The notes beneath the pieces were generated by a model. It did not search any database. It was not told the origin of the DNA and worked only from the letters and a program-made list of their open reading frames with translations. From Acidobacteriota bacterium (GTDB lineage Bacteria > Acidobacteriota > Terriglobia > Terriglobales > Acidobacteriaceae), in contig JABDHA010000002.1 in the NCBI GenBank assembly GCA_013285705.1, positions 30,146 through 94,145 on the forward strand: a stretch of DNA of 64,000 nucleotides, read 5' to 3'. The translations under genes were made by a program, and so were the position numbers. Shown here piece by piece: positions 1-64,000 of this stretch. Every line of letters begins with the position of its first letter. Positions within the stretch are counted from its first letter, which is position 1.

Positions 1-8
1 AACCTCGG

Positions 9-1370
9 CTAGCTCACCTCCCAGATGAGCTTGGCATTGGTAAGTTCACGAGCGCCCAACGCTCCCAGTTCACGACCAAAACCGGAGCTTTTTACTCCGC
101 CGAAAGGCGCACGCGGGTCCGATCGCACGAAATCATTGATGAATACCGCGCCTGCTTCGAGCTGCGCCGCAACAGAGTTCGCGCGCGCAGGGTCCTGGCT
201 CCATACGGATGCACCAAGCCCGAAATCGCTGTCGTTTGCAAGCTTGACTGCTTCGTCTTCCGTCTTGAAGGTGAAGACCAGCGCGACCGGGCCGAAAAAC
301 TCTTCCCGCGCAACCGCCGCATCGTATGGCAGACCGGCAAGCACGGTCGGGGCAAAAAAATTACCCGGCCCGGCCAGCGATTTACCACCAAGCAGCACAC
401 GCGCCCCGGCTGCAACTGCATCCCGCACCTGACGCTCCGACGTATCGCGTAAATCTCTACGCGCCAAAGGTCCCAGCTTGGTGTCCGCAAGCAGCGGGTC
501 GCCAACTTTCAATGCCCCAGCCTGTTCAACGAAGGCCTTAGTGAATGCATCGGCAACCGGCTCGGCGATAAGAAAACGCTTTGCCGCAATGCAGCTCTGC
601 GCATTATTCGAGTAGCGTGAGGTCACGCCCAGCTGCACAGCTTTCGCGATATCGGCATCTTCCAGCACAATGAACGGATCGGATCCACCGAGCTCGAGCA
701 CTGTCTTCTTGCCATGAAGACCGGCCAGCTGTGCAACGGCGCGTCCGGCTCGCACACTGCCCGTTACGGTCACGGCGCGTATACGCGTATCGGCGATAAT
801 GTCCGCTGCCACTTCACGCTGCACCGATAGATTGACATAGATCCCCTCGGGGCCGCCTGCATCCTGCACCAGTTGTTCCAGTGCCAGCGCACATCCCTGG
901 ACACTCTCGGCATGCTTCACGATGACTGTATTTCCAACCAACGCAGCAGGAATGAAGAAACGCAGGACCTGCCAAAAAGGAAGGTTCCAGGGCATCACCG
1001 CAAAAATAGGGCCTAGGGACTGATATACGACACGGCCCGGCGTACCAGGGATGGTCTCGGGCTGAATGTAAGCCGCGCCATCCTCGGCAAAATGCCGTGC
1101 TCCCATCGCAGCCTTCTTCACCTCGCCACGCGCCTCTCCAATGGGCTTTCCCATCTCAAGCGTAATCAGCCGCGCATATTCCTCAACGCGCTCTTCCAAC
1201 AGGCCGGCGAGGCGAAGGAGAAAAGCTGTTCGCTCGGAAAGCGGAGTCCGGGACCAGCGCAACCAGCCGTCCCAGGCGCGTTGAAGACGGATATCGACCT
1301 CTCGCGCATCATGCTCCGGATATGTGCCTAACAGTTCGCCCGTAGTGGGATTGATCGACTCGAAAGACAT
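9..1370 (-). CDS. NAD(P)-dependent aldehyde dehydrogenase (succinate-semialdehyde dehydrogenase-like)
   Basis: 453 aa ORF with MPWNLPFWQ, TVTGSVRAGR, VLELGGSDPFIVLEDAD and NNAQSCIAAKRF motifs of the ALDH superfamily. Confidence 0.93.
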   Translation of the reverse strand: MSFESINPTTGELLGTYPEHDAREVDIRLQRAWDGWLRWSRTPLSERTAFLLRLAGLLEERVEEYARLITLEMGKPIGEARGEVKKAAMGARHFAEDGAAYIQPETIPGTPGRVVYQSLGPIFAVMPWNLPFWQVLRFFIPAALVGNTVIVKHAESVQGCALALEQLVQDAGGPEGIYVNLSVQREVAADIIADTRIRAVTVTGSVRAGRAVAQLAGLHGKKTVLELGGSDPFIVLEDADIAKAVQLGVTSRYSNNAQSCIAAKRFLIAEPVADAFTKAFVEQAGALKVGDPLLADTKLGPLARRDLRDTSERQVRDAVAAGARVLLGGKSLAGPGNFFAPTVLAGLPYDAAVAREEFFGPVALVFTFKTEDEAVKLANDSDFGLGASVWSQDPARANSVAAQLEAGAVFINDFVRSDPRAPFGGVKSSGFGRELGALGARELTNAKLIWEVS

Positions 1371-1376
1371 AGTGTC

Positions 1377-2231
1377 TTATTCTCCTTTGGCAGATTTTTC
1401 CTGCAGATGACATGTCGCGAGGAAGCGTTCAGCGCAGGTGGCAAGCACTTCCTCGCCGGGGCGCTTCCACCAGTTTTCAGATGAGAAGATCTCGACTTCC
1501 TGCGGTCCACGATATCCGGCCTTTTCCATCGCAACACGGATTGCTCTGAGATCGATGATGCCGTCACCCATCATGCCGCGGTCGAGCAAAAGATCGCGCG
1601 TGGGGACCAGCCAGTCGCAGATGTGGTGAGCAAAAATGCGTCCACTGGCTCCTGCCCGCGCGATCTGCGCATAAAGCTTCGGGTCCCACCAAACGTGGTA
1701 CATATCGATCGCGACGCCGACTCCGTCTCCCAACAGGTCGCAAACATCGAGTGCCTGCTCGAGTGTATTGATACAGGCTCGATCAGCCGCATACATAGGG
1801 TGCAAAGGCTCGATGGCAAGCGGCATACGATTTTCCCGGGCATAAGGAAGGATGGCGGCAAGACCATCGGCCACCATCTCACGCGCAGCCGGAAGATTTT
1901 TTGATCCTTTGGGCAATCCTCCCACCACCAGAACCAGGCAATCCGCCTGGATAGCGGCCGCTTCATCGATTGCGCGCTTGTTATCGTCGATGGCAGCTGC
2001 AAGACCGGCTTTATCGGTGGCAGGAAACATGCCTCCACGGCAAAGACCGGTGACCCGCATGTTATTCGTGCGCACGATGGAAGCCGCTTCTTTCAAACCC
2101 GTGGTTTGTACCTGATCGCGCCAGGGAGCAATTGCCGTAATTCCCTGAGCGAGACACGCATCCACCGCCTGAGCCATGGTGTACTGCGGACGCACCGTCG
2201 CCAGATTGATGGACAAGTCGCCGATGCTCAC
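1377..2231 (-). CDS. sugar phosphate isomerase/epimerase (xylose isomerase-like TIM barrel)
   Basis: 284 aa ORF; VLVVGGLPKGSKNL, AIEPLHPMYAADRA, GVAIDMYHVWWDP, QEVEIFSSENWW; 4-bp overlap with upstream gene. Confidence 0.88.
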   Translation of the reverse strand: MSIGDLSINLATVRPQYTMAQAVDACLAQGITAIAPWRDQVQTTGLKEAASIVRTNNMRVTGLCRGGMFPATDKAGLAAAIDDNKRAIDEAAAIQADCLVLVVGGLPKGSKNLPAAREMVADGLAAILPYARENRMPLAIEPLHPMYAADRACINTLEQALDVCDLLGDGVGVAIDMYHVWWDPKLYAQIARAGASGRIFAHHICDWLVPTRDLLLDRGMMGDGIIDLRAIRVAMEKAGYRGPQEVEIFSSENWWKRPGEEVLATCAERFLATCHLQEKSAKGE

Positions 2232-3400
2232 GCGATGCCCCCGACAGCCAGCACTTGCCGCATCCGCTGAGCGGCGAGGTCGGGATCGCGCAACACACGG
2301 GCGTTGTCCGCGAGGCGAAACAGTTCGGCAAGATGAACGAGTGAGCGAGCGCTCTGCTGACCACCCAGCATCATGAAATGGTCCTGCAGGCCATTGAGAT
2401 ATGCAAGAAAGACCACACCTGTTTTATAAAAGCGCGTAGGCGCCTTGAAGATATGCCGCGACAACGGCACGGTCGGCGCAAGTATGGAATGAAAACCAGA
2501 CTCGTTTCCCACGCCAAGCTGTGCCAGGGCGGCAGAGGCTGCGGGCGCAATCGCATCGAAGATACCTAAGAGCGCATGTGAGTGGCCCTGCTCGTCTCCT
2601 GCAATCAGCTCTGCATAGTTGAAGTCGTCTCCGGTATACATGCGAACGCCAGCAGCGAGACGGCGACGCATGATGATCTCTTTCTCTGCAGACAAAAGCG
2701 AGATCTTCACACCGTCGATTTTGTCAGCGTGGCTGTTGATGATATCGACGCTTACATCCATCGCAGCCATGTGGTCGTCTGCGCCCCAATAACCTTTTAG
2801 CGCCGGATCGAACATCTCTCCCAGCCAGTGCAGGATCACAGGCTCTTTCATTTGGCGCAAAATCCTGTCATAGACGCGCTGGTAATCTTCCGGCGATTGC
2901 GCGGCGGCGACCAGGGCGCGGCTTGCCATCAGAATGATCCGGCCTCCAAGCTTCTCGACAACTTCCACCTGCTCCTCATAGGCACGGACGACATCATCGA
3001 CAGTAACGCTGCTGCAAACGGGCAGATGATCGGTACCAACGCCGCAGGCAATGAGGGCGTCTGGTCGAGCTCGCGCAGCTTCGAGGGAGTGCCTGATCAG
3101 CTCTTGCGCACCGCTCCAATTCAAGCCCATTCCCCGTTGCGCTGTATCCATTGCTTCGGCCACGCCGAGGCCCATGTCCCATAAATAATTGCGAAAAGCG
3201 ATGGTACGCTCCCAGTCGATGCTCTGGTCAAGCCAAGGATCGTCATCCGCTAGAGGATTCGCAACCACATGGGCTGCCGAATACGCGACACGATTGAATC
3301 GCGGCGGTGCGGAGAAATCCAGCGGCGGCAGCGGGCTGTTCGTAATGGTGTAGGCTTCCAGTTCCCCGTTGTTCGTTGGCAAATTGAGCGCCGGCATCAT
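2228..3400 (-). CDS. dihydrodipicolinate synthase-like protein (DUF993 family)
   Basis: 390 aa ORF; overall look of DUF993 TIM-barrel proteins; same operon. Confidence 0.75.
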   Translation of the reverse strand: MMPALNLPTNNGELEAYTITNSPLPPLDFSAPPRFNRVAYSAAHVVANPLADDDPWLDQSIDWERTIAFRNYLWDMGLGVAEAMDTAQRGMGLNWSGAQELIRHSLEAARARPDALIACGVGTDHLPVCSSVTVDDVVRAYEEQVEVVEKLGGRIILMASRALVAAAQSPEDYQRVYDRILRQMKEPVILHWLGEMFDPALKGYWGADDHMAAMDVSVDIINSHADKIDGVKISLLSAEKEIIMRRRLAAGVRMYTGDDFNYAELIAGDEQGHSHALLGIFDAIAPAASAALAQLGVGNESGFHSILAPTVPLSRHIFKAPTRFYKTGVVFLAYLNGLQDHFMMLGGQQSARSLVHLAELFRLADNARVLRDPDLAAQRMRQVLAVGGIA

Positions 3401-3403
3401 CGC

Positions 3404-4582
3404 CTATACCGCTCTCTCTGCCGCATCTAACGACAACGGAGGCACGTCCAGCCAACGCCGCTCAGACCAACTCTTAAGGCCAAGCTCCGCTAATTGCACG
3501 CCTTTAGCGCCTTCCAGCAGATTGAAGCGCCACGGAGTGTCCGCTGCTACGTGACGAATGAACTCCTCCCACTGGAGCTTAAAACCGTTCTCGTAGACTT
3601 GATTGTTCGGTACCTCGTCCCATTGCTCCTCGAACTTCATCGTCTGTGGCTGGTCGGGGTTCCACACTGGGCGCGGCGTGTTCACGCGATGCTGCGTGTA
3701 ACAGCGGGTCAGGCCAGCCACCGCGGAACCGTGCGTTCCGTCCACTTGGAAAGTCACGAGGTCATCGCGTTTCACGCGCACAGCCCAGGAAGAATTGATC
3801 TGTGCGATCACGCCGTCCTGCAGCTGGAAGGTCGCATAGGCCGCATCGTCGGCATCTGCCTTGTAGGCATTCCCCTGTTCATCGAAGCGATTCGCAATAT
3901 GGGTAGCGCCGACGCAACTGACTGCCTTTACCTCGCCGAACAGATTGTCCAGTACATAACGCCAGTGCGGCAGCATATCTAGAATGATGCCCCCGCCATC
4001 CGCTTTGCGGTAATTCCATGACGGACGTTGCGCCGCCTGCCAGTCGCCCTCGAAGACCCAATATCCGAACTCTCCGCGTACGGAGAGAATGCGTCCGAAG
4101 AAACCTGTGTCCTTCAGCATGCGAATCTTGCGCAAACCGGGCAGGTAAAGTTTGTCCTGCACCACACCGCTCTTTACACCATGTGCATGGGCAAGGCGTG
4201 CGAGCGACAAAGACTGTTCAAGCGTCTCAGAAAGCGGCTTTTCGCAGTAAATATGCTTTCCCGCTTCGATGGCGCGGCTCAGTAGCGCGGCACGCATCTG
4301 CGTCGAACCGGCATCAAAAAATATTGTGTCCTCCGGGTTAGCAAGCGCCGTCTCGACATCGTTAGCAACACGAGTAATGCCGTGACGATGGGCCAGCTCC
4401 CTTACCTTTTCTACGTTGCGGCCCACGAGAATCGGGTTCGGCATCATCCGGTCCCCGTTCGGTAGCGCCACGCCTCCCTGCTCTCGTATCGCCACGATCG
4501 AGCGAACAAGGTGCTGGTTGTAGCCCATGCGCCCGGTGACGCCATGCATAATGATGCCGATTTCCCTGGTAGACACTACCAC
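3404..4582 (-). CDS. Gfo/Idh/MocA family oxidoreductase
   Basis: 392 aa ORF; IIMHGVTGRMGYNQH Rossmann N-terminus, GKHIYCEKPLSETLEQSLSL EKP motif. Confidence 0.92.
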   Translation of the reverse strand: MVVSTREIGIIMHGVTGRMGYNQHLVRSIVAIREQGGVALPNGDRMMPNPILVGRNVEKVRELAHRHGITRVANDVETALANPEDTIFFDAGSTQMRAALLSRAIEAGKHIYCEKPLSETLEQSLSLARLAHAHGVKSGVVQDKLYLPGLRKIRMLKDTGFFGRILSVRGEFGYWVFEGDWQAAQRPSWNYRKADGGGIILDMLPHWRYVLDNLFGEVKAVSCVGATHIANRFDEQGNAYKADADDAAYATFQLQDGVIAQINSSWAVRVKRDDLVTFQVDGTHGSAVAGLTRCYTQHRVNTPRPVWNPDQPQTMKFEEQWDEVPNNQVYENGFKLQWEEFIRHVAADTPWRFNLLEGAKGVQLAELGLKSWSERRWLDVPPLSLDAAERAV

Positions 4583-4778
4583 CTCTTGTTTCTAACGTTT
4601 GTTGCAAAAGTTTTACCGTTAATCATCCATGCTGTGCTGAGCGCCTGTCAAGCATACGTGAACATACAGCCTTCCGGACCCATCCCGGGAATCATGGGAT
4701 CGCCCTATAGAGCTCTCCCACTTCGTGGATCGCAGGCCACTGATGACCCTGCCGAATGGGTAATGGCCGTGGACAGAA

Positions 4779-6023
4779 TCAAATGCGGAGAAAGATTTTG
4801 TTGCGGTACATCCAGAACAGAATGAGCCAGTAAACCAGCATCACCGCCATGCCAAGCATTAGCGGCTCAAGCGCTGACCCAAAAATCTGAAAGACTCTGT
4901 AGCCGAGATTGATGTGAAAGCTGCTGACGATGAAGTTTTCCCATAGATGCGTAATCAGGTATGCCGCAATGGAATTCATACCGACCACAACCAGAGGAAA
5001 TGCCCATCGGCGGTAATTCTTCACATCGATGATCCACGAAAATGCCACGAGGAAAAAGAAGCAGATGCCGCCACTAAAGAGCGTCCAACTGGGAGTCCAC
5101 ACACGTTTCACGATGGGACAGATCCCTGTGAAATGAAAAAATAAAGCAGCGGAGAACAGAATCAGTCCGGCGACGAAGAATCGCCGGAGCGGTATGCGGG
5201 GTGCTGCAGCGCGGAACCACTGACCAGCCATGAGACCGAGCAGCATTGTGCCGAGTGTAGGAATGAAGCTCAGCGTAAGATAACCACCGTCATTAAAAAG
5301 GAAGGGCGACGTACGGGGAAATAAATTCAGGAACCACACGTCGAAGGCTTGGCCGAGGTTGCTGTTCTTGTTCCAGTGTGAAGCAAAGCCAGTGAAGTTA
5401 TGGTGCCAGCCCACGGGAACGCCAACTGACGCGTAGTCGAAATTCGGACCAGGCGCAGGATAGAGAGCCCAGGCCAGCCAGTATCCGAAGAGGATGACGG
5501 CGAACGCGGTCCATTGCCATTTCGGGCGACAGAATGCCAGCAGGAAGGCGACGGTGTAGCCAAGCCCGATCTGCGTAAGCGTATCTTCAAAAGTGAAATA
5601 GGTTTGCGTGCTATGCGTGGAGCGGAGAAAGATTCCCAGTGCAATGAGCAGCAGGCTTCTCCATATCGTATGCAGGAGCAGATGGCCGAAGCTCTGCCCT
5701 TTGCGCATGCGGCTGTGAATGGAATAAGGAAGCGCCACACCCACAAGAAATGTGAATGACGGCTGGATCGTGTCATGCAGGCCGAGGCCGGCCCATTCTA
5801 CGTGTGTCTGGTTGTATGCAAGCACTCGCCAAAACAGACTGCCAGGGTAGGAGTGGGCGATAGTGGCAAAGTTCAGGACCTCGCCCATCATGAGCAGCAT
5901 GACCAGTCCACGATAGGCGTCGACAGCGACATTGCGCCTGGGCGCCTGCACTGCAACGGCCTCAACTGAAGCACTTGCGACTATCGGAGGATATTCTGCG
6001 CTGACTATAGATGACATGATCAC
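4779..6023 (-). CDS. membrane protein, heparan-alpha-glucosaminide N-acetyltransferase-like (DUF5009 type)
   Basis: 414 aa polytopic ORF; VDAYRGLVMLLMMGEVL, FTFLVGVALPYSIHSR. Confidence 0.8.
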   Translation of the reverse strand: MIMSSIVSAEYPPIVASASVEAVAVQAPRRNVAVDAYRGLVMLLMMGEVLNFATIAHSYPGSLFWRVLAYNQTHVEWAGLGLHDTIQPSFTFLVGVALPYSIHSRMRKGQSFGHLLLHTIWRSLLLIALGIFLRSTHSTQTYFTFEDTLTQIGLGYTVAFLLAFCRPKWQWTAFAVILFGYWLAWALYPAPGPNFDYASVGVPVGWHHNFTGFASHWNKNSNLGQAFDVWFLNLFPRTSPFLFNDGGYLTLSFIPTLGTMLLGLMAGQWFRAAAPRIPLRRFFVAGLILFSAALFFHFTGICPIVKRVWTPSWTLFSGGICFFFLVAFSWIIDVKNYRRWAFPLVVVGMNSIAAYLITHLWENFIVSSFHINLGYRVFQIFGSALEPLMLGMAVMLVYWLILFWMYRNKIFLRI

Positions 6024-6536
6024 CTCTCCATGGATGAATCAGCTGACTTCGCGATGGGATAGCAGGTCTTTCGATTTCTTACGAATGCTCTGGATTTCGG
6101 ATGATAGTACATAACCCGTGCGCCTTCCGCAAGAGAATCATGAAATCCTGGAAGTAAGTCACGTGATGGGAGAGGATGTCTGCAATCCTGTGTTAGATCG
6201 GAATCTGTGGAGGACAAAGGAACTTGCAGGTGTGCGGTCTTCAGTTGACAGAGGAGAAGGCCTGCTTCTAAACCACCGGGTACTACGCGAAATCATACGC
6301 AATCATTCGTAACATAAGTTGTCGCGATCCAATGTAGAGGAAAATGCGATTCCGATCCACGACTGAAACAGAATTTCTCGCCGATTGACGGGTGAACACG
6401 GAACAACGCATAGACGAAACGTCTCTCATCTCGCTCTTTTCATACCCTCAGCAACAACCTCTTCAGCTTCAACGCCTTCTATATGAACAGCAAGATTGGA
6501 CCTTACCATCCGCTCCACACGATATATTAAATATTC

Positions 6537-7835
6537 ATGAGTGCCCGCTTACCAATAGAAGAAAGCACCTCCATAACCAGGAAAAATTTCCCCTCCTCTT
6601 CGGGACAGATGTTTCAGGACTATTTCGCCCGTGAGCGCGAAGACAGCTACAAAAAGCATGACCTCATCGATGCCCGGGCGCGAAGGCTGTTTGAGAATAC
6701 GGCACTAGCCTGTTCCCTGGATGCCTATCCGTTTCAAGCTCCATTGAGCACCAAATCAGGGCCTGAAGTGGAGATGGATGGTCACAGGATGTTGATGCTG
6801 TCGTCCTACGATTACCTGGGACTCATCGGGGATCGCCGTGTCGATGAAGCGGCCATTGCGGCGGTACGGAAATACGGTACAGGAACAGGGGGCGTTCGCC
6901 TGTTGACGGGAACGCTGGATCTCCATCAGGAGATGGAACAAGCACTTGCTGAGTTCAAGGGGACAGATGCGGCGATCACCTTCACTTCAGGATACGCGGC
7001 CAATCTGGCGGTGATCAGCGCTCTATTGGGGCCTGCCGATCGCGTCATTGCCGATGCACTCTCACACAGAAGCTTGATGGACGCATGCCGCCTGGCCGGA
7101 GTTCAGGTCCAAAGATTCAATCACAACGATCCGGCCTCTCTCCGGTATCAGTTGGAAAACGGACCAGAGGCCAACCGCACACTCATCATTTCCGATGGGG
7201 TGTTTTCCATGGATGGTGATATCGCCTGCCTTCCAGAACTGATTGCGCTGAAGAAAGAGTTTGACTGCTTTCTGCTGATGGATGAGTCGCATGCGAGCGG
7301 TGTGCTGGGCCGGCATGGCCGGGGAACCGACGAACACTTCAACATTCCGACAGCGGAGATTGATATCTGGACCGGTTCGCTGGCCAAGGCAATCCCTTCG
7401 AATGGCGGATTTGTAGCCGTTTCGCAACGGCTGGCGATCTTCCTGCAACATGCTTCCGCTCCTTTTATTTTTTCGGGCGCGATGGCAGCCCCGGCGGCTG
7501 CGGCGGTTTTGGAAACACTGAAGATTCTGAAAGAGGAGCCCGAGCGAGTCGCCCGGTTGCAGGCAAATGCGACGTTTCTACGCGAGGGCTTGCAAAGCCT
7601 CGGATACGACATCGGGTTATCGCAAACGTCAGTGATTCCGGTGATGCTTCATGACGATGCGAAAACGGCATTTTTTGCCCGAAAGCTGCGCGATCACGGA
7701 GTCCTTGTCTCGCCGGTGCTCTTTCCAGCAGTCGCGCAGGGCGCAGCCCGATTGCGCCTGTGCACCACAGCGGCCCATACACAAGACCACCTCCAATTTG
7801 CTCTGGACGTTTTTGCGAAGATGCGGAACGACTAA
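6537..7835 (+). CDS. PLP-dependent alpha-oxoamine synthase (8-amino-7-oxononanoate synthase / serine palmitoyltransferase family)
   Basis: 432 aa ORF; SSYDYLGL, YGTGTGGVRLLTGT, LLMDESHASGVLGRHGRG, GSLAKAIPSNGG (PLP Lys). True start may be internal (Met at 6609). Confidence 0.88.
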   Translation: MSARLPIEESTSITRKNFPSSSGQMFQDYFAREREDSYKKHDLIDARARRLFENTALACSLDAYPFQAPLSTKSGPEVEMDGHRMLMLSSYDYLGLIGDRRVDEAAIAAVRKYGTGTGGVRLLTGTLDLHQEMEQALAEFKGTDAAITFTSGYAANLAVISALLGPADRVIADALSHRSLMDACRLAGVQVQRFNHNDPASLRYQLENGPEANRTLIISDGVFSMDGDIACLPELIALKKEFDCFLLMDESHASGVLGRHGRGTDEHFNIPTAEIDIWTGSLAKAIPSNGGFVAVSQRLAIFLQHASAPFIFSGAMAAPAAAAVLETLKILKEEPERVARLQANATFLREGLQSLGYDIGLSQTSVIPVMLHDDAKTAFFARKLRDHGVLVSPVLFPAVAQGAARLRLCTTAAHTQDHLQFALDVFAKMRND

Positions 7836-7838
7836 TCA

Positions 7839-8831
7839 ATGCCCGTATTCGTCACCGGAGCCAGTGGATTTCTGGGTGGCCGGCTCACGGAAATGCTCGC
7901 GCTCGCAGGGGAGCAGGTAACGGTACTGGCCCGGCCTACCTCCGACCTGCGGCATCTTTCCGGGCTCGCAGGGGTTCGGGTGGTGCTTGGAGATCTCACA
8001 GAGAACGCCGCGGTCGCGGAAGCCGCGCGCGGAGCCACACACATCTTTCATTGTGCGGCAACTTCTACCGACTGGGCGCCCATGGAGGTGTTTCTCCAGA
8101 GCAATGTGACGGGGACAGAGACATTGTTGGCTGCGGCGCAGCAAGTTCCCTGCCTGGAGCGCTTCATTCATGTCAGCACGACCGATGTTTATGGATATCC
8201 AGCGATTCCCTGCCCCGAGACAGGAGCGCTCCTGGACGTGGGTTTGCCGTACAACCGGACAAAGATCCTGGCAGAACAGACGGTGTGGCAAAGCTCACGG
8301 AATAGACTGCCGGTAACGGTCGTTCGACCGGCAACGATCTACGGTCCGCGCGGGAAAGCGTTTGTCAAAGATATCGCAGACCTGTTGCGGGTTCGTCAGA
8401 TGGTACATATCGGGGGTGGACAGGCGAGGGGTGGCTTTCTATATGTCGATAACGCTGTGGACGCGATGATCGCGGCAGCGCGTAGTCCGCAGACTGAGGG
8501 ACAGGCTTACAACCTGACAGACGGTACAGGAGTGAACTGGAAAATGTATGTAGCAGCGCTGGCCGACGGGCTGGGTTGCAAGCCGCCGTGGATCAATCTT
8601 CCCTATCGTGCTGCGATGGCCATTGCAAGCGCAATGGAAGCTCCGTACCACTGCTTCAGGAAGCTCCCGGGGCGGCCGATGCTTACACGCCACGCAGTCT
8701 CTCTGCTGGGGCGGGATCAGGAGTTCCCCAGCGACAAGGCGCGCGTGGAATTCGGCTTTACTCCACGGGTGTCCTTCGAGGAAGGAATATCCAGGTCCCT
8801 GGCGTGGCTAAAGGGCTTGAACCCAGCTTAA
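7839..8831 (+). CDS. NAD-dependent epimerase/dehydratase (extended SDR; candidate ketosphinganine/ceramide reductase-like)
   Basis: 330 aa; VTGASGFLGGRL, STTDVYGYP, PYNRTKILAE, VVRPATIYGPRG; starts 3 bp after upstream gene. Confidence 0.88.
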   Translation: MPVFVTGASGFLGGRLTEMLALAGEQVTVLARPTSDLRHLSGLAGVRVVLGDLTENAAVAEAARGATHIFHCAATSTDWAPMEVFLQSNVTGTETLLAAAQQVPCLERFIHVSTTDVYGYPAIPCPETGALLDVGLPYNRTKILAEQTVWQSSRNRLPVTVVRPATIYGPRGKAFVKDIADLLRVRQMVHIGGGQARGGFLYVDNAVDAMIAAARSPQTEGQAYNLTDGTGVNWKMYVAALADGLGCKPPWINLPYRAAMAIASAMEAPYHCFRKLPGRPMLTRHAVSLLGRDQEFPSDKARVEFGFTPRVSFEEGISRSLAWLKGLNPA

Positions 8832-10039
8832 GGAAAAACCTTGAAGGCGAGCGAGGCATTCAGGCCGCCGAAGGCGAACGAGTTCGAAAGGCAAGCCTCT
8901 ACCTGCGTTAATCGCGCCTGATTGGGAATAACGTCAAGGTCACAGCAAGGATCGGCGGTGAGGTAGTTTGCAGTGGGTGGCAACGCCCCATGCTTGAGGC
9001 TAAGGGTGCTGACGACGGCCTCAAGAGCACTGCTGGCGCCCAGGGCATGACCGTGCATGGATTTCGTGGAGCTGATCGCAAGCTTGTCAGCATGCGGGCC
9101 GAAGACATTACGGATGGCAGCAGTTTCGATGCGGTCGTTGGCCTCCGTCGCTGTTCCGTGGGCGTTTATATAGCCAATCTGCTCAGGCGCCAACCCGGCG
9201 TCGCTAAGAGCGAGGCGCATGGCACGACTGGGTCCGGTGGCGACAGGCTGCGTGATGTGACTTGCATCCGCGGACATGCCGAAGCCGATAATCTCAGCAA
9301 GAGGATGCGCGCCGCGGGCAAGGGCGCTATCGAGGGGTTCAAGCACGAGCATGGCGGCGCCTTCGCCCAGAATCATGCCACTGCGCTCGGCGGAAAATGG
9401 GCGGCAGGTGTCTTTGCTGATCACTCGCATCGCCTCCCATGCCTTGAGACCGCCAATAAAAAAAGGAGCTTCGCTGCCTCCGGCAATCGCCAGCGGAGCG
9501 GCTCCGGAACGGACCATCCAGAAGGCCTGGCCAATCGCGTGGGCGGAAGAGGCGCAGGCGGTAGAAATGGTATAGGCAGGCCCTTCAATGCCGTACTGCA
9601 TACAGATATGGCTCGCACCTGCGTTCCCCATACTGAGCGGAATGGTGAGAGGATGGACCCGGTTTTTATTGTTGTGAAAGAGTTCCCAATAGCCGCTGTC
9701 TTCGACCGCCCGCCCTCCAAGGCAGGATCCGGTAATGACTGCGGTAGTTTCGCGCAGGTTCGTCGTCCACTCTATGCCCGCTTCGGTAATGGCCTGGCGA
9801 ACGGCGACGACCGCGAATTGCGCAAAGCGCTCCATGAAGCCTATATCTCTGGCCTCGAAGTGCTCTTCTGGCTTGTATTCCCGTATTTCCGCAGCGTTCT
9901 TGAAGCGGACCTGCGAGGTGTCGACGCTGGTGATCTCTCGAATGGCGGAAGTGCCTGAAAGCAAAGCCTGCCAGAAGCTGGCAGTGCTGTTGCCGAGGGC
10001 GCTCACCACGCCGGTTCCGGTAATGACGACGCGGCGCAC
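8828..10039 (-). CDS. beta-ketoacyl-ACP synthase (KAS II/FabF-like)
   Basis: RRVVITGTGVVSALGNS, STACASSAHAIG (active Cys), NAHGTATEAND, STKSMHGHALGASSA; GTG start chosen at 10039 (track ORF extends to 10096). Confidence 0.93.
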   Translation of the reverse strand: MRRVVITGTGVVSALGNSTASFWQALLSGTSAIREITSVDTSQVRFKNAAEIREYKPEEHFEARDIGFMERFAQFAVVAVRQAITEAGIEWTTNLRETTAVITGSCLGGRAVEDSGYWELFHNNKNRVHPLTIPLSMGNAGASHICMQYGIEGPAYTISTACASSAHAIGQAFWMVRSGAAPLAIAGGSEAPFFIGGLKAWEAMRVISKDTCRPFSAERSGMILGEGAAMLVLEPLDSALARGAHPLAEIIGFGMSADASHITQPVATGPSRAMRLALSDAGLAPEQIGYINAHGTATEANDRIETAAIRNVFGPHADKLAISSTKSMHGHALGASSALEAVVSTLSLKHGALPPTANYLTADPCCDLDVIPNQARLTQVEACLSNSFAFGGLNASLAFKVFP

Positions 10040-10040
10040 G

Positions 10041-10307
10041 TTATTCAGTGGGCGAAGAATCTGTCTTCGCCTGGACCAGATGGGTGACACCTTCAATCAT
10101 TTCGTGAATGTTCTGGACCTGCTTGGCTTCCTCGTCGTTGATCTCGATGTCGAACTCGCTTTCAAGGTCAAAAAGGATGTTCAAGCGATCCAGCGAATCG
10201 ATCCCGAGGGATTCAAAGCTGCTGTCGGGATGCACATTCTCTATGGGCACACGTTTCGAGGTCGCAATAACCTTCAAAACTCTATCTTCGATGGTCAGGC
10301 CGGTCAA
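10041..10307 (-). CDS. acyl carrier protein
   Basis: 88 aa with phosphopantetheine site FESLGIDSLDRLNILFDLESEF. Confidence 0.93.
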   Translation of the reverse strand: MTGLTIEDRVLKVIATSKRVPIENVHPDSSFESLGIDSLDRLNILFDLESEFDIEINDEEAKQVQNIHEMIEGVTHLVQAKTDSSPTE

Positions 10308-10462
10308 TGTCAGGAATGGTCCTTGTACGCGATCAATACCGATCCACGTGGGTGCTTAGTCTCTCCAATTTTATCCTGATTTTCGCATCTGACTGAAATA
10401 AGACGATCCACTCCCCAAGAAATCTGACCTGCAGTCGCAAGATACAGTAAAGAGGCCGTCGG

Positions 10463-11890
10463 GTGTCACTCGGTAACTCTGTGTTCCAAGATGCTTCATT
10501 TAACGCCACAAATGAAAGTGACCCGCGGACGAGTACACTGTGGGCTATGACTGTTCCGGCACGAACATTAGGCGCCTTGAATCTGGAGATCCGTGAATCG
10601 CTGATTGCACGAGCGGTTCAGTTGCCTGTGCAGCAGTTCATTCACACACAGGGCGTTAGCAGCGCATTTCTTCTTGTTGCTTCGGTTGCAGCGCTCATCT
10701 GGGCAAATTCTCCGTGGAGTGCTTCCTACTATCACATCTGGCACATCAAGTTGACCTTGTCCGGATTGCAGCTTCCCATTCACGAGTGGATCAACGATGC
10801 CATGATGGCCCTGTTCTTTTTCCTGGTTGGCATGGAGATCAAACAGGAAATCGTCAACGGTGAGCTGTCCGACCTGCGGCGCGCCTCGCTGCCGATTTGT
10901 GGCGGGCTCGGCGGCATGGTCGTGCCCGCTTTGATCTTTAGCGCCATCAATCGCGGCAGACCGGGTGCCCACGGATGGGGAGTGCCCATGGCGACCGACA
11001 TCGCCTTTTCATTGGGGGTACTCGCGCTGGTAAAGGGGATTCCGGCAGAATTAAAGGTCTTTTTGTTATCGCTGGCTATCGCGGATGACATCGGTGCCAT
11101 TACCGTCATCGCTGTTTTCTACACGGAGACGCTGTATCTTAACTACCTCTTCATTGCAGCTCTACTCCTCGCCGTTATTCTGCTTTGTCGAAAGATCGGT
11201 TTTGGACGGCAAATTCTGTATGTCGCTCTCGGTTTCGGCTTCTGGCTGGCAATTTTGCGATCAGGCGTGCACGCCACAATTGCCGGGGTGATTCTTGGCT
11301 TCCTTGTGCCGGTCAAATCCCAGGTCTCACTTGACGACTTCGATGAACTCAGCCGGCAGACGATGGACGAGTTTCGCAAAGCCCGCGCCGCAGGCGACAC
11401 ATCTCTCGCAGCCCGGCAGCTGGGCGCAATGGAGTATCTGATTGCGAATACCGAATCTCCAGCCGATCGCGTCACACGAAAGCTTCACGATTGGATCGCC
11501 TATCTGATTCTGCCCCTCTTCGCTCTTTCGAATGCAGGCGTGACATTCTCGTCGAATATATGGCAATCCCTGATGCACAGCTCTGTTGCCTGGGGCGTGC
11601 TCCTGGGACTATTTGTCGGCAAGCCAATTGGCATCTTCGGAGTATGTTGGCTGGCAGTAAAGCTGAAAATCGCGCAGCTTCCAAAATCAGTGCGATGGAG
11701 CCACATTGGAAGCGTGAGCATGCTCGCTGGAATCGGCTTCACCGTATCGCTGTTTATTAGCGCGCTCGCCTTTGACGACGGCGCTCAACTGGATGCAGCG
11801 AAGACAGCGGTTCTGGTCGCATCGCTTCTGGCGGGCGTATCCGGATATATGCTGTTGAAACGTGTTGCCGGAATCTCAAAACAGGCATAA
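10463..11890 (+). CDS. nhaA: Na+/H+ antiporter NhaA
   Basis: ALFFFLVGMEIKQEIVNGEL, MATDIAFSLGVLALV, SLAIADDIGAI, GIGFTVSLFISALAF. Confidence 0.96.
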   Translation: MSLGNSVFQDASFNATNESDPRTSTLWAMTVPARTLGALNLEIRESLIARAVQLPVQQFIHTQGVSSAFLLVASVAALIWANSPWSASYYHIWHIKLTLSGLQLPIHEWINDAMMALFFFLVGMEIKQEIVNGELSDLRRASLPICGGLGGMVVPALIFSAINRGRPGAHGWGVPMATDIAFSLGVLALVKGIPAELKVFLLSLAIADDIGAITVIAVFYTETLYLNYLFIAALLLAVILLCRKIGFGRQILYVALGFGFWLAILRSGVHATIAGVILGFLVPVKSQVSLDDFDELSRQTMDEFRKARAAGDTSLAARQLGAMEYLIANTESPADRVTRKLHDWIAYLILPLFALSNAGVTFSSNIWQSLMHSSVAWGVLLGLFVGKPIGIFGVCWLAVKLKIAQLPKSVRWSHIGSVSMLAGIGFTVSLFISALAFDDGAQLDAAKTAVLVASLLAGVSGYMLLKRVAGISKQA

Positions 11891-11979
11891 GCAATCTCTA
11901 GTGAGTTCGCAACATATTTCACGATTCCGCTGGACAATGGTACACTAAGGCTACCGCCTAAGTCATTGATAGTAAACAT

Positions 11980-12071
11980 GGAGAGGTGGCAGAGCCCGGT
12001 TGAATGCACCTGACTCGAAATCAGGCATGGGGGTAACTCCATCGGGGGTTCGAATCCCTCCCTCTCCGCCA
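11980..12071 (+). tRNA. tRNA-Ser (anticodon CGA), CCA encoded
   Basis: GGAGAGG acceptor pairs CCTCTCC; CCTGA-CTCGAAA-TCAGG anticodon arm; long variable arm; GGGGG-TTCGAAT-CCCTC T arm; terminal GCCA. Confidence 0.95.
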
Positions 12072-12072
12072 G
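12052..12072 (+). repeat. attL core (3' end of tRNA-Ser)
   Basis: GAATCCCTCCCTCTCCGCCAG, identical to 21007-21027. Confidence 0.93.
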
Positions 12073-12086
12073 AATCTGGCTACCCT

Positions 12087-12102
12087 TTAAAGTGTTGATT
12101 CC
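12087..12102 (+). repeat. arm-type site, inverted partner of 20966-20981
   Basis: TTAAAGTGTTGATTCC is the reverse complement of GGAATCAACACTTTAA at 20966. Confidence 0.8.
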
Positions 12103-12166
12103 ATTACTTATTTCTGTCCTCATTTTGCCGTAGTACAGAGCAAACGGCTTTAGTACACTGAGCGGC

Positions 12167-13309
12167 ATGGAAAACCCCAGTGTCTACAAGCGGTTCATAG
12201 AGCAAACGGTCAAACCGTCTAAGCGCCCGAAGCTGTTTTGGTACTGTCGCACTCCTGAGGGTTGGCGCTATCTCACCGATACCACTGAGAACCGTAAACA
12301 CATCCAGGGCAGACATGTAATCCGGGAGAACATCTCCGTCGACGGTAAAAGCAAACGAATCTATACGCCTCTCAAAGAGAACGAGACGCCCCAGCAAGCG
12401 TTACAGAATGCGATGCTACGCGCCGTCAGCGCTGCTCGAAAGAGAGTACCCACAAAGACACATGACGGGCTTAAAAAGGCAATGAACGATTACATCGCAG
12501 ACCGTGAAGCTCATGGCAAGTTAGAGGCAGCGGAACACGCGAGGCATACGCTACCGGAGTTTCGGTCTATCTGCCCTCAGGTGTCGACGGTCACCGGGGT
12601 GACTCGCCAACATCTCACCGCATTTTGTGCAGCGCTACGAAAGCGGGGGCAGAGTCCTCGAACCGTGAGCAACAAGTATGACCGCATTCGCTCATTCCTG
12701 AAGTTTGCCGGGAGCGATGTCCAGCTATCGAAAAGTGATCGCCCAAAGTTTGATAAGACGTTGCCGACAACGTACACGAAAGCGGAGACGGACGCGCTAC
12801 TCGCACACGCTACCGATTACATGAAGGTCGTCATCTGCCTCGGATTGCAATTAGGTCTTCGGGATCAAGAGATGATGCACGCGGAATGGGACGATATCGA
12901 CAGAGAGCACAGAACGTTTCGAGTCAAGAGTAAGCCTGTTTATGATTTCGGAGTAAAAGATGCAGAAGAAAGGGATATCCCGATACCGGCATCCCTGTTC
13001 ACAATGCTCAATAAGTGGCGTGAGAGTCGCCCTGGCACATCGCTGATACTTGGAGTGGGTGAAGAGTTCCAGAACACGAACGGGCATCTCCTGAGGACGC
13101 TACAGCGTATGGCGAAGCGTTGCAATGTCGAGAACGCCACTCTGCACAAACTGCGCCGAACATATCTCACTCGCTTATTGCAGTCGGGAACAGACATCCG
13201 AACCGTTCAAGCGTTCGCCGGTCACGCTGACTTGGAATCAAGTATGCGTTATCTGAGACCGGCAGGAGCCAAAGAGATGCTGTCTCACGTCGACGCTATT
13301 GATTGGTAA
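12167..13309 (+). CDS. tyrosine recombinase / integrase
   Basis: 380 aa; R (LGLRDQEMMHAEW), HxxR (LHKLRRTYLTRLLQSG), H...Y (FAGHADLESSMRYLRP) catalytic pattern. Confidence 0.94.
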   Translation: MENPSVYKRFIEQTVKPSKRPKLFWYCRTPEGWRYLTDTTENRKHIQGRHVIRENISVDGKSKRIYTPLKENETPQQALQNAMLRAVSAARKRVPTKTHDGLKKAMNDYIADREAHGKLEAAEHARHTLPEFRSICPQVSTVTGVTRQHLTAFCAALRKRGQSPRTVSNKYDRIRSFLKFAGSDVQLSKSDRPKFDKTLPTTYTKAETDALLAHATDYMKVVICLGLQLGLRDQEMMHAEWDDIDREHRTFRVKSKPVYDFGVKDAEERDIPIPASLFTMLNKWRESRPGTSLILGVGEEFQNTNGHLLRTLQRMAKRCNVENATLHKLRRTYLTRLLQSGTDIRTVQAFAGHADLESSMRYLRPAGAKEMLSHVDAIDW

Positions 13310-13318
13310 AAAAAAGCT

Positions 13319-13344
13319 GCCCTCCAGTCCGAAGACCAGAGGGC
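13319..13344. terminator. probable terminator between integrase and tape-measure remnant
   Basis: GCCCTC-14 nt-GAGGGC hairpin just after integrase stop. Confidence 0.55.
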
Positions 13345-13353
13345 GCAAGAGTT

Positions 13354-14761
13354 TTATCTTCTGTGACTCGGAGGAAGTCGACTGTTTTGATCTGCTTTAG
13401 CCTTTATCGCGTCCATGACAGAGCGCTGATGCGTTGCCTGTAGACCCTTAATTACCGCTGCCTTCGTCAACTCGGGGTTCGTCGAGTGGCGTGCGTCGAT
13501 TGAGTAATTGTGTGTTGTTCCACCGAAACCCGATTTCGAGTTTGGAATGATCGTCCCTGCTTTTTTCGGGACGAATAATTCAGGCAATAATGTTGCGATA
13601 TAACCGTGTCCGTTATATCTCTCACCGTTGCCGATGAGTTCAGGTCATCTCTTCACCCTGTTAGGGTGTCTTCCATTTCGCGAACACTGTTCGCTACGTG
13701 CCGAAGCACTGACCGTCACACGTTCCCTTTCGGGCTTCGCTCGGTATTGTCTCCATGTGGAGAGGTTCACCGAATTAGAAAGATTATCGAATAGCATTGC
13801 TGCTACAAGGGGCCATTGAATTAACCCTGTTCACCTACAATCGACATTTGATTTACGGGCGGTTCCCCTCCGTCCGCGAACCCTAAACCAGAAAACAATG
13901 CAGCGCCTGCGGCCTTACCTAGCAGCCCGCTTAGACCACCAGTAAGCTTGCCAATGTGCCGCGCACAGCACCGCCTATATCGGACATACTGAAGCCACCA
14001 AGGCCACCTTTACCGGAACCACCTAATCCGCTTAAACCGGGGATGCCACCGACAATCTTTACCGGCATCGGCTGCTTCCCAAGTCCGAACGCACCCAGTA
14101 ACCCGCCCTCTGCCTTCTGTAAGCCTGCTTTCCCTATCGTTCGCAAACCATTAGCGGCAGCGTTCTTGATGTTCTTTCCAAACTGTCCGCGCTTGCTGTC
14201 GAGTAGAGCGTCGTTGAAGTCTTCAATGAATTTACCGAAGGTCTGCGTCAACACTTGAGGCATATTCACCGTAAGCATCTGTTGTAGCTGTGCGAGTGAA
14301 GTTGTCGAGCTAATGCTCTGGTTATCGCTCTGTACCTGCACCTGTCGGTTTGCCTGGACGGTAGCAATCTGCCTGCCCACGCGCTGCGATTCCGCAACAT
14401 CTCCTACACCATCGGCAGCACGTTGCTGCTGCTGAAGGTCAGAGAGGGCTTGGGTATAAACTTTTGTATTCAAAGTGGCCAAAGAGATTGCGGCAGCATG
14501 GGCCGATACCGCCCCAGTAGAGAGCTGAAACGATATCGATTGCTCTGCTAGGCTGTCCGCACCGTGCCGTTGAATGTCTGCGAGGTCGTCCTGGTATTTA
14601 GTTAGTTCATCGGATAGCATGATTTCGCCGGATGCGGAACCATGTCCACCACCAACTAAGTAATTCCACGCTGCCACTGAATTGAGTGGAATGGACGGTC
14701 GGTCTAGCATGTTGCGTTGTTCTGTTTTGCGTCCACTAAAGGCGCGAGTTAAAAAACTCAT
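13354..14761 (-). pseudogene. truncated phage morphogenesis gene: HK97-portal-like N-terminus joined to tape-measure C-terminus, split by a -1 frame change and a group I intron
   Basis: ORF 13931-14761 starts MSFLTRAF...RPSIPLNSVAAWNYLVGGGHGSASGE (portal-like) and continues as tape-measure-like sequence; a -1 frame continues TGGLSGLLGKAAGAALFSGLGFADGGEPPVNQMSIVGEQG, then intron, then PELFVPKKAGTIIPN...NYSIDARHS. Confidence 0.75.
13585..13823 (-). ncRNA. group I intron (compact, IA-like with P7.1/P7.2), no ORF
   Basis: 5' exon ends ...CAGGGU, intron begins U and ends G; manual fold gives P1 GGGUUA/UGGCCC with U.G at splice site, P2 UAGCA-GCAA-UGCUA, P3 UCUUUC/GGAAGA, P4 UUCGGU/ACCGAG, P5 CUCC/GGAG, P6 CCC-GAAA-GGG, P7 GGUCA/UGACC, P7.1 GUGC-UUCG-GCAC, P7.2 GCGAAC/GUUCGC, P8 CACCC/GGGUG, P9 CUCAUCG-GCAA-CGGUGAG, P9.1 GAUAUAAC/GUUAUAUC; removal joins GEQG to PELFVP in frame. 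Confidence 0.9.
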
Positions 14762-14764
14762 CGT

Positions 14765-15424
14765 TTATGCGGTTCCTTTGTCTGGGTAGGCGAGTGCTCG
14801 CCATTGCTGCCATAGTTCGTTGGCCAATACTTCGTTGCCTTCGGCTTGCGCTTGTCGCTGCCTCTTGTAGAGGTCTTGCATTCGCTGTGTGCGGTCCTGA
14901 TAGGCGATGACGTAAGCACGTCGTTCTTCTATCTCTGCCCTGAATGGTGCTTGCTCGGATTCGGTGAACCTGCTCATCATGTCGTCAAGGTCACGCTCAC
15001 TCAGAGACATATCGAGACAGAACTGGATATCAGCCTGGAGTTGCTTGTCGACAACCGGTTGTAATTCTTTGGGCAGCGATTCAGGGGCCGAAGGACGCTT
15101 CTTCTCTTTCTTGTCGATTGCTGCAAGCGTCCGCTGAAGTAACGCCAAGTCGGCGCGTGTCGCTTCTGTTTTGGGATTCCGCATCTTGGCGGTAAGCGTG
15201 GCAGCGAGTTCGACATCTAACCGGTCAGCGGCAGTGAGCCACGGTCGCGTACTCGATATTTCTGCCCATGCAGTCTTCGCACCCTGGGGAAGTCTCACCG
15301 GTGGATCGCCAAGGGGATCGCTGGGCGCACTTTGTGCGGTCAACCGCTCCTTGTAGCGCTTCGGATTCTGTTTCAGCGTCCCTGAGAGGGACAATTCGTC
15401 TAAACTCTTGCGTTTTCGTCCCAT
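14765..15424 (-). CDS. phage terminase small subunit, P27-like
   Basis: 219 aa; LSGTLKQNPKRYKER...DPPVRLPQGAKTAWAEISSTRPWLTAADRLDVELAATLTAKM matches the N-terminal pattern of P27-family TerS. Confidence 0.7.
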   Translation of the reverse strand: MGRKRKSLDELSLSGTLKQNPKRYKERLTAQSAPSDPLGDPPVRLPQGAKTAWAEISSTRPWLTAADRLDVELAATLTAKMRNPKTEATRADLALLQRTLAAIDKKEKKRPSAPESLPKELQPVVDKQLQADIQFCLDMSLSERDLDDMMSRFTESEQAPFRAEIEERRAYVIAYQDRTQRMQDLYKRQRQAQAEGNEVLANELWQQWRALAYPDKGTA

Positions 15425-15515
15425 AGGGTCTCCAAGTTAAAGTAAACAAAGGGTATTTCACCTTATGTTACGCGTCGTAACATATTGATACCCTATGTAG
15501 TTAGTCAACGTAACT
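15422..15515 (-). promoter_or_regulatory. promoter/operator of the terS operon
   Basis: On minus strand TTGACT-N18-TATGTT; perfect dyad TATGTTACG-CGT-CGTAACATA at 15464-15484 overlaps the -10; outer dyads GGGTAT/ATACCC and CATAGGGT/ACCCTATG; SD GGAG before ATG. Confidence 0.6.
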
Positions 15516-15862
15516 CGTTGAAAAAACATCATTTATAAAGTTGCCAAGAAAGTTTGACTATGCCACGGTCGGCGCGGCTTGGGATTTCTGAAGATTAAAA
15601 GCACCCCTGGGGCGGGGTCTGCAATCGTTGCTCAAAGGCGAGATGTTACATGTTAGAAGTCACAGCAGACACAACGATAATCTCTCGAAAAACCGTTGTG
15701 TCCGCCAGATGAGACCGCTTGAGATCGGGTGACTTAAGTCCGACCTTGTGTCTCGCTTGCCTGAAGTCGTATGTGGAAAAGGAGAACTACCACGACACAA
15801 CAGGCGACGATTGCAGGGGAAAGAACAGTACAAACCCTGGTCGTCCATTCCGGGAATCAGCC

Positions 15863-16195
15863 TTATCGCTGCCGGGAATCCTTTGTCAAAGTTTGAAACT
15901 TCAATGTGTAAGTGTGTCGTGCGATCTTACCGCGTGCACTTGCTTTAGATTTCTTGCCACGCGAGTACGGCATTGGTAGAACGGGGAAAATGAATCCTTT
16001 GTCTGTTAGCTCCTGGCGTGCTCGCTGAAGGAAATCAACATTGATTCCGGCATCGCGTGCGAGCTTCGTATTCGTCCAAGAGTGTGACAACATACCTTGC
16101 CGGGTATCGGGTGGCACTTTTGCGTTAACCTTGCGTATCACCTTGCGTTCAAGATGTTTTAGCAGTCTCGCTGCCTCAAGTGATAAAGGCTTCAT
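15863..16195 (-). CDS. hypothetical protein, winged-HTH-like
   Basis: 110 aa; WTNTKLARDAGINVDFLQRARQELTDKGFI resembles a wHTH recognition region. Confidence 0.5.
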   Translation of the reverse strand: MKPLSLEAARLLKHLERKVIRKVNAKVPPDTRQGMLSHSWTNTKLARDAGINVDFLQRARQELTDKGFIFPVLPMPYSRGKKSKASARGKIARHTYTLKFQTLTKDSRQR

Positions 16196-16590
16196 CGGAT
16201 GCCTGCCGCGATACTCATCGGATGGAAGTCACGTCCGCGTTTACGACGGACAGATAGCAATACCTGAGTGAACCTGAACAGGGAATCGTCAAGCGCTGTC
16301 ATAAGCACTTGGCACATGTTGTTGGGAATCGTGCCGGGAACATACCCTGTAAGCAATTCCGGGTATTCGTCTTGTAGTTCCTCAATCAATATCGCTGCGA
16401 TGGCTTGTGATCGCCATAGACGGTCGTAATGGTGCTCGGCTACTTCCTGTCCATTCCTTATGCGTTCGGTATCTGCCACGAAGGTATTAAGCACTTCTGT
16501 GTAACAGGCCGCGTTTTCGTCGAACTCCAGAGTTTTTACCCACTTCAGCACATCTAAGGCGAGCAGGCGTTGACTTTCAATTGTTCTCAT
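16192..16590 (-). CDS. hypothetical island protein
   Basis: 132 aa ORF overlapping the next gene by 4 bp, operon-like. Confidence 0.55.
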   Translation of the reverse strand: MRTIESQRLLALDVLKWVKTLEFDENAACYTEVLNTFVADTERIRNGQEVAEHHYDRLWRSQAIAAILIEELQDEYPELLTGYVPGTIPNNMCQVLMTALDDSLFRFTQVLLSVRRKRGRDFHPMSIAAGIR

Positions 16591-16620
16591 GTGTCTGCTC
16601 CTCCACAGTGCAGTTGGTAT

Positions 16621-16836
16621 TTATGCTTGTGCTGGCTTGTCGTATATAAATGCACGCATCGCTTGGCAACTTAGGCTGAACTCTTTGGCGAGTTCGGCAA
16701 TCTGCCACTGTTCAGCTTCACTGAGCAGGTGCGCGTTCTCTCGGACGACCGCAAAGAATGTGGTCCAATTTGTGGTATCGGTGACGATGTCAATCAAAGT
16801 CTGTCGTAGTTCTTCGAGTTCGATGTCGTTTGTCAT
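16621..16836 (-). CDS. hypothetical island protein (71 aa)
   Basis: ATG at 16836 preceded by GGTGAGGGAGA SD lying in the 71-bp repeat. Confidence 0.55.
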   Translation of the reverse strand: MTNDIELEELRQTLIDIVTDTTNWTTFFAVVRENAHLLSEAEQWQIAELAKEFSLSCQAMRAFIYDKPAQA

Positions 16837-16840
16837 TATG

Positions 16841-16911
16841 TCTCCCTCACCTATATAGGAAAAAACGGGGGGTAAATGTCTCAAGAAGGTCAATCTTTTT
16901 TCAACTATTTT
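16841..16911 (-). repeat. 71-bp promoter-like repeat, copy 1
   Basis: Identical to 17732-17802; ends in an SD-like sequence just before the ATG at 16836. Confidence 0.92.
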
Positions 16912-17731
16912 TTATCTGCCCTGTATCACCGCACAAAGTGCGTTCGATAGGGGTCGCGCCAAGGGGATCGGCCAAAGGGTCGGAGATTGTAGTCGCTGTG
17001 GTCGATGTGTACTTTTGACTGAGGATTCCCGGTTGGGTGTTTCCTCGCGCGCGGGTACGCGTAGATTACGTAATAGGACACTCGAAAACCTTACGGTTTT
17101 CTCGGTCTTTTAGTAATCGTACTTAGAGAACTAAAGAAATAAATATCTAGGCAGAAAACGTACTTAGAACACGTTTTAAGTTCAGCGTCTGAGGTAATCT
17201 CAGCCTTATTAGGGCCAAAAAAGCATCAACACCGTCCAAGTACGCAATCCCCGTTATCTCTAACGAAAATAAACCATCTATCTACCGCTTTTGTTAGTTA
17301 CGGTAGATAAGGCTTCTTGGTGGTGTTGGCTTACGGTCCTGCATGGTTTGATGGGTTGTTAGTCCACCAGCGCGTTCTCAGGTTCCGTGCGCTGTAAATC
17401 CGGAACCTAACCATGTCAGCCGCTCAGTGCGTGTATCCCTTTTATCGCAGCCAATCTGCTGCCCTCATAATCACGTACGGATACAGGGACCTATGCCCTC
17501 TGAGGTACGGTTTTATTTTCGACGGTTTGCTCCGTCAAGGGCCGCTTGCCTCTCATCGACTAAACGACTCCACGGGGATACCTGGGTCTAAGATACGGTC
17601 GTGATCTGCAACAGTCCTGCATTCGTCCTCAATGACACGTCAGGGATCAACTTTCGATATGCACGCGGGACGATGATGCCGCCCGGCTTTGACTCCGGGA
17701 CTTTTGGTGTGGTGAGAGAGTTCTAATATCT
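16912..17731. other. ~820-bp non-coding interval rich in inverted repeats; candidate structured RNA or origin/packaging region
   Basis: No minus-strand ORF in the track; perfect inverted repeats at 17279-17309, 17380-17408, 17342-17415 and 17521-17536. Confidence 0.45.
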
Positions 17732-17802
17732 TCTCCCTCACCTATATAGGAAAAAACGGGGGGTAAATGTCTCAAGAAGGTCAATCTTTTTTCAACTATT
17801 TT
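17732..17802 (-). repeat. 71-bp promoter-like repeat, copy 2
   Basis: TCTCCCTCACCTATATAGGAAAAAACGGGGGGTAAATGTCTCAAGAAGGTCAATCTTTTTTCAACTATTTT identical to 16841-16911. Confidence 0.92.
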
Positions 17803-17830
17803 GTAAACCCTCTGTAATCAACACGTGTGT

Positions 17831-18829
17831 CTACTGAGCGTCTTCGTCCTCCGGAGCCGTCTCGGGGACCGTAAGCGCATTTTGTGCACCTGTGGCCATC
17901 ATCCTGGCACGTGTCCGTTCCCTGATCTTCAGTTGTGAGTTGTACTCAGCATCCCGTTCCGCCAGCCTTGCGTTCCTGTCCGCGTGATACTCCTCGCGTT
18001 CGGGTGCAACCTTTTTGCGTATCCGGTAAAAGATGTTTCGAACGGCTTGCTCTGACTTCCCCATTTCCCGGGCAATCTCCTTGTCGCTCAGGCCGTCCAT
18101 TGTCAACTCGGCTGCCCAACGCTCGTGACCCTCAAGAGATTCCGGTATCAAATACTCACCGAAGGCGTACCCTTTGCCCACACCCATAATCATGTTGACG
18201 ATTTCGGGATTGTCGCGAGTCTCAGAGTATTGGCCTTCATCATCGTCTATGTCGACATCGAACGATACGGGAACGTGTGTTGCTCTGTTCTTATTGCGGT
18301 CTCGACGAGCTTCATGAAGGCGGTTGGTGCAGATGGTGTTAACCAACATCTCGAACTCCGTGGAATCGCCCTCGAAGGTGGCCATACGTTCCCAGACTGC
18401 GATTAAAACTTCCTGTGTCCAGTCGCACGCATCCAGCATCTGGCCGTCTGCTCCGCGCCCCTGATCCATTTCCTTATCGAACGAATAGAGGCGTTGCTTG
18501 GCGCGGTCCTCAACAGCTTTGAGTAGCTTGCTTTCGCTCCCTGAGAGGAGCCATGTGTAAAAGCCATCGCTTATGCGTTGCGAGATGGACCGCTTCTTAC
18601 TTTTGGGCCGTGGTGCGTCTACGATCACGTGATCGCTGCTCAGTCCCACATCCTCAGGTGTCAGCGTGCGAACCTCACCGTGGCCGCCTGCTACACGCTT
18701 GGCTTCGCTTCGTGCTACCCGCTTCGCTTCCTTCTCTTGCTCCTTTAGCCATTCGGCAGCTATGTCCTGCTCACGTTCTTGTTCCTCTAATTCCAACTGC
18801 TTCTCATCTTCCGGGTTGTCAAAATACAT
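17831..18829 (-). CDS. sigma-70 family (ECF-like) RNA polymerase sigma factor with long N- and C-terminal extensions
   Basis: Region 2-like DACDWTQEVLIAVWERMATFEGDSTEFEMLVNTICTNRLHEARRDRNKN; region 4-like AAELTMDGLSDKEIAREMGKSEQAVRNIFYRIRKKV; start at 18829 has AAAGGAG SD. Confidence 0.78.
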   Translation of the reverse strand: MYFDNPEDEKQLELEEQEREQDIAAEWLKEQEKEAKRVARSEAKRVAGGHGEVRTLTPEDVGLSSDHVIVDAPRPKSKKRSISQRISDGFYTWLLSGSESKLLKAVEDRAKQRLYSFDKEMDQGRGADGQMLDACDWTQEVLIAVWERMATFEGDSTEFEMLVNTICTNRLHEARRDRNKNRATHVPVSFDVDIDDDEGQYSETRDNPEIVNMIMGVGKGYAFGEYLIPESLEGHERWAAELTMDGLSDKEIAREMGKSEQAVRNIFYRIRKKVAPEREEYHADRNARLAERDAEYNSQLKIRERTRARMMATGAQNALTVPETAPEDEDAQ

Positions 18830-19320
18830 GTCATGGTCTCCTTTAAATTGAATTGCGCCCATTCAAGAGCTTGTGTTTGGTTCGGTTTCATACTGCGTGA
18901 TCGTCAAGCGGGCAATAAAAAAGCCCACCTATAAGGTGAGCGCGTGTCGTCATGGATAGAGGCCATCCGTTCTCGGTATATCAGGCGCTCACGTTTTCAT
19001 CGGTACATCCTTTTTGGGGGTCATCTGGTTTGGAGACCAGAGACACCTGTGACTACTATTCCTAGAATATCAAACGGGCAACCCGAAGTCAAGACTTATC
19101 CTCGGATGCACCATTTCTAGGGCACAAACCGAGTCATCGCCACGTTGCCCTGTAGCGCGTCCGTTTTCGCTTACTGTGGGATTGCCTGTCCGAGAGGCTA
19201 CAAGTCGAACCTGGGCCGGTCAGCGCCTTACCGTGAGCGATGCCAATATCGGTATCTGACCATAGCTGGCCATTTTCCAAAATTAGGCTCTCAAGGGAAC
19301 TTGGCTTTGGAATTATATAC

Positions 19321-19400
19321 TCTCCTACTAATATATACGGAAATATCAGGGGTAAAACCTTCGAATAAATCAACTATTTTCACTTTTTTTCAACTATTTT
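19321..19400 (-). repeat. diverged third copy of the 71-bp element
   Basis: TCTCCTACTAATATATACGGAAATATCAGGGGTAAAACC...TCAACTATTTT; TCAACTATTTT occurs twice at 19370 and 19390. Confidence 0.7.
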
Positions 19401-19707
19401 CGAGGGGTCAAACCATTCAATGCGGAAAAGCTACCATTCAATGAAAAACTGTCCGAATGTGGACAAAATTGTGCAATATTACTCGTTGCAACAAATGCCC
19501 ATAAAATGGTGCAATCGTGTATTTATTACACGTATTAGTCGTTGCAACAGTTAAGCATAGCTAACCCCAAACATGTAAACCCTCTGGAATCAGTGGGACT
19601 CCTAAGTTGCTTAGGTATACGATGGCAGGGCGATAATAGGGCGCGAAGGTGGGTTTCGTCGAGAGGTCTGACCAGTTGAGCGCACTTTGTGCGCGGCTCG
19701 GAGCGTT

Positions 19708-19929
19708 TCAATCTCCCTTAGAAATCCACACACCATCTTTCTCCAATGCGTCTTCTATATCGGGCCACTTAAGCCCGGAGAATTGTCTAAGCCTCTCAGA
19801 AAGGCCGACTAGGCTTACTTCCTCGTAAGAGCGCTCCCCAAAGGAGAGTTCTCCCAAGATTGCTACATAGCGAATGTTGACCTTTTCTGCGGTCGTAGCA
19901 GCCAGCTTGTAAATACGCATCTTTACCAT
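19708..19929 (-). CDS. hypothetical island protein
   Basis: 73 aa ORF. Confidence 0.4.
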   Translation of the reverse strand: MVKMRIYKLAATTAEKVNIRYVAILGELSFGERSYEEVSLVGLSERLRQFSGLKWPDIEDALEKDGVWISKGD

Positions 19930-20034
19930 GCCGTCATGCTATGCCGGTGCAGCGACATGCGACACCAGATAACACCCTGCGGCGTCTATTGGGCCAATCG
20001 ATAGTAATGGGGCAGATGGGAGTCTTCTATTTGA

Positions 20035-20325
20035 CTAAATGAGTGAGTACCACGCATTGAAGAGACTGTTGCCAATATTGTTCCGCAGCATCAAGGCAGC
20101 CTTCTCTGCTATTCCTCTGTCCGGCAAAGGTGTTGGAAATTCGTAGTTGTATGATTGCCCTCCGGACGTGCATCTGAATGCAAATGTATAGGTACCAGAA
20201 TCCGCCCGGATTAGGGTGATGGGGAACACTTCCGTTATCGTTGCCAGTTCTGGCGCGACGCCTGTATTGCCCCTGTAAACATCACCTGGTGTAGGAGGAT
20301 GCGCAGAAAAATCACTCAGTCTCAT
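20035..20325 (-). CDS. hypothetical island protein
   Basis: 96 aa from Met at 20325 (MRLSDFSAHPPTPGDVYRG...). Confidence 0.45.
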   Translation of the reverse strand: MRLSDFSAHPPTPGDVYRGNTGVAPELATITEVFPITLIRADSGTYTFAFRCTSGGQSYNYEFPTPLPDRGIAEKAALMLRNNIGNSLFNAWYSLI

Positions 20326-20657
20326 CGTTTTAAAATCCCTTCGTGAATAACTTAGCGCATTCTCACTGGCACCAACGAAAGTAGGTGTAAAGATGCGGAA
20401 CACACAAACTAAAACGGCACCTGGAAACGTTCACCAGATGCCGTGATCTTGTCGGGGTCACCAAATTTCCGAGCGACCCCCGTAGGCGCTTGCCAGAGCG
20501 ACATTGAATTGTGACGCGGGATCGGGGATCGTTACAGATAATCTTTCTGCCCAGAGTCTCTAAAAAAGACTTGACACAAAAAATAAATGTGACATATAAT
20601 GCGCCGCTCATGTTATCGTGATTTCACATCCCAACTAGGGATCGAGGAAAACGAATA

Positions 20658-20888
20658 ATGGAAACTACTATCGTGAAATGCTGCGAATGCGACGAAACCG
20701 GCACCAAAAACGATCTCACACCGTGCCACCAATGTGGCCGATACATGTGCATTCGGCACTGCTGCAAGTGCGATGTCACGATCTCTTCAGCCGAGGAGTG
20801 GAAAGAGTCTTTCGTCAACCCCGTACCCACAGACGCCACGTTTCCGATGGTGCTGTCTTTCGATGCCCTGGGTGAGTTGCTCGGTTGA
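20658..20888 (+). CDS. small Cys-rich putative zinc-binding protein
   Basis: 76 aa; CCEC-x11-CHQC-x5-CIRHCCKC pattern, GAGG SD upstream. Confidence 0.55.
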   Translation: METTIVKCCECDETGTKNDLTPCHQCGRYMCIRHCCKCDVTISSAEEWKESFVNPVPTDATFPMVLSFDALGELLG

Positions 20889-20910
20889 ATGGGCAGAGAT
20901 AGGACATGTG

Positions 20911-20930
20911 TAGTACAGCGTAGTACAGTC
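20911..20930 (+). repeat. tandem TAGTACAG direct repeats (candidate integrase arm sites)
   Basis: TAGTACAGCGTAGTACAGTC; same motif at 12131 and 12151 at the other end. Confidence 0.65.
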
Positions 20931-20965
20931 ACACTTTAGCAGAATAATTAAGCGTAACACCAATG

Positions 20966-20981
20966 GGAATCAACACTTTAA
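20966..20981 (-). repeat. arm-type site, inverted partner of 12087-12102
   Basis: GGAATCAACACTTTAA. Confidence 0.8.
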
Positions 20982-21006
20982 GGCATCTGATGGCGGAATC
21001 TATAGA

Positions 21007-21027
21007 GAATCCCTCCCTCTCCGCCAG
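21007..21027 (+). repeat. attR core
   Basis: GAATCCCTCCCTCTCCGCCAG identical to tRNA-Ser 3' end. Confidence 0.93.
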
Positions 21028-21499
21028 TCCTGTATATTATATGATCTTCCACATAAAACGGACAGGCAAAAACGCGGGACTTACGGTTCGCTGAGCTTTC
21101 TGAAATCATCATGATCCGTATTCATAACCGACTACACATACATCACGAATCACCTACCTGACATCCTGAAATAATCGAGACAATCAGGCACTCCCGTTGT
21201 AAACTCCTGCCCAGCATCGAAATCCACCCAAAAAAGACCGGTGAAAATTTACCTAAAAGACTTTTTCCCTTTGAAGAAAGAACTGACTGCTTTATTGCTA
21301 GTTTTTACTACCCCCCTGCGCCTAAACAAATCAAAAGAATTTATGAAGTGTCGAGCTTGCCGCTCAGTACGCCACAAGAGTGAGATGTTTCACTCATCCT
21401 ATGGTTGGTTTTGTAATCAAGAAGAACAGGAGGAACACTGGGAAAAATACCAGTATGGCCTTTGAGCTATACCAGAAGAACGATCCGATCAACGCCGAG

Positions 21500-22510
21500 C
21501 TACCAAAATACCCGGCCATACAGCTTATACAGGTTCTTTTTGCTAATAAGATAGCGTCGCCAATTTGATGGCGAAGAAGCGATGTGCCTCAAATGGTAAA
21601 CGCGGCGGAGCGCTCCATGTATTCGCCGTGCGTCCTTCATTTCAAGACAAAGTTCCGCAACCCGGTGAAATCGTACCTCTTCTGAAAACCATTTTTCCCA
21701 CTCGACCCGTGCCCGCTCCCCCATCTCTTTTGCGCGAGGCTTAAGCCGATCAAGCAGCGCGGGTATGCCCGCAACCTCTTTCTCCGGAACGAACACCGCA
21801 AATGATTCCCAGTCCACGCCTTCGTTCGGCACCCACTCGTCCGCAATGATGATGCAGGCTCTACCCGTCTTCATCGACTCATAGAGCCGGATGCTTCCAG
21901 GTCCCCGGCCGCGCGGACACAGGCTGAACAGAGCATCGCCGATCGAGTCTGCGTATCGTTTCCAGAAATATTCTTTCTCGTTGGCGGACCCATGATAGCG
22001 AATGTTGTAGCTCTCTTTTGAACTGTCGATCACATGGATGTCGGCCCGGTTATATCGGAACAATCCGTCGCGCACGGGGTGGGTATTTGCCGATCCCACA
22101 AACGCCGCCAGGTACTTTTCATCTCCAGTAACAGGACGATAGTTGACGAGGGGGTTTTCAGGCATCAGGTAAAAACCTGTCCGTGTATGTTCAGGCGAAT
22201 AGTCTTTCTTGCGCAACGATGCATACAGTCCAGGCAACACTGGACGAATATAGTCGGCCGAATCAAACAAAAAGCTCTTCTCTGGATATTTGCGATAGAG
22301 CGGATAAGCGCGCACTCTTTCCGCAAAGTCGCCAGCTGTGCCCATGGCGACAAAGAGGATAATCTCCGCCTCGTCATGATTGTCCGTAAGCGAATGCTTC
22401 TGGAATCGATCTTTGGCCGCGCTGGCTCTCAGAGCGGCAACAGCAAAATGCTTGTTCTCGTCGTATTCGGGCAGATCATCATCGACCGATAGAAGAGAAA
22501 TTCTCGCCAT
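21500..22510 (-). CDS. exostosin-family glycosyltransferase-like protein
   Basis: FALCPRG-like LFSLCPRGRGPGSIRLYESMKTGRACIIIADEWVPNEGVDW; start Met at 22510. Confidence 0.8.
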   Translation of the reverse strand: MARISLLSVDDDLPEYDENKHFAVAALRASAAKDRFQKHSLTDNHDEAEIILFVAMGTAGDFAERVRAYPLYRKYPEKSFLFDSADYIRPVLPGLYASLRKKDYSPEHTRTGFYLMPENPLVNYRPVTGDEKYLAAFVGSANTHPVRDGLFRYNRADIHVIDSSKESYNIRYHGSANEKEYFWKRYADSIGDALFSLCPRGRGPGSIRLYESMKTGRACIIIADEWVPNEGVDWESFAVFVPEKEVAGIPALLDRLKPRAKEMGERARVEWEKWFSEEVRFHRVAELCLEMKDARRIHGALRRVYHLRHIASSPSNWRRYLISKKNLYKLYGRVFW

Positions 22511-22568
22511 AAACCCAAAGTAGCATACGACGATTCCAGCAGGAGCGCATGCAAAACATCTCCATAAC

Positions 22569-22603
22569 AACAATGAGGCCCGCACGAAGCGGGCCTCATT
22601 GTT
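22569..22603. terminator. bidirectional-looking terminator downstream of mdh
   Basis: AACAATGAGGCCCGC-ACGAA-GCGGGCCTCATTGTT perfect hairpin. Confidence 0.85.
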
Positions 22604-22617
22604 CGCAAACAAGCTGC

Positions 22618-23553
<936 letters not shown>

Positions 23554-23630
23554 TCATAAAACTTCAGATGTCATTCTGACGCCGAACGCAGTGAAGCGGA
23601 AGAATCTGCTTCACTGCGCTCCGGCATGAA

Positions 23631-25031
23631 CTACATATTTTCGATCATCCGTGATGCGAACTCGCTGGTCTTTACCTTGGTTGCGCCCTGCATCTGGCGT
23701 TCAAAGTCATACGTCACATATTTCTGCTGAATCGTCTTCTCCATAGACGACTCAATCAGTTTCGCAGCTTCATGCCATCCAAGAAATTCAAACAGCATCA
23801 CGCCAGAGAGCATCACCGAACCCGGATTGATCACGTCCTTATCCGCATACTTCGGAGCCGTCCCGTGCGTGGCCTCAAATACCGCGTAGCCGTCGCCAAT
23901 GTTTGCGCCCGGAGCAATGCCGAGTCCACCCACTTGCGCTGCGCACGCGTCAGAGATGTAGTCGCCATTCAAATTGGGGCAAGCCAGCACGCTGTACTCA
24001 TCTGGCCGGATAATCACCTGCTGAAAGATCGAATCGGCAATGCGGTCGTTGATCAGCACCTTCTTCTTCCACTGCCCGTTACCATGCGTTTTGCCAATCG
24101 AATCGAGCACGCCCTTCACTTCCGCATACAGTTCTTTACGGAAGTCATCGGATCCGAACTCAAGACCTGGCTCAATCAGCGCCGCATTTTCTTCGACTGT
24201 CAGCTTCGGATTCGCTTCCTGGTTGCCTAGAATCCAGCTCTCGCGCTCCGTTACAACCGCATCGCGGAACTCATCGACCGCAACCTCATAGCCCCATTCG
24301 CGGAACGCGCCTTCGGTGAATTTCTGAATATTGCCCTTGTGCACCAGCGTCACCGACTTGCGATTGTTCTCAACGGCATGCTTGATCGCATAGCGAACCA
24401 GTCGCTTGGTGCCGGTAATCGAGATCGGCTTGATGCCCACACCCGAGTCCTCGCGGACCTTCTTCTTGCCGCCCTTCAACATGTCGTTGTTCAGGAAGTC
24501 AATGAGCTTCTTAGCCTCGGCAGTTCCCTCTTTGAACTCAATGCCCGCATACACGTCTTCCGTATTCTCGCGAAAGATGACGACATCCAATTTTTCCGGA
24601 TATTTCACCGGGCTGGGCACACCCTGGTAGTACTTCACCGGACGCACGCAGGAATAAAGATCCAGAATCTGCCGCAACGCCACGTTCAGCGAGCGAATGC
24701 CTCCCCCCACCGGCGTCGTCAACGGACCTTTGATCGACACGCGCAGATCGCGAGCCGCATTCACCGTCTCATCCGGCAGCCATGTCTTGAATTCGCGAAA
24801 TGCCTTCTCGCCCGCGTACACCTCAAACCACTTTACCGAGCGCTTCCCGCCATAAGCCTTTTCTACCGCAGCATCAAAGACCCGCTGCGATGCGCGCCAG
24901 ATGTCGCGCCCTGTGCCATCGCCCTCAATAAAAGGAACGATTGGGTGATCCGGGACCTGATACTTCCCGTCTGCGTACTGAATCGGCTCGCCATCCGTGG
25001 GCAGAGCCTTCCCGTTATACGTCGTCTGCAT
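23631..25031 (-). CDS. icd: NADP-dependent isocitrate dehydrogenase
   Basis: [70 protein letters not shown]. Confidence 0.95.
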
Positions 25032-25424
25032 GTGTCTGGATATCTCCCAGCAAGATAAGAAATGAGGACTGCAAGTGTGATTCCCCTAGAGGCTACCATC
25101 CGGTTAAGACGGGTGGCAATTCGCCGTCCCGCTCAGTGCGCCACATGCCGAAGCATTGTCATTCCGACCAGAGGCACAATCCATAAAAAAATTTGCAATC
25201 CTCAGCAAACGCGCAGCGCGAAGTCGAAGGACCTGCAGTTTGCATCGGTCAGCACGAAAACAGGGTGCCCCATCCTTTCGCGCCGTTTGCGAAAGGATGG
25301 GAACCACAAAGCTCAATCAGCCCTCGTCATCCTGATGTTGAACGAGATGAGCGGAGAGATCTGTTTTTCTCGCCATCCTCCCTTGAATAGTGAAAAGCAG
25401 TACAATCATCGTGGAATCGATACC

Positions 25425-26543
25425 ATGCGACTGCTCAAATCTCTGCCCGCCCTCGTAGCTTGCCTCTTGTTCTCATCCATCAGCTTTGCGCAGACGCCAT
25501 CTGCGCCTATCCGTGTAGCGATCGTCGGTCTTGAACACGGCCATATCGGCGGATTCCTCCACGAATTCCCTCGTCAGCATGAAGTGGAACTCGTCGGCAT
25601 CGTCGAAACCGACAAAGCACTGGCTGCCCGGTACCAGCAGCAATTTCATCTTGATCCGGGCCTCTTCTATTCCACACTCGATGAAGTCGTCGCTGCCCAT
25701 CATCCACAGGCCCTGCTTGTATACACTTCCGTCGGCAGGCACCGCCAGGTCATCGAACAGGCGGCGCAGCACGGCATCAGCGTGATGGTGGAAAAACCAC
25801 TCACGATCTCACTCGATGATGCTCTCGCGATTCGTCGCGCCGCGAACGTACACCATATTCAGGTGCTCGTAAATTACGAAACTACATGGTATGCCAGCAA
25901 TCGCGCCGTCTATGACCTCATCAATGAAGGTAAGCTGGGGGATGTGCGCAGGGTCGTCGTGCATGACGGCCACGAGGGGCCTGCGGAAATTCACGTTCAG
26001 CCCGAATTTCTGAAGTGGCTCACCGACCCCGTACTGAATGGTGCCGGTGCCCTTTATGACTTCGGCTGCTACGGCGCTGACCTCATGACATGGTGGATGC
26101 ACGGAAAAGCGCCCATCAGCGTCACCGCCATTGCCCAGACTGACAAGCCCGAAACCTACGCCCGCGTGGACGACGATGCAACTATCATCCTTCAGTATCC
26201 CGGCGCTCAGGCCGTGCTCATGCCTTCATGGGCCTGGACCTTCGCGCGTAAGGATTCTGAAATCTACGGAAGCAAGGGCTATGCCATCACTGAGAAACTG
26301 GACCGTCTGCGGGTCCGTTATGTTGGCGACAAAGAGGAAGCCGATATCGCGGCGCAGCCGCTCGCACCGCCGCAGGATAGCTCACTCCACTATCTCGCCG
26401 CCGTCCTCAATGGGACGCTCAAGCCCGAAGGCGATCTGACATCCCTCGACACCAACATGATCGTAATGCAGATTCTGGATGCGGCGCGCGAGTCGGTCCG
26501 CACCGGACGGACCGTAAAGCTCAAGCCGCTGCCGCCTGAGTAG
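25425..26543 (+). CDS. secreted Gfo/Idh/MocA oxidoreductase
   Basis: Signal peptide MRLLKSLPALVACLLFSSISFAQ then RVAIVGLEHGHIGGFL; VEKPLTISLDDAL. Confidence 0.88.
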   Translation: MRLLKSLPALVACLLFSSISFAQTPSAPIRVAIVGLEHGHIGGFLHEFPRQHEVELVGIVETDKALAARYQQQFHLDPGLFYSTLDEVVAAHHPQALLVYTSVGRHRQVIEQAAQHGISVMVEKPLTISLDDALAIRRAANVHHIQVLVNYETTWYASNRAVYDLINEGKLGDVRRVVVHDGHEGPAEIHVQPEFLKWLTDPVLNGAGALYDFGCYGADLMTWWMHGKAPISVTAIAQTDKPETYARVDDDATIILQYPGAQAVLMPSWAWTFARKDSEIYGSKGYAITEKLDRLRVRYVGDKEEADIAAQPLAPPQDSSLHYLAAVLNGTLKPEGDLTSLDTNMIVMQILDAARESVRTGRTVKLKPLPPE

Positions 26544-26635
26544 GAAACAGGCAGAGGGAGACGTCATTCGGAGCGCAGCGAAGAATCCATGGGATGCTTC
26601 GCTGCCATAACCATGAGCAGCGTCTCCCGCAACCT

Positions 26636-26911
26636 CTAGACGATCTGCTGTACACGCTTCGCCGCAGCGTCGTACACGTTGCCGGCGGAGTCAATCACAT
26701 CTTCTACAGCGCTTTTGCTCACTCTATAAGCTTTGCCTGCGTGGTCGCTGAGCGTGTCGGCTGTATCCTTCACGTAATCGGAAGCGTCTTCCAGCTTGCG
26801 GCGAACCTGGCGCCGTGTCTTTTCACCAGCTTGCGGTGCATATAGCAGCGCAACACCCGCTCCTGCCGCTACGCCGATCGCAAAAACTGCCCAATATTTC
26901 ACTGCGTTCAT
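26636..26911 (-). CDS. YtxH-domain-like small membrane-anchored protein
   Basis: FAIGVAAGAGVALLYAPQAGEKTRRQVR then long amphipathic helix; Met at 26911. Confidence 0.8.
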   Translation of the reverse strand: MNAVKYWAVFAIGVAAGAGVALLYAPQAGEKTRRQVRRKLEDASDYVKDTADTLSDHAGKAYRVSKSAVEDVIDSAGNVYDAAAKRVQQIV

Positions 26912-27210
26912 ATTTTTCTCCTTACAATGATGACGCTTACCCGCAATGAGATACCCGATCCGCGCAGGAGGTTGCTGCGTAGCCTGCAATCAAATCGCTG
27001 CGTCTATTAGATAGAATAAATAGATGAGGTTGTCTTTGCTCAGACCTCTGAGAGTACATCCGTAAGTAGACGCTGAATGACGAATTGTTTTTCCTTCTTT
27101 CCTGGACTGCAATCCTTGGATTGCACGCAAATCCACTACGCGCAGAAGCCGCCGATTTTTTCTTCCGCTGCAGCAATCAGCCTGTCATGTAGACCTGCTG
27201 GAGCGCCCCA

Positions 27211-28779
27211 ATGAGCGACCAGAAAACAGCAGTCATCATCGGAGCTGGGCCGGCCGGGCTTACCGCCGCGCTTGAATTTCTTCGCCGTTCTGACATCCGT
27301 CCCATTGTGCTCGAAGCCAGCGATGAGATCGGCGGCATCTCGCGCACGATACGCTACAAGGGCAACCGCATGGATATCGGCGGCCATCGCTTCTTCTCGA
27401 AGTCTGACCGGGTCATGAATTGGTGGACAGAACTGATGCCCATCAGCGCAGAGGAAAACGGTAACGGCGACCATTCCATCCGCTACCAGAATAAAGAGCG
27501 CACCGTCTCAGCCACAGACGCAGCATCCCATCCCGATCTCGTCATGCTCGTGCGCCAGCGTAAGAGCCGCATCTATTTCCTGCGCAGCTTCTTCGATTAT
27601 CCGCTCAGCCTCAGCGGAAAAACGCTGCACCAGCTCGGGGCTTGGCGCATGGTCAGGATCGGTGCCAGCTATCTCCGCGCCAGGCTCTTTCCGCGTAAGG
27701 AGGAGGTCACCCTCGAAGATTTCCTCATCAATCGTTTCGGAATTGAGTTGTATGAGACTTTCTTCAAGTCCTACACAGAAAAAGTCTGGGGGGTTTCCTG
27801 CGATAAGATCAGTGCGGCTTGGGGAGCGCAACGCATCAAGGGCCTGTCCCTGCGCACAGCCGTCGCGCATTTCCTGAAAAAAGCCTTCAGCCGCAAGAAG
27901 ATGTCTGACATTTCACAAAAAGAAACAGAGACGTCCCTCATCGAGAAATTCCTCTACCCTAAATTTGGTCCAGGCCAGCTATGGGAGTACGTAGCTGAAC
28001 TGGTTACAGAGAAGGGCGGCTGTGTCCAACTCGGCTGGCGCGTCAATAAGCTGCATGTCGAAAACGATCGCATTTCCATCGTCGAAGCCGTCAATGCATC
28101 CGGCGAAACGAGCCGCATTGAGGCAGACTACATCTTCTCCACCATGCCGGTGCGTGAGTTGATCAATAGCCTCGATGTACCCGTTCCTCCGGAAATCCGC
28201 GCCATCAGCGACGGCCTTGTTTATCGCGACTTCCTCACCGTCGGCCTGCTCGTCAACAAGCTGTCCGTGACTGAACCAGACGGTTCGCCCCTCAAAGACA
28301 CCTGGATCTACATCCAGGAGCCTGATGTACAGGTAGGTCGCCTGCAGATCTTCAACAACTGGAGCCCCTATCTCGTTGCCGATCCGAGCAAAGTCTGGAT
28401 CGGCCTCGAGTATTTCTGCTATGACACCGATGAACTGTGGCGCATGCCGGATGAGGAGATCAAGAAATTCGCCATCGCTGAAGTGGAAAAGATCGGCATC
28501 CTCAAATCGTCCGATGTCCTCGACGCCCACGTCGTCCGCGTACCCAAAACCTACCCGGCGTACTTTGGCACCTATGACCGTTTCGACGACATCATCCGCT
28601 ACATGGATCGCTTCGAGAACCTCTTTCTCGTAGGCCGCAACGGCATGCACAAGTACAACAACCAGGACCACTCCATGCTCACTGCCATGACCGCAGTCGA
28701 CAACATCATCGCCGGTAACATGGACAAGAGCTGTCTATGGGAAATCAACACCGAGCAGGAATACCACGAAGAAAAATAG
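27211..28779 (+). CDS. FAD-dependent NAD(P)-binding oxidoreductase (protoporphyrinogen oxidase/UDP-galactopyranose mutase-like)
   Basis: [54 protein letters not shown]. Confidence 0.88.
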
Positions 28780-28970
28780 GCCGGCATTTTGTTGAATTGC
28801 TGTGTCTTGCGGAATCACCTGTCATCCTGAGCAAAGCTAAGCCGGAGTCGAAGGACCTGCTTTTGCAGCGGGTGCCACGAAAAGGGGTGCCCCATCCTGA
28901 CAAAGTCAGGGTGGGCAGGTACGACCCAATCACGTCGTGCAGCATACCCCGCCGCAGCGTATCCTGTACT

Positions 28971-29819
28971 GTGAACCTGCGTCGCACTCTTCCGACATTC
29001 TTCCTCGCATTGGTCACTCTCTGCGGAAACGCATTTGCCCAAAACTACTCAGCAGACAAGCCCCTCGGCGCATCCGCGCAATCCACCCCTGCCTATCTCA
29101 AAAACGCAGGCATCGACCAGAATCTGAACCATCCGCTTCCATTGACCGATCACTTTCGCGATGAGAACGGCAACGATGTAGCGTTAGGAAACTACTTCGG
29201 CCATCGCCCGGTTGTCATGGCGCTTGTCTATTTCAAATGCGGCATGCTCTGCCCGCAGGTCCTGCACGGCATGAGCTCGTCTCTCCAGCAAACCGAACTG
29301 CATCCAGGCCACGACTATGATGTGGTTGTCGCCAGCATTGATCCAGGTGACACGCCCGCCGACTCCGTTGAAGCCAAGCAACACTTCCTCATGATGCTAA
29401 GCGATGAATCCGCAGCAAACAGCGTTCACTTCCTCACCGGGCCGCAACAGTCCATCACGGATTTGGCCCAGGCCACCGGCTTTCACTACGTCCGCGTCCC
29501 CGGCCCCGATGGCAAAATGGACCAGTTCGCCCATTCCAGTGTCATCATGATCGCGACCCCGGATGGCCGTATGTCGAAATACCTCTCCGGCGTCGACTAC
29601 CAGCCACGCGACGTCCGCCTAGCCCTGGTCGAAGCCAGCGACCACAAAATCGGCTCGTTCTCAGACCTTGTCTTGATCTACTGCTGCAATTACAGCCCTA
29701 GCCAGGGCCGTTACACCGTGGCCATAATGCGCGTCCTCGGACTCGCAGCGATGGGCTCGGTCCTCATGCTGATCATGGTCGTCTATTTGTTGGGAAAGAA
29801 ACCGAAGACTGCGGTGTGA
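28971..29819 (+). CDS. SCO1/SenC family protein
   Basis: VMALVYFKCGMLCPQVL CxxxC metal site; DFAHSS-like QFAHSSVIMIATPDGR; C-terminal TM; GTG start at 28971 inferred. Confidence 0.8.
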   Translation: MNLRRTLPTFFLALVTLCGNAFAQNYSADKPLGASAQSTPAYLKNAGIDQNLNHPLPLTDHFRDENGNDVALGNYFGHRPVVMALVYFKCGMLCPQVLHGMSSSLQQTELHPGHDYDVVVASIDPGDTPADSVEAKQHFLMMLSDESAANSVHFLTGPQQSITDLAQATGFHYVRVPGPDGKMDQFAHSSVIMIATPDGRMSKYLSGVDYQPRDVRLALVEASDHKIGSFSDLVLIYCCNYSPSQGRYTVAIMRVLGLAAMGSVLMLIMVVYLLGKKPKTAV

Positions 29820-29909
29820 GGAATTTTTAGCTCAGGAATGTCATTCTGACCGTCGCGAAGAACCCATGCCATGCGGGTATTGTCGCTGCTCCGGACACCA
29901 ATGTGGAAT

Positions 29910-30170
29910 CTACCGTGCCGCCCGAATGGGCTTTCGCTGTCTGGGTTTGACTTCCTTCAATTCAGCCTGCGCCGTCACGCCCGACTGTTGATCCATCCAG
30001 TCGTCCAGCCGCGACTTCTTAAACCGCCAGCGGTTCCCCAGCTTGAACGCCGGAATAAAGCTCTCCGAAGCATACTTATAGAGCGTGTCCGGGCTGATTC
30101 CCAGGTAATCTGCCGCCTGCCGAATGTCCATCACTTCTCGAATCTCACTCCGCACCGCTGATGTCTTCAT
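29910..30170 (-). CDS. excisionase/MerR-type HTH DNA-binding protein
   Basis: MDIRQAADYLGISPDTLYKYASESFIPAFKLGNRWRFKKSRLDDWM. Confidence 0.85.
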   Translation of the reverse strand: MKTSAVRSEIREVMDIRQAADYLGISPDTLYKYASESFIPAFKLGNRWRFKKSRLDDWMDQQSGVTAQAELKEVKPRQRKPIRAAR

Positions 30171-30405
30171 GGCAAAGTCCTCCGAAAGACCACATATGCG
30201 CGGGCGCAAAATCAATCACCCAGCCAAATGCTTATATCGCGTTTTCGGGTAGTAATTCAAGATATTTCCGCAAATCATTGGTTCGATTCGGGTTTCCTCG
30301 GCAAAATCTCGGGGTTTTCACTCGGAAAAGGCGCTTAGTAACGAACTAGGTTCTATTTTAGATTTGCCTCAAGCGATGCTTTTATTGATTGGAGTAAACA
30401 ATTGA

Positions 30406-30432
30406 AGAGGCTAGACATAGTGCCTAGCCTCT
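30406..30432 (-). terminator. terminator of pfk
   Basis: AGAGGCTAG-9 nt-CTAGCCTCT. Confidence 0.7.
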
Positions 30433-30454
30433 TATCGTTGACCCGTTGGGTAAA

Positions 30455-31489
30455 TTACAGCTTTGGCTTCAGACCATCCAGGATTTCAAGGAAATTGTCG
30501 TCCACGGTCCGGTTCTTCGAGATGGCTTCCGCAATCGGAATGTCTTGAATTTCCGTTCCCTTCAGAACCACCAGCCGTCCAAAATTGCCCTTGTGGACTA
30601 AGTCAATCGCCGCCAAACCGTACCGGGTCGCCAGCATGCGGTCATAGGCCGTCGGAGTACCGCCGCGCTGCGTATGCCCCAGGTTGACCGAGCGCGTCTC
30701 ATAACCGGTCTTCGCCTCGATCTCTTCGGCCAGCGCCTGCCCGATACCGCTCAACCGTGCATGCCCAAATGAATCGACCTTCGCCCCGAGCGTAGCCTGC
30801 CCGCCGGTCGAAAGCTTCGCGCCTTCAGCCACCACGACAATGCCATACTTCTTGCCCTGGTCATGGTTGTATTTGAGCAGTGCGCAAACATGTTCGAGGT
30901 CGATCGGCTTCTCCGGAACCAGAACTACATGAGCGCCGCCCGCCACGCCTGCCGTCAGAGCAATCCAACCCGCATCGCGACCCATCACCTCGCAGACAAT
31001 GACGCGGTTGTGCGCTTCCGCTGTCGTATGCAGACGGTCAACAGCTTCCGTCGCGATAGAAACAGCCGTATCAAAGCCAAAGCAGGCATCCGTGCCATAC
31101 AGGTCGTTATCAATCGTCTTCGGCACGCCCACGCCCGGTACGCCAGCCTGAATCAGCGCATTGGTCACCGACTGCGTATCATCGCCGCCAATGGCGATCA
31201 GCGCGTCAATTTTGTTGGCCTTCAGCGTAGCCACGCACTTCTCAATGCCGCCTTCAATCTTGCGAACATTCGTGCGCGACGTGCGCAGAATCGTGCCGCC
31301 CTGGTCGAGAATGCCGTCGACGGACGCGAGCGTCAGCGGAATCGTATTGTTGTCCAGTACGCCGCGCCAGCCCTCAAGGAATCCAACAAATTCATCGCCG
31401 TAGTGAAAAATTCCCTTCTTCACAACTGCATGAATGACCGCATTCAGCCCGGGACAATCCCCGCCGCCAGTAAGCAAACCAACTCGCAT
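30455..31489 (-). CDS. pfkA: 6-phosphofructokinase (ATP- or PPi-dependent, PfkA family)
   Basis: GLLTGGGDCPGLNAVI, GGDDTQSVTNAL, PKTIDNDLYGTDACFGFDTA; GGAGGAG SD upstream of 31489. Confidence 0.93.
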   Translation of the reverse strand: MRVGLLTGGGDCPGLNAVIHAVVKKGIFHYGDEFVGFLEGWRGVLDNNTIPLTLASVDGILDQGGTILRTSRTNVRKIEGGIEKCVATLKANKIDALIAIGGDDTQSVTNALIQAGVPGVGVPKTIDNDLYGTDACFGFDTAVSIATEAVDRLHTTAEAHNRVIVCEVMGRDAGWIALTAGVAGGAHVVLVPEKPIDLEHVCALLKYNHDQGKKYGIVVVAEGAKLSTGGQATLGAKVDSFGHARLSGIGQALAEEIEAKTGYETRSVNLGHTQRGGTPTAYDRMLATRYGLAAIDLVHKGNFGRLVVLKGTEIQDIPIAEAISKNRTVDDNFLEILDGLKPKL

Positions 31490-31794
31490 GTTCCTCTTCT
31501 CCTCCAAAAAAAAAATGGGTCGGGATAGTTATGTGTTTTGCGAAGAATCGCGTAACTGTCTCAGCAAGATCATAGCTGGCCCAAGCGACGCGTTACAAAT
31601 CGGAATGAGCATCAGGAAACTGCCTATCTGGGTGTCAGGAAGAAGGAGGAATGTTTTTGAGAAATCAAAAATATGCTAGACCATGTGAGATTTTATCGGC
31701 TTGCCAACTCCATCGAACCAATCAACAAGTAGTCGTGCCTTCGCATCGGAAGAAGCGGGTGCCCCACGCTCCTCCCGCAATCGACTACCACAGA

Positions 31795-33585
31795 TTAACC
31801 CTTCGCAGTAGCCTCATCCACGTAGAACGCCGCAATCTCGTCAGCGTATTTTTGATTGATGATGCGGCGTTTCAACTTCAGGCTAGGCGTCAGCTCACCG
31901 TCGGCAAGCGACCACTCCTCCGGCACTACGCGGAAGCGCTTCATCGTCTCAAACTGCGCCAACCCTCCATTCACCTCGTCGACAATCGACTGATAACGGG
32001 CTACAACTTTCGCATCTGCCACCAGCTCACGCCGCGTCGGTGCACTGATTCCCTGCTGCTTCGCCCACTCTTCCAGGGCCACAAAGTTTGGAGAAATCAG
32101 CGCGCTCAAAAACTTGTGCTTGTCCCCGACCACTGCCGCCTGTCCGACAAACAAAAACGCTTTAAGCTTATTCTCAATCGGCTGCGGAGCTACCAGCTTT
32201 CCGCCTGAAGTCTTCAGCAGTTCCTTCTTCCGGTCTGTGATGTAGAGAAAGCCATCGTCATCGATACGCCCGATATCTCCCGTGCGAAACCAGTGCTCCG
32301 CGTCGAACGTCTCAGCCGTCTCGCCCGGTTTGTGCCAGTAGCCGGGAAAGACATTCGGCCCGCGCACCAACAGCTCGCCGTCTTCGGCAATGCGGCACTC
32401 AACGTTCGGCAGCGGCTTACCGACTGAACCAATGCGATACGCGGCCGTTGTGTTAATGGCCAGCACCGGAGATGTCTCCGTCAGCCCATAGCCTTCGAGG
32501 ATGCGAATGCCCACCCCGGCAAACCAGCTCGCAGTATCCATGCCCAACGGAGCGCCGCCCGCGATGTAGTAACGCACGCGGCCGCCAAAGCCCTGCTGAA
32601 TTTTGCTGAAGACCAGTTTGTTCGCCAGCTTCCAGCCCAGCCCTGTCGGCGCCTGTCCCTGCAGAATGTCTTCGCGATGCTTTTGTCCTGTCTTCACCGC
32701 CCATCCAAAGATGCGCTTCTTTGCACCGGATAAAGATGCCTGCCGCTCCGCCTCCTGCCGTACCTTTTCAAAGACACGCGGCACAGCCACCAGCACGGTC
32801 GGCCGAATTTCTTTAAGCGCAACCGGCAGCTTCTCAAAGCTGGGGCAATACGCCACGGTCGCTTGTTTCGTGTAGATCGCGTAGTCCAGGTGCCGTGCCG
32901 TAATGTGCGAGAGCGGTAAAAACGAGATACAAGCATCCTGCTGCGCGATATCAAACCCGGCCAGCGAGTAATTCACGTTGGAGGCAATGTTTCCATGCGT
33001 CAGCATCACACCTTTTGGCTCACCCGTTGTGCCCGACGTATAAATCAGCGTTGCCAGGTCATTAGGCGCAACATCGTACGCGGCGCGGTCAAACGCCGCA
33101 TCGCGCTCTGTGCCGCGACTGTCCGCATCCTTCAACAGTGACGACAGCAGCACCGCATCCGCCACGCCTTCATCATCCATCAGAACAATTTTCTCGATCG
33201 CCGTCTGGCTTCGTACTGTGGCCACCTTGTCATATTGCTGTCGCGACGAAACCACGGCCACGCGTGCGCCGGAGTCGGCTAGCAGCACACCGATCTGCTC
33301 AGCCGTCAGCGTCGGGTAGATCGGCACATCTACCGCGCCAATTGCCAGCGCAGCAAAATCGGCCACGGCCCACTCCCAGCGATTCTCCCCCAGAATCGCA
33401 ATGCGGTCGCCCTTCTGGATTCCCCATCGCCCCAGCGCTTCAGCAAACGTGCGCACGCGTTGATACATCTGCATGCCGGAAAATGCCTGCCACTTCCCTG
33501 CCGCATCCATATACAACACAGCGCGCGGCTGCGAACTTGTCGCTACCAGAAAGAAAATGTCATTGATCGTCTTGAGCTGAAGCAT
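31795..33585 (-). CDS. long-chain acyl-CoA synthetase (AMP-binding)
   Basis: LIYTSGTTGEPKGVMLTHGN, LEGYGLTETSPV, RTGDIGRIDDDGFLYITDRKKELLKTSGGK. Confidence 0.94.
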   Translation of the reverse strand: MLQLKTINDIFFLVATSSQPRAVLYMDAAGKWQAFSGMQMYQRVRTFAEALGRWGIQKGDRIAILGENRWEWAVADFAALAIGAVDVPIYPTLTAEQIGVLLADSGARVAVVSSRQQYDKVATVRSQTAIEKIVLMDDEGVADAVLLSSLLKDADSRGTERDAAFDRAAYDVAPNDLATLIYTSGTTGEPKGVMLTHGNIASNVNYSLAGFDIAQQDACISFLPLSHITARHLDYAIYTKQATVAYCPSFEKLPVALKEIRPTVLVAVPRVFEKVRQEAERQASLSGAKKRIFGWAVKTGQKHREDILQGQAPTGLGWKLANKLVFSKIQQGFGGRVRYYIAGGAPLGMDTASWFAGVGIRILEGYGLTETSPVLAINTTAAYRIGSVGKPLPNVECRIAEDGELLVRGPNVFPGYWHKPGETAETFDAEHWFRTGDIGRIDDDGFLYITDRKKELLKTSGGKLVAPQPIENKLKAFLFVGQAAVVGDKHKFLSALISPNFVALEEWAKQQGISAPTRRELVADAKVVARYQSIVDEVNGGLAQFETMKRFRVVPEEWSLADGELTPSLKLKRRIINQKYADEIAAFYVDEATAKG

Positions 33586-33720
33586 GCGGTGTGATTGGAC
33601 TCCCTGGCCTTGATCAATCTATCCGAGCGGCAACCGATTGCCAAGCAGGGAGAAAACATTGCTTGCATTTCGCCAGTGCTTCCCGCACTCTGTTACACAA
33701 CTTTCCTGTAGAGGGGCCCG

Positions 33721-34161
33721 ATGAAACAGCTTCTAGCGACGACCAACGATACAACGCTTGCCATCTGCCGTCTGGTTCTGGGAATTGTATTTTTTATGCA
33801 TGGCGCTCAATTAGCGCTGGGCTGGTTCGGCGGCTACGGTTTTGCGGCAACCATGCACTTCTTCACCGCGCAACTTGGTATTCCTGCCATCTTCGCAGCG
33901 CTTGCTATCCTCTCGCAGCTTCTCGGGGGCCTCGGTCTCATCGTCGGACTGCTGGGTCGCATCGCCGCCTTGGGCATTGCCATCACCATGCTCGTGGCCG
34001 TCCTCAAAATTCATCAGGCTTTTGGATTTTTCATGAACTGGTCTGGCACGCAGAAAGGTGAGGGTTACGAATACCATCTGCTCACCCTCGCGCTGTGCCT
34101 GCTCATTATGGTAAAAGGCTCCGGTGCTCTGTCGATCGACGGCGTCTTGAGCAAGACCTAA
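33721..34161 (+). CDS. DoxX family membrane protein
   Basis: 146 aa, four TM helices, RLVLGIVFFMHGAQ...GLGLIVGLLGR. Confidence 0.87.
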   Translation: MKQLLATTNDTTLAICRLVLGIVFFMHGAQLALGWFGGYGFAATMHFFTAQLGIPAIFAALAILSQLLGGLGLIVGLLGRIAALGIAITMLVAVLKIHQAFGFFMNWSGTQKGEGYEYHLLTLALCLLIMVKGSGALSIDGVLSKT

Positions 34162-34308
34162 CTTCTAAAATGGAATTATGGGCAGTGTGCAAGAGCTGTG
34201 AGCACGTCATCCATGCGTCTTTATAAGCATTTTCTGATCTCTGAGTTGCCAACGAAAAATCGACTTGATTTCTACAGCATTCAAGAAAATATCGCATAAA
34301 ATCACCGT

Positions 34309-34710
34309 ATGGCATCGTTGCTCACCCCACGGGAAACCGCACTGCGCCTCGGCATTTCCTACCCTACGGTCAAGCAGTGGCTCTATCAGGGCAAGCTCAA
34401 GGCGGTGAAAACCCCGGGTGGACATTACCGCATCCCTGAATCCGAATTAGACGGCCTGCTGCATAAGGCCAAGCAGCCGGAGACGCCCAAACGTCAAATG
34501 ATGCGCACCTTGAGCGGACGCAATCAGCTGGTGGGACGCATCGTTGAAATCAAGATTGATGGCCTGCTCGCTCAGATCAAGCTCTCTATCGGCGGACAGA
34601 TCATCAATTCCATCATCACCTCCGAAGCGGCTCGCGAGATGCAGCTTGAAGTCGGAGAAACGGTTGCCGCGCTGATCAAATCGACTGAGGTCATGGTGCT
34701 TCGTGTATAA
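34309..34710 (+). CDS. HTH + Mop (molybdate-binding) regulator
   Basis: ETALRLGISYPTVKQWLYQGKLKAVKTPGGHYRIPESEL; RNQLVGRIVEIKIDGLLAQIKLSIGGQIINSIITSEAAREM Mop domain. Confidence 0.88.
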   Translation: MASLLTPRETALRLGISYPTVKQWLYQGKLKAVKTPGGHYRIPESELDGLLHKAKQPETPKRQMMRTLSGRNQLVGRIVEIKIDGLLAQIKLSIGGQIINSIITSEAAREMQLEVGETVAALIKSTEVMVLRV

Positions 34711-35446
34711 GCTCTTCCTCTTGCTCTTATTCGCACCATTGGCTGCCGCGCAGACGTTACGTTTAGCTGCCGCAGCAGACCTGCAGCCGGTGATGCCGCC
34801 GATTCTGCAGGAATTCGAAGGAAAAACCAGCATTCACGTAGACGCCTCGTATCAATCCTCGGCGACGCTCACAACGCAAATTCAGAATGGCGCGCCATTC
34901 GATCTCTTCATGGCTGCAGATCTTTCCTTTCCGCAGCGGATCGTTGCCGCAGGACTGGCTGATTCGGATCAACCAGTCGCCTATGCACGCGGTACGCTCG
35001 TCTTGTGGACGCGCAATGACTCACCCTTTCGTCAGCTCTCGGTTGATACTCTGCGCGATCCAACGCTGAAGACCATTGCCATCGCCAATGCCGAACACGC
35101 GCCATATGGACGCGCGGCCGAAACCTCGCTCAAGAACCTTGGGCTCTACGATCAACTCAAACCAAAGTTTGTGACTGCAGAAAACATCGCGCAGACGGCT
35201 CAGTATGTCGACTCCGGCAACGCGCAGGTGGGGCTTATTTCCCTCACCTCCGCGCTTACTGAACGGCTGCACGCCAGCGGGCATTACATCGTCATGCCGC
35301 GCGATTTCTACCCGCCAATCCTTCAGGGCGCCGTCGTCTTGAAAAACTCCGCCAATAGAACGGCAGCACATCAGCTGCTCGATTTTCTGCTGTCGCCAGC
35401 CGTGCAGAAGGAACTCGCTGCGCGCGGCCTTGAGCCTCCGCACTGA
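34703..35446 (+). CDS. modA: molybdate ABC transporter substrate-binding protein
   Basis: LRLAAAADLQPVMPPIL, GAPFDLFMAADLSFPQRI; operon. Confidence 0.93.
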   Translation: MYKLFLLLLFAPLAAAQTLRLAAAADLQPVMPPILQEFEGKTSIHVDASYQSSATLTTQIQNGAPFDLFMAADLSFPQRIVAAGLADSDQPVAYARGTLVLWTRNDSPFRQLSVDTLRDPTLKTIAIANAEHAPYGRAAETSLKNLGLYDQLKPKFVTAENIAQTAQYVDSGNAQVGLISLTSALTERLHASGHYIVMPRDFYPPILQGAVVLKNSANRTAAHQLLDFLLSPAVQKELAARGLEPPH

Positions 35447-36108
35447 TGGATATCCAGGCACTCTGGCTTACGCTCAAACTCGCTACCGTCACTACCGTGC
35501 TTTTGTTGTGTTTTGCGATTCCTCTTTCTTTCTGGCTGGCATTTGGCAAAGCACGCTGGAAGATTGTGGTGGAAGCCTTGGCCACACTGCCTCTGCTTTT
35601 ACCGCCCACAGTTCTCGGATTCTATTTGCTCGTCCTGCTCGGCCCGCGCACTGCCCCTGGCCGATTGTTGATCCATCTCATCGGCCATCCTGTCGCGTTC
35701 TCTTTCAGCGGCCTCGTCATCGGATCGATGATTTACAGCCTTCCGTTCGCTGTGCAACCAATCACCAGCGGCTTCTCCGCCATCGCTCCCGAAATCCTCG
35801 ATGCAGCGCACCTGCTGGGCGCTAATCGTCTACGGGTGCTCATGGAAATCCTGCTCCCGCTTGCGCGCCGCGCCATCTTTACAGGAGCGATGCTCTGCTT
35901 TACGCATACCATCGGCGAATTCGGGGTGGTTCTCATGATCGGCGGTGACATTCCCGGAGCCACGCGGACGCTCTCGATTGCCATGTACGACCAGGTGCAG
36001 GACTTCCGCTATGCCCAGGCCAACCATACAGCGCTCCTCTTGCTGACGGTCTCGCTGGTAGCGCTCTTGTTTGTGTACGCCTGGGGAAGGCAGGTACGCC
36101 GTGCCTGA
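35446..36108 (+). CDS. modB: molybdate ABC transporter permease
   Basis: LPLLLPPTVLGFYLLVLLG, FTHTIGEFGVVLMIGGDIPGATRT. Confidence 0.94.
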   Translation: MDIQALWLTLKLATVTTVLLLCFAIPLSFWLAFGKARWKIVVEALATLPLLLPPTVLGFYLLVLLGPRTAPGRLLIHLIGHPVAFSFSGLVIGSMIYSLPFAVQPITSGFSAIAPEILDAAHLLGANRLRVLMEILLPLARRAIFTGAMLCFTHTIGEFGVVLMIGGDIPGATRTLSIAMYDQVQDFRYAQANHTALLLLTVSLVALLFVYAWGRQVRRA

Positions 36109-36874
36109 TCATGCACTCCTTACAGCGAACATTGCTCATCGCGTTGGCGCATTGGATCTACATATCAGCTTCAGCCTGACGTCGCCCTGGACCGTGCTCT
36201 TTGGTCCTTCCGGCGCGGGCAAAAGCACCATCCTTCGCATTCTTGCGGGACTTACCCAGCCGCAAGCGGGCATCATCACTCTGCAGCATCGAACACTGTT
36301 GGACGTAGAAAAAGGAATATTGATTCCTGCAGGTCAGCGAAAAATTGGATTCGTTACGCAACAACCTGCGCTCTTCCCGCATATGACCGTGCGTCGCAAC
36401 ATCGCATTCGGGCTGCAATCTCTGACTAAAGAAAAACGCGATCAACGCATCACAGAGATGCTGCGCCTTTTCCGCATCGAAGACTTGGCTGAGCGCCTTC
36501 CCGGGCGATTGTCTGGTGGAGAATATCAGCGCGTCGCGCTCGCTCGGGCATTAGCTCCCGAACCCAGATTTCTTTTGCTGGACGAGCCGTTTTCCGGCCT
36601 CGATGCCGACATGAAGGAATCGATACTAAATGAACTGACGACCTGGCTGGCTGCGCGCAGTGTGCCAACTCTCTATGTTTCGCACGACCTTGCTGAGGCC
36701 TACCAGACGGGTGGCGACGCAATCGTCATCGAGCAAGGCCGCACAGAGACACAGGGTCCTGTAGATCAGGTACTCGCTCCGCGCCGGGAACGGCTTCTGC
36801 GGCAACTTGGCATTGTCAGCCGACCCACACAGGTTCCGGTTCCAGGCGAATCGCAAACCGCTCCAAAACCTTAG
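36101..36874 (+). CDS. modC: molybdate ABC transporter ATP-binding protein
   Basis: FGPSGAGKSTILRILAG Walker A, LSGGEYQRVALARAL signature, LLLDEPFSGLD; GTG start overlapping modB. Confidence 0.92.
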   Translation: MPDHALLTANIAHRVGALDLHISFSLTSPWTVLFGPSGAGKSTILRILAGLTQPQAGIITLQHRTLLDVEKGILIPAGQRKIGFVTQQPALFPHMTVRRNIAFGLQSLTKEKRDQRITEMLRLFRIEDLAERLPGRLSGGEYQRVALARALAPEPRFLLLDEPFSGLDADMKESILNELTTWLAARSVPTLYVSHDLAEAYQTGGDAIVIEQGRTETQGPVDQVLAPRRERLLRQLGIVSRPTQVPVPGESQTAPKP

Positions 36875-37862
36875 CAACAATCGCATCGCGCAGTGCAGTC
36901 ATATCACTGGCCGACGCACCTCCGCGGTTGATAAGCGCCAATGTGTGCCGGCTGGAAATTCCGGCGCGTCCCAGTGCGTATCCTTTATGAAAGCCAGCCT
37001 GGTCCAGCAGCCATGCTGCGGGAATCTTCACCTGGCCATAGGCCGCTGGATAACTGGGTACGCTCATGCCGTCCATGCTCGCCGTGAGTCGTGCAAAATA
37101 CTCAGCAGAAATGATCGGATTCTTGAAAAAGCTCCCTGCGCTGCGGCAATCTGGATCACCGGCCACAATCAACATTCCCTTTTGGTGACGAATTTCCCGC
37201 ACGGCCGAGCTGACTTCCGACAGCGTAGGCTGGCGCGTCCAATTTTGGAAGTATCGCTTTAAATCTGCATAGGAAAGCGATGCATTTAAACTACTTCGTA
37301 GCCAGTAATCAACGCGAGTGACGATGTAACGGCCTCGCTCGGAGCTATTTAAAATACTGCGCCGATAGGCAAAGCCGCACTCCTTTGCATCCAGTTCAAC
37401 GTATTCCATCGCCCGCAAATCAAGTGCTCGAACCAGGCGAATCGTCTCCGCCACCTCCTGCCCATATGCGCCTACGTTCTGAACAGGCGTGCCACCCACG
37501 GTCCCGGGGATGCCTGCAAGGCATTCGATCCCGGCACAGTTTTGCCCCACGGCAAGGGTCACAAAAGCATCCCAGTCTTCGCCCGCAGCCACCGAAAACA
37601 TAGCCGATTCACTCGTTTTCTTTTGCTCAATGCCCTTCAGGGAAATTCGCAGCACAACGCCCGGAAAACCAGCATCGCTGACCAGCAGATTGCTTCCTCC
37701 GCCAAGAACGAATAGGGGTACGTTGCGTTTTTGGGCGAACCGGACAGCTTCCAGAACATCGTCTTCCGTGGATGCTTCCACAAACCAGCGCGCAGGACCG
37801 CCAATGCCAAAAGTTGTATAGGGAGCAAGAAGTACCTGTTCGAGAACCTGCATCAGCTTCAA
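36816..37862 (-). CDS. murB: UDP-N-acetylenolpyruvoylglucosamine reductase
   Basis: NTTFGIGGPARWFVEA-like TTFGIGGPARWFVEA, LGGGSNLLVSDAGFPGVVLRI, GIPGTVGGTPVQNVGAYGQEV, GSFFKNP. Confidence 0.95.
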   Translation of the reverse strand: MKLMQVLEQVLLAPYTTFGIGGPARWFVEASTEDDVLEAVRFAQKRNVPLFVLGGGSNLLVSDAGFPGVVLRISLKGIEQKKTSESAMFSVAAGEDWDAFVTLAVGQNCAGIECLAGIPGTVGGTPVQNVGAYGQEVAETIRLVRALDLRAMEYVELDAKECGFAYRRSILNSSERGRYIVTRVDYWLRSSLNASLSYADLKRYFQNWTRQPTLSEVSSAVREIRHQKGMLIVAGDPDCRSAGSFFKNPIISAEYFARLTASMDGMSVPSYPAAYGQVKIPAAWLLDQAGFHKGYALGRAGISSRHTLALINRGGASASDMTALRDAIVAKVLERFAIRLEPEPVWVG

Positions 37863-37949
37863 GATATATCAAGGGGGCTGGCGGGAGGCTTCAGACCTTC
37901 GTACAATAGGAACAGCCGGGCTTTATCCAGGCTGGAGGAACAAAAGCGA

Positions 37950-38375
37950 ATGTATCCAGAAATTATGGTTATTCCGATGCGTGAAGAGTTGGCTCGCGCA
38001 GGCATCAAGGAAGCGCGGACTGCGGAAGAAGTGGACGCCGCATTGGCAAAGCCTGGAACGACGATGGTGGTCGTCAATTCAATTTGCGGCTGTGCGGCCG
38101 GCAAAATGCGTCCCGGTGTACGCCTTGCATTGCAGAACGCCACTCTTCCCGATCAGTCGATCACCGTTTTCGCCGGCCAGGATCGCGAAGCAACCGAGCG
38201 CGCCCGTTCGTATTTTGAAGGCAATCCGCCGACCTCGCCCGCGATTGCTATCCTGCGCGACGGCAAGCTCGTGTACCTGATGCAGCGTTTCATCATCGAG
38301 AGCAACACGGCTCAGGCCATTGCCCAGGAACTTGCGCGTGCCTTCACTGAGCTCTGCGCGAAAGCTACAGCCTAA
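37950..38375 (+). CDS. BrxA/BrxB-type bacilliredoxin
   Basis: YPEIMVIPMREELARAG; VVVNSICGCAAGKMRPG with CGC motif; GGAGG SD. Confidence 0.88.
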   Translation: MYPEIMVIPMREELARAGIKEARTAEEVDAALAKPGTTMVVVNSICGCAAGKMRPGVRLALQNATLPDQSITVFAGQDREATERARSYFEGNPPTSPAIAILRDGKLVYLMQRFIIESNTAQAIAQELARAFTELCAKATA

Positions 38376-38393
38376 ACAACATTGGCGAAATAA

Positions 38394-38425
38394 AGAAAGC
38401 CCCGGCTTGCGCCGGGCTTTTCTTT
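38394..38425. terminator. rho-independent terminator
   Basis: GCCCCGGC-TTGC-GCCGGGC followed by T-run. Confidence 0.75.
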
Positions 38426-38434
38426 TTGTGGTAT

Positions 38435-39235
38435 TTAGTTCCCAGCCGGCACTGAGAAGTCGAGACCAGATTCCTGGTTTGTCCGTACCGTGGCGGCCAC
38501 GTCAATCGTATCCAACGGAATTTCCGGTCTGCGTCCGGAAGCTGCATCGTCAAGTACGTAGAGTGTTGTTTTTGTCACCGCGTAGTTGTGCACCTGCTGC
38601 GAATGTCCATCCTTGAAGACCAGCGTGATCGCAGCTTGAGGAAGCGGCTCAGGTACGCCTGGTGGTGGAGGAGGCACATCCTGCTGCGCCTGATACGTCA
38701 TCCCCGGCGCCTGTTCACTGTCGTTGGGCGCTGTTTCAGGTCCAGAGTTTCCATTGTCCCCAGCCTGCGACGCTTGTGCAGACTGGTCACCCGCATAGTT
38801 ATCTTGCGCATCGTAGCCGGACGGATAGTCCCAATATGAGTTCAACAGTCCAGGAACCAGATAGGTTGAATTTGCATAGTAATAAGGCCGGTAAGGCTGT
38901 CGATAGCCATGTGACGGATATGGATTTGAAGGGTGGTGATATCCGGCATATCCTGGCGGATTGCGCCAATTCCCATATGGCATACGATTTTGAGAACGGG
39001 CGGGCACGCTCCAGTTGTAGTGCGGCGGCCCATTGAAATTCCGTGGAGCAAGTGCAGGCCCAGACGAGAAATGAGCAGGCGAGCCAAAGCCTCCGCTCAT
39101 CCGGGGAGCTGACGGCGCAAACGAATGTGGCGCGGAAAACCCACCCGCATGTCCTGCTGAACCCGCGCGTTGCGCTTCAGCAGAAGGAGCCATGACCAAT
39201 CCGGCCAGCAAAGAACCAACCAGCAACCAGCGCAT
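38435..39235 (-). CDS. secreted Gly/Pro/Tyr-rich hypothetical protein
   Basis: Signal peptide MRWLLVGSLLAGLVMAPSAEAQ; low-complexity NPYPSHGYRQPYRPYYY. Confidence 0.75.
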   Translation of the reverse strand: MRWLLVGSLLAGLVMAPSAEAQRAGSAGHAGGFSAPHSFAPSAPRMSGGFGSPAHFSSGPALAPRNFNGPPHYNWSVPARSQNRMPYGNWRNPPGYAGYHHPSNPYPSHGYRQPYRPYYYANSTYLVPGLLNSYWDYPSGYDAQDNYAGDQSAQASQAGDNGNSGPETAPNDSEQAPGMTYQAQQDVPPPPPGVPEPLPQAAITLVFKDGHSQQVHNYAVTKTTLYVLDDAASGRRPEIPLDTIDVAATVRTNQESGLDFSVPAGN

Positions 39236-39319
39236 ATTGGCCTCCTTTGTTCCTATTAGACGCTTTTGCACGCCCGTCTGTTCTAGAAAATTAGCGGCTT
39301 TGCCATGATCAACAAAGCG

Positions 39320-42007
39320 CTAGTCGATTTTTGTGGCCAGCTGAGCCGCTGCCCGCATTGCTTTCTCGGCCAGCGCTTGTTTTACATGCAAAAGCTCTTC
39401 CCATGGATCACGCTGCAGGCGTTTCTTCCAGTCATCGAAATTCGAGACGCTAAACTCTACCGGATTGCCTTTGCGCAGCTCCTCCCAACCCATTGGAACA
39501 GCCACACGCACGCCCTTCCTCGCGCGCGGTGAATAAGGCGCCACTGCCGTTGAGCCGCGATCATTGCGCAGATAATCGAGAAAGATGCGACCTTTGCGCG
39601 CCGATTTCGTCATCTTCGTTAAATAGCGATCCGGACGCGCTCCCGCAAGCGCTTTCACCACGTTGTGCGTGAACTCCTTCACGGCAGGCCACTCGTGTTT
39701 CGCCTGAATCGGCGCGACTACGTGAAGCCCTTTGCCGCCTGTCGACTTTACGAAAGATTGGAGTCCCAGCTCCTTCAATACATCGCGCACTTCAATCGCG
39801 CTCTCGACCAGAATCTTCCATTCAATCGCCGCATCAGGGTCAAGATCGAAAATGATTCTGTCCGGCGTCTCCAGTGCATCGTTTTTCGAGCCCCAGGGGT
39901 GAATTTCAAGCACGCCCATCTGCGCTAGACCGACCAGGCCTTCTTCACTTGAAACGGTGATGTACTCTTCCGATCCGTTGCCTCTTTTATCTGGCACGGT
40001 CACGCTGTCGATTCCCTTGGAGACACCCTGGCCAACGTGCTTCTGAAAAAAGCACGGCTTCCCGCTGCCTTCCGGGCAGCGAACAATACTCAGCGGCCTT
40101 TCGGCAATATGCGGCAATAGATGGTCGGCGACGGCGAGGTAGTACTCGGCCAGCTGCTGCTTGGTAAGATGACTTTCTTCGTCGAGAATTTTTTCGGGAT
40201 GCGTCAGGCGCAGATCCTGTGTCACCGTTTTGGTTTCTGATTTCGCAGCAGTTGGCTTGTCTGCTTTGCTCTTATGGGTACGAGATGGCTTGGGCATGGC
40301 AATCGGCTCCTCGCGCCGCACATCCTTAGCGGCTTTGTCTTCGCGCAGACCTTGGAACGAAGCCTGTCTCACGCGGTGATCCTCGGTCCACGTGGCGAAC
40401 TGGACCTCCGCCACCAGCTCGGGTTTCACCCAGATTGCATCCTTCCGCGCATCCGCTGTCAGTTCCTTAAAATCCGGCTTCGACTGTTTCAGCTCATCCA
40501 GACGTCTCCGCAGCATCCGTTGTGTTGCCTGCGTAAAGCCGGTTCCTGTACGCCCCGCATAGAGAAGACTTTTGCCGTCATAATAGCCGAGCAGCAGCGA
40601 TCCGATGCCGGGACCAGCATTGGAAGGCGGCGTAAAGCCCCCGATCACCAATTCCTGCTGGTGGATACATTTCGCTTTCAACCAGCTCTTACCGCGCCCT
40701 GAAAGGTATTTCGATGCCGCCAGTTTAGAAACAATCCCTTCCGCTCCAAGCTTGCAAGCCTTTTGAAAGGTTTCTTCGCCGTGCCCGCGAATGTGTTCGC
40801 TATAACGGAGGATGCTGTCATCGCCCAGCTCACCAAGCAATCCTTCAAGGATCGTCTTACGCCGTTCGAGATCCATGCCTCGCAGGTTATGACCATCGAG
40901 ATGCAGTAGGTCGAATGCGAAATAGGTAAGGTGCTCTTTCTTGCCATCCTGAAAAGCTGCCTGCAGATCAGCAAAGCTCGTCTTGCCTGACTTGTCCAAC
41001 ACGACAACTTCACCATCAATCAGCGCGCTCTTAATTGAAAATTGCTCCGCCGTATGCGCAATGTCCGGCATACGATGCGTCCAGTCAAGACCGCCGCGTG
41101 TATAGATCACGGCTTTACGCTTGCCCGATGCCTCTTCCGCAACGTGCAACTGGATGCGATAGCCATCCAGCTTCAGCTCATGCAGCCAGTCTTCACCCCC
41201 AGGCGGAGTCGTAACCTGCACGGCCAATACTGGCGGAACAAACGCCGGAATTGTCTCTTTTGGCGCTCCTGCTAACACGCTTGTGCGGTCGGGAGCCACG
41301 GCCGGCTTGTCAATTTCTTTTGCCCTGGTGAGTCGCGACCGGTTCTGCTTCTTCCCCGACTCTTTTGAGTTCCAGACGTGGTCTACCTGGGTACCGATAG
41401 CCTCCAGATCGCGGCCCGTCACCACACTATCCGGGGCACTCTCTGTAATGGGGGTGTCGTCCCCGCCGCGCTCGAATTCATCGTGCTCTTTAATCAGCAA
41501 CCAGTTCGGCTTTGCTTCGCGAGCCGCGCGCCCACCCATGCGGACAAGCGTCCATTTCCCTTTCAACTTCTGGCCGTGCAGAGAGAACTTCAATCGCCCT
41601 GTGCGCAGCCCTTCATCAAAATCCTCATTTGGCTCCCATGTTCCCTGGTCCCACACCATTACAGTGCCACCGCCATATTGCCCTTTGGGAATGGTGCCTT
41701 CAAAACCGCCATATTCAATGGGATGGTCTTCTACCTGCACGGCCAACCGCTTATCGCCGGTAAAATAACTTGGTCCTTTCGCCACCGCCCAGCTCTTTAA
41801 CACGCCACGCCAACCGAGCCGGAAATCATAGTGCAGCCGGGTCGCGGCATGTTTCTGGATGACAAACGGCAGCTCGCCTTCACCCCGCTCTTGCGCGCTG
41901 CCGCTAGGCTCAGCCGTCATGGCAAAATCGCGCATGGCCCGATAGCGGGCCAGCTGTTCATCGACCGCATCAGCCGCTGAAACGTGCGCTTTTCTTGGTC
42001 GTGGCAT
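39320..42007 (-). CDS. ligD: DNA ligase D (phosphoesterase, ligase and polymerase domains)
   Basis: RLHYDFRLGWRGVLKSWAVAKGPS, LKLDGYRIQLH (ligase KxDG), C-terminal primase-polymerase FDLDPD. Confidence 0.94.
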   Translation of the reverse strand: MPRPRKAHVSAADAVDEQLARYRAMRDFAMTAEPSGSAQERGEGELPFVIQKHAATRLHYDFRLGWRGVLKSWAVAKGPSYFTGDKRLAVQVEDHPIEYGGFEGTIPKGQYGGGTVMVWDQGTWEPNEDFDEGLRTGRLKFSLHGQKLKGKWTLVRMGGRAAREAKPNWLLIKEHDEFERGGDDTPITESAPDSVVTGRDLEAIGTQVDHVWNSKESGKKQNRSRLTRAKEIDKPAVAPDRTSVLAGAPKETIPAFVPPVLAVQVTTPPGGEDWLHELKLDGYRIQLHVAEEASGKRKAVIYTRGGLDWTHRMPDIAHTAEQFSIKSALIDGEVVVLDKSGKTSFADLQAAFQDGKKEHLTYFAFDLLHLDGHNLRGMDLERRKTILEGLLGELGDDSILRYSEHIRGHGEETFQKACKLGAEGIVSKLAASKYLSGRGKSWLKAKCIHQQELVIGGFTPPSNAGPGIGSLLLGYYDGKSLLYAGRTGTGFTQATQRMLRRRLDELKQSKPDFKELTADARKDAIWVKPELVAEVQFATWTEDHRVRQASFQGLREDKAAKDVRREEPIAMPKPSRTHKSKADKPTAAKSETKTVTQDLRLTHPEKILDEESHLTKQQLAEYYLAVADHLLPHIAERPLSIVRCPEGSGKPCFFQKHVGQGVSKGIDSVTVPDKRGNGSEEYITVSSEEGLVGLAQMGVLEIHPWGSKNDALETPDRIIFDLDPDAAIEWKILVESAIEVRDVLKELGLQSFVKSTGGKGLHVVAPIQAKHEWPAVKEFTHNVVKALAGARPDRYLTKMTKSARKGRIFLDYLRNDRGSTAVAPYSPRARKGVRVAVPMGWEELRKGNPVEFSVSNFDDWKKRLQRDPWEELLHVKQALAEKAMRAAAQLATKID

Positions 42008-42121
42008 AATTCGCAGTCACCTCGCAAGATAGATTCCCAATTTTGCTTCCGGGCTGCCAGCTTGCCACAAGACGGCCTAACGTTGTCTACTCAATTCGCC
42101 GTCACTCTTGAGAAAATACCG

Positions 42122-43621
42122 ATGCCTTATGTCCTTTCGCTTGACCAGGGAACCACTAGTTCGCGCGCGATTCTTTTTGGCCAGAGCGGCGAAATCGTTG
42201 CGCGTTCGCAGAAGGAATTTCAACAGATTTACCCGAATCCCGGATGGGTCGAGCATGACCCGTATGACATTCTTACGTCCCAACTGAGCTCTGCACTCGA
42301 GGCATTGACAAGATCTGGCATCCGTCCACGAGACATCGACGCGCTGGGTATCACCAACCAGCGTGAGACGGTCATCGTGTGGGATCGCGAGACCAACAAG
42401 CCTGTCTATAACGCCATTGTCTGGCAGGATCGCCGCACCGCAAGCACCTGCCAGCAACTCGTCAAAGATGGCGCAGAAGATATGGTGCGCAGTAAGACCG
42501 GCCTGCTCATCGATCCCTATTTTTCCGCCAGCAAAATCGCCTGGATTCTCGACAATATCTCCGGCACGCGCGAAAGGGCTGAAGCAGGTAAGCTCGCCTT
42601 CGGCACCGTGGATAGCTGGCTCATCTGGAACCTGACCAGCGGCAAAAAGCATGTCACGGACTACACCAACGCCTCGCGCACCATGCTCTTCAATATCGTC
42701 GAGGGCAAATGGGACGACGAGCTGCTGCGCCTCTTCAAAATCCCAGTGCAGATGATGCCCGAGGTCGTCTGGTCGAGTGGAGAGGTCGGCGAGGTTACCA
42801 CCACCCTCGGACTTAGTCCGATCCGGATCGGAGGCATCGCAGGCGATCAGCAGGCCGCCCTTTTTGGGCAGTTATGTATCAATCCGGGTGATGCCAAAAA
42901 CACCTACGGCACCGGATGCTTTCTACTGCAAAATATTGGCGAGACCTTCATCGAGTCGAAGCACCGCCTCATTACAACGTTGATCTGCAGCCTTAACCGG
43001 CGGCTTGAATACGCCTTTGAGGGGAGCATCTTCATCGGCGGTGCCGTGGTGCAGTGGCTGCGCGACAACTTAAAACTGATCCGCGCATCTTCTGACGTCG
43101 AGGCGCTCGCGCAGTCGGTCGAAGATTCCGCCGGGGTGGTCCTCGTCCCAGCCTTTGTTGGCCTGGGCGCGCCGCATTGGGACGCGCATGCCAGCGGGCT
43201 GCTGATCGGCCTGCGGCGCAGCACGCAGCCGGCCCACATTGCGCGCGCGGCACTGGAAAGCATCGCCTTTCAGATCGCAGATGTCATCGACGCCATGAAC
43301 TCGGAGTCAGACAACAAATTCACCGAACTGCGAGTGGACGGGGGCGCCGCGGTAAACGACATGCTCATGCAGTTTCAGGCTGACCTTCTCGGAATCCCTG
43401 TCCTTCGCCCAGCCGTGACCGAAACAACCGCGCTTGGCGCAGCTTATCTCGCCGGCCTCGCAGTCGGCTTCTGGGAGAGCCCCAAGCACATCTGGTCGAA
43501 CCGCAAAAATGACACCTGTTTTGCACCGAAGGTCGACCGCAACCAGGTCACAACGCTTCGCCAGCGCTGGCAAAATGCCGTAGAGCGCTCCAAACACTGG
43601 ACACAGGATGAAATCATATGA
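42122..43621 (+). CDS. glpK: glycerol kinase
   Basis: LSLDQGTTSSRAILF, GITNQRETVIVWDRETNKPVYNAIVWQDRRT, AGDQQAALFGQ. Confidence 0.95.
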   Translation: MPYVLSLDQGTTSSRAILFGQSGEIVARSQKEFQQIYPNPGWVEHDPYDILTSQLSSALEALTRSGIRPRDIDALGITNQRETVIVWDRETNKPVYNAIVWQDRRTASTCQQLVKDGAEDMVRSKTGLLIDPYFSASKIAWILDNISGTRERAEAGKLAFGTVDSWLIWNLTSGKKHVTDYTNASRTMLFNIVEGKWDDELLRLFKIPVQMMPEVVWSSGEVGEVTTTLGLSPIRIGGIAGDQQAALFGQLCINPGDAKNTYGTGCFLLQNIGETFIESKHRLITTLICSLNRRLEYAFEGSIFIGGAVVQWLRDNLKLIRASSDVEALAQSVEDSAGVVLVPAFVGLGAPHWDAHASGLLIGLRRSTQPAHIARAALESIAFQIADVIDAMNSESDNKFTELRVDGGAAVNDMLMQFQADLLGIPVLRPAVTETTALGAAYLAGLAVGFWESPKHIWSNRKNDTCFAPKVDRNQVTTLRQRWQNAVERSKHWTQDEII

Positions 43622-45183
43622 ATCGTGAGCAGATGATCGCGCAAATTGCGCAGCGCAAAACACCGTGGGACATGCTTGTGGTCGGCGGCGGCGCCACCGG
43701 CATGGGTGTGGCAGTCGACGCGGCCACACGCGGCTTTGATGTACTGCTGCTCGAGGCGAAAGACTTCGGCAAAGGCACATCCAGTCGCAGCACGAAGCTC
43801 GTGCACGGCGGCGTGCGTTATCTGGAGCAAGGTAACGTCTCGCTCGTCATGGAAGCACTCAAGGAGCGCGGCATTCTGCGTCAGAATGCGCCGCATCTCG
43901 TCCGTGACCTCGCCTTCATCGTGCCCAACTACTCCTGGTGGGAAGCCCCTTTCTACGGCATAGGCCTCAAGCTCTACGACATGCTCGCGGGTAAGTACGG
44001 CTTCGGCAAATCCCGTGTTCTCTCTTCTGAGGAAACGCTGGAGCGGATACCGACGCTCCAAACCGAAGGACTGCGCGGCGGCGTCATGTATTACGATGGC
44101 CAATTCGACGATTCGCGCCTGCTTATCCATCTTGCCGCAACGGCTGTCGATCACGGCGCGGCGCTCGTCAATTACATGCCGGTCATCACTCTCTTAAAAG
44201 ATGAGGACGGCTACCTCAACGGCGTCGTCGCTCGCGACGAAGAGAGCGGCGTCGAGCATAAGATTCAGGCTCAGGTCGTCATCAACGCCACCGGCATGTT
44301 CACTGACAGCATCCGCAAGATGGCAGACCCAACAGTCACCGCCATGATTGAGCCAAGTCAAGGTATTCACCTGGTCTTTGAGCAATCGTTTTTAGAAGGC
44401 GACACAGCCATCATGGTCCCGCATACCAGCGACGGCCGCGTAATGTTTGCGATACCCTGGCATGGCAACACCCTCGTCGGCACAACGGACACGCCCATCG
44501 AGCAGCCATCCTATGAGCCGAAGCCGCTTGAGCAAGAGATTGAGTTCATTCTTGAGACGGCTTCTCTCTATCTCAGCCGTCCACCCAAACGAAGCGATGT
44601 ACTCAGTGTCTACGTAGGCATTCGTCCCTTGGTCAAAGCCGGAGGGCCATCCTCAAAAACTTCCGCTCTCTCACGCGACCACACCATCCACGTCGATAAC
44701 TCCGGCCTGCTAACGATTACCGGTGGCAAGTGGACCACCTATCGTCACATGGCTGAGGATTGCGTCGATCACGCGATCACGCTTGGCCGGTTACGCGAAG
44801 AATCCTGCGTCACGAAGACACTCAAGATCCACGGCTATCGAAAACATATTGAGGACCTCGGCAGCCTTTGGGTGTATGGCTCAGATGCCGATGCAATCCG
44901 TGACATTGCAGCGCGCGATACGAAGCTCAGTACGCCGCTGCATCCGTCGCTTCCCTACATCGGCGCAGAAGTTGTGTGGGCTGCGCGGCAGGAGATGGCT
45001 CGCACGATAGAAGATGTGCTGTCGCGCCGGACACGCGCACTGTTTCTCAATGCGCAAGCTGCCCATGAGATGGCATTGCCCGTCGCACGCATCATGGCGG
45101 AAGAACTGCATTACGGAGAAGACTGGATAAGCGGGCAGGTATCGGAATTTCAAACACTCGCCCGCCAATACAGCCTGCGATGA
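43618..45183 (+). CDS. glpD: glycerol-3-phosphate dehydrogenase
   Basis: VVGGGATGMGVAVDAATRGFDVLLLEAKDFGKGTSSRSTKLVHGGVRYLEQGN; 4-bp overlap with glpK. Confidence 0.95.
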   Translation: MNREQMIAQIAQRKTPWDMLVVGGGATGMGVAVDAATRGFDVLLLEAKDFGKGTSSRSTKLVHGGVRYLEQGNVSLVMEALKERGILRQNAPHLVRDLAFIVPNYSWWEAPFYGIGLKLYDMLAGKYGFGKSRVLSSEETLERIPTLQTEGLRGGVMYYDGQFDDSRLLIHLAATAVDHGAALVNYMPVITLLKDEDGYLNGVVARDEESGVEHKIQAQVVINATGMFTDSIRKMADPTVTAMIEPSQGIHLVFEQSFLEGDTAIMVPHTSDGRVMFAIPWHGNTLVGTTDTPIEQPSYEPKPLEQEIEFILETASLYLSRPPKRSDVLSVYVGIRPLVKAGGPSSKTSALSRDHTIHVDNSGLLTITGGKWTTYRHMAEDCVDHAITLGRLREESCVTKTLKIHGYRKHIEDLGSLWVYGSDADAIRDIAARDTKLSTPLHPSLPYIGAEVVWAARQEMARTIEDVLSRRTRALFLNAQAAHEMALPVARIMAEELHYGEDWISGQVSEFQTLARQYSLR

Positions 45184-45235
45184 CTATGACACGAAGCAAC
45201 TCAACCTATAGCCTTTTCAAGGTGAACTAAAACGA

Positions 45236-45964
45236 ATGCGGTCGCCTTTCTTTGGTGAATTCATGGGCACACTGGTGCTCATTCTGCTCGGTAACGGTGT
45301 AGTTGCCGGCGCGGTTTTGAAACGCTCGAAATCAGAGAACAGCGGATGGATGGTCATTGCAACCGGCTGGGGCTTCGCGGTGCTGTGCGGCATTTTTGTT
45401 GCGATTCTTTGCGGCAGCCCCGACGCGCACCTGAACCCCGCCATCACTCTTGCCGCTGCAGTGCAGACCGGGAATTTCGGCAAGATCTCGTCCTACATCC
45501 CTGCGCAGATGCTAGGCGCCTTCGTTGGGGCCGCGCTGGTCTGGCTTCACTATTTTCCGCATTGGGAGATCACGGAAGATCCGGCGGCGAAGCAAGCTGC
45601 TTTTTGCACAGCGCCTGCGATTCCAAATCCAATCGCAAACTTTTTTTCAGAAGTGGTGGGAACAGCAGTTCTCGTTTTGGTCGCTGGGGCATTGGGCTCG
45701 AAGCTTGTCTTTTCGTCGGGCGCTGCCGCGGGCTTCGCGCCCTATCTCGTAAGCTGTCTGGTCTGGTCTATCGGCTTGTCGCTTGGTGGAACTACGGGCT
45801 ACGCGATTAATCCTGCGCGCGACTTCGGTCCACGCGTTGCACACGCTGTCCTGCCGATTGCCGGCAAAGGCACAAGCAATTGGGACTACGCGCTCATCCC
45901 AATTCTCGGGCCGTGCGCGGGAGCAATCCTTGCAGGCCTGCTGCTCCGCGCATTAGGAGCCTAG
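45236..45964 (+). CDS. glpF: MIP family glycerol facilitator/aquaporin
   Basis: HLNPAIT and GYAINPARDFGPR NPA boxes. Confidence 0.93.
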   Translation: MRSPFFGEFMGTLVLILLGNGVVAGAVLKRSKSENSGWMVIATGWGFAVLCGIFVAILCGSPDAHLNPAITLAAAVQTGNFGKISSYIPAQMLGAFVGAALVWLHYFPHWEITEDPAAKQAAFCTAPAIPNPIANFFSEVVGTAVLVLVAGALGSKLVFSSGAAAGFAPYLVSCLVWSIGLSLGGTTGYAINPARDFGPRVAHAVLPIAGKGTSNWDYALIPILGPCAGAILAGLLLRALGA

Positions 45965-46662
45965 AAGTGATGCAGTTTTTCTTCCACCGGGACCTCCACC
46001 GGCCGGTTCGTCTCGCGCTCCAAAGACCTGCTCACCAAATCGCGAGAGCCAAGCCCGACCGCCAGCGCCAGCGCCAGAACAATTCCGCCGAAGAGAATGC
46101 CAAACGCCAGATCGACAATATCGCCACCAATCGCCAGGTGATCGAGGACCATGGCTGCAGTAAGCACAAATACCAGCCAGCGCACTCCAGTGGCCAGCAA
46201 TCTGGCATAGTGCAGATTCAGGTTTACAGCGGTGATCAATACGCTACGCGAAAGAAAACGGCCAATGATGGTGCCAAAAAATAACAGGACCGCTGCCCCT
46301 ATTACGCGCGGCACATACGCGAAAACATAGGCCGAGATGCCCGATTCCGCCGAAGCCGCTTCAAAGGCTGAAACGCCAACAAGAACGCCAATGATGACGA
46401 AGGACCAGAAGACAACTCGCGTGACGAGAATCGTCGGCGTCTGACGCGGAGCCCATTCACTCAGCGTGCTCGTTGAGCTGGTGCGCTCATCGAATTTGAC
46501 AGCTCGCAACACACTCCTTACCAGCATCGCTATGAGCCATGCAATGATCAGGAAGATGAGCAATACGAGCACAAACGCAAGAATTCCAGGCAGGAGTGTT
46601 GCAATCTTCGTGAACACACGCCCCATGGAATCGCGCAATGATTCTTCAATTTGCTGCCACAT
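45961..46662 (-). CDS. mechanosensitive channel-like TM-repeat protein
   Basis: 233 aa with multiple TM helices, IGRFLSRSVLITAVNLNLHYARLLATGVRWLVF. Confidence 0.65.
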   Translation of the reverse strand: MWQQIEESLRDSMGRVFTKIATLLPGILAFVLVLLIFLIIAWLIAMLVRSVLRAVKFDERTSSTSTLSEWAPRQTPTILVTRVVFWSFVIIGVLVGVSAFEAASAESGISAYVFAYVPRVIGAAVLLFFGTIIGRFLSRSVLITAVNLNLHYARLLATGVRWLVFVLTAAMVLDHLAIGGDIVDLAFGILFGGIVLALALAVGLGSRDLVSRSLERETNRPVEVPVEEKLHHF

Positions 46663-46689
46663 TACTCTTCTCCTTCTTATCTCAAGGCT

Positions 46690-47952
46690 CTACGGATTGA
46701 AACGGTCTGGCCATCTCCACCGCGATACAAGATAGGGCTTGCCCTCCTCGTACGACCGCGCCAGTTGCTCAAAACGCTGCTCTGCCGCGAAAGGCGATAA
46801 ACCAGCGACTTCCTGAGCGTAGGAAGCAACCCATCCCAGGTACAGAGGTGTAAGGGCGCCCATAAGATGACCGCGGTTCATCGTGCGCAGTCGATGCGCC
46901 AGGGCAAAATCGTAGACAATGCGGACCCATAGATCATCCGGCATGCGAAACGCTTCCGGCGAAGAGCGTGCGAGCTTCTTCAACTCCAGCAACGTCACCG
47001 GCGGCAGAACCAATCCCCACACTTCCTGCAGATTATGGGAGCCCAGCAGGAACGAATCAATCAGAGGCTTCGCATCCACCGGCTCTCCATCGTTGATCTG
47101 CTGCGCGGCATTGCCTGAGACGGCAGGGGGATGGGAGCCACGCACTCGCTGCCAGAAAGGCGCATATGTCTCCATCTCAATGTATGCCGATCCAACCAGG
47201 CTGCTGAGCACCGTACTCAAATCCAACCCCTCAGTTTGCGTCGCGTGCTGTACATCTACGTTGACCTGGCACACCTGAAAGCTATTGAGTGCAGCCTGCG
47301 TGGTTGGCCATAGCAGTGAACTTTCACTTCGTTCGCGCGTGTTGTCCGTTTCGCTCAACTTCCCGCACATGCGAGCAGAACAGCTCAAATCCTGCGCCAG
47401 TGGATAGCGCACGCGCTGACCATACAATGCACGGGCGATAGGAGCCAGAATGCTGTGGTTCAGCAAGCCCTCAAATTTTCGTGATGGATACACCGGCACA
47501 ACAAGATCACATGCTTTTTCGAGAACCGGAGAAGTAAATAATCGCAGTTTCTCGGGCGTCAACATCGCCAGGTCGCTGTGGAGAAGAACACATACCTTTG
47601 CGTCCAGTTCCACAGCAAGAGAACAAATAGCTTTCTGCGCGGCTGAGGCAATCGTCCACGGCAAGACAGCAGGATCACCGGCTGGGAGCGAATACTGCAG
47701 AAAACGCGGCGCATTCACTCCAGCAGCGCCGGCGAACCTTTCCGCTTCCCCGCTCTCTAATTCACTGCTTCCCGGATAGGCAACAACAACATGGGATGAT
47801 TGAGCGGTCGCAGACAAATCCGCATTCATGTTCTGCAAATATTGCTGCATTTCATCCTTATTCACAGCTCCGGCGATGCCGATTAACAGATCCACCGGAC
47901 CTGCTTGCTCCACATCGTTTTTTGTTTCTTCCGCCAGGTCGCTCTTCGGCAT
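46690..47952 (-). CDS. glycosyltransferase-like protein of unknown specificity next to GlgE/TreS
   Basis: 420 aa; LPWTIASAAQKAICSLAVELDAKVCVLLHSDLAMLTPEKL and VVPVYPSRKFEGLLNHSILAPIARALYGQRVRYPLAQDLSCS resemble GT-A fold sugar-transferases. Confidence 0.55.
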   Translation of the reverse strand: MPKSDLAEETKNDVEQAGPVDLLIGIAGAVNKDEMQQYLQNMNADLSATAQSSHVVVAYPGSSELESGEAERFAGAAGVNAPRFLQYSLPAGDPAVLPWTIASAAQKAICSLAVELDAKVCVLLHSDLAMLTPEKLRLFTSPVLEKACDLVVPVYPSRKFEGLLNHSILAPIARALYGQRVRYPLAQDLSCSARMCGKLSETDNTRERSESSLLWPTTQAALNSFQVCQVNVDVQHATQTEGLDLSTVLSSLVGSAYIEMETYAPFWQRVRGSHPPAVSGNAAQQINDGEPVDAKPLIDSFLLGSHNLQEVWGLVLPPVTLLELKKLARSSPEAFRMPDDLWVRIVYDFALAHRLRTMNRGHLMGALTPLYLGWVASYAQEVAGLSPFAAEQRFEQLARSYEEGKPYLVSRWRWPDRFNP

Positions 47953-47970
47953 CTGGTCTTCCTCTATTTC

Positions 47971-50900
47971 TTACGACAAAAGTGACAAAATTCCGGACAA
48001 GGGAATGCGAACCCAATCGGGCCGGTTATTCAGCTCATATCCAAGTTCATAGAGAGCCTTATCCAGTACATATACATCCAGAACCACTCGGAAATCATCC
48101 GCAGTTGCAGGAACAATCGGCGATTCTCCGGCAGTCTCGCGGTATGCCTGCAAAAATACGCCCGATACGGCAGTGACCCACAACTTTGCCCACGGTTCCA
48201 TCTGCTGGTAATCTTCGGGACGGCGCGCCGTATGTTTGGCCAATCCGGAAAATGCGGCGTAGTGAAAGGATCGAAGCATCCCGGCAACGTCCTTAATCGG
48301 CAATTGCTTCTGGCGCCGCTCCGCTAAAGGCCTCGCCGGCTCACCTTCAAAGTCAAGGATCACAAAATCGGCTTTGGCCCTCAACACCTGTCCCAGATGA
48401 TAGTCCCCATGAACTCGAGTTCGCACCAGCTTCGATTTCACGGTTGCAAGCTGCTTAAATCGCCCGATGATCTCCCGCCGCCGACTCATGACCAGGCTGC
48501 CCATTTCAACCGCGTCATCGGACAGACGCGAAAGATTCGTCTTCAACAATTCCATGCTGCGCGTGGCATGCTCGGCAAGATTTCGGCTCAACGCTTCTAA
48601 GTCCGCAGCGTATACGGCTTCCGGACGAAAATCTTCCACATCCTCGGAGGACGCAAGCGCCAGATGCATCTCGGCAGTTCTACGACCCAGCGTGCTTGCC
48701 GCTTCCAGATAGATGCCTGCATGCTCACGCACTGCCGCATATTCATCGTCTGCCAGCGCAGATCCGGATAAGCTACCCGTAGCCGAGCTTTCGAAGTAGC
48801 GTTCCAGGTCTTCCAGCGTCCATTCCCACCCGTCCCCCTCATTAGCAACCAGTCCTTGCAGCATCGCCAAAGTTGCAGCCGGTTCACCTTTGCGCGCGTA
48901 TTCGATAGATCCACCAAATGGCGCGATCTGCCGGAATTGCGTTCGCTCGGTAAGGAATCGTCCGATTTCCGTATCAGGATTTGGACCAAACTCCTGCCTT
49001 CGAAAACACTTCATAATCAGCCGGTCCTCAAACAGGATCGACGTATTACTCTGTTCCGCAGAGCTGCGGCGTGCCGATAATTTCGTATCGTCGCCCATCA
49101 GCTGCGCAAACATGCTGCTCGGAATTCCTCGAATGACGCCCTGCTCGCTTTGCAGGGTACCTTGCTGTGAGATTAGCGATAGAAGCGCCTGGCATGTGCT
49201 TTCGCGAAGCAATGCGTCACACAGCACGCCGTCGCCGCCTGCGCTGCGAATCGGAACAATCACGGCATTCGCATTTGTTTCCCGCACGCTCTGCGCTGCG
49301 TCATCGGAAAGAATCGTCACTGGCAGGAAATAGGTATCAATTTCACCAGAACTATACTCGACCGCGACAAGAACCAGCGCGGACTGTCCTTCATCAAATG
49401 GACACCAATCTGTAACTGCGACGGAATGTATTTCCTTCGACTTGCCTCCAAACCAGCGCTGTCGCTGCAAAAATTCAGGCAAGACACTCGTCTGCAACCT
49501 CTCGCCATTCGTCCCGGAAAATAACGTCTCCCAATCATCACTGCGGCCGATTTCGATCGCGGCTGGTTCGCTCACAGTGGCAGTAGCGGGCTCATCCCAT
49601 GTCACGGACGCGGCCTGTATCTCCAACCAGAGAAATCCATAGGGCCCGATGGTCAGTGAATACGGCTGTTTCGTGATGGTTGGAAACTCTACATACCCCA
49701 ACATTTCGACCGGGGTCATTCCCTCGAATTCCGACAAATCCAATTGAACGGGTTGCGCAAATCGTGAGAGATTCGCGACGCACAGTACCTGTTCGTTTTC
49801 ATATTGACGGACGTAGGCCAAAATTTTTCTATTCGCCGACGGCAAGAACTTCTGCGTTCCTCGCCCGAAGACGCGAAACAGCTTGCGCAGCGCGATCATG
49901 TTGCGCATCCAGTTCAAGAGCGAAGAAGCATCGCTCTGCTGCGCCTCTACGTTGAGCGCCTGATAGCCCCAGACCGGGTCCATGATCACCGGGCTAAAAA
50001 GCTGGGCTGGGTTCGCGCGAGAAAATCCGGCGTTGCGATCGGCTGTCCACTGCATCGGTGTGCGCACACCATTGCGATCGCCGAGGTAAATGTTGTCGCC
50101 CATTCCAATCTCATCGCCGTAATAAAGAATGGGCGTTCCTGGAAAGGAAAACAGGAGACTGTTCAGCAGTTCGATGCGTCGCCGGTTATTGTCGACAAGC
50201 GGCGCCAGCCTGCGCCGAATGCCGATGTTGATGCGCATGCGCGGATCGGCACTGTAGGCCAAATACATGTAGTCGCGCTCGTCATCGGTCACCATCTCAA
50301 GCGTCAACTCATCATGGTTGCGCAGGAACAATCCCCACTGGCAGTTCTCAGGGATTTCCGGAGTCTGCGCCATGATCTCCGTAATCGGCAGGCGATCTTC
50401 CTGCCGCAGGGCCATGTAAATACGCGGCATTAATGGGAAATGGAATGCCATGTGGCACTCATCGCCATCGCCGAAATAGGGACGCACATCCGTCGGCCAT
50501 TGGTTCGCTTCCGCCAGAATCACCCTGTTCCGGTACCCTTCGTCCATTGCGGCGCGAATCTTCTTGATGACCGCATGCGTCTCCGGAAGGTTCTCGCAAT
50601 TGGTGCCCTCCCGTTCCACGATGTAAGGAATGGCATCCAGGCGAAGCGCATCCACGCCCATATCCAGCCAGAAACGCAGGATTTTTATGACCTCCTCTAT
50701 CACCTGCGGATTGTCATAGTTCAGATCCGGCTGATGAGAGAAGAAACGGTGCCAGAAGTACGCGTGTGCTACCGGGTCCCACGTCCAGTTAGATTTTTCC
50801 GTATCGGTAAAAATAATGCGAGCATCTTCGTACTTGTGATCTGTGTCACTCCATACATAAAAATCGCGCTCAGGAGACCCCGGCGGAGCGTGTCGCGCCC

Positions 50901-51288
50901 GCTGAAACCATGGGTGCTGATCGGACGAGTGATTGATAACCAGCTCGATCATCACCTGCAGCCCGCGCTCGTGCGCAGCACTTAAGAATGCCTTGAAGTC
51001 ATCGAGCGTTCCATAGCTCGGATGGACGGTCATGTAGTCGGCGATGTCGTATCCATCATCCCGCAATGGCGAGGGGAAGAATGGCAGCACCCAAAGACAG
51101 GTAACGCCCAGATCCTGCAGATAATCGAGCTTCTGCATCAAGCCTGGAAAATCACCGATGCCGTCATTGTTGCTGTCCGCGAACGCGCGCACATGCAGCT
51201 CATAAATGATTGCGTCTTTGTACCAAAGAGGGTCGCTCGCACTGCCTGTGCGCTTCAATGTGCCCTGCGGAGTCATATGCGTGCTCAC
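47971..51288 (-). CDS. treS: maltose alpha-D-glucosyltransferase/trehalose synthase fused to maltokinase
   Basis: 1105 aa; GH13 [43 protein letters not shown], plus C-terminal maltokinase [37 protein letters not shown]. Confidence 0.93.
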
Positions 51289-51303
51289 AAATCCCGCCCA
51301 ATC

Positions 51304-53298
51304 TTATAAATAGTAATCAAAGTCTTTTTCAGATCTCACTCGCCGCAGCACACGAAATACATGGGCCGGGATCTTCAGCGGGGAAAGCTCTACATAGTTT
51401 TTAGATCCCTGCCATAGGTAACGCGTGTCTACCAGTTGATCGTGCAATTGATATGGCTCGCGAGGATTCAACCCGAGTTTGTCCAAATCTAAATCTACCC
51501 ATCCTGACTGGACATGGTAGGGATCAAGATTGACGACGACAAGTATCGTGTTAGAGCCGTCCACACTCTTTTTGCTGTAGCAGATCAAGTAAGGATTGTC
51601 GGTCGCATGAAATACCAGCGCATGGTTCGCCTGCAGCGCGGCATTTTCGTGCCTTGCACGATTCACAATCCCGATGAATGGTGCGAGGCTATTTTTATCT
51701 TCAAGATCCCAATGCTTCAGTTCATACTTCTCTGAATTAAGATATTCTTCACCACCTGCTTTCGCAGGAGTGTGTTCCTGCAGCTCGAATGCGGGGCCGT
51801 AAATGCCGTAGCTTGTTGCCAGCGTTGCTGCCAATACCAGCCGTGACATAAATGCAGCCTTGCCGCCGATCTGGAGCGGCTCGGGCAAAATATCCGGGGT
51901 GTTCGGCCAGAAATTCGGACGAAAATATTCGCTGATCTCTGTTCCCGTTAACTGCTCCAGATAATCAGTTAAGTCCTGCTTCGTATTTCTCCAGGTGAAG
52001 TAGGTATACGATTGCGAGAATCCCAGCTTCGCCAGCCGTTCCATCACGCGTGGACGGGTAAAAGCTTCGGCGAGAAACAACACATCTCGGTGATCGCGCT
52101 TGATCTCACCAATGACCCACTCCCAGAACGGAAATGCCTTCGTATGCGGATTGTCCACACGAAAGATGCGGACGCCCTGCTCAATCCAGAATCCAAAAAC
52201 GCCTTTCAGACCATCCCAGAGCCCTATCCAATCCTCGCTCTCGAAATCCAACGGATAAATATCCTGATATTTTTTCGGAGGGTTTTCTGCATACTGAATT
52301 GAGCCATCGGCGCGATGCCGGAACCACTTCGGATGCTCTTTCACCCATGGATGATCCGGCGAACATTGAAAGGCGATATCCATCGCGATTTCAAGGCCAA
52401 ACTTCTTCGCAGCCGCCATCAGGTGAAGAAAATCATCCAGCGTTCCAAGCTCGGGATGAATGGCCGTGTGACCACCCAGCTCTGACCCAATCGCCCAGGG
52501 ACTTCCTACATCGTCCGGCGCTGCAGTAACGCTATTGTTCTTGCCTTTCCGGAAACTTTCTCCGATCGGATGGATCGGCGGCAGATACAAAACATCGAAC
52601 CCGAGCCGGGATACGTATTCCAGCCGGTCTTCTACATCTCGGAATGTGCCATGCTTACCCACAGTCGGCGAGCAGGAGCGTGGAAACAGCTCATACCAGC
52701 TGGAGAACCGCGCCTTTTCACGGTCGACGACAACCGCGAGCTCTCTTCCGTATTTCGTTTCGAGCCCGGTATCCGCATACTCTTCCATAACCTCGGCAAG
52801 TATCGGCTCAAGCGCCACAACTTTCGCATCTTCGGAGTCGCAATCCGTCCGCAAAATGTGTGCCCATTCATTCAACTGGATGGCATCTTTGCCTTCGGCA
52901 TGGCGTGCGGCCTGTTCCACCAGCAGACCGCCTGTCTGCAATTCCAGGCAGACATCCTGCCCCGCCTCAAGGCGCTTCATCAGATCACCACGCCACGTAC
53001 CAAAGTGATCGACTCTGCCTACAATGGTGTAAAAGTAACGTCCAGTCTTATTTACCGGAAACGAAGCGCGCCAGCGGTCATTCCCTAGAGGCTCCATTTT
53101 GACGCGTTGCTGATGGGATTCATCTTCGTGCCGAAACAGCAGGTGGCAAGTGACGCGATCATGACCATCGCCAAAGACATCCGCTTCCACCTGAACGATG
53201 TCTCCAACAATCCGTTTAATGGGAAAACGGCCTGCGTTGACCTCCGGATCAACGCCCTCGATTACCACTCTTTTTCTTCCGTCTGCTGGCTTTGTCAT
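51304..53298 (-). CDS. glgE: alpha-1,4-glucan:maltose-1-phosphate maltosyltransferase
   Basis: RVVIEGVDPEVNAGRFPIKRIVGDIVQVEADVFGDGHD; GH13 IFRVDNPHTKAFPFWEWVI; SYTYFTWRNTKQDLTDYLEQL. Confidence 0.94.
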   Translation of the reverse strand: MTKPADGRKRVVIEGVDPEVNAGRFPIKRIVGDIVQVEADVFGDGHDRVTCHLLFRHEDESHQQRVKMEPLGNDRWRASFPVNKTGRYFYTIVGRVDHFGTWRGDLMKRLEAGQDVCLELQTGGLLVEQAARHAEGKDAIQLNEWAHILRTDCDSEDAKVVALEPILAEVMEEYADTGLETKYGRELAVVVDREKARFSSWYELFPRSCSPTVGKHGTFRDVEDRLEYVSRLGFDVLYLPPIHPIGESFRKGKNNSVTAAPDDVGSPWAIGSELGGHTAIHPELGTLDDFLHLMAAAKKFGLEIAMDIAFQCSPDHPWVKEHPKWFRHRADGSIQYAENPPKKYQDIYPLDFESEDWIGLWDGLKGVFGFWIEQGVRIFRVDNPHTKAFPFWEWVIGEIKRDHRDVLFLAEAFTRPRVMERLAKLGFSQSYTYFTWRNTKQDLTDYLEQLTGTEISEYFRPNFWPNTPDILPEPLQIGGKAAFMSRLVLAATLATSYGIYGPAFELQEHTPAKAGGEEYLNSEKYELKHWDLEDKNSLAPFIGIVNRARHENAALQANHALVFHATDNPYLICYSKKSVDGSNTILVVVNLDPYHVQSGWVDLDLDKLGLNPREPYQLHDQLVDTRYLWQGSKNYVELSPLKIPAHVFRVLRRVRSEKDFDYYL

Positions 53299-53478
53299 CA
53301 AGAAACCGGACTTGCTGAATTTGGCGCAGGCGCACCTGCACCCAGACAAGGGTAAACCCTCACCTTTAACAAGATGCCTGTTTCTGAAAATTCGTTACGT
53401 CGGCCTTAGAAATTGGGCCGGCTTGACCAAGCGGATGGAAAACGGCTGCCTCTGAAGAAGGCAGCCTGAACAAGTAAA

Positions 53479-54465
53479 TTAGTTCTCGAGCAACAGGCTT
53501 GGCTCTTCGGGCGACCGCAACCGCACCAGGCGGTCAATGGTATACGGCGCGCGTTGCGTCGAAGTATGGTAATGCCGCACTTGTAGCTCACCGAGCAAGC
53601 CAATCGCCAGCATCTGGATACCAGCCAGAATCAGCACGCCCGCAATCACGAAGAGCGGTCCATGCTGGTCCATCACATGCTGATGGGTAAACAGCTTCAA
53701 CAGCAGCAGGAAGAACGAAATCACGCCTCCGCCAAGCATGCTCAACGCGCCAAAGCTGCCGAAGAAGTGCAGCGGCCGGGTCATATATTTCAGCAGAAAG
53801 CGGATCGTCAAAAGGTCGAAGAATACGCGAAAGGTCCGTCCGATGCCGTAGTGCGACTTCCCTCTCTCTCGGTTCACATTCTTGATCGGAATCTCGCAGA
53901 TGCTTGCGCCATACCATGACGCCAGAGCCGGAATAAAGCGATGCATCTCGCCGTACAGCGGGATATTGTGGATCACCTCGCGCCGGTACGCTTTATATGT
54001 CGTTCCGAAGTCGTGGATGTCCACTCCAGAGAGCTTCGCCATCAGCCAATTGGCACAACGGGACGGAATACGCCGCATGACAAAGTTGTCGATGCGCTCC
54101 TTACGCCAGCCGCTTACCACGTCATATCCCTCTTCCAGCTTCGCCAGGAAATTCGGGATTTCGTCGGGATCATGTTGCAAGTCGCCGTCCATGGCCAGGA
54201 TAAATTCGCCCTGGGCATGATCGAATCCTGCCGCCAGCGCCGACGTCTGTCCGAAATTGCGGCGCAGCTTCACCACCAGCACGCGGCTGTCGACTGCGGC
54301 AATCTCTTCCAGCAGCTTGTAAGTGCGGTCATTGGACCCATCATCCACGAAGACCAGCTCAAAGCTGTCTCCCACTTGCTCCATGACACCCTTCAGGCGG
54401 TCATACAAGGCGGTTACATTGTCTTCTTCGTTGTGGAAAGGGACGACGATGGAATACTTCGGCAT
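53479..54465 (-). CDS. family 2 polyisoprenyl-phosphate glycosyltransferase
   Basis: SIVVPFHNEEDNVTALYDRL, FVDDGSNDRT, AMDGDLQHDPDEIP, two C-terminal TM helices. Confidence 0.93.
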   Translation of the reverse strand: MPKYSIVVPFHNEEDNVTALYDRLKGVMEQVGDSFELVFVDDGSNDRTYKLLEEIAAVDSRVLVVKLRRNFGQTSALAAGFDHAQGEFILAMDGDLQHDPDEIPNFLAKLEEGYDVVSGWRKERIDNFVMRRIPSRCANWLMAKLSGVDIHDFGTTYKAYRREVIHNIPLYGEMHRFIPALASWYGASICEIPIKNVNRERGKSHYGIGRTFRVFFDLLTIRFLLKYMTRPLHFFGSFGALSMLGGGVISFFLLLLKLFTHQHVMDQHGPLFVIAGVLILAGIQMLAIGLLGELQVRHYHTSTQRAPYTIDRLVRLRSPEEPSLLLEN

Positions 54466-54641
54466 ATCCTATTAATTATAGACTTTCCCCCTGAAAACGC
54501 CCCAAAAACATCTCCAGTTGGAACCTCCCTTGAAAACCATCCCTGAAAACGATCTCTGACACCATCACTACTGACACCATGCTGTCAGTAGGCCTCCCGT
54601 AGCCTGCTCTCGTAGGTCAATTCACCCTTTCAGAGGACTCT

Positions 54642-55025
54642 ATGCCGACAGCACAGGAAACAGCGGTCTCCACCATAAGCTGGTTTGAGATTCCCGCCAA
54701 CGATTTCCCCCGCGCCATTCAGTTTTACGAGACCATCCTGGATGCGCCCCTGATCCATCAGGCGGCATGGCCATCGCTGGCCATCTTTCCCTACGAGAAA
54801 CCCGGCATCTCCGGCGCCATCGCGCACGGCGAAGGCTTCAAACCCACGGGTGACGGAGTCGTCATCTATCTCAACTGCGATGGCAAATTTGACGCCGTCC
54901 TCAACCGCGTGGAAGACGCCGGGGGAACCATTGTCGAACCCAAAAAACATCTTCCTACGGTAGGCTGGGTCGCCCAGATCCGCGATAGTGAAGGAAACCG
55001 CATCGGACTCCATGCAACGGCTTAA
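54642..55025 (+). CDS. VOC (glyoxalase/bleomycin resistance) family protein
   Basis: SWFEIPANDFPRAIQFYETIL; GGTIVEPKKHLPTVGWVAQIRDSEGNRIGLH. Confidence 0.92.
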   Translation: MPTAQETAVSTISWFEIPANDFPRAIQFYETILDAPLIHQAAWPSLAIFPYEKPGISGAIAHGEGFKPTGDGVVIYLNCDGKFDAVLNRVEDAGGTIVEPKKHLPTVGWVAQIRDSEGNRIGLHATA

Positions 55026-55036
55026 CATAGAGCCGT

Positions 55037-55735
55037 ATGCGTCGCGCCGACCGGCTCTTTCGAATCGTTCAACTGCTGCACTCCGGGCGGCTGCAGACCG
55101 CCCGGCATCTGGCCGAAAAGCTGCAGGTGTCGCACCGCACCATCTACCGCGATGTGCAGGACCTGCAGCTTTCCGGCGTACCCATCACAGGCGAGGCCGG
55201 CGTTGGCTACACGCTGCGCCGCGATTTCGATATTCCGCCGCTCATGTTTGACCGCGAGGAGATCACCGCTCTCGTCCTGGGAGCACGCATGGTGCAGGCC
55301 TGGGGCGGCATGCAACTCACCGAGGCTGCCAACCGCGCCCTGCGCAAGATCGAAGCCGTGCTGCCAACCGATCTGCGCGAACGGATCGACGAAGTCCTGC
55401 TCTATGCGCCTGGCTTTCGCGTCTCGCCAGAGCTTCGCTCCAAGCTCGACACACTTCCTGCCGCCGCCCAGCAGCGGCACGTCGTCCTCATCGCTTATTC
55501 CCGCGAAGACGCGCAACAGAGCGTGCGCCGCGTCCACCCTCTGGCTCTTTACTTCTGGGGAGGCACATGGACACTCGCCGCATGGTGCGAGCTAAGAAAC
55601 GATTTCCGCAGCTTCCGCGTAGACCGCATGGAACATCTGGAAAACCTAACAGAGATATTCCAGCCAAAGCCAGGACAGCTACTGGCAGATTTTCTCAAGC
55701 GAGTACGCACCGAACGTAAAGAACTACCTACTTAA
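55037..55735 (+). CDS. YafY-type HTH/WYL transcriptional regulator
   Basis: RADRLFRIVQLLHSGRLQTARHLAEKLQVSHRTIYRDVQDLQLSGVPI; WYL-like C-terminus. Confidence 0.93.
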   Translation: MRRADRLFRIVQLLHSGRLQTARHLAEKLQVSHRTIYRDVQDLQLSGVPITGEAGVGYTLRRDFDIPPLMFDREEITALVLGARMVQAWGGMQLTEAANRALRKIEAVLPTDLRERIDEVLLYAPGFRVSPELRSKLDTLPAAAQQRHVVLIAYSREDAQQSVRRVHPLALYFWGGTWTLAAWCELRNDFRSFRVDRMEHLENLTEIFQPKPGQLLADFLKRVRTERKELPT

Positions 55736-55878
55736 AGATCAACCTCAGGCTAGATCATTTTATTTGGTGCAGAGCTATCACTTTAGAGAGAACGTCATTC
55801 TGATCCTGAGGTACGAAGGAGCAGAATGACATCTCCTCTTTTGCTCTACATCTAAGGAAAAATCTAAGGAAATTCATC

Positions 55879-58800
55879 CTAGAACAATACTCGCCCTCCC
55901 ACCTGGATGATGCGGTTGCTGCCTCCACTGCCGGTAACTTCGCCGAAGGTTGAGCTGTTCATCGAGGCCGACGGCGTACCAAGGTTCGTCAGGTTAAAGA
56001 CGTTGGTGAACTCGCCGCGAACCTGGAACTTAAGGTTTTCAAGCACACCAAACGTACGGAAAAGAGAGGCATCCACATCCCGATAACCAGGGTCATCGAG
56101 CTGTGCGGGACGCGTATTGCCAAGAAGATTCAAAGGACCGACACCCGGGCAACCGGCTGTACCCGGTACGCAGTAAGCCGTCGTATCGAACCACTGTGCT
56201 TCTCCTGCAATACGTGAGCGTTTGCCGCCGAGAATGTGCGGTATCTTTCCCGGTGCAATGCTCGGACGATCGTTTGTCTGCCCATCCCCGTTGACATCGG
56301 TTCCGGTTGTGACGGTGAATGGCTGACCGCTGTTCATCGTAGTGATGCTGCTGATCGTCCAGCCGTCCAATGCGGTTCGAACAATCCGGTTGTAACTGCT
56401 GAAGTAGTCAGGAGTCCACACGAAGTTAATGGTCACCATGTTGCGCCGGTCCTGGTCCGAGCGCTGATGGGCTTCCAGTTGAGGGTAATTCGGATCGACA
56501 AAGGTCGCGGCCAGGTTGGTTCCGTCCAGAGCGTTGCTGGCCAGCGTCTTGCTGAAGACGTAGAAGGCGCGTGCACTGAAGTTGTGCGAGAGCCGTTTTT
56601 CGAGGACCACCTGCATTCCGTTGTAGTTGGAGTTCTGGCTCGATTGAAGGTTATAGACGTTCGAATAGGTAGGCTTTGCCGCTGAAAGCCCAAACTGCGA
56701 GTTCAGCGGACGGCGATTGTTGACCGTGCTGCTTGTGTTTGCGTAGCCACACGCCTGGGTCAGGTCTGTGCAGCTTGCACCGGAGGTACCGGCAGCGGTG
56801 ATGTTGAACTGCGGAGGATTGAGGTCATGGTAAATCGGCATTTTGCGGTTGAGCGATCCGACATAATTCACAGTCAACGCGAAACCACTGCCGAACTCCT
56901 GCTGGAAGCCGCCATTGATCTGATACGTAACCGGCCATTCGAAGTGAGAATCGAAAGACGAGACCTGGTTCAGCGCAAGGAAGCTTGCGTTTCCGCTGCC
57001 GCCTACGAATGTCAGGGTTGGAAATGGATTGGTGCCGCCGGGAAATTCCGTCGGATCGCCCGAGTAAGGATGAGCCATCGAAGTGACCTTGCTGAACGTA
57101 GGACGGACCGCGTAAGGAGCGAAGTTCGAGGGCAGCTCCCACAGGTTGCCGGAGATTCCGCCATAGAAAAGACCGGCGGCGGCATGGAAGACCGTCTTGC
57201 CATTGCCCAATGGATCAAACGAAAGACCGACGCGGGGAGAGATGTGGCTGCTGGGCGTATATGCCCCGGTTGAAGGCACTCCAGGATCGCCGGGGAAGAG
57301 CATGCCGATCGGCGCCAGTTGGTTCCCGGGTTTGCCGGAGACGCTTACGTTTTGAAATGCATGAGACTGGACACCGGGAACAAAGTTGGTCTGCCGGTTC
57401 TGCGTGTCGGTAGGGGCCTGCTGCCAGTCATAGCGCAGACCCAGATTGAAGGTCAGATTCGAACGTATGCGCCAGTCATCCTGTGCGAAGAGCGCGTAAT
57501 TCCAATAGTTGGCTTCCGCGTATTCGCCGGTGTCCTGCTCAAAAGTATTCGGGCGCCCGAGCATATAGTCGGACAGAGCATTCGAGGTGCGTGTGCCTTT
57601 CGTCGTGGCGAAGGAAAATACCCCGTAGTTGTCGAGCGATGTGAGCTGGAAGTCCTTTTCGAGGCCAGCCTCAGCACCAAGAGAGAGCGTATGCTCGCCG
57701 CGCGTCGTGCTGAGCACATCGCGGAAGCCATATTGGTTGGCACCAGCCTTAGGACCGGTGATGGCCTGGGCAAGCGTGAACCAGTTGGGTATGCCAACCT
57801 GCCCGCGTGAAGGCGATCCTGAAATCCCGAAGTCCGATCCGAAATCCGCAAATGTGCTGTTGCCCGGAACAGGGATACGGCCACCCGCCTGTCGCGTATA
57901 GCTCACCCACACCTGGTTAATGGAGCGCGAACTGATCGTCCAGGTATCGCCCACGTTTGCGTTCTGCTGCTTGGTCGCGTAGTTCGAGTAACTCCAGTTA
58001 TTTGGTGTCAAACTACCGGTATTCGATCCAGTGGTAGTCGACTGACCAGGATTCGACCGGATGCTGTAGTCATACAGGAAGTAGCTCAGCGTGAGGCGGT
58101 GAGACGATGTCAACTGGTGGTCTGTCTTGATCAGATATTGGTTGTACTGTTCCGGCGTAGGATCGTATTCCCGATAGGTGTAACGGTTGTCGCCAAATGC
58201 TGTTGCGCCAACGCCCGGTTTGACACCCTTGGAGTAAAGATAGTTCGTGATGGCGACTGCCGTTGGGTCGAGCGGGTCCGTAATCACGTTGTTCGGATAG
58301 GGCTTATTGGTCGCCGGGTTGCAGACGAGGAACTTGAAGCTCGCATTATCGGCTGCCGTCGGGCTCTGCGAACAGGAAGTAATGTCTGTTGGCAGGTTCT
58401 CAGAGAAATTGCCTGCAATCTGAGCGGCGCTGGGGACATTGCCGCTGAATGCCAGAGATGTCGTGTCGCGCAGACCGCCGTAACTGCCGAAGAAGAAATC
58501 TTTGTCGTGCCGAATCGGGCCACCCAGAGTTGCGCCAAACTCATTGCGGGCATAAGGCTGCTTGATCTGCTGATTGTGCGGTACGGCGGTGAAGTTTTTC
58601 GTCCGATAGAACTCGAAGGCCGATCCATGGAACTGGTTCGTCCCCGACTTCGTCACAACGCTGACAACGGCGGCTGCATAGCGTCCGAGCGTCGCATTGA
58701 AGTTGTTCGTCTGCACGTCAAACTGGCCAACGGCATCCGGGTTAGGGATAGCGTTGCCGCTGTTGCGCAGACCGGTCATATTCAGGCCACCGTCGAGATA

Positions 58801-59466
58801 GAACGAAACCTGACCAGTAAAATCGTCCGTCGAGCCGTTGATGTAAACGTGCTGTTCCGGGAAGCCGAGGCTGTTTGTGTTGGTGTTTTGCTGAACACCC
58901 GGCGTCAAGCTGAGCAACTGATAGACGTTGCGGCCGACAAGAGGAAGATTGTCGATCTCAACATTGTCGACCGTTCGCCCCACTGTGGCGCTGCCCAGGT
59001 TAATCAAAGGGATGCCCGCAGTCACATCGACCGTCTCAGCCGTCGAGCCGATCTCGAGCACCAGCGATAACTCTGCGTTCTGCATCACCGCGAGCACGAT
59101 TCCGGTACGGTCCAATGTCTTGAAGCCCGGCGCCGTGACTGTAATCTTGTAAGGGCCTACAGGAAGAAATTCCTGTCGATAGGAACCATCCCCCTTCGTC
59201 GTAGTGACGCGTGTAAAGTTGGTATCGGTCTGGACCATGGTGACAGTCGCATTCGGAATGGCTGCTCCCGAAGCATCCGTGACATTGCCAAACATCGTAG
59301 CGGTACTGAGCTGCGCCCAGGCAGAAAAGCAACTGAAATTGGCCAGTCCTGCGAAGATCGCAATAGCCAGGATAATTTCCATGTTGCGATAGACCCGTTC
59401 CGAAAATGCATTGCGTATTTTTCTTATTGTGAGTTGCATTTGCTTCATGACCTCCCATTTAGACAA
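55879..59466 (-). CDS. TonB-dependent receptor with N-terminal carboxypeptidase-regulatory domain (Oar-like)
   Basis: TATMFGNVTDASGAAIPNATVTMVQTDTNFTRVTTTKGDGSY; plug VEIDNLPLVGRNVYQLLSLTPGV; TKSGTNQFHGSAFEFYRTKNFTA. Confidence 0.93.
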   Translation of the reverse strand: MSKWEVMKQMQLTIRKIRNAFSERVYRNMEIILAIAIFAGLANFSCFSAWAQLSTATMFGNVTDASGAAIPNATVTMVQTDTNFTRVTTTKGDGSYRQEFLPVGPYKITVTAPGFKTLDRTGIVLAVMQNAELSLVLEIGSTAETVDVTAGIPLINLGSATVGRTVDNVEIDNLPLVGRNVYQLLSLTPGVQQNTNTNSLGFPEQHVYINGSTDDFTGQVSFYLDGGLNMTGLRNSGNAIPNPDAVGQFDVQTNNFNATLGRYAAAVVSVVTKSGTNQFHGSAFEFYRTKNFTAVPHNQQIKQPYARNEFGATLGGPIRHDKDFFFGSYGGLRDTTSLAFSGNVPSAAQIAGNFSENLPTDITSCSQSPTAADNASFKFLVCNPATNKPYPNNVITDPLDPTAVAITNYLYSKGVKPGVGATAFGDNRYTYREYDPTPEQYNQYLIKTDHQLTSSHRLTLSYFLYDYSIRSNPGQSTTTGSNTGSLTPNNWSYSNYATKQQNANVGDTWTISSRSINQVWVSYTRQAGGRIPVPGNSTFADFGSDFGISGSPSRGQVGIPNWFTLAQAITGPKAGANQYGFRDVLSTTRGEHTLSLGAEAGLEKDFQLTSLDNYGVFSFATTKGTRTSNALSDYMLGRPNTFEQDTGEYAEANYWNYALFAQDDWRIRSNLTFNLGLRYDWQQAPTDTQNRQTNFVPGVQSHAFQNVSVSGKPGNQLAPIGMLFPGDPGVPSTGAYTPSSHISPRVGLSFDPLGNGKTVFHAAAGLFYGGISGNLWELPSNFAPYAVRPTFSKVTSMAHPYSGDPTEFPGGTNPFPTLTFVGGSGNASFLALNQVSSFDSHFEWPVTYQINGGFQQEFGSGFALTVNYVGSLNRKMPIYHDLNPPQFNITAAGTSGASCTDLTQACGYANTSSTVNNRRPLNSQFGLSAAKPTYSNVYNLQSSQNSNYNGMQVVLEKRLSHNFSARAFYVFSKTLASNALDGTNLAATFVDPNYPQLEAHQRSDQDRRNMVTINFVWTPDYFSSYNRIVRTALDGWTISSITTMNSGQPFTVTTGTDVNGDGQTNDRPSIAPGKIPHILGGKRSRIAGEAQWFDTTAYCVPGTAGCPGVGPLNLLGNTRPAQLDDPGYRDVDASLFRTFGVLENLKFQVRGEFTNVFNLTNLGTPSASMNSSTFGEVTGSGGSNRIIQVGGRVLF

Positions 59467-59650
59467 ACGCTTGCGTTCGCGCTCTTTAGAGCACGCCGCA
59501 TGTGCTTTCTAAACTGTCTAACTGTAAGTACAGGTCTGAAAAAATAACTGTCAATGAATGTGCTGCATCCTCATCCCGCTAGGTGGTACGGCATTACATT
59601 TTCGGGAATACTAGTTCGCTGGGCGGTACGCGGCTGCAATGATGACAGTT

Positions 59651-61138
59651 TCAGGCATCCGCATTTGTAATTGTTTTGAGAGCAATTGCCAGCTCACGAA
59701 CCCCGCGCCGGATTTCGCGCGTATCGACAGCGGCAAAGCCAAGTTGCAGGCCTTCCCTTCCCATCTTGCCGCGGTTGTACCAGCTCAAAGGGATAGTATC
59801 CACATGACGCTGCGCCGCGGCCCGTGCGGCAGATCTGCTGTCGATGCCACGGCACAGCAGTCCCGCGGTTTGCAATCCAGCCTCCACGCCTGCAATCTCC
59901 AGCAGTCCCGCAAGATGTTCACGCGCGCCCTCCAGCAAAACCGACAAACGCTCTGCATAGATTTCTCTCATGCGGCGGAGATGCCGTCCGAAATGCCCTT
60001 CCGTAATGAAATCGCATAGCACGGCCTGCTCTAACAGAGGCGCGTGCCTCGTCGTTACGGAAAGAGTTGCCGCAAAATAATCCACCAGATCCTCCGGAAT
60101 CACCAGGTATCCCAACCGGAGCGATGGAAATAAAACTTTGCTGAAACTCCCGGCAAATAATACGAGACCATTCCGATCCAGCCCCTGCATCGCCGGCACC
60201 GGACGTCCCGTATACCGATACTCACTGTCGTAATCGTCTTCAAAGATCAGGGCGCCCGACTTACGCGCCCACTCGAGCAGCGCCAGACGACGCGGCAGGC
60301 TCATCGTGATTCCCATTGGAAACTGATGCCCTGGCGTAATGTAGATCAGTCGCGCCCCACGCAGACTCTTCTCTCGCAATGCCATTCCCTCTTCGTCGAG
60401 ACCAACGGCAGAAATCTTCGCCCCAACCGCCTCAAACGCCATCGCCGCGCCGGGATAGCCCGGATTCTCCATGCATACTTTGTCGCCGGGATTGAGAAAG
60501 AGCCGCGACGCCAGATCAAGCGCCTCCTGCGCTCCGGCAACAATCGCCACCTGCTGGGGAACACACTTCACGCCGCGCGAGACATTAAGATAATTCGCGA
60601 CTGCCTCTCGCAGCGGCCCATACCCCAGCGGATCGCAGGTCAGCAGCAGGTTCGTCGAAGCACGGCGCAGCCGCCGCGCCGTTGTCTGCGCCCACAATGT
60701 CGCCGGGAATAGATCCAGCGCCGGAAGATTCGGACGAAAGGCTCGGGTCGGACGCACCTGAAGATTCGAGAACAAGCGAACTCTGCGTCCATAGTCCGAA
60801 ACTCTGCGGCGCACCTTTGGCCGCGACGCTTTGTTTGAACCACCTTCGCGGGTAACCTGCAGTAATTCTTCTGGCAGAACCTTGCTTACATACGTCCCTG
60901 ACCCAATGCTGCCCTCCACATAACCCTCAGACTTGAGTTCATCGAAAGCACTGACGATCGTCCCTCGCGACAATCCATATTGATCTGCAAGGTCTCGGGT
61001 GGCCGGAAGTTGAGCCCCCGGACGAAGGTTTCCATTTAAAATCTCGGCCCGCACAGCGGAATAAAGCCACCGGTAGGCGGGCACCCCGATTTCACGCGGC
61101 GGAAGCATCAGCCCGAAAGTAGTCGATTGTTTTGCCAT
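59651..61138 (-). CDS. MocR/PdxR-type GntR regulator with aminotransferase domain
   Basis: RAEILNGNLRPGAQLPATRDLADQYGLSRGTIVSAFDEL wHTH then fold-type I aminotransferase IFEDDYDSEYRYTGRP. Confidence 0.93.
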   Translation of the reverse strand: MAKQSTTFGLMLPPREIGVPAYRWLYSAVRAEILNGNLRPGAQLPATRDLADQYGLSRGTIVSAFDELKSEGYVEGSIGSGTYVSKVLPEELLQVTREGGSNKASRPKVRRRVSDYGRRVRLFSNLQVRPTRAFRPNLPALDLFPATLWAQTTARRLRRASTNLLLTCDPLGYGPLREAVANYLNVSRGVKCVPQQVAIVAGAQEALDLASRLFLNPGDKVCMENPGYPGAAMAFEAVGAKISAVGLDEEGMALREKSLRGARLIYITPGHQFPMGITMSLPRRLALLEWARKSGALIFEDDYDSEYRYTGRPVPAMQGLDRNGLVLFAGSFSKVLFPSLRLGYLVIPEDLVDYFAATLSVTTRHAPLLEQAVLCDFITEGHFGRHLRRMREIYAERLSVLLEGAREHLAGLLEIAGVEAGLQTAGLLCRGIDSRSAARAAAQRHVDTIPLSWYNRGKMGREGLQLGFAAVDTREIRRGVRELAIALKTITNADA

Positions 61139-61163
61139 AAAGTGGTACAGCAAAAATATCGTA

Positions 61164-61190
61164 AATGGACCTTTTTGATAGGTCCATTTA
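61164..61190. promoter_or_regulatory. putative operator in divergent MocR/cupin promoter region
   Basis: Perfect inverted repeat AAATGGACC-TTTTTGATA-GGTCCATTT. Confidence 0.6.
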
Positions 61191-61224
61191 AGGTTACCTT
61201 TTGGTAGTACGAAGGAGCAAGTCA

Positions 61225-61662
61225 ATGATGAAACATAAAACGTGGGCCGCTTTTGGGTTAGCAATTGCCTTTAGCGCAACCATAAGCGCTCTTGTGGCCC
61301 AGGCATCAAACAACGGCGCAGGCGCAAAGGTCAGTACAGTGTTTTCTCGCGATCTTCCTAAACTCGATGGCGGCCATTTAGCTGCGAAGATCGTCGAAGT
61401 CACTTACGGACCTGGTGGCGCATCCTCGCCTCACAGCCATCCCTGTCCTGTCATTGGCTATGTGCTGGAAGGAGCCGTCCGCATACAGGTAAAAGGCGAG
61501 CCCGAAGCAATCTATAAGGCGGGAGAAAGTTTTTACGAGCCGCCCAATGGCATTCATCAGGTCTCAGCCAATGCCAGCGATCACGAGCCTGCAAAGCTCC
61601 TTGCTTATTTCATCTGTGACCATGACACCCCGCTCACCGTGCCGATAGCAGGAGGCAAGTAG
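61225..61662 (+). CDS. secreted cupin-domain protein
   Basis: Signal-like N-terminus; GGASSPHSHPCPVIGYVLEGAVRIQVKGEPEAIYKAGESFYEPPNGIHQVSANAS. Confidence 0.9.
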   Translation: MMKHKTWAAFGLAIAFSATISALVAQASNNGAGAKVSTVFSRDLPKLDGGHLAAKIVEVTYGPGGASSPHSHPCPVIGYVLEGAVRIQVKGEPEAIYKAGESFYEPPNGIHQVSANASDHEPAKLLAYFICDHDTPLTVPIAGGK

Positions 61663-61664
61663 CG

Positions 61665-62108
61665 ATGACTACGTCCACGATCCAAAGCAACCGCACAATA
61701 CGTTTAGAGCGATTGGCTATTCTGTATGCTCGCATCGCGGTCGGCACTGCCTTTCTTTCCGCCGTTGCCGACCGCTTTGGACTTTGGGGCAGCCATGGCG
61801 GCTGGGGGAACTTCGCTAACTTCACGCGCTACACAGCCCAGGTCAATTCGTTCATGCCTGCATCGACCATTCCATATCTCGCCTGGATTGCCACCATCGC
61901 CGAAACACTGCTCGGCATTGCACTGCTCATCGGTATCTGGCCTCGATATGTGGCGCTTGCCTCTGCTTTGCTCTTGGCCGGCTTCGGAACTGCCATGGCG
62001 ATCTCCTTCGGCATCAAGTCGCCCCTAGACTATTCCGTCTTCTCTGCATCCGCCGCAGCATTGCTGCTCGCCTTGCACCAGCCGCACAAATTAGATTCCG
62101 CCTCCTGA
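61665..62108 (+). CDS. DoxX-like membrane protein
   Basis: 147 aa, 4 TM; ARIAVGTAFLSAVADRFGLWG. Confidence 0.8.
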   Translation: MTTSTIQSNRTIRLERLAILYARIAVGTAFLSAVADRFGLWGSHGGWGNFANFTRYTAQVNSFMPASTIPYLAWIATIAETLLGIALLIGIWPRYVALASALLLAGFGTAMAISFGIKSPLDYSVFSASAAALLLALHQPHKLDSAS

Positions 62109-62133
62109 GCTTCACCACAATTGGAGAAAAGAT

Positions 62134-62592
62134 ATGCGCCGTTTACCTTGGATCACCGCAGCCCTCATCGCCGTTTTGCTAACACTTAACGGATCGGCCC
62201 TGGCGTCAAGCACGAAAGAACAGGCAGATCTTCTTACCGTTCGCGAAGCTGTCTGGCGCGACTGGTTTGCTGGAGATACGAAATCTCTGGCGAAGCTGGT
62301 GCCATCCAATGCGATCGCCATCAGCACGGGCGAAGAGCATTGGCAGAACCATGCAGACATATTTCGGGAAGCCGTTAAATTCCACGCATCCGGCGGAAAG
62401 CTCGTCCGTCTCGAATTTCCCCGCACGGAAGTACAACGATTCGGCAATGTCGCGGTTCTCTACAGCAAGTACCTCTACGAAACCGAGACCAACGGAAAAC
62501 GATCACTGAGTTCTGGACGAGCCACTGAAGTCTTCGTCCTCAACAACGGACAATGGACCAATCCCGGCTGGCATACTGATTCAGAAAAATAA
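62134..62592 (+). CDS. secreted SnoaL/DUF4440-like (NTF2 fold) protein
   Basis: LLTVREAVWRDWFAGDTKSLAKLVPSNAIAIS...GRATEVFVLNNGQWTNPGWHTDS. Confidence 0.8.
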   Translation: MRRLPWITAALIAVLLTLNGSALASSTKEQADLLTVREAVWRDWFAGDTKSLAKLVPSNAIAISTGEEHWQNHADIFREAVKFHASGGKLVRLEFPRTEVQRFGNVAVLYSKYLYETETNGKRSLSSGRATEVFVLNNGQWTNPGWHTDSEK

Positions 62593-62637
62593 AGGTTGTT
62601 ATACCGAATCGCGTCATGCCAGTCGCAAGCACTTGTG

Positions 62638-63720
62638 CTATAGCTTCGTAATCTCCTCGATAGCGGTACGCGCAGCCTGTTCGCACGCGGCCCGGTCTAC
62701 GTCATGGTGCGTGACAAAGCGGACGGAGTTCCGGCCAATCATTCCGCACAGTATGCCCAGCCGTTTAAGGCGCACAACCAACTCTTCCGCTTTTCCTTCT
62801 TCTTTCAGCGTAAAAATCACAATATTCGTTTGCACCGTCGCCAGATCAAGTTCGATCTGCGGCAGACCAGCCAACTGCTCAGCCATGTGCCGCGCATTCG
62901 CATGGTCCTCGGCGAGGCGTTTCGGCATCTCTTCCAGAGCAATCAGGCCCGCAGCAGCCAGTACACCAGCCTGCCGCATGCCTCCACCCAATGCTTTGCG
63001 CACCATTCGGGCACGCTCGATCGGTTTGCGATTGCCGACGAGCATGGATCCAACCGGCGCGCACAGCCCCTTCGACAAGCAGAACATCACCGTATTGAAT
63101 CCACTGGTAAGCACAGCCACCGGAACCTTCAGCGCAATCGACGCATTGAAGATGCGCGCCCCATCCAGATGCAGCGGGATACCAAGCTCGCGCGCCCCAT
63201 TCCATATCTCCCCAAAGACCGGGAGCGGTGTGACCGTTCCCCCCGCCATATTGTGCGAGTTCTCGAGTGAAATAAGTCCCGTAGGCGCATTGTTGCTTGT
63301 GGGGCGCTTCAAAACAGGCTCAATGTGCTTCCACGTTACGATGCCCCGCTCAGCCGCCACTGGACGCAGTTGGCATCCGGAAAATGCCGCCGCCATCGCC
63401 ATCTCCCAGTCCACGATATGCGCGCGCGATTCGCAGATGACCTCCTGCCCAGGTTGCGTGTGCAGGCGAATCGCAATCTGGTTCCCCATCGTGCCGGTTG
63501 GGACGAAAAGAGCAGCCTCGCGACCGAAAATCGTCGCGGCGCTGGTTTCGAGCAGATTCACCGTCGGGTCTTCCCCGTAGACATCATCGCCCACTTCAGC
63601 CGCCGCCATGGCGGAGCGCATGGCTTTCGTTGGCCGGGTCACGGTGTCACTGCGCAGGTCGATAACGCTTACTGGATTTTGCGAAAAGACTTCTTCACGA
63701 GGCTCGGTTTCGGTCGACAT
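62638..63720 (-). CDS. low-specificity L-threonine aldolase
   Basis: IDLRSDTVTRPTKAMRSAMAAAEVGDDVYGEDPTVNLLE; FCLSKGLCAPVGSMLVG PLP lysine. Confidence 0.94.
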   Translation of the reverse strand: MSTETEPREEVFSQNPVSVIDLRSDTVTRPTKAMRSAMAAAEVGDDVYGEDPTVNLLETSAATIFGREAALFVPTGTMGNQIAIRLHTQPGQEVICESRAHIVDWEMAMAAAFSGCQLRPVAAERGIVTWKHIEPVLKRPTSNNAPTGLISLENSHNMAGGTVTPLPVFGEIWNGARELGIPLHLDGARIFNASIALKVPVAVLTSGFNTVMFCLSKGLCAPVGSMLVGNRKPIERARMVRKALGGGMRQAGVLAAAGLIALEEMPKRLAEDHANARHMAEQLAGLPQIELDLATVQTNIVIFTLKEEGKAEELVVRLKRLGILCGMIGRNSVRFVTHHDVDRAACEQAARTAIEEITKL

Positions 63721-63729
63721 ATTTCCTTT

Positions 63730-64000
63730 TTACACCGTGACAGGATCAGCGATTTCCATCACATCCAAAAATTGCGCAAAGACCTCATTCGAGAGCAGCC
63801 TTCCACGCGTCGTGAGCGCGATAGAGTCGCCTTTCCTCTCCAAAAGACCGTGAGAGCAAAGTCCCTGAAGAATGGGCTGGAACTGCACCAGAGATTCTCT
63901 GCCAAATTCGGCTTCCAGCCGAGACAGGCTCACCCCAGCGTTCAGGCGCAAGCCAAGGAACCACGCTTCTTCCATCTCTTCCTGCCGCGTAAGCGTATGG
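63730..64000 (-). CDS. C-terminal part of HemW/HemN-like radical SAM protein (5' end outside window)
   Basis: MEEAWFLGLRLNAGVSLSRLEAEFG...LTTRGRLLSNEVFAQFL, typical HemW tail. Confidence 0.75.
   Translation of the reverse strand, partial: HTLTRQEEMEEAWFLGLRLNAGVSLSRLEAEFGRESLVQFQPILQGLCSHGLLERKGDSIALTTRGRLLSNEVFAQFLDVMEIADPVTV

What the first reader, a model, noticed from the sequence alone, without database searches (positions are those of the whole stretch)
13585..13823. Compact 239-nt group I intron inside a tape-measure-like gene, splitting the GEQG^PELFVP motif
Seen directly on the minus strand: the frame ...FADGGEPPVNQMSIVGEQG stops at a UAA immediately after GGU, and PELFVPKKAGTIIPN resumes 239 nt later in frame. 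The 5' exon ends in U and the intron ends in G. I could fold a complete group I core by hand: P1 with a U.G at the splice site, P2, P3, P4, P5, P6, P7 (GGUCA/UGACC), two stems between P7 and P3 (P7.1, P7.2, typical of IA introns of phages), P8 CACCC/GGGUG, and P9 and P9.1. Intron nt 2-7 (AAUUCA) are exactly complementary to the 3' exon UGAAUU, giving P10. There is no internal homing endonuclease ORF. The ORF track hides this as two unrelated ORFs (276 aa and 77 aa, the latter starting at a TTG that is really the intron's last nucleotides). Group I introns in phage genes are established knowledge; one at this tape-measure site in an acidobacterial island may be undescribed.
Basis: partly seen in the sequence, partly recalled or inferred. 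Interest (0 to 1): 0.93.

Follow-up and report, generated by a model that had tools for sequence, protein, structure and literature searches.

The report
Self-splicing intron in tape-measure gene remnant
A small self-splicing RNA intron without an endonuclease gene sits in the most conserved spot of a phage tail-ruler gene, but that gene now looks like a broken fusion inside a 9-kb integrated phage-like element; it is a clean new example of a known kind of intron rather than a new kind of thing.

Summary
Window 13823..13585 (minus strand, 239 nt) is a group I intron. Rfam RF00028 scores 56.4 bits (cut-off 50). A model I built from 21 related phage introns, leaving this one out, scores 114.8 bits, with the next window hit at 13.9. 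P3 pairs in all 23 aligned introns with compensatory changes in all 6 pairs; P7 pairs in all 23 with compensatory changes in 3 of 5. Uninterrupted homologues reading GEQGPEL fix the splice site. There is no homing-endonuclease ORF.

The split gene is not an intact tape-measure gene: its first ~50 codons match a phage portal protein, the rest is only the C-terminal half of a tape-measure protein, and the frame breaks between 13933 and 14012, upstream of the splice site. It lies in an 8,955-bp element with 21-bp repeats at a tRNA-Ser gene.

Spliced introns in tape-measure genes are known (phage ICP1, PMC10448857). The site here, the C-terminal GEQG^PEL motif, was not found occupied elsewhere. 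Verdict: new member of a known kind. Splicing itself is inferred, not shown.

The parts
13585..13823 (-). group I intron, 239 nt, no internal homing-endonuclease ORF
   Evidence: RF00028 56.4 bits over 13621-13832; model R1 built without this sequence 114.8 bits over 13639-13792; only RF00028 hit in its genome
13824..13827 (-). 5' exon strand of P1 (GGGU), pairs with intron GCCC at 13810-13813, U.G at the splice site
   Evidence: coordinates
13792..13805 (-). P2 hairpin (UAGCA-GCAA-UGCUA)
13778..13783 (-). P3 5' strand (UCUUUC), pairs with 13669-13674 (GGAAGA)
   Evidence: 100% paired and 6 of 6 pairs with double changes in 23 introns
13720..13773 (-). P4-P5-P6 domain (P4 13769-13773 with 13741-13745; P5 13750-13763; P6/P6a 13720-13740)
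   Evidence: P4 invariant; P5 and P6 covary; matches phage introns in DNA polymerase, terminase and tape-measure genes
13710..13714 (-). P7 5' strand (GGUCA), pairs with 13643-13647 (UGACC)
   Evidence: 100% paired, 3 of 5 pairs with double changes in 23 introns
13680..13709 (-). P7.1 (13698-13709) and P7.2 (13680-13694) hairpins
13654..13668 (-). P8 hairpin CACCCU/AGGGUG
   Evidence: outer 4 pairs 94.7% paired with double changes
13597..13638 (-). P9 (13621-13638) and P9.1 (13597-13619) hairpins
13577..13582 (-). 3' exon strand of P10 (UGAAUU), pairs with intron nt 2-7 (13817-13822)
   Evidence: 6-nt Watson-Crick run, 0.36% of random exons
13824..14761 (-). 5' exon region: portal-like N-terminus (first ~50 codons) fused to the C-terminal half of a tape-measure protein; frame break between 13933 and 14012
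13354..13584 (-). 3' exon, 76 codons plus stop, PELFVPKKAGTIIPN..., C-terminus of the tape-measure protein
13319..13344 (-). intrinsic-terminator-like hairpin just after the stop codon
   Evidence: 11-pair stem then T-run
12052..12072 (+). attachment-site repeat at the 3' end of tRNA-Ser (11980-12071), GAATCCCTCCCTCTCCGCCAG
21007..21027 (+). second copy of the attachment-site repeat; element is 8,955 bp repeat to repeat
12167..13309 (+). tyrosine integrase of the element
   Evidence: PF00589 E 6.7e-21; phrog_1
14765..15424 (-). terminase small subunit-like gene directly upstream of the split gene
   Evidence: phrog_83 E 3.8e-6, N-terminal 82 aa only

Best explanation
It is a phage-type group I intron without an endonuclease gene that inserted into the codons for the conserved GEQG/PEL motif near the C-terminus of a phage tape-measure gene. 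When transcribed it should fold into the standard core, use an external guanosine to cut after the U of GGU, and join GGU to CCU through P1 and P10, restoring GEQGPELFVP (inferred from anatomy; splicing not shown). Without its own endonuclease it probably arrived by recombination or by homing driven by an endonuclease encoded elsewhere (inferred). The phage gene later suffered a deletion that fused a portal start to the tape-measure C-terminus, plus a frame break. So in the present 9-kb integrated element the intron is most likely a structurally intact passenger in a dead or dying gene.
For: Rfam group I hit above the curated cut-off. Independent model of 21 phage introns gives 114.8 bits against 13.9 for the next hit in 64 kb. 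Compensatory change: covariation score 0.488, against 0.162 in shuffles and at most 0.128 in slid controls; P3 and P7 pair in all 23 sequences. Exact intron-minus homologues at the junction: 541 viral loci related to the joined sequence, with all 80 kept loci carrying uninterrupted GEQGPEL, plus two same-genus tape-measure genes reading VGEEGPE. Immediate in-frame stop at the intron start and a length not divisible by 3. Complete P1 and P10 with U.G and a terminal G. Truncation: full-length relatives of 753-772 aa begin to match only at residue ~52-61 of the 276-aa ORF, whose first ~50 residues are 47% identical over 36 aa to a same-genus portal protein (portal by PHROGs, E 4e-102). Frame break. 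Integrated element.
Against: No RNA evidence of splicing. The portal match rests on a short stretch (36 aa, E 8e-7 in a small local database). The frame break could be a one-base error in a draft assembly (genome 59% complete, 229 contigs), although no homopolymer longer than 3 lies in the interval. If the gene were dead for long, the intron should decay too, yet its core is intact, so decay is either recent or not real.
Confidence: 0.88

Rival explanations
1. The intron is present and the split gene is still functional: the portal/tape-measure fusion is a working protein of a small phage satellite, the frame break is an assembly error, and splicing is needed to make the protein.
For: The fusion is in frame at its junction. 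The gene starts 4 nt after the terminase-small-subunit gene and ends in a strong terminator. The intron core is undamaged. Satellites that carry tape-measure genes have been described (PMC10448857). A same-genus element with integrase, replication, portal, protease, capsid, adaptor and tape-measure genes exists (L108).
Against: The tape-measure part lacks its first ~400 residues. The frame break is not in a homopolymer. The element has no recognisable large terminase, capsid or tail genes among the ORFs scanned.
Confidence: 0.12
2. The intron has lost splicing and is only a fossil: the core fold is recognisable but no longer active.
For: It lies in a probably broken gene with no selection on exon joining.
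Against: Every core helix is intact, including P7 and J8/7, with P1 and P10 matched to both exons.
Confidence: 0.15
3. The 239 nt are not an intron but an insertion or misassembly that happens to fold.
For: None found; draft assembly only.
Against: 114.8 bits to an independent model, P3/P7 covariation, exact restoration of a conserved motif.
Confidence: 0.01

Closest known systems
Group I introns in the tape-measure gene of Vibrio phage ICP1 (PMC10448857) and, seen here, of Shewanella phage 1/4 and Vibrio phage 1.193.O
   Same: Introns interrupting a phage tape-measure gene; the Shewanella and Vibrio introns share the P4-P6 core with this one (79-82% identity over about 60 nt), and the Vibrio one is a row of the alignment. 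ICP1 splicing was shown by RNA-seq and RT-PCR.
   Different: In the two phages read here the site is in the central region (...LLGLSAEES...), not the C-terminal GEQG/PEL motif, and HNH endonuclease genes lie in the interrupted region. Those are phage isolates with the whole gene present in pieces; here the gene is truncated and integrated.
Phage introns in DNA polymerase and terminase genes (Erwinia phage phiEa1H, Escherichia phages K1F and K1E, Klebsiella and Lelliottia phages)
   Same: Among the highest-identity core matches, 82-87% over 40-52 nt.
   Different: Different host genes and insertion sites.
IMG/VR contig 3300032893_001435 intron (L122)
   Same: Closest whole-length relative: 75% identity over 195 nt, same architecture including P7.1/P7.2.
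   Different: Sits upstream of what reads as a portal gene and beside an HNH nuclease (my reading of the translation).
Bacterial tRNA and 23S rRNA group I introns
   Same: Same catalytic core family. Of the R1 hits in 396 genomes of the phylum, the 15 flanks I printed mostly lie in tRNA genes.
   Different: Lower score to the phage-intron model (77 bits or less against 114.8) and inserted in structural RNA genes.

Membership tests
Group I intron (Rfam RF00028) | Covariance-model score above the curated cut-off | tested here: met
   56.4 bits, cut-off 50
Group I intron (Rfam RF00028) | P3-P8 and P4-P6 domains with the P7 pseudoknot, supported by compensatory changes | tested here: met
   P3 100% paired, 6/6 double-changed; P7 100% paired, 3/5 double-changed; 32 of 43 pairs double-changed
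Group I intron (Rfam RF00028) | 5' exon ends in U paired to G in P1; intron ends in G | tested here: met
   GGU.G and terminal G
Group I intron (Rfam RF00028) | Removal restores a conserved uninterrupted homologue | tested here: met
   GEQGPEL uninterrupted in 80 viral loci examined and VGEEGPE in same-genus genes
Group I intron (Rfam RF00028) | GTP-dependent self-splicing | not testable with these tools
   needs RNA
Phage group IA-type subfamily (P7.1/P7.2 between P7 and P3) | Extra hairpins between the P7 5' strand and the P3 3' strand, and the phage core sequence | tested here: met
   P7.1 and P7.2 form; 114.8 bits to a phage-intron model. Formal IA subgroup assignment with GISSD models was not available
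Mobile (homing) group I intron | Encodes or sits beside a homing endonuclease | tested here: not met
   No ORF over 50 aa lies wholly inside on the sense strand (50-aa ATG ORF 13645-13797 with no assigned function); no endonuclease among the neighbouring ORFs scanned
Phage tape-measure gene | Full-length protein with intact reading frame | tested here: not met
   first ~400 residues missing, portal-like start, frame break
Phage satellite (PICI/cfPICI-like) | Integrase, attachment sites, terminase small subunit, replication genes, no full virion set | tested here: inconclusive
   integrase, tRNA attachment repeats and TerS-like gene found; no replication initiator recognised; could equally be a decayed prophage

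The most novel reading that the evidence does not exclude
The portal/tape-measure fusion is a functional satellite protein that interferes with a helper phage, and GTP-dependent splicing of this endonuclease-free intron gates its production during helper infection.
Probability: 0.04. Interest if true: 0.7.

Novelty: new member of a known kind. Interest (0 to 1): 0.38.

Why it matters
It adds a C-terminal, highly conserved tape-measure site to the list of phage intron targets, and shows a phage-type intron entering a bacterial chromosome on an integrated phage element. In a sample of 396 genomes of the phylum it is by far the best match to the phage-intron model, and the other hits whose flanks I printed mostly lie in tRNA genes. 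It also shows a practical gap: a routine Rfam scan of the whole window misses it even though its score exceeds the cut-off, so short endonuclease-free introns in phage genes are probably under-annotated.

Tried and rejected
Same-site introns elsewhere: a pattern joining a GEQG-encoding 5' exon to the intron core gave 8 viral stretches and 27 genome stretches. On reading them, the five that carry a true intron core (L119, L137, L145, L189, L209) have the GEQG codons out of frame in another gene, and the rest show no intron core. The pattern needs the sequence AATTCGGTGAA, so more divergent introns at this site would be missed. A core pattern scan gave 116 viral stretches, 80 of them listed; none showed tape-measure flanks by a simple motif test. 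Model R1 over 85 tape-measure-bearing and related loci found no intron. A 276-aa tblastn against phages gave nothing, and PHROGs and Pfam do not recognise the gene; relatives came from whole-genome and viral-contig searches instead. A programmed -1 frameshift was considered for the frame break: I saw no canonical slippery heptamer in the 82-nt interval (my reading), so I prefer a one-base loss, real or from assembly. The L017 row of the alignment was cut in the wrong frame by me and is not used; one search gives the valid comparison.

Full report
What is there. On the minus strand a reading frame ending ...FADGGEPPVNQMSIVGEQG stops at a UAA directly after the GGU codon at 13824, and PELFVPKKAGTIIPN starts at 13584; the 239 nt between are 13823..13585. 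Rfam group I intron scores 56.4 bits, above its cut-off of 50, and it is the only such hit in the genome. At Rfam's default fast filters the whole-window scan does not list it, so routine annotation would miss it.

Structure. All helices of a group I core form, including the P7 pseudoknot, P7.1 and P7.2, P9 and P9.1, P1 with a U.G pair at the splice site and P10. I collected related introns from viral contigs and phages by their P4-P6 core, aligned 23 diverse ones, this one included, and counted base pairs for the structure drawn from this intron: 89.1% of cells pair against 69.2% in shuffles; 190 cells change on both sides against 59; P3 pairs in all 23 with double changes at 6 of 6 pairs, and P7 in all 23 with double changes at 3 of 5. 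Sliding the partners by 1-3 columns drops pairing below 45%. As an independent test I built a model from 21 of the introns without the window sequence: it finds the window intron at 114.8 bits, E 7.4e-24, with the next hit at 13.9 bits.

Splice site. Uninterrupted homologues of the joined sequence are common: 25 phage records, most annotated as tape-measure genes, and 541 viral loci; all 80 kept loci read GEQGPEL without a break. Two tape-measure genes in a genome of the same genus read VVGEEGPEVW. Removal of exactly 239 nt restores the motif.

The host gene. The 276-aa ORF 13931-14761 is not in the frame of the 5' exon; the frame must change between 14012 and 13933. Full-length relatives (753-772 aa) match only from residue ~52-61 of this ORF onward, and its first ~50 residues resemble the start of a portal protein of a same-genus element (47% over 36 aa; that protein is a portal by PHROGs, E 4e-102). 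I read this as a deletion that fused a portal start to the tape-measure C-terminus, followed by a frame break; the frame break could still be an assembly error.

The element. tRNA-Ser (11980-12071) ends in a 21-bp sequence repeated at 21007-21027, 8,955 bp away. Next to the tRNA is a tyrosine integrase; a terminase-small-subunit-like gene lies directly upstream of the split gene. No large terminase, capsid or tail genes were recognised among the ORFs scanned. It is a decayed prophage or a satellite; I cannot decide which.

Distribution. Model R1 over 396 genomes of the same phylum hits 18 genomes. I printed flanks for 15 of the 20 non-window loci. Most show tRNA sequence around the intron: a tRNA-like 5' half before it, or a T-arm and 3' end after it. 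At least L277 shows no such sequence and was not resolved. ARAGORN reports no intron-containing tRNA at the intron in these loci, so that reading is mine from the sequence. The window intron is the best match by 37 bits. No other intron was found at the GEQG/PEL site in viral or genome collections, and none in 85 tape-measure-bearing and related loci.

Known or new. Introns in phage tape-measure genes are known: ICP1 has three, with splicing shown by RNA-seq and RT-PCR (PMC10448857). Shewanella phage 1/4 and Vibrio phage 1.193.O, found here by their similarity to this intron, have theirs in the central part of a different tape-measure type, with HNH genes. Endonuclease-free introns that home with the help of a separate endonuclease are known (PMC3984707). 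So this is a new member of a known kind, at a site I have not found described. A library search for papers holding group I intron, Acidobacteri and prophage together returned nothing, but the library is partial and the host phylum was not verified here.

Shown: the intron fold, the boundaries, the homologues, the truncation, the frame break in this assembly, the repeats. Inferred: splicing, arrival by recombination or assisted homing, gene death.

Noticed in passing
window 16841-16925 and 17732-17816: 85-nt direct repeat, 93% identical, 891 nt apart, inside the element; it carries the start of two small ORFs (MTFLRHLPPVFSYIGEG...) and may be a duplicated control region.
   Followed up: no
window 17831-18862: 343-aa ORF with sigma-70 region 2 and region 4 similarity, a possible phage-type sigma factor inside the element.
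   Followed up: no
window 14765-15424: Terminase-small-subunit-like only in its N-terminal ~82 residues; the C-terminal ~100 residues match nothing convincing, so this gene may also be a fusion.
   Followed up: partly
L108 (G001:C419) 3143-13634: Same-genus element with integrase, replication initiator, portal, protease, major capsid, adaptor and full-length tape-measure gene; no terminase was named among the ORFs scanned. Possibly a satellite or reduced prophage.
   Followed up: partly
L228 (Shewanella phage 1/4, KJ018209) 2200-3200: The sequence after the tape-measure fragment appears to hold several intron cores in a row plus an HNH gene, resembling the three-intron tape-measure gene of ICP1.
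   Followed up: no
L119, L137, L145, L189, L209: A recurrent phage intron whose upstream exon reads GGTGAGCAAGGACTTGGGT in another gene; same intron family, host gene not identified.
   Followed up: no
L277 (G148:C107): R1 hit of 44.2 bits without recognisable tRNA flanks; host gene not determined.
   Followed up: no
window 13621-13832, minus strand: The whole-window Rfam scan at default filters misses a hit that scores above the family cut-off when a short stretch is searched.
   Followed up: yes

Follow-up and report, generated by a model that had tools for sequence, protein, structure and literature searches.

Among the described systems closest to this locus are the PICIs, whose traits we have taken from PMC6092414, together with the capsid-forming PICIs (cf-PICIs) of PMC10690885. 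The PICIs in these papers are run by repressors (Stl, Rpr) or by AlpA-type activators. Each PLE satellite of Vibrio cholerae makes a noncoding RNA as its most abundant transcript (PMC7567579), and GOLLD and ROOL are long structured RNAs of phage-related elements (PMC7567579, PMC12286853). The term combinations tried brought up no paper that links phage satellites to sigma factors or to Acidobacteria.

We have studied a 71-bp direct repeat within a window of 64 kb, which is the whole stretch of DNA analyzed. The initial annotation had read the repeat as a reusable promoter/RBS cassette present in three copies next to a sigma factor. Based on the data below, we give a probability of roughly two in three to the repeat being, as a whole, an island-private promoter plus 5'-leader cassette, the transcription starts being those that we infer from the boxes.

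The cassette sits in an 8.96-kb (8,955 bp) island integrated at tRNA-Ser, with exact 21-bp att repeats and an integrase gene next to attL (Table 1). The virion-gene set is incomplete, with no full virion/lysis set. Among the ORFs of the island that were searched, only TerS and a short tape-measure-like gene were recognised, and neither a capsid nor a portal nor a large-terminase gene. Hence, the island resembles a phage satellite. TerS has weak relatives (28-43% identical) in 20 of 299 other family genomes. No regulator of the PICI types (Stl/Rpr or AlpA/MerR) was found, the one recognised being sigma-factor-like, and we have therefore classed the island as satellite-like only, not as a PICI. 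A search for a candidate helper gave no phrog_10 (major head protein) match in the 59%-complete own genome. At the empty-site locus of three same-genus genomes, the tRNA matched and the flanks did not. Near both island ends (12087-12102 and 20966-20981) lies an exact 16-bp inverted repeat, TTAAAGTGTTGATTCC, which could perhaps provide integrase arm sites.

The putative tape-measure gene is split by a group I intron, which falls exactly within a conserved tape-measure motif, between GEQG and PELFVP, and exon 2 would span 13354-13584 if the exons are joined as the reading frames suggest. The frame shifts near 13940 and then continues to the intron; this may reflect a programmed shift, a mutation or an assembly error. 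The probable identity of the gene rests on the split motif and a C-terminus shared, at 37% identity, with the tape measure (1012 aa) of a related island (L040, see below).

Table 1. Features of the island and of the repeat copies (window coordinates)
Feature	Position	Strand	Remarks
attL	12052-12072	+	3' end of tRNA-Ser(CGA), gene 11980-12071
Tyrosine integrase	12167-13309	+	Pfam Phage_integrase 6.7e-21; phrog_1 1.9e-33
Group I intron	13585-13823	-	RF00028, 56.4 bits (gathering 50); model match 13621-13832
Short tape-measure-like gene, N-terminal part	13931-14761	-	whole gene 13354-14761
Terminase small subunit-like (TerS)	14765-15424	-	phrog_83, E 3.8e-6
o110, weakly winged-helix/replication-initiation-like	15863-16195	-	overlaps o132; HTH_36 E 0.005 (below cut-off); phrog_19658 E 0.03
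o132, function not assigned	16192-16590	-	
o71, 71-aa ORF, function not assigned	16621-16836	-	first gene behind copy 1
Copy 1	16841-16911	-	AAAATAGTTGA 16901-16911; TTTACC 16871-16876; TATATA 16852-16857; SD-like GGTGAGGGAGA 16841-16851
Predicted structured noncoding RNA, ~520 nt	17217-17740	-	ORF-free; folding z -3.40; long stem, then T6 at 17217-17222
Predicted 10-bp hairpin pairing the SD-like run of copy 2	17711-17742	-	arms 17733-17742 and 17711-17720; -14.6 kcal/mol
Copy 2	17732-17802	-	AAAATAGTTGA 17792-17802; TTTACC 17762-17767; TATATA 17743-17748; GGTGAGGGAGA 17732-17742; no ORF behind
ECF-type sigma-factor-like protein, 343 aa	17831-18862	-	regions 2 and 4; between copies 2 and 3
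Terminator-like hairpin with T6	18923-18941	-	between the promoter-like site and the sigma gene
Sigma70-type promoter-like site	19064-19092	-	TTGACT-17-TATTCT, ahead of the sigma gene
Diverged copy 3	19321-19400	-	AAAATAGTTGA 19370-19380 and 19390-19400; TTTACC 19351-19356; TATATA 19332-19337; then AGTAGGAGAG
attR	21007-21027	+	exact 21-bp copy of the tRNA-Ser 3' end

Copies 1 and 2 are identical over 71 of 71 bases, lie in direct orientation 891 bp apart and both face the minus strand, exactly as first annotated. They form the sole long repeat of the window, far above the chance expectation, and in the whole 4.47-Mb genome the 71-mer occurs at these two sites only (E 8.7e-42 and 3.0e-31). The match runs through the 71 bases unchanged and three more with one change, and then the similarity stops; when more mismatches are allowed, the block grows to 85 bases at 93%. 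Both copies contain AAAATAGTTGA, TTTACCCC and TATATA on the minus strand.

The third copy proposed by the initial annotation shares its boxes, their order and the strand with copies 1 and 2, and it is a relative of the repeat rather than a full copy. Its gap-free alignment to the 71-mer extends over 16 nt only. The local score of 32 was reached by none of 1,000 shuffles, and the other scored island stretches did not exceed 21. Copy 3 carries AAAATAGTTGA twice, 20 bp apart, and AGTAGGAGAG in place of the GGTGAGGGAGA that had been ascribed to every copy. The edges of the identical block coincide with AAAATAGTTGA and the SD-like run, and these are module edges present in copy 3 too. Two further motifs were observed around the copies. 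A palindrome, GCACAAAGTGC, occurs three times in the island (15326-15340, 16928-16942 and 19678-19693), once just upstream of copy 1, and a TATTA[CG]TCGTTGCAACA repeat (19477-19493 and 19533-19549) is found where the sequence upstream of copy 3 is A+T-rich, and may mark an origin or operator.

The copies differ in what follows them. Copy 1 runs through GGTGAGGGAGA-CATA straight into the ATG of o71 (16836-16834), with the SD and the start codon well placed, and the best reading of the gene order is that it opens a putative o71-o132-o110 operon. o71 itself had no PHROG match. Copy 2 has the SD-like run and no start codon downstream, again as first described, and copy 3 likewise lacks one and opens no ORF. 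Thus, the promoter half of the promoter/RBS label agrees with the box order and spacing in the copies, and its RBS half fits only copy 1 with its SD and ATG.

On the minus strand, all three copies present AAAATAGTTGA, TTTACC, 13 bases, TATATA and a purine-rich run, in this order. A genome-wide motif search, one of the checks proposed with the initial annotation, has borne out the link to the island: the 4.47-Mb genome contains three matches to TTTACC-N13-TATATA, each of them on the minus strand of the island, and the reversed control gave 0 matches. As the composite pattern was derived from these same copies, its exclusivity is partly circular and indicates an island-private signal, not independent significance. 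AAAATAGTTGA alone occurs eight times in the genome, four of them in the 9-kb island, and the remaining cassette boxes are absent at the four sites outside. It lies 24 bp from TTTACC in copies 1 and 2, and 13 and 33 bp from it in copy 3. These steps of 11 and 9 bp are close to one helical turn, which suggests that a protein binds upstream, always on the same side of the helix.

TTTACC-N13-TATATA is, to our knowledge, no standard ECF promoter, and it is also at odds with sigma70 spacing; both points count against the cassette reading. The sigma70 scan reported no hexamer pair of that type (TTGACA-like and TATAAT-like, 16-18 bp apart) at the three copies. Sites with 9-of-12 matches were seen upstream of the sigma gene and of TerS, in a scan that found 7 sites against 7.9 expected, which leaves the 12-of-12 site at 20571 as the one of note. 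There (20571-20888, plus strand), a perfect TTGACA-18-TATAAT promoter precedes the gene of a 76-aa cysteine-rich protein. The repeat is real and unusual in detail and, as a shared promoter, ordinary in kind.

We have then considered the region behind copy 2, in which ~520 nt contain no minus-strand ORF of at least 60 aa. This stretch folds at -178.2 kcal/mol, compared with -156.2 (sd 6.5) for shuffled sequences (z -3.40), and none of 100 shuffles was as stable. The strongest local folding signal of the region lies at 17180-17379 (z -4.9), and the opposite strand of the 520-nt region is itself somewhat more stable than its shuffles (z -2.06), a point against our reading. At its start, the SD-like run of copy 2 can pair with CTCTCTCACC 12 nt further on, which would sequester the run; 145 of 2,000 shuffled downstream sequences fold equally well, so that this hairpin alone is not significant. 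The Rfam search of the 520-nt region returned no family and no match at any meaningful score, the GOLLD and ROOL models included. Complementarity to island gene leaders, which would point to antisense action, showed no excess over shuffles, and no long inverted repeats flanking the predicted RNA were found. Judging from the folding, the terminal stem plus T6 and the lack of ORFs, we lean slightly toward copy 2 opening a putative noncoding RNA rather than a gene. Such an RNA would account for the missing ATG, and the SD-like run would here be better read as its 5' end than as an RBS.

The sigma factor that had been noted as adjacent is of the ECF type according to Pfam, PHROG and PDB profile matches. 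Sigma70_r4_2 scored 26.0 bits (cut-off 25.7) and Sigma70_r2 20.7, just below its cut-off of 24; phrog_1740 matched at 1e-7, and SigH/SigE from the PDB matched by profile across both regions (E 5e-8 to 4e-7). Regions 2 and 4 are the only sigma-70 regions of the protein, as defines the ECF type. Its structure model is of low confidence (pLDDT 55). Copy 3 faces the sigma gene, with the terminator-like hairpin in between. With this strong hairpin, the leader of the gene (18923-19064, minus strand) may act as an attenuator or be a small RNA of its own. Control of the cassette by the island sigma factor is plausible, with the odds somewhat against it.

The scheme that we propose would be the following. 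Host RNA polymerase would make the ECF-type sigma factor, and this protein or another island regulator would then turn on all three cassettes together. AAAATAGTTGA would be the regulator site and TTTACC-N13-TATATA the core promoter, with transcription starting a few bases past TATATA, at a point within the GGTGAGGGAGA run or immediately ahead of it. Copy 1 would drive the o71-o132-o110 operon and supply its SD. From copy 2, a structured noncoding RNA of ~520 nt would be made, the GGTGAGGGAGA run forming the 5' arm of the hairpin, and copy 3 would drive a leader RNA toward the sigma gene.

A simple recent duplication, already raised as an objection in the initial annotation, would have copied the promoter/RBS segment of o71, or inserted the 891-bp stretch beside it, and left copy 2 as a functionless remnant. 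It accounts for the perfect identity of copies 1 and 2 over 71 bp between diverged flanks, and it would agree with a copy 2 without ATG and with a cassette that is not conserved in relatives. It does not account for copy 3, which is far diverged and yet has the same boxes, order and core spacing, so that the module must be older than the duplication. The 520-nt structured, ORF-free region that follows copy 2 is also unexpected for a leftover, and we consider this explanation unlikely.

Less probable still is that the AAAATAGTTGA boxes are no part of a promoter and serve as iterons or operators of an island replication origin or repressor, with o110 as the binder. Four exact boxes in 9 kb would be compatible with this, as would the pair spaced by 20 bp, whose A+T-rich surroundings also contain TATTA[CG]TCGTTGCAACA at 19477 and 19533, and the weak winged-helix/replication-initiation match of o110. 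However, in every copy the boxes precede TTTACC-N13-TATATA in the same orientation, and an SD and an ATG follow copy 1, a context that iterons do not need. Near copy 3, the iteron and promoter readings are not mutually exclusive. Crossing-over between the 71-bp repeats would delete the 891-bp segment and fuse the upstream region of copy 2 to o71, as a one-way switch. The exact direct repeats 891 bp apart would permit it, and the product would keep one intact cassette, but the assembly holds no second arrangement, the repeat edges are promoter boxes and not a recombinase site, and copy 3 has diverged too far to participate; we regard such a switch as very improbable.

No relatives of the cassette, the RNA region or the island core were found in 60 relatives, 398 family genomes, IMG/VR, phages and plasmids, which counts against the cassette reading. 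A looser cassette pattern matched 11 viral contigs, about the chance level expected for the size of the collection. Two short matches, one in G366 (28 nt) and a terminator-like one in L041 (23 nt), were set aside as chance-like in their context. The TTTACC pattern gave no matches in the 60 relatives, which do not include the genomes G211 and G368 described next. Single-protein scans of viral and genome contigs with the sigma factor, TerS and the integrase gave no matches either.

Among the 398 family genomes, only the sigma proteins of G211 and G368 (E 1.4e-22) stood clear of background, the G211 score being so by construction since this protein is part of the profile; it had first been matched by tblastn (E 1.7e-9, 25% identity). 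A two-sequence sigma profile recovered the G211 island again and a weak match in a Bacteroidales MAG, which we rejected as it does not lie in a comparable island. By sequence overlap, the G211 locus (G211:C25, L040) is Granulicella paludicola NZ_JAGSYC010000018.1, of the family Acidobacteriaceae. Its island comprises an integrase, the sigma factor, a structured stretch, TerS, the 1012-aa tape measure, and tail and fibre genes; its ends were sought and not found. Directly behind the G. paludicola sigma gene, ~680 nt with no obvious genes (L040:12720-13400) fold with z -3.51 (20 shuffles). This is the same place as that of the RNA proposed here, and we have counted it in favour.

The G368 island (L079, G368:C7) is bounded by 27-bp repeats that correspond to a tRNA-Lys end. 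It comprises an integrase, the sigma factor, portal, protease and capsid, and the ORFs searched included no tail gene. The suggestion that the motif be sought in related islands had a negative outcome: by repeats and spacer reading, the cassette was found in neither the G211 nor the G368 island, and no long repeat was detected in either. Small ORFs common to the three sigma-bearing islands gave nothing significant. The three examples suggested a sigma-bearing satellite-like lineage with exchanged virion modules. More broadly, an Acidobacteriaceae satellite lineage might use its own ECF-type sigma factor as a master switch. Here, the factor would fire the cassette at three places, in front of an operon, of a structured large noncoding RNA and of a leader directed at the sigma gene itself; the related islands would combine such a sigma factor with virion modules that have been exchanged, either TerS plus tail or capsid-portal-protease. 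We put this wider scenario forward as speculative and rather unlikely.

What makes the locus of interest is mainly that copy 2 probably starts a large RNA and that the sigma factor is possibly a satellite switch. If true, the pairing of a private promoter with its own sigma factor would amount to a control scheme unlike that of the PICIs in the papers cited, and simple to test, the test object being the 71-bp fragment and one sigma gene. The data further point to a large noncoding RNA, undescribed so far, in an island of satellite type; the PLE IIR transcript, GOLLD and ROOL are RNAs of this sort.

Compared with PICIs, the island is alike in being small and tRNA-integrated, with att repeats, an integrase at one end, a regulator, TerS and an incomplete virion set. 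It differs in that the regulator is an ECF-type sigma factor and not Stl/Rpr or AlpA, in its tape-measure gene and in its Acidobacteriaceae host. The sigma factor shares regions 2 and 4 with SigH/SigE, and its gene stands beside its presumed targets as for other ECF factors, whereas the island protein has long extra N- and C-terminal parts. The likeness to the PLE IIR transcript lies in a structured, ORF-less interval behind a common cassette, known here from sequence; unlike in PLE, no long inverted repeats were found around the putative RNA, and leader complementarity is no better than in shuffles. With GOLLD and ROOL, which differ from the present RNA in that the latter has no Rfam match, the locus has in common a long, here predicted, structured RNA in a phage-related element.

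Follow-up and report, generated by a model that had tools for sequence, protein, structure and literature searches.

In the 64,000-nucleotide stretch of acidobacterial DNA analysed here (the window), an island of ~9.0 kb bounded by 21-bp exact repeats of a tRNA-Ser 3' end encodes a 332-aa protein that is probably an ECF-like but very divergent sigma factor. Our best explanation, to which we give a probability of about 0.6, is that this factor was inherited from a tRNA-Ser-integrating siphophage together with private promoters, and that the element is now a deleted prophage. Since a full-size relative, the prophage of genome G593 from the same bacterial family, also has a gene with sigma region 2 ahead of its terminase genes, the island protein was most likely inherited as an activator of late genes and, judging from sequence, probably once switched these on in the phage.

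Features of the island (positions in the window):
12052-12072, plus strand: attL, a 21-bp exact direct repeat at the 3' end of tRNA-Ser(CGA) (11980-12071)
12167-13309, plus strand: tyrosine integrase (PF00589, 6.7e-21; 6.9e-55 to the integrase of the G593 prophage)
13354-13587, minus strand: last exon of a tape-measure C-terminus, matching the G593 and G508 tape-measure proteins
13588-13824, minus strand: group I intron, ends approximate (RF00028, 56.4 bits at 13621-13832, gathering score 50)
13931-14761, minus strand: fusion ORF joining a portal N-terminus (residues ~13-48) to a tape-measure C-terminal part (residues ~52-270)
14765-15424, minus strand: P27-type terminase small subunit, TerS (phrog_83, 3.8e-6; matches to annotated phage TerS)
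15863-16836, minus strand: three small ORFs heading the terminase operon (16621-16836, 16192-16590 and 15863-16195, the last with a weak HTH_36 match)
16841-16925, minus strand: copy of an 85-bp repeat with the P3 motif at 16852-16876
16926-17731, minus strand: ~800-nt non-coding stretch downstream of P2, without codon periodicity
17732-17816, minus strand: copy of the 85-bp repeat with the P2 motif at 17743-17767
17831-18829, minus strand: probable ECF-like sigma factor, 332 aa (domain matches, alignment, model)
18923-18941, minus strand: hairpin resembling a terminator, situated between P1 and the sigma gene (consensus scan only)
19332-19400, minus strand: P1, the third and diverged version of the promoter-like element, ~500 bp ahead of the sigma gene
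19681-19693, no strand: palindrome CGCACTTTGTGCG, with further copies at 16930-16942 and 15326-15338
21007-21027, plus strand: attR, a 21-bp exact repeat

Domain content and predicted fold of the 332-aa protein

An earlier note, made from the letters of the window, had read a sigma-70-like ORF here, with region 2-like and region 4-like segments and charged extensions untypical of ECF factors, a reading that holds up. The ATG at 18829 has an AAAGGAG ribosome-binding site 8 nt upstream, and the GC content at the three codon positions (0.63/0.39/0.61) resembles that of the other island genes, while the non-coding stretches are flat. Sigma70_r4_2 (PF08281) matches residues 244-273 just above its Pfam cut-off (6.5e-6, 26.1 bits against 25.7), and Sigma70_r2 (PF04542) matches residues 130-179 below its own (3.5e-4, 20.8 bits against 24). 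The NCBIfam sigma70-ECF model TIGR02937 spans both regions (residues 126-274; 7.9e-9), although at 35.4 bits it stays below the curated score of 42.9; TIGR02989 (3e-9) and PHROG 1740, 'RNA polymerase sigma factor' (9e-8), match as well. Charged helices are predicted at the N-terminus (residues 6-47), and a long helix at the C-terminus (residues 260-318).

In an alignment that combines the protein with the G593 protein and ECF factors, Q139 and A253 do not vary, and D136, F152, N169, E251 and R269 fall among the nearly invariant columns. The predicted core-binding segment, including D136 and Q139, is retained. The later part of region 2 is present. The poor match of region 2.1 and the region 2 score below the Pfam cut-off count against our explanation. 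The structure prediction that the earlier note had proposed as a check gave a mixed answer. AlphaFold, run on an alignment seeded with ECF proteins, confidently places a sigma2-like bundle at residues ~82-185 and a sigma4-like helix-turn-helix at ~226-280; the solved structures nearest to this ECF-seeded model are ECF factors, region 2 giving a VIA Z of 8.6 across 94 residues. Prediction from the single sequence gave a weak model of mean pLDDT 50, in which the helices are similarly placed and sigmaE is a non-significant top match; that the confident fold came from a seeded alignment is another point against our explanation.

Searches of 100 relatives, 396 genomes of the phylum, IMG/VR, GenBank phages, plasmids and GTDB contigs returned no convincing close homologue; the matches are ordinary ECF or LuxR-type proteins only. 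No homologue attests to conservation of the protein, and this, too, weighs against our explanation. By sequence, solved structures gave weak helix-turn-helix matches only. Separately, a role in defence was considered and rejected, the only match being between a CARF model and the helix-turn-helix portion.

A sigma look-alike, i.e. a late activator or repressor that binds DNA, has a helix-turn-helix and a helical bundle and does not take the place of sigma in the holoenzyme, would also account for some of these results. The strongest Pfam match is to the region 4 helix-turn-helix, a fold that also matches LuxR-type and transposase domains, and AAAATAGTTGAAAAAA tracts upstream of the promoters described below look like activator sites. 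We nevertheless consider such a protein doubtful: the ECF models cover both regions, and the segment expected to contact the core enzyme is kept.

The island as a probable internally deleted prophage

The element had been taken for a satellite-sized mobile island. An island of that size it is, with att sites and an integrase, but its content reads better, on sequence grounds, as an internally deleted siphoprophage than as an evolved satellite. The fusion ORF at 13931-14761 begins like an HK97-type portal protein (35 residues at 51% identity with the portal protein of locus L026) and continues as the C-terminal part of a tape-measure protein; taken with the downstream exons, this part matches G593 at 4.4e-39. 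On contig C419 of the congener G001, ~5 kb separates the two parent genes, portal and tape measure, whose order is that of the fusion ORF. The tape-measure end of the island carries a frameshift besides the group I intron, which splits a conserved VGEQG/PELFVP motif (junction GEQG/PELFVP) that is uninterrupted in relatives. TerL and the head genes are absent from the island, and apart from the integrase, TerS, the three small ORFs and the sigma gene little else in it is recognised. Att repeats with an integrase are found alongside structural-gene fragments in phage order and a deletion junction, as in a prophage remnant, and the deleted prophage is probably defective at present.

Three smaller observations concern the content of the island and of its congener. 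The island TerS is ~100 residues longer than that of its relatives, with an extra C-terminus (residues ~120-219) that has no recognised match. Just inside attR, at 20571-20888 on the plus strand, a perfect sigma-70 consensus promoter (TTGACA-18-TATAAT) precedes a 76-aa ORF, cysteine-rich and zinc-ribbon-like, which is the only clear cargo gene of the island. In G001, locus L044 on contig C419 combines, at 3140-13634, portal and tape-measure genes with an integrase, AlpA-like genes and a replication-like gene, and neither TerS nor TerL was found ahead of the portal gene: another odd prophage or satellite. When an empty tRNA site was sought in congeners, the genes beside the island proved not to be syntenic with those around the congeners' tRNA-Ser genes.

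The G593 prophage supplies the full-size counterpart. It spans ~36 kb and is flanked by 18-bp att repeats, of which one is the 3' end of tRNA-Ser(GCT) and the other adjoins the integrase; in IMG/VR it is found in a 35.6-kb virus contig (UViG_2861162634_000001). Its genes include TerS, TerL, portal and tape measure, and ahead of these lies one for a 161-aa protein with a Sigma70_r2 match of 3.4e-11. The island and this prophage have in common a homologous integrase, att repeats at a tRNA-Ser 3' end, a P27-type TerS, a homologous tape-measure C-terminus and a sigma-region-2 gene upstream of TerS, the last preceded in both by CGCAC-N3-GTGCG palindromes. Unlike the island, the G593 prophage is full size and has early genes between integrase and sigma gene, and its sigma protein lacks the long extensions. 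Since pairwise comparison shows little likeness between the two sigma proteins, what is shared is the position relative to TerS and the domain type; this weak likeness is a further point against our explanation. No P1-P3 motif was found in the G593 prophage. Among the other TerS-bearing relatives examined (L023-L028), no sigma-like gene lies near TerS apart from G024, where an ordinary ECF gene is found ~9 kb upstream.

Could the deletion product instead be a working satellite, kept by selection and packaged by a helper phage through the island's own TerS, with the sigma factor timing the packaging operon? The integrase, TerS and sigma ORFs are intact, the att sites match, and the congener G001 has portal and tape-measure genes of related phages. 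On the other hand, decay is suggested by the structural-gene debris, the frameshift and the intron in a tape-measure fragment that no longer serves a purpose, no replication or interference gene is recognised in the island, and its own assembly, only 59% complete, contains no portal-family gene elsewhere. On balance, we find a working satellite unlikely.

Candidate promoters, palindromes and the non-coding stretch

The 71-bp repeats that had been noticed earlier do exist, as 71 identical bases within the 85-bp repeat at 16841-16925 and 17732-17816, whose copies share 93% identity. Both copies and P1 contain TTTACCCC-N11-TATATA. This pattern, which was defined from the same three island copies, occurs three times in the 4.47-Mb assembly with one mismatch allowed; all three occurrences are exact, lie in the island and have the same orientation as the sigma gene, and a reversed control pattern gave none in the assembly. 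P1 precedes the sigma gene, P2 the ~800-nt non-coding stretch and P3 the terminase operon. Since P2 and P3 are a recent duplication, these copies amount to two independent instances (P1 versus P2/P3). No such motif was found in viral contigs. A candidate promoter motif confined to the island supports a private late regulon, as far as sequence goes. The private transcription programme proposed earlier survives in part: an island-only motif before the sigma gene and the terminase operon fits it, but the sigma factor was likely inherited from a phage. That the factor targets host genes rather than the phage's own promoters is very improbable: Bacillus phages with sigma factors that alter host programmes have been described (PMC9429907), but here the assembly lacks the candidate motif outside the island, and the motif is located before the terminase operon.

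The palindrome CGCAC-N3-GTGCG occurs three times in the window against 0.26 expected, and three of the eight copies in the assembly lie in the island, one of them within TerS; the Poisson chance of such clustering is ~7e-7, a value computed after the motif had been noticed. In the G593 prophage, three copies of this palindrome precede the sigma-like gene. There (L042:2225-2314), tandem TACGCAC-N3-GTGCGTA palindromes resemble the island's sites and are, by their sequence, candidate repressor operators.

The non-coding stretch at 16926-17731, between the 85-bp promoter-like repeats, may be a large RNA of the minus strand or a control region. Relative to shuffles, its folding z is -3.5 to -4.1 on the minus strand and -1.9 to -2.3 on the plus strand. 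As the other non-coding stretch, 18942-19700, also folds (z -2.7 to -3.0), the signal is unspecific and we claim no new class of non-coding RNA. Comparison with Rfam, including GOLLD, ROOL and other large phage non-coding RNAs, gave nothing above threshold, and permissive filters gave chance-level matches only. At the DNA level, the only relative is a 34-bp match inside an apparent coding gene of G008, with none in phages. The 85-bp repeat, examined as a structured RNA, gave a negative result. A more elaborate scenario, in which a deletion-derived satellite of 9 kb lives on with a private sigma factor and three private promoters, one making a structured RNA of ~800 nt and of unknown class alongside the packaging operon, is quite unlikely.

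Proposed switch and comparison with known systems

If the sigma factor was inherited from a siphophage, as we favour, the switch may have worked as follows. On induction, region 2 would bind the host RNA polymerase core, and the factor would direct the polymerase to the private element TTGA-N13-TTTACCCC-N11-TATATA. P3 would then drive the packaging/late operon, P2 a non-coding transcript and P1 perhaps the sigma gene itself; given the hairpin at 18923-18941, feedback from P1 would need read-through or another promoter. The CGCAC-N3-GTGCG palindromes may be sites at which a repressor acts. Since the element is internally deleted and probably defective, the switch may now be a relic.

ECF sigma factors are usually ~170-200 aa long. 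Like E. coli sigmaE and Bacillus SigW, the island protein shows matches to region 2 and region 4 only, and it differs from ECF factors in its 332 aa, the long charged helices at both ends and scores below curated cut-offs; unlike in ECF systems, no anti-sigma gene is recognised in the island. With phage-inducible chromosomal islands and phage satellites the element shares an integrase, a small terminase subunit, a size of ~9 kb and a tRNA site. It departs from them in its debris of deleted structural genes, and neither a replication module of its own, nor an interference module, nor a phage-responsive regulator is recognised in it. A limited literature search, which is weak evidence, turned up no satellite that carries a sigma factor. 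As the island illustrates, deletion of a prophage can leave behind a small element that resembles a satellite and has an integrase and TerS. Phages of Acidobacteria are hardly studied and, if our explanation is true, an acidobacterial sigma factor and its element-confined candidate motif would make a sigma-promoter pair small enough to test.

The sigma factors of phages have been studied most closely in Bacillus and a few lytic phages. Xpf controls the late operon of PBSX in Bacillus subtilis. We liken the island to this system across different host phyla: PBSX is a defective prophage that carries a sigma-like factor, Xpf (PMC4243946), and the island is probably another. Among 4,350 phage genomes 86.6% are without a sigma factor and the remainder carry one to three (PMC9429907). 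To these phage-encoded sigma factors, a kind already known, the 332-aa protein would be a very divergent addition.
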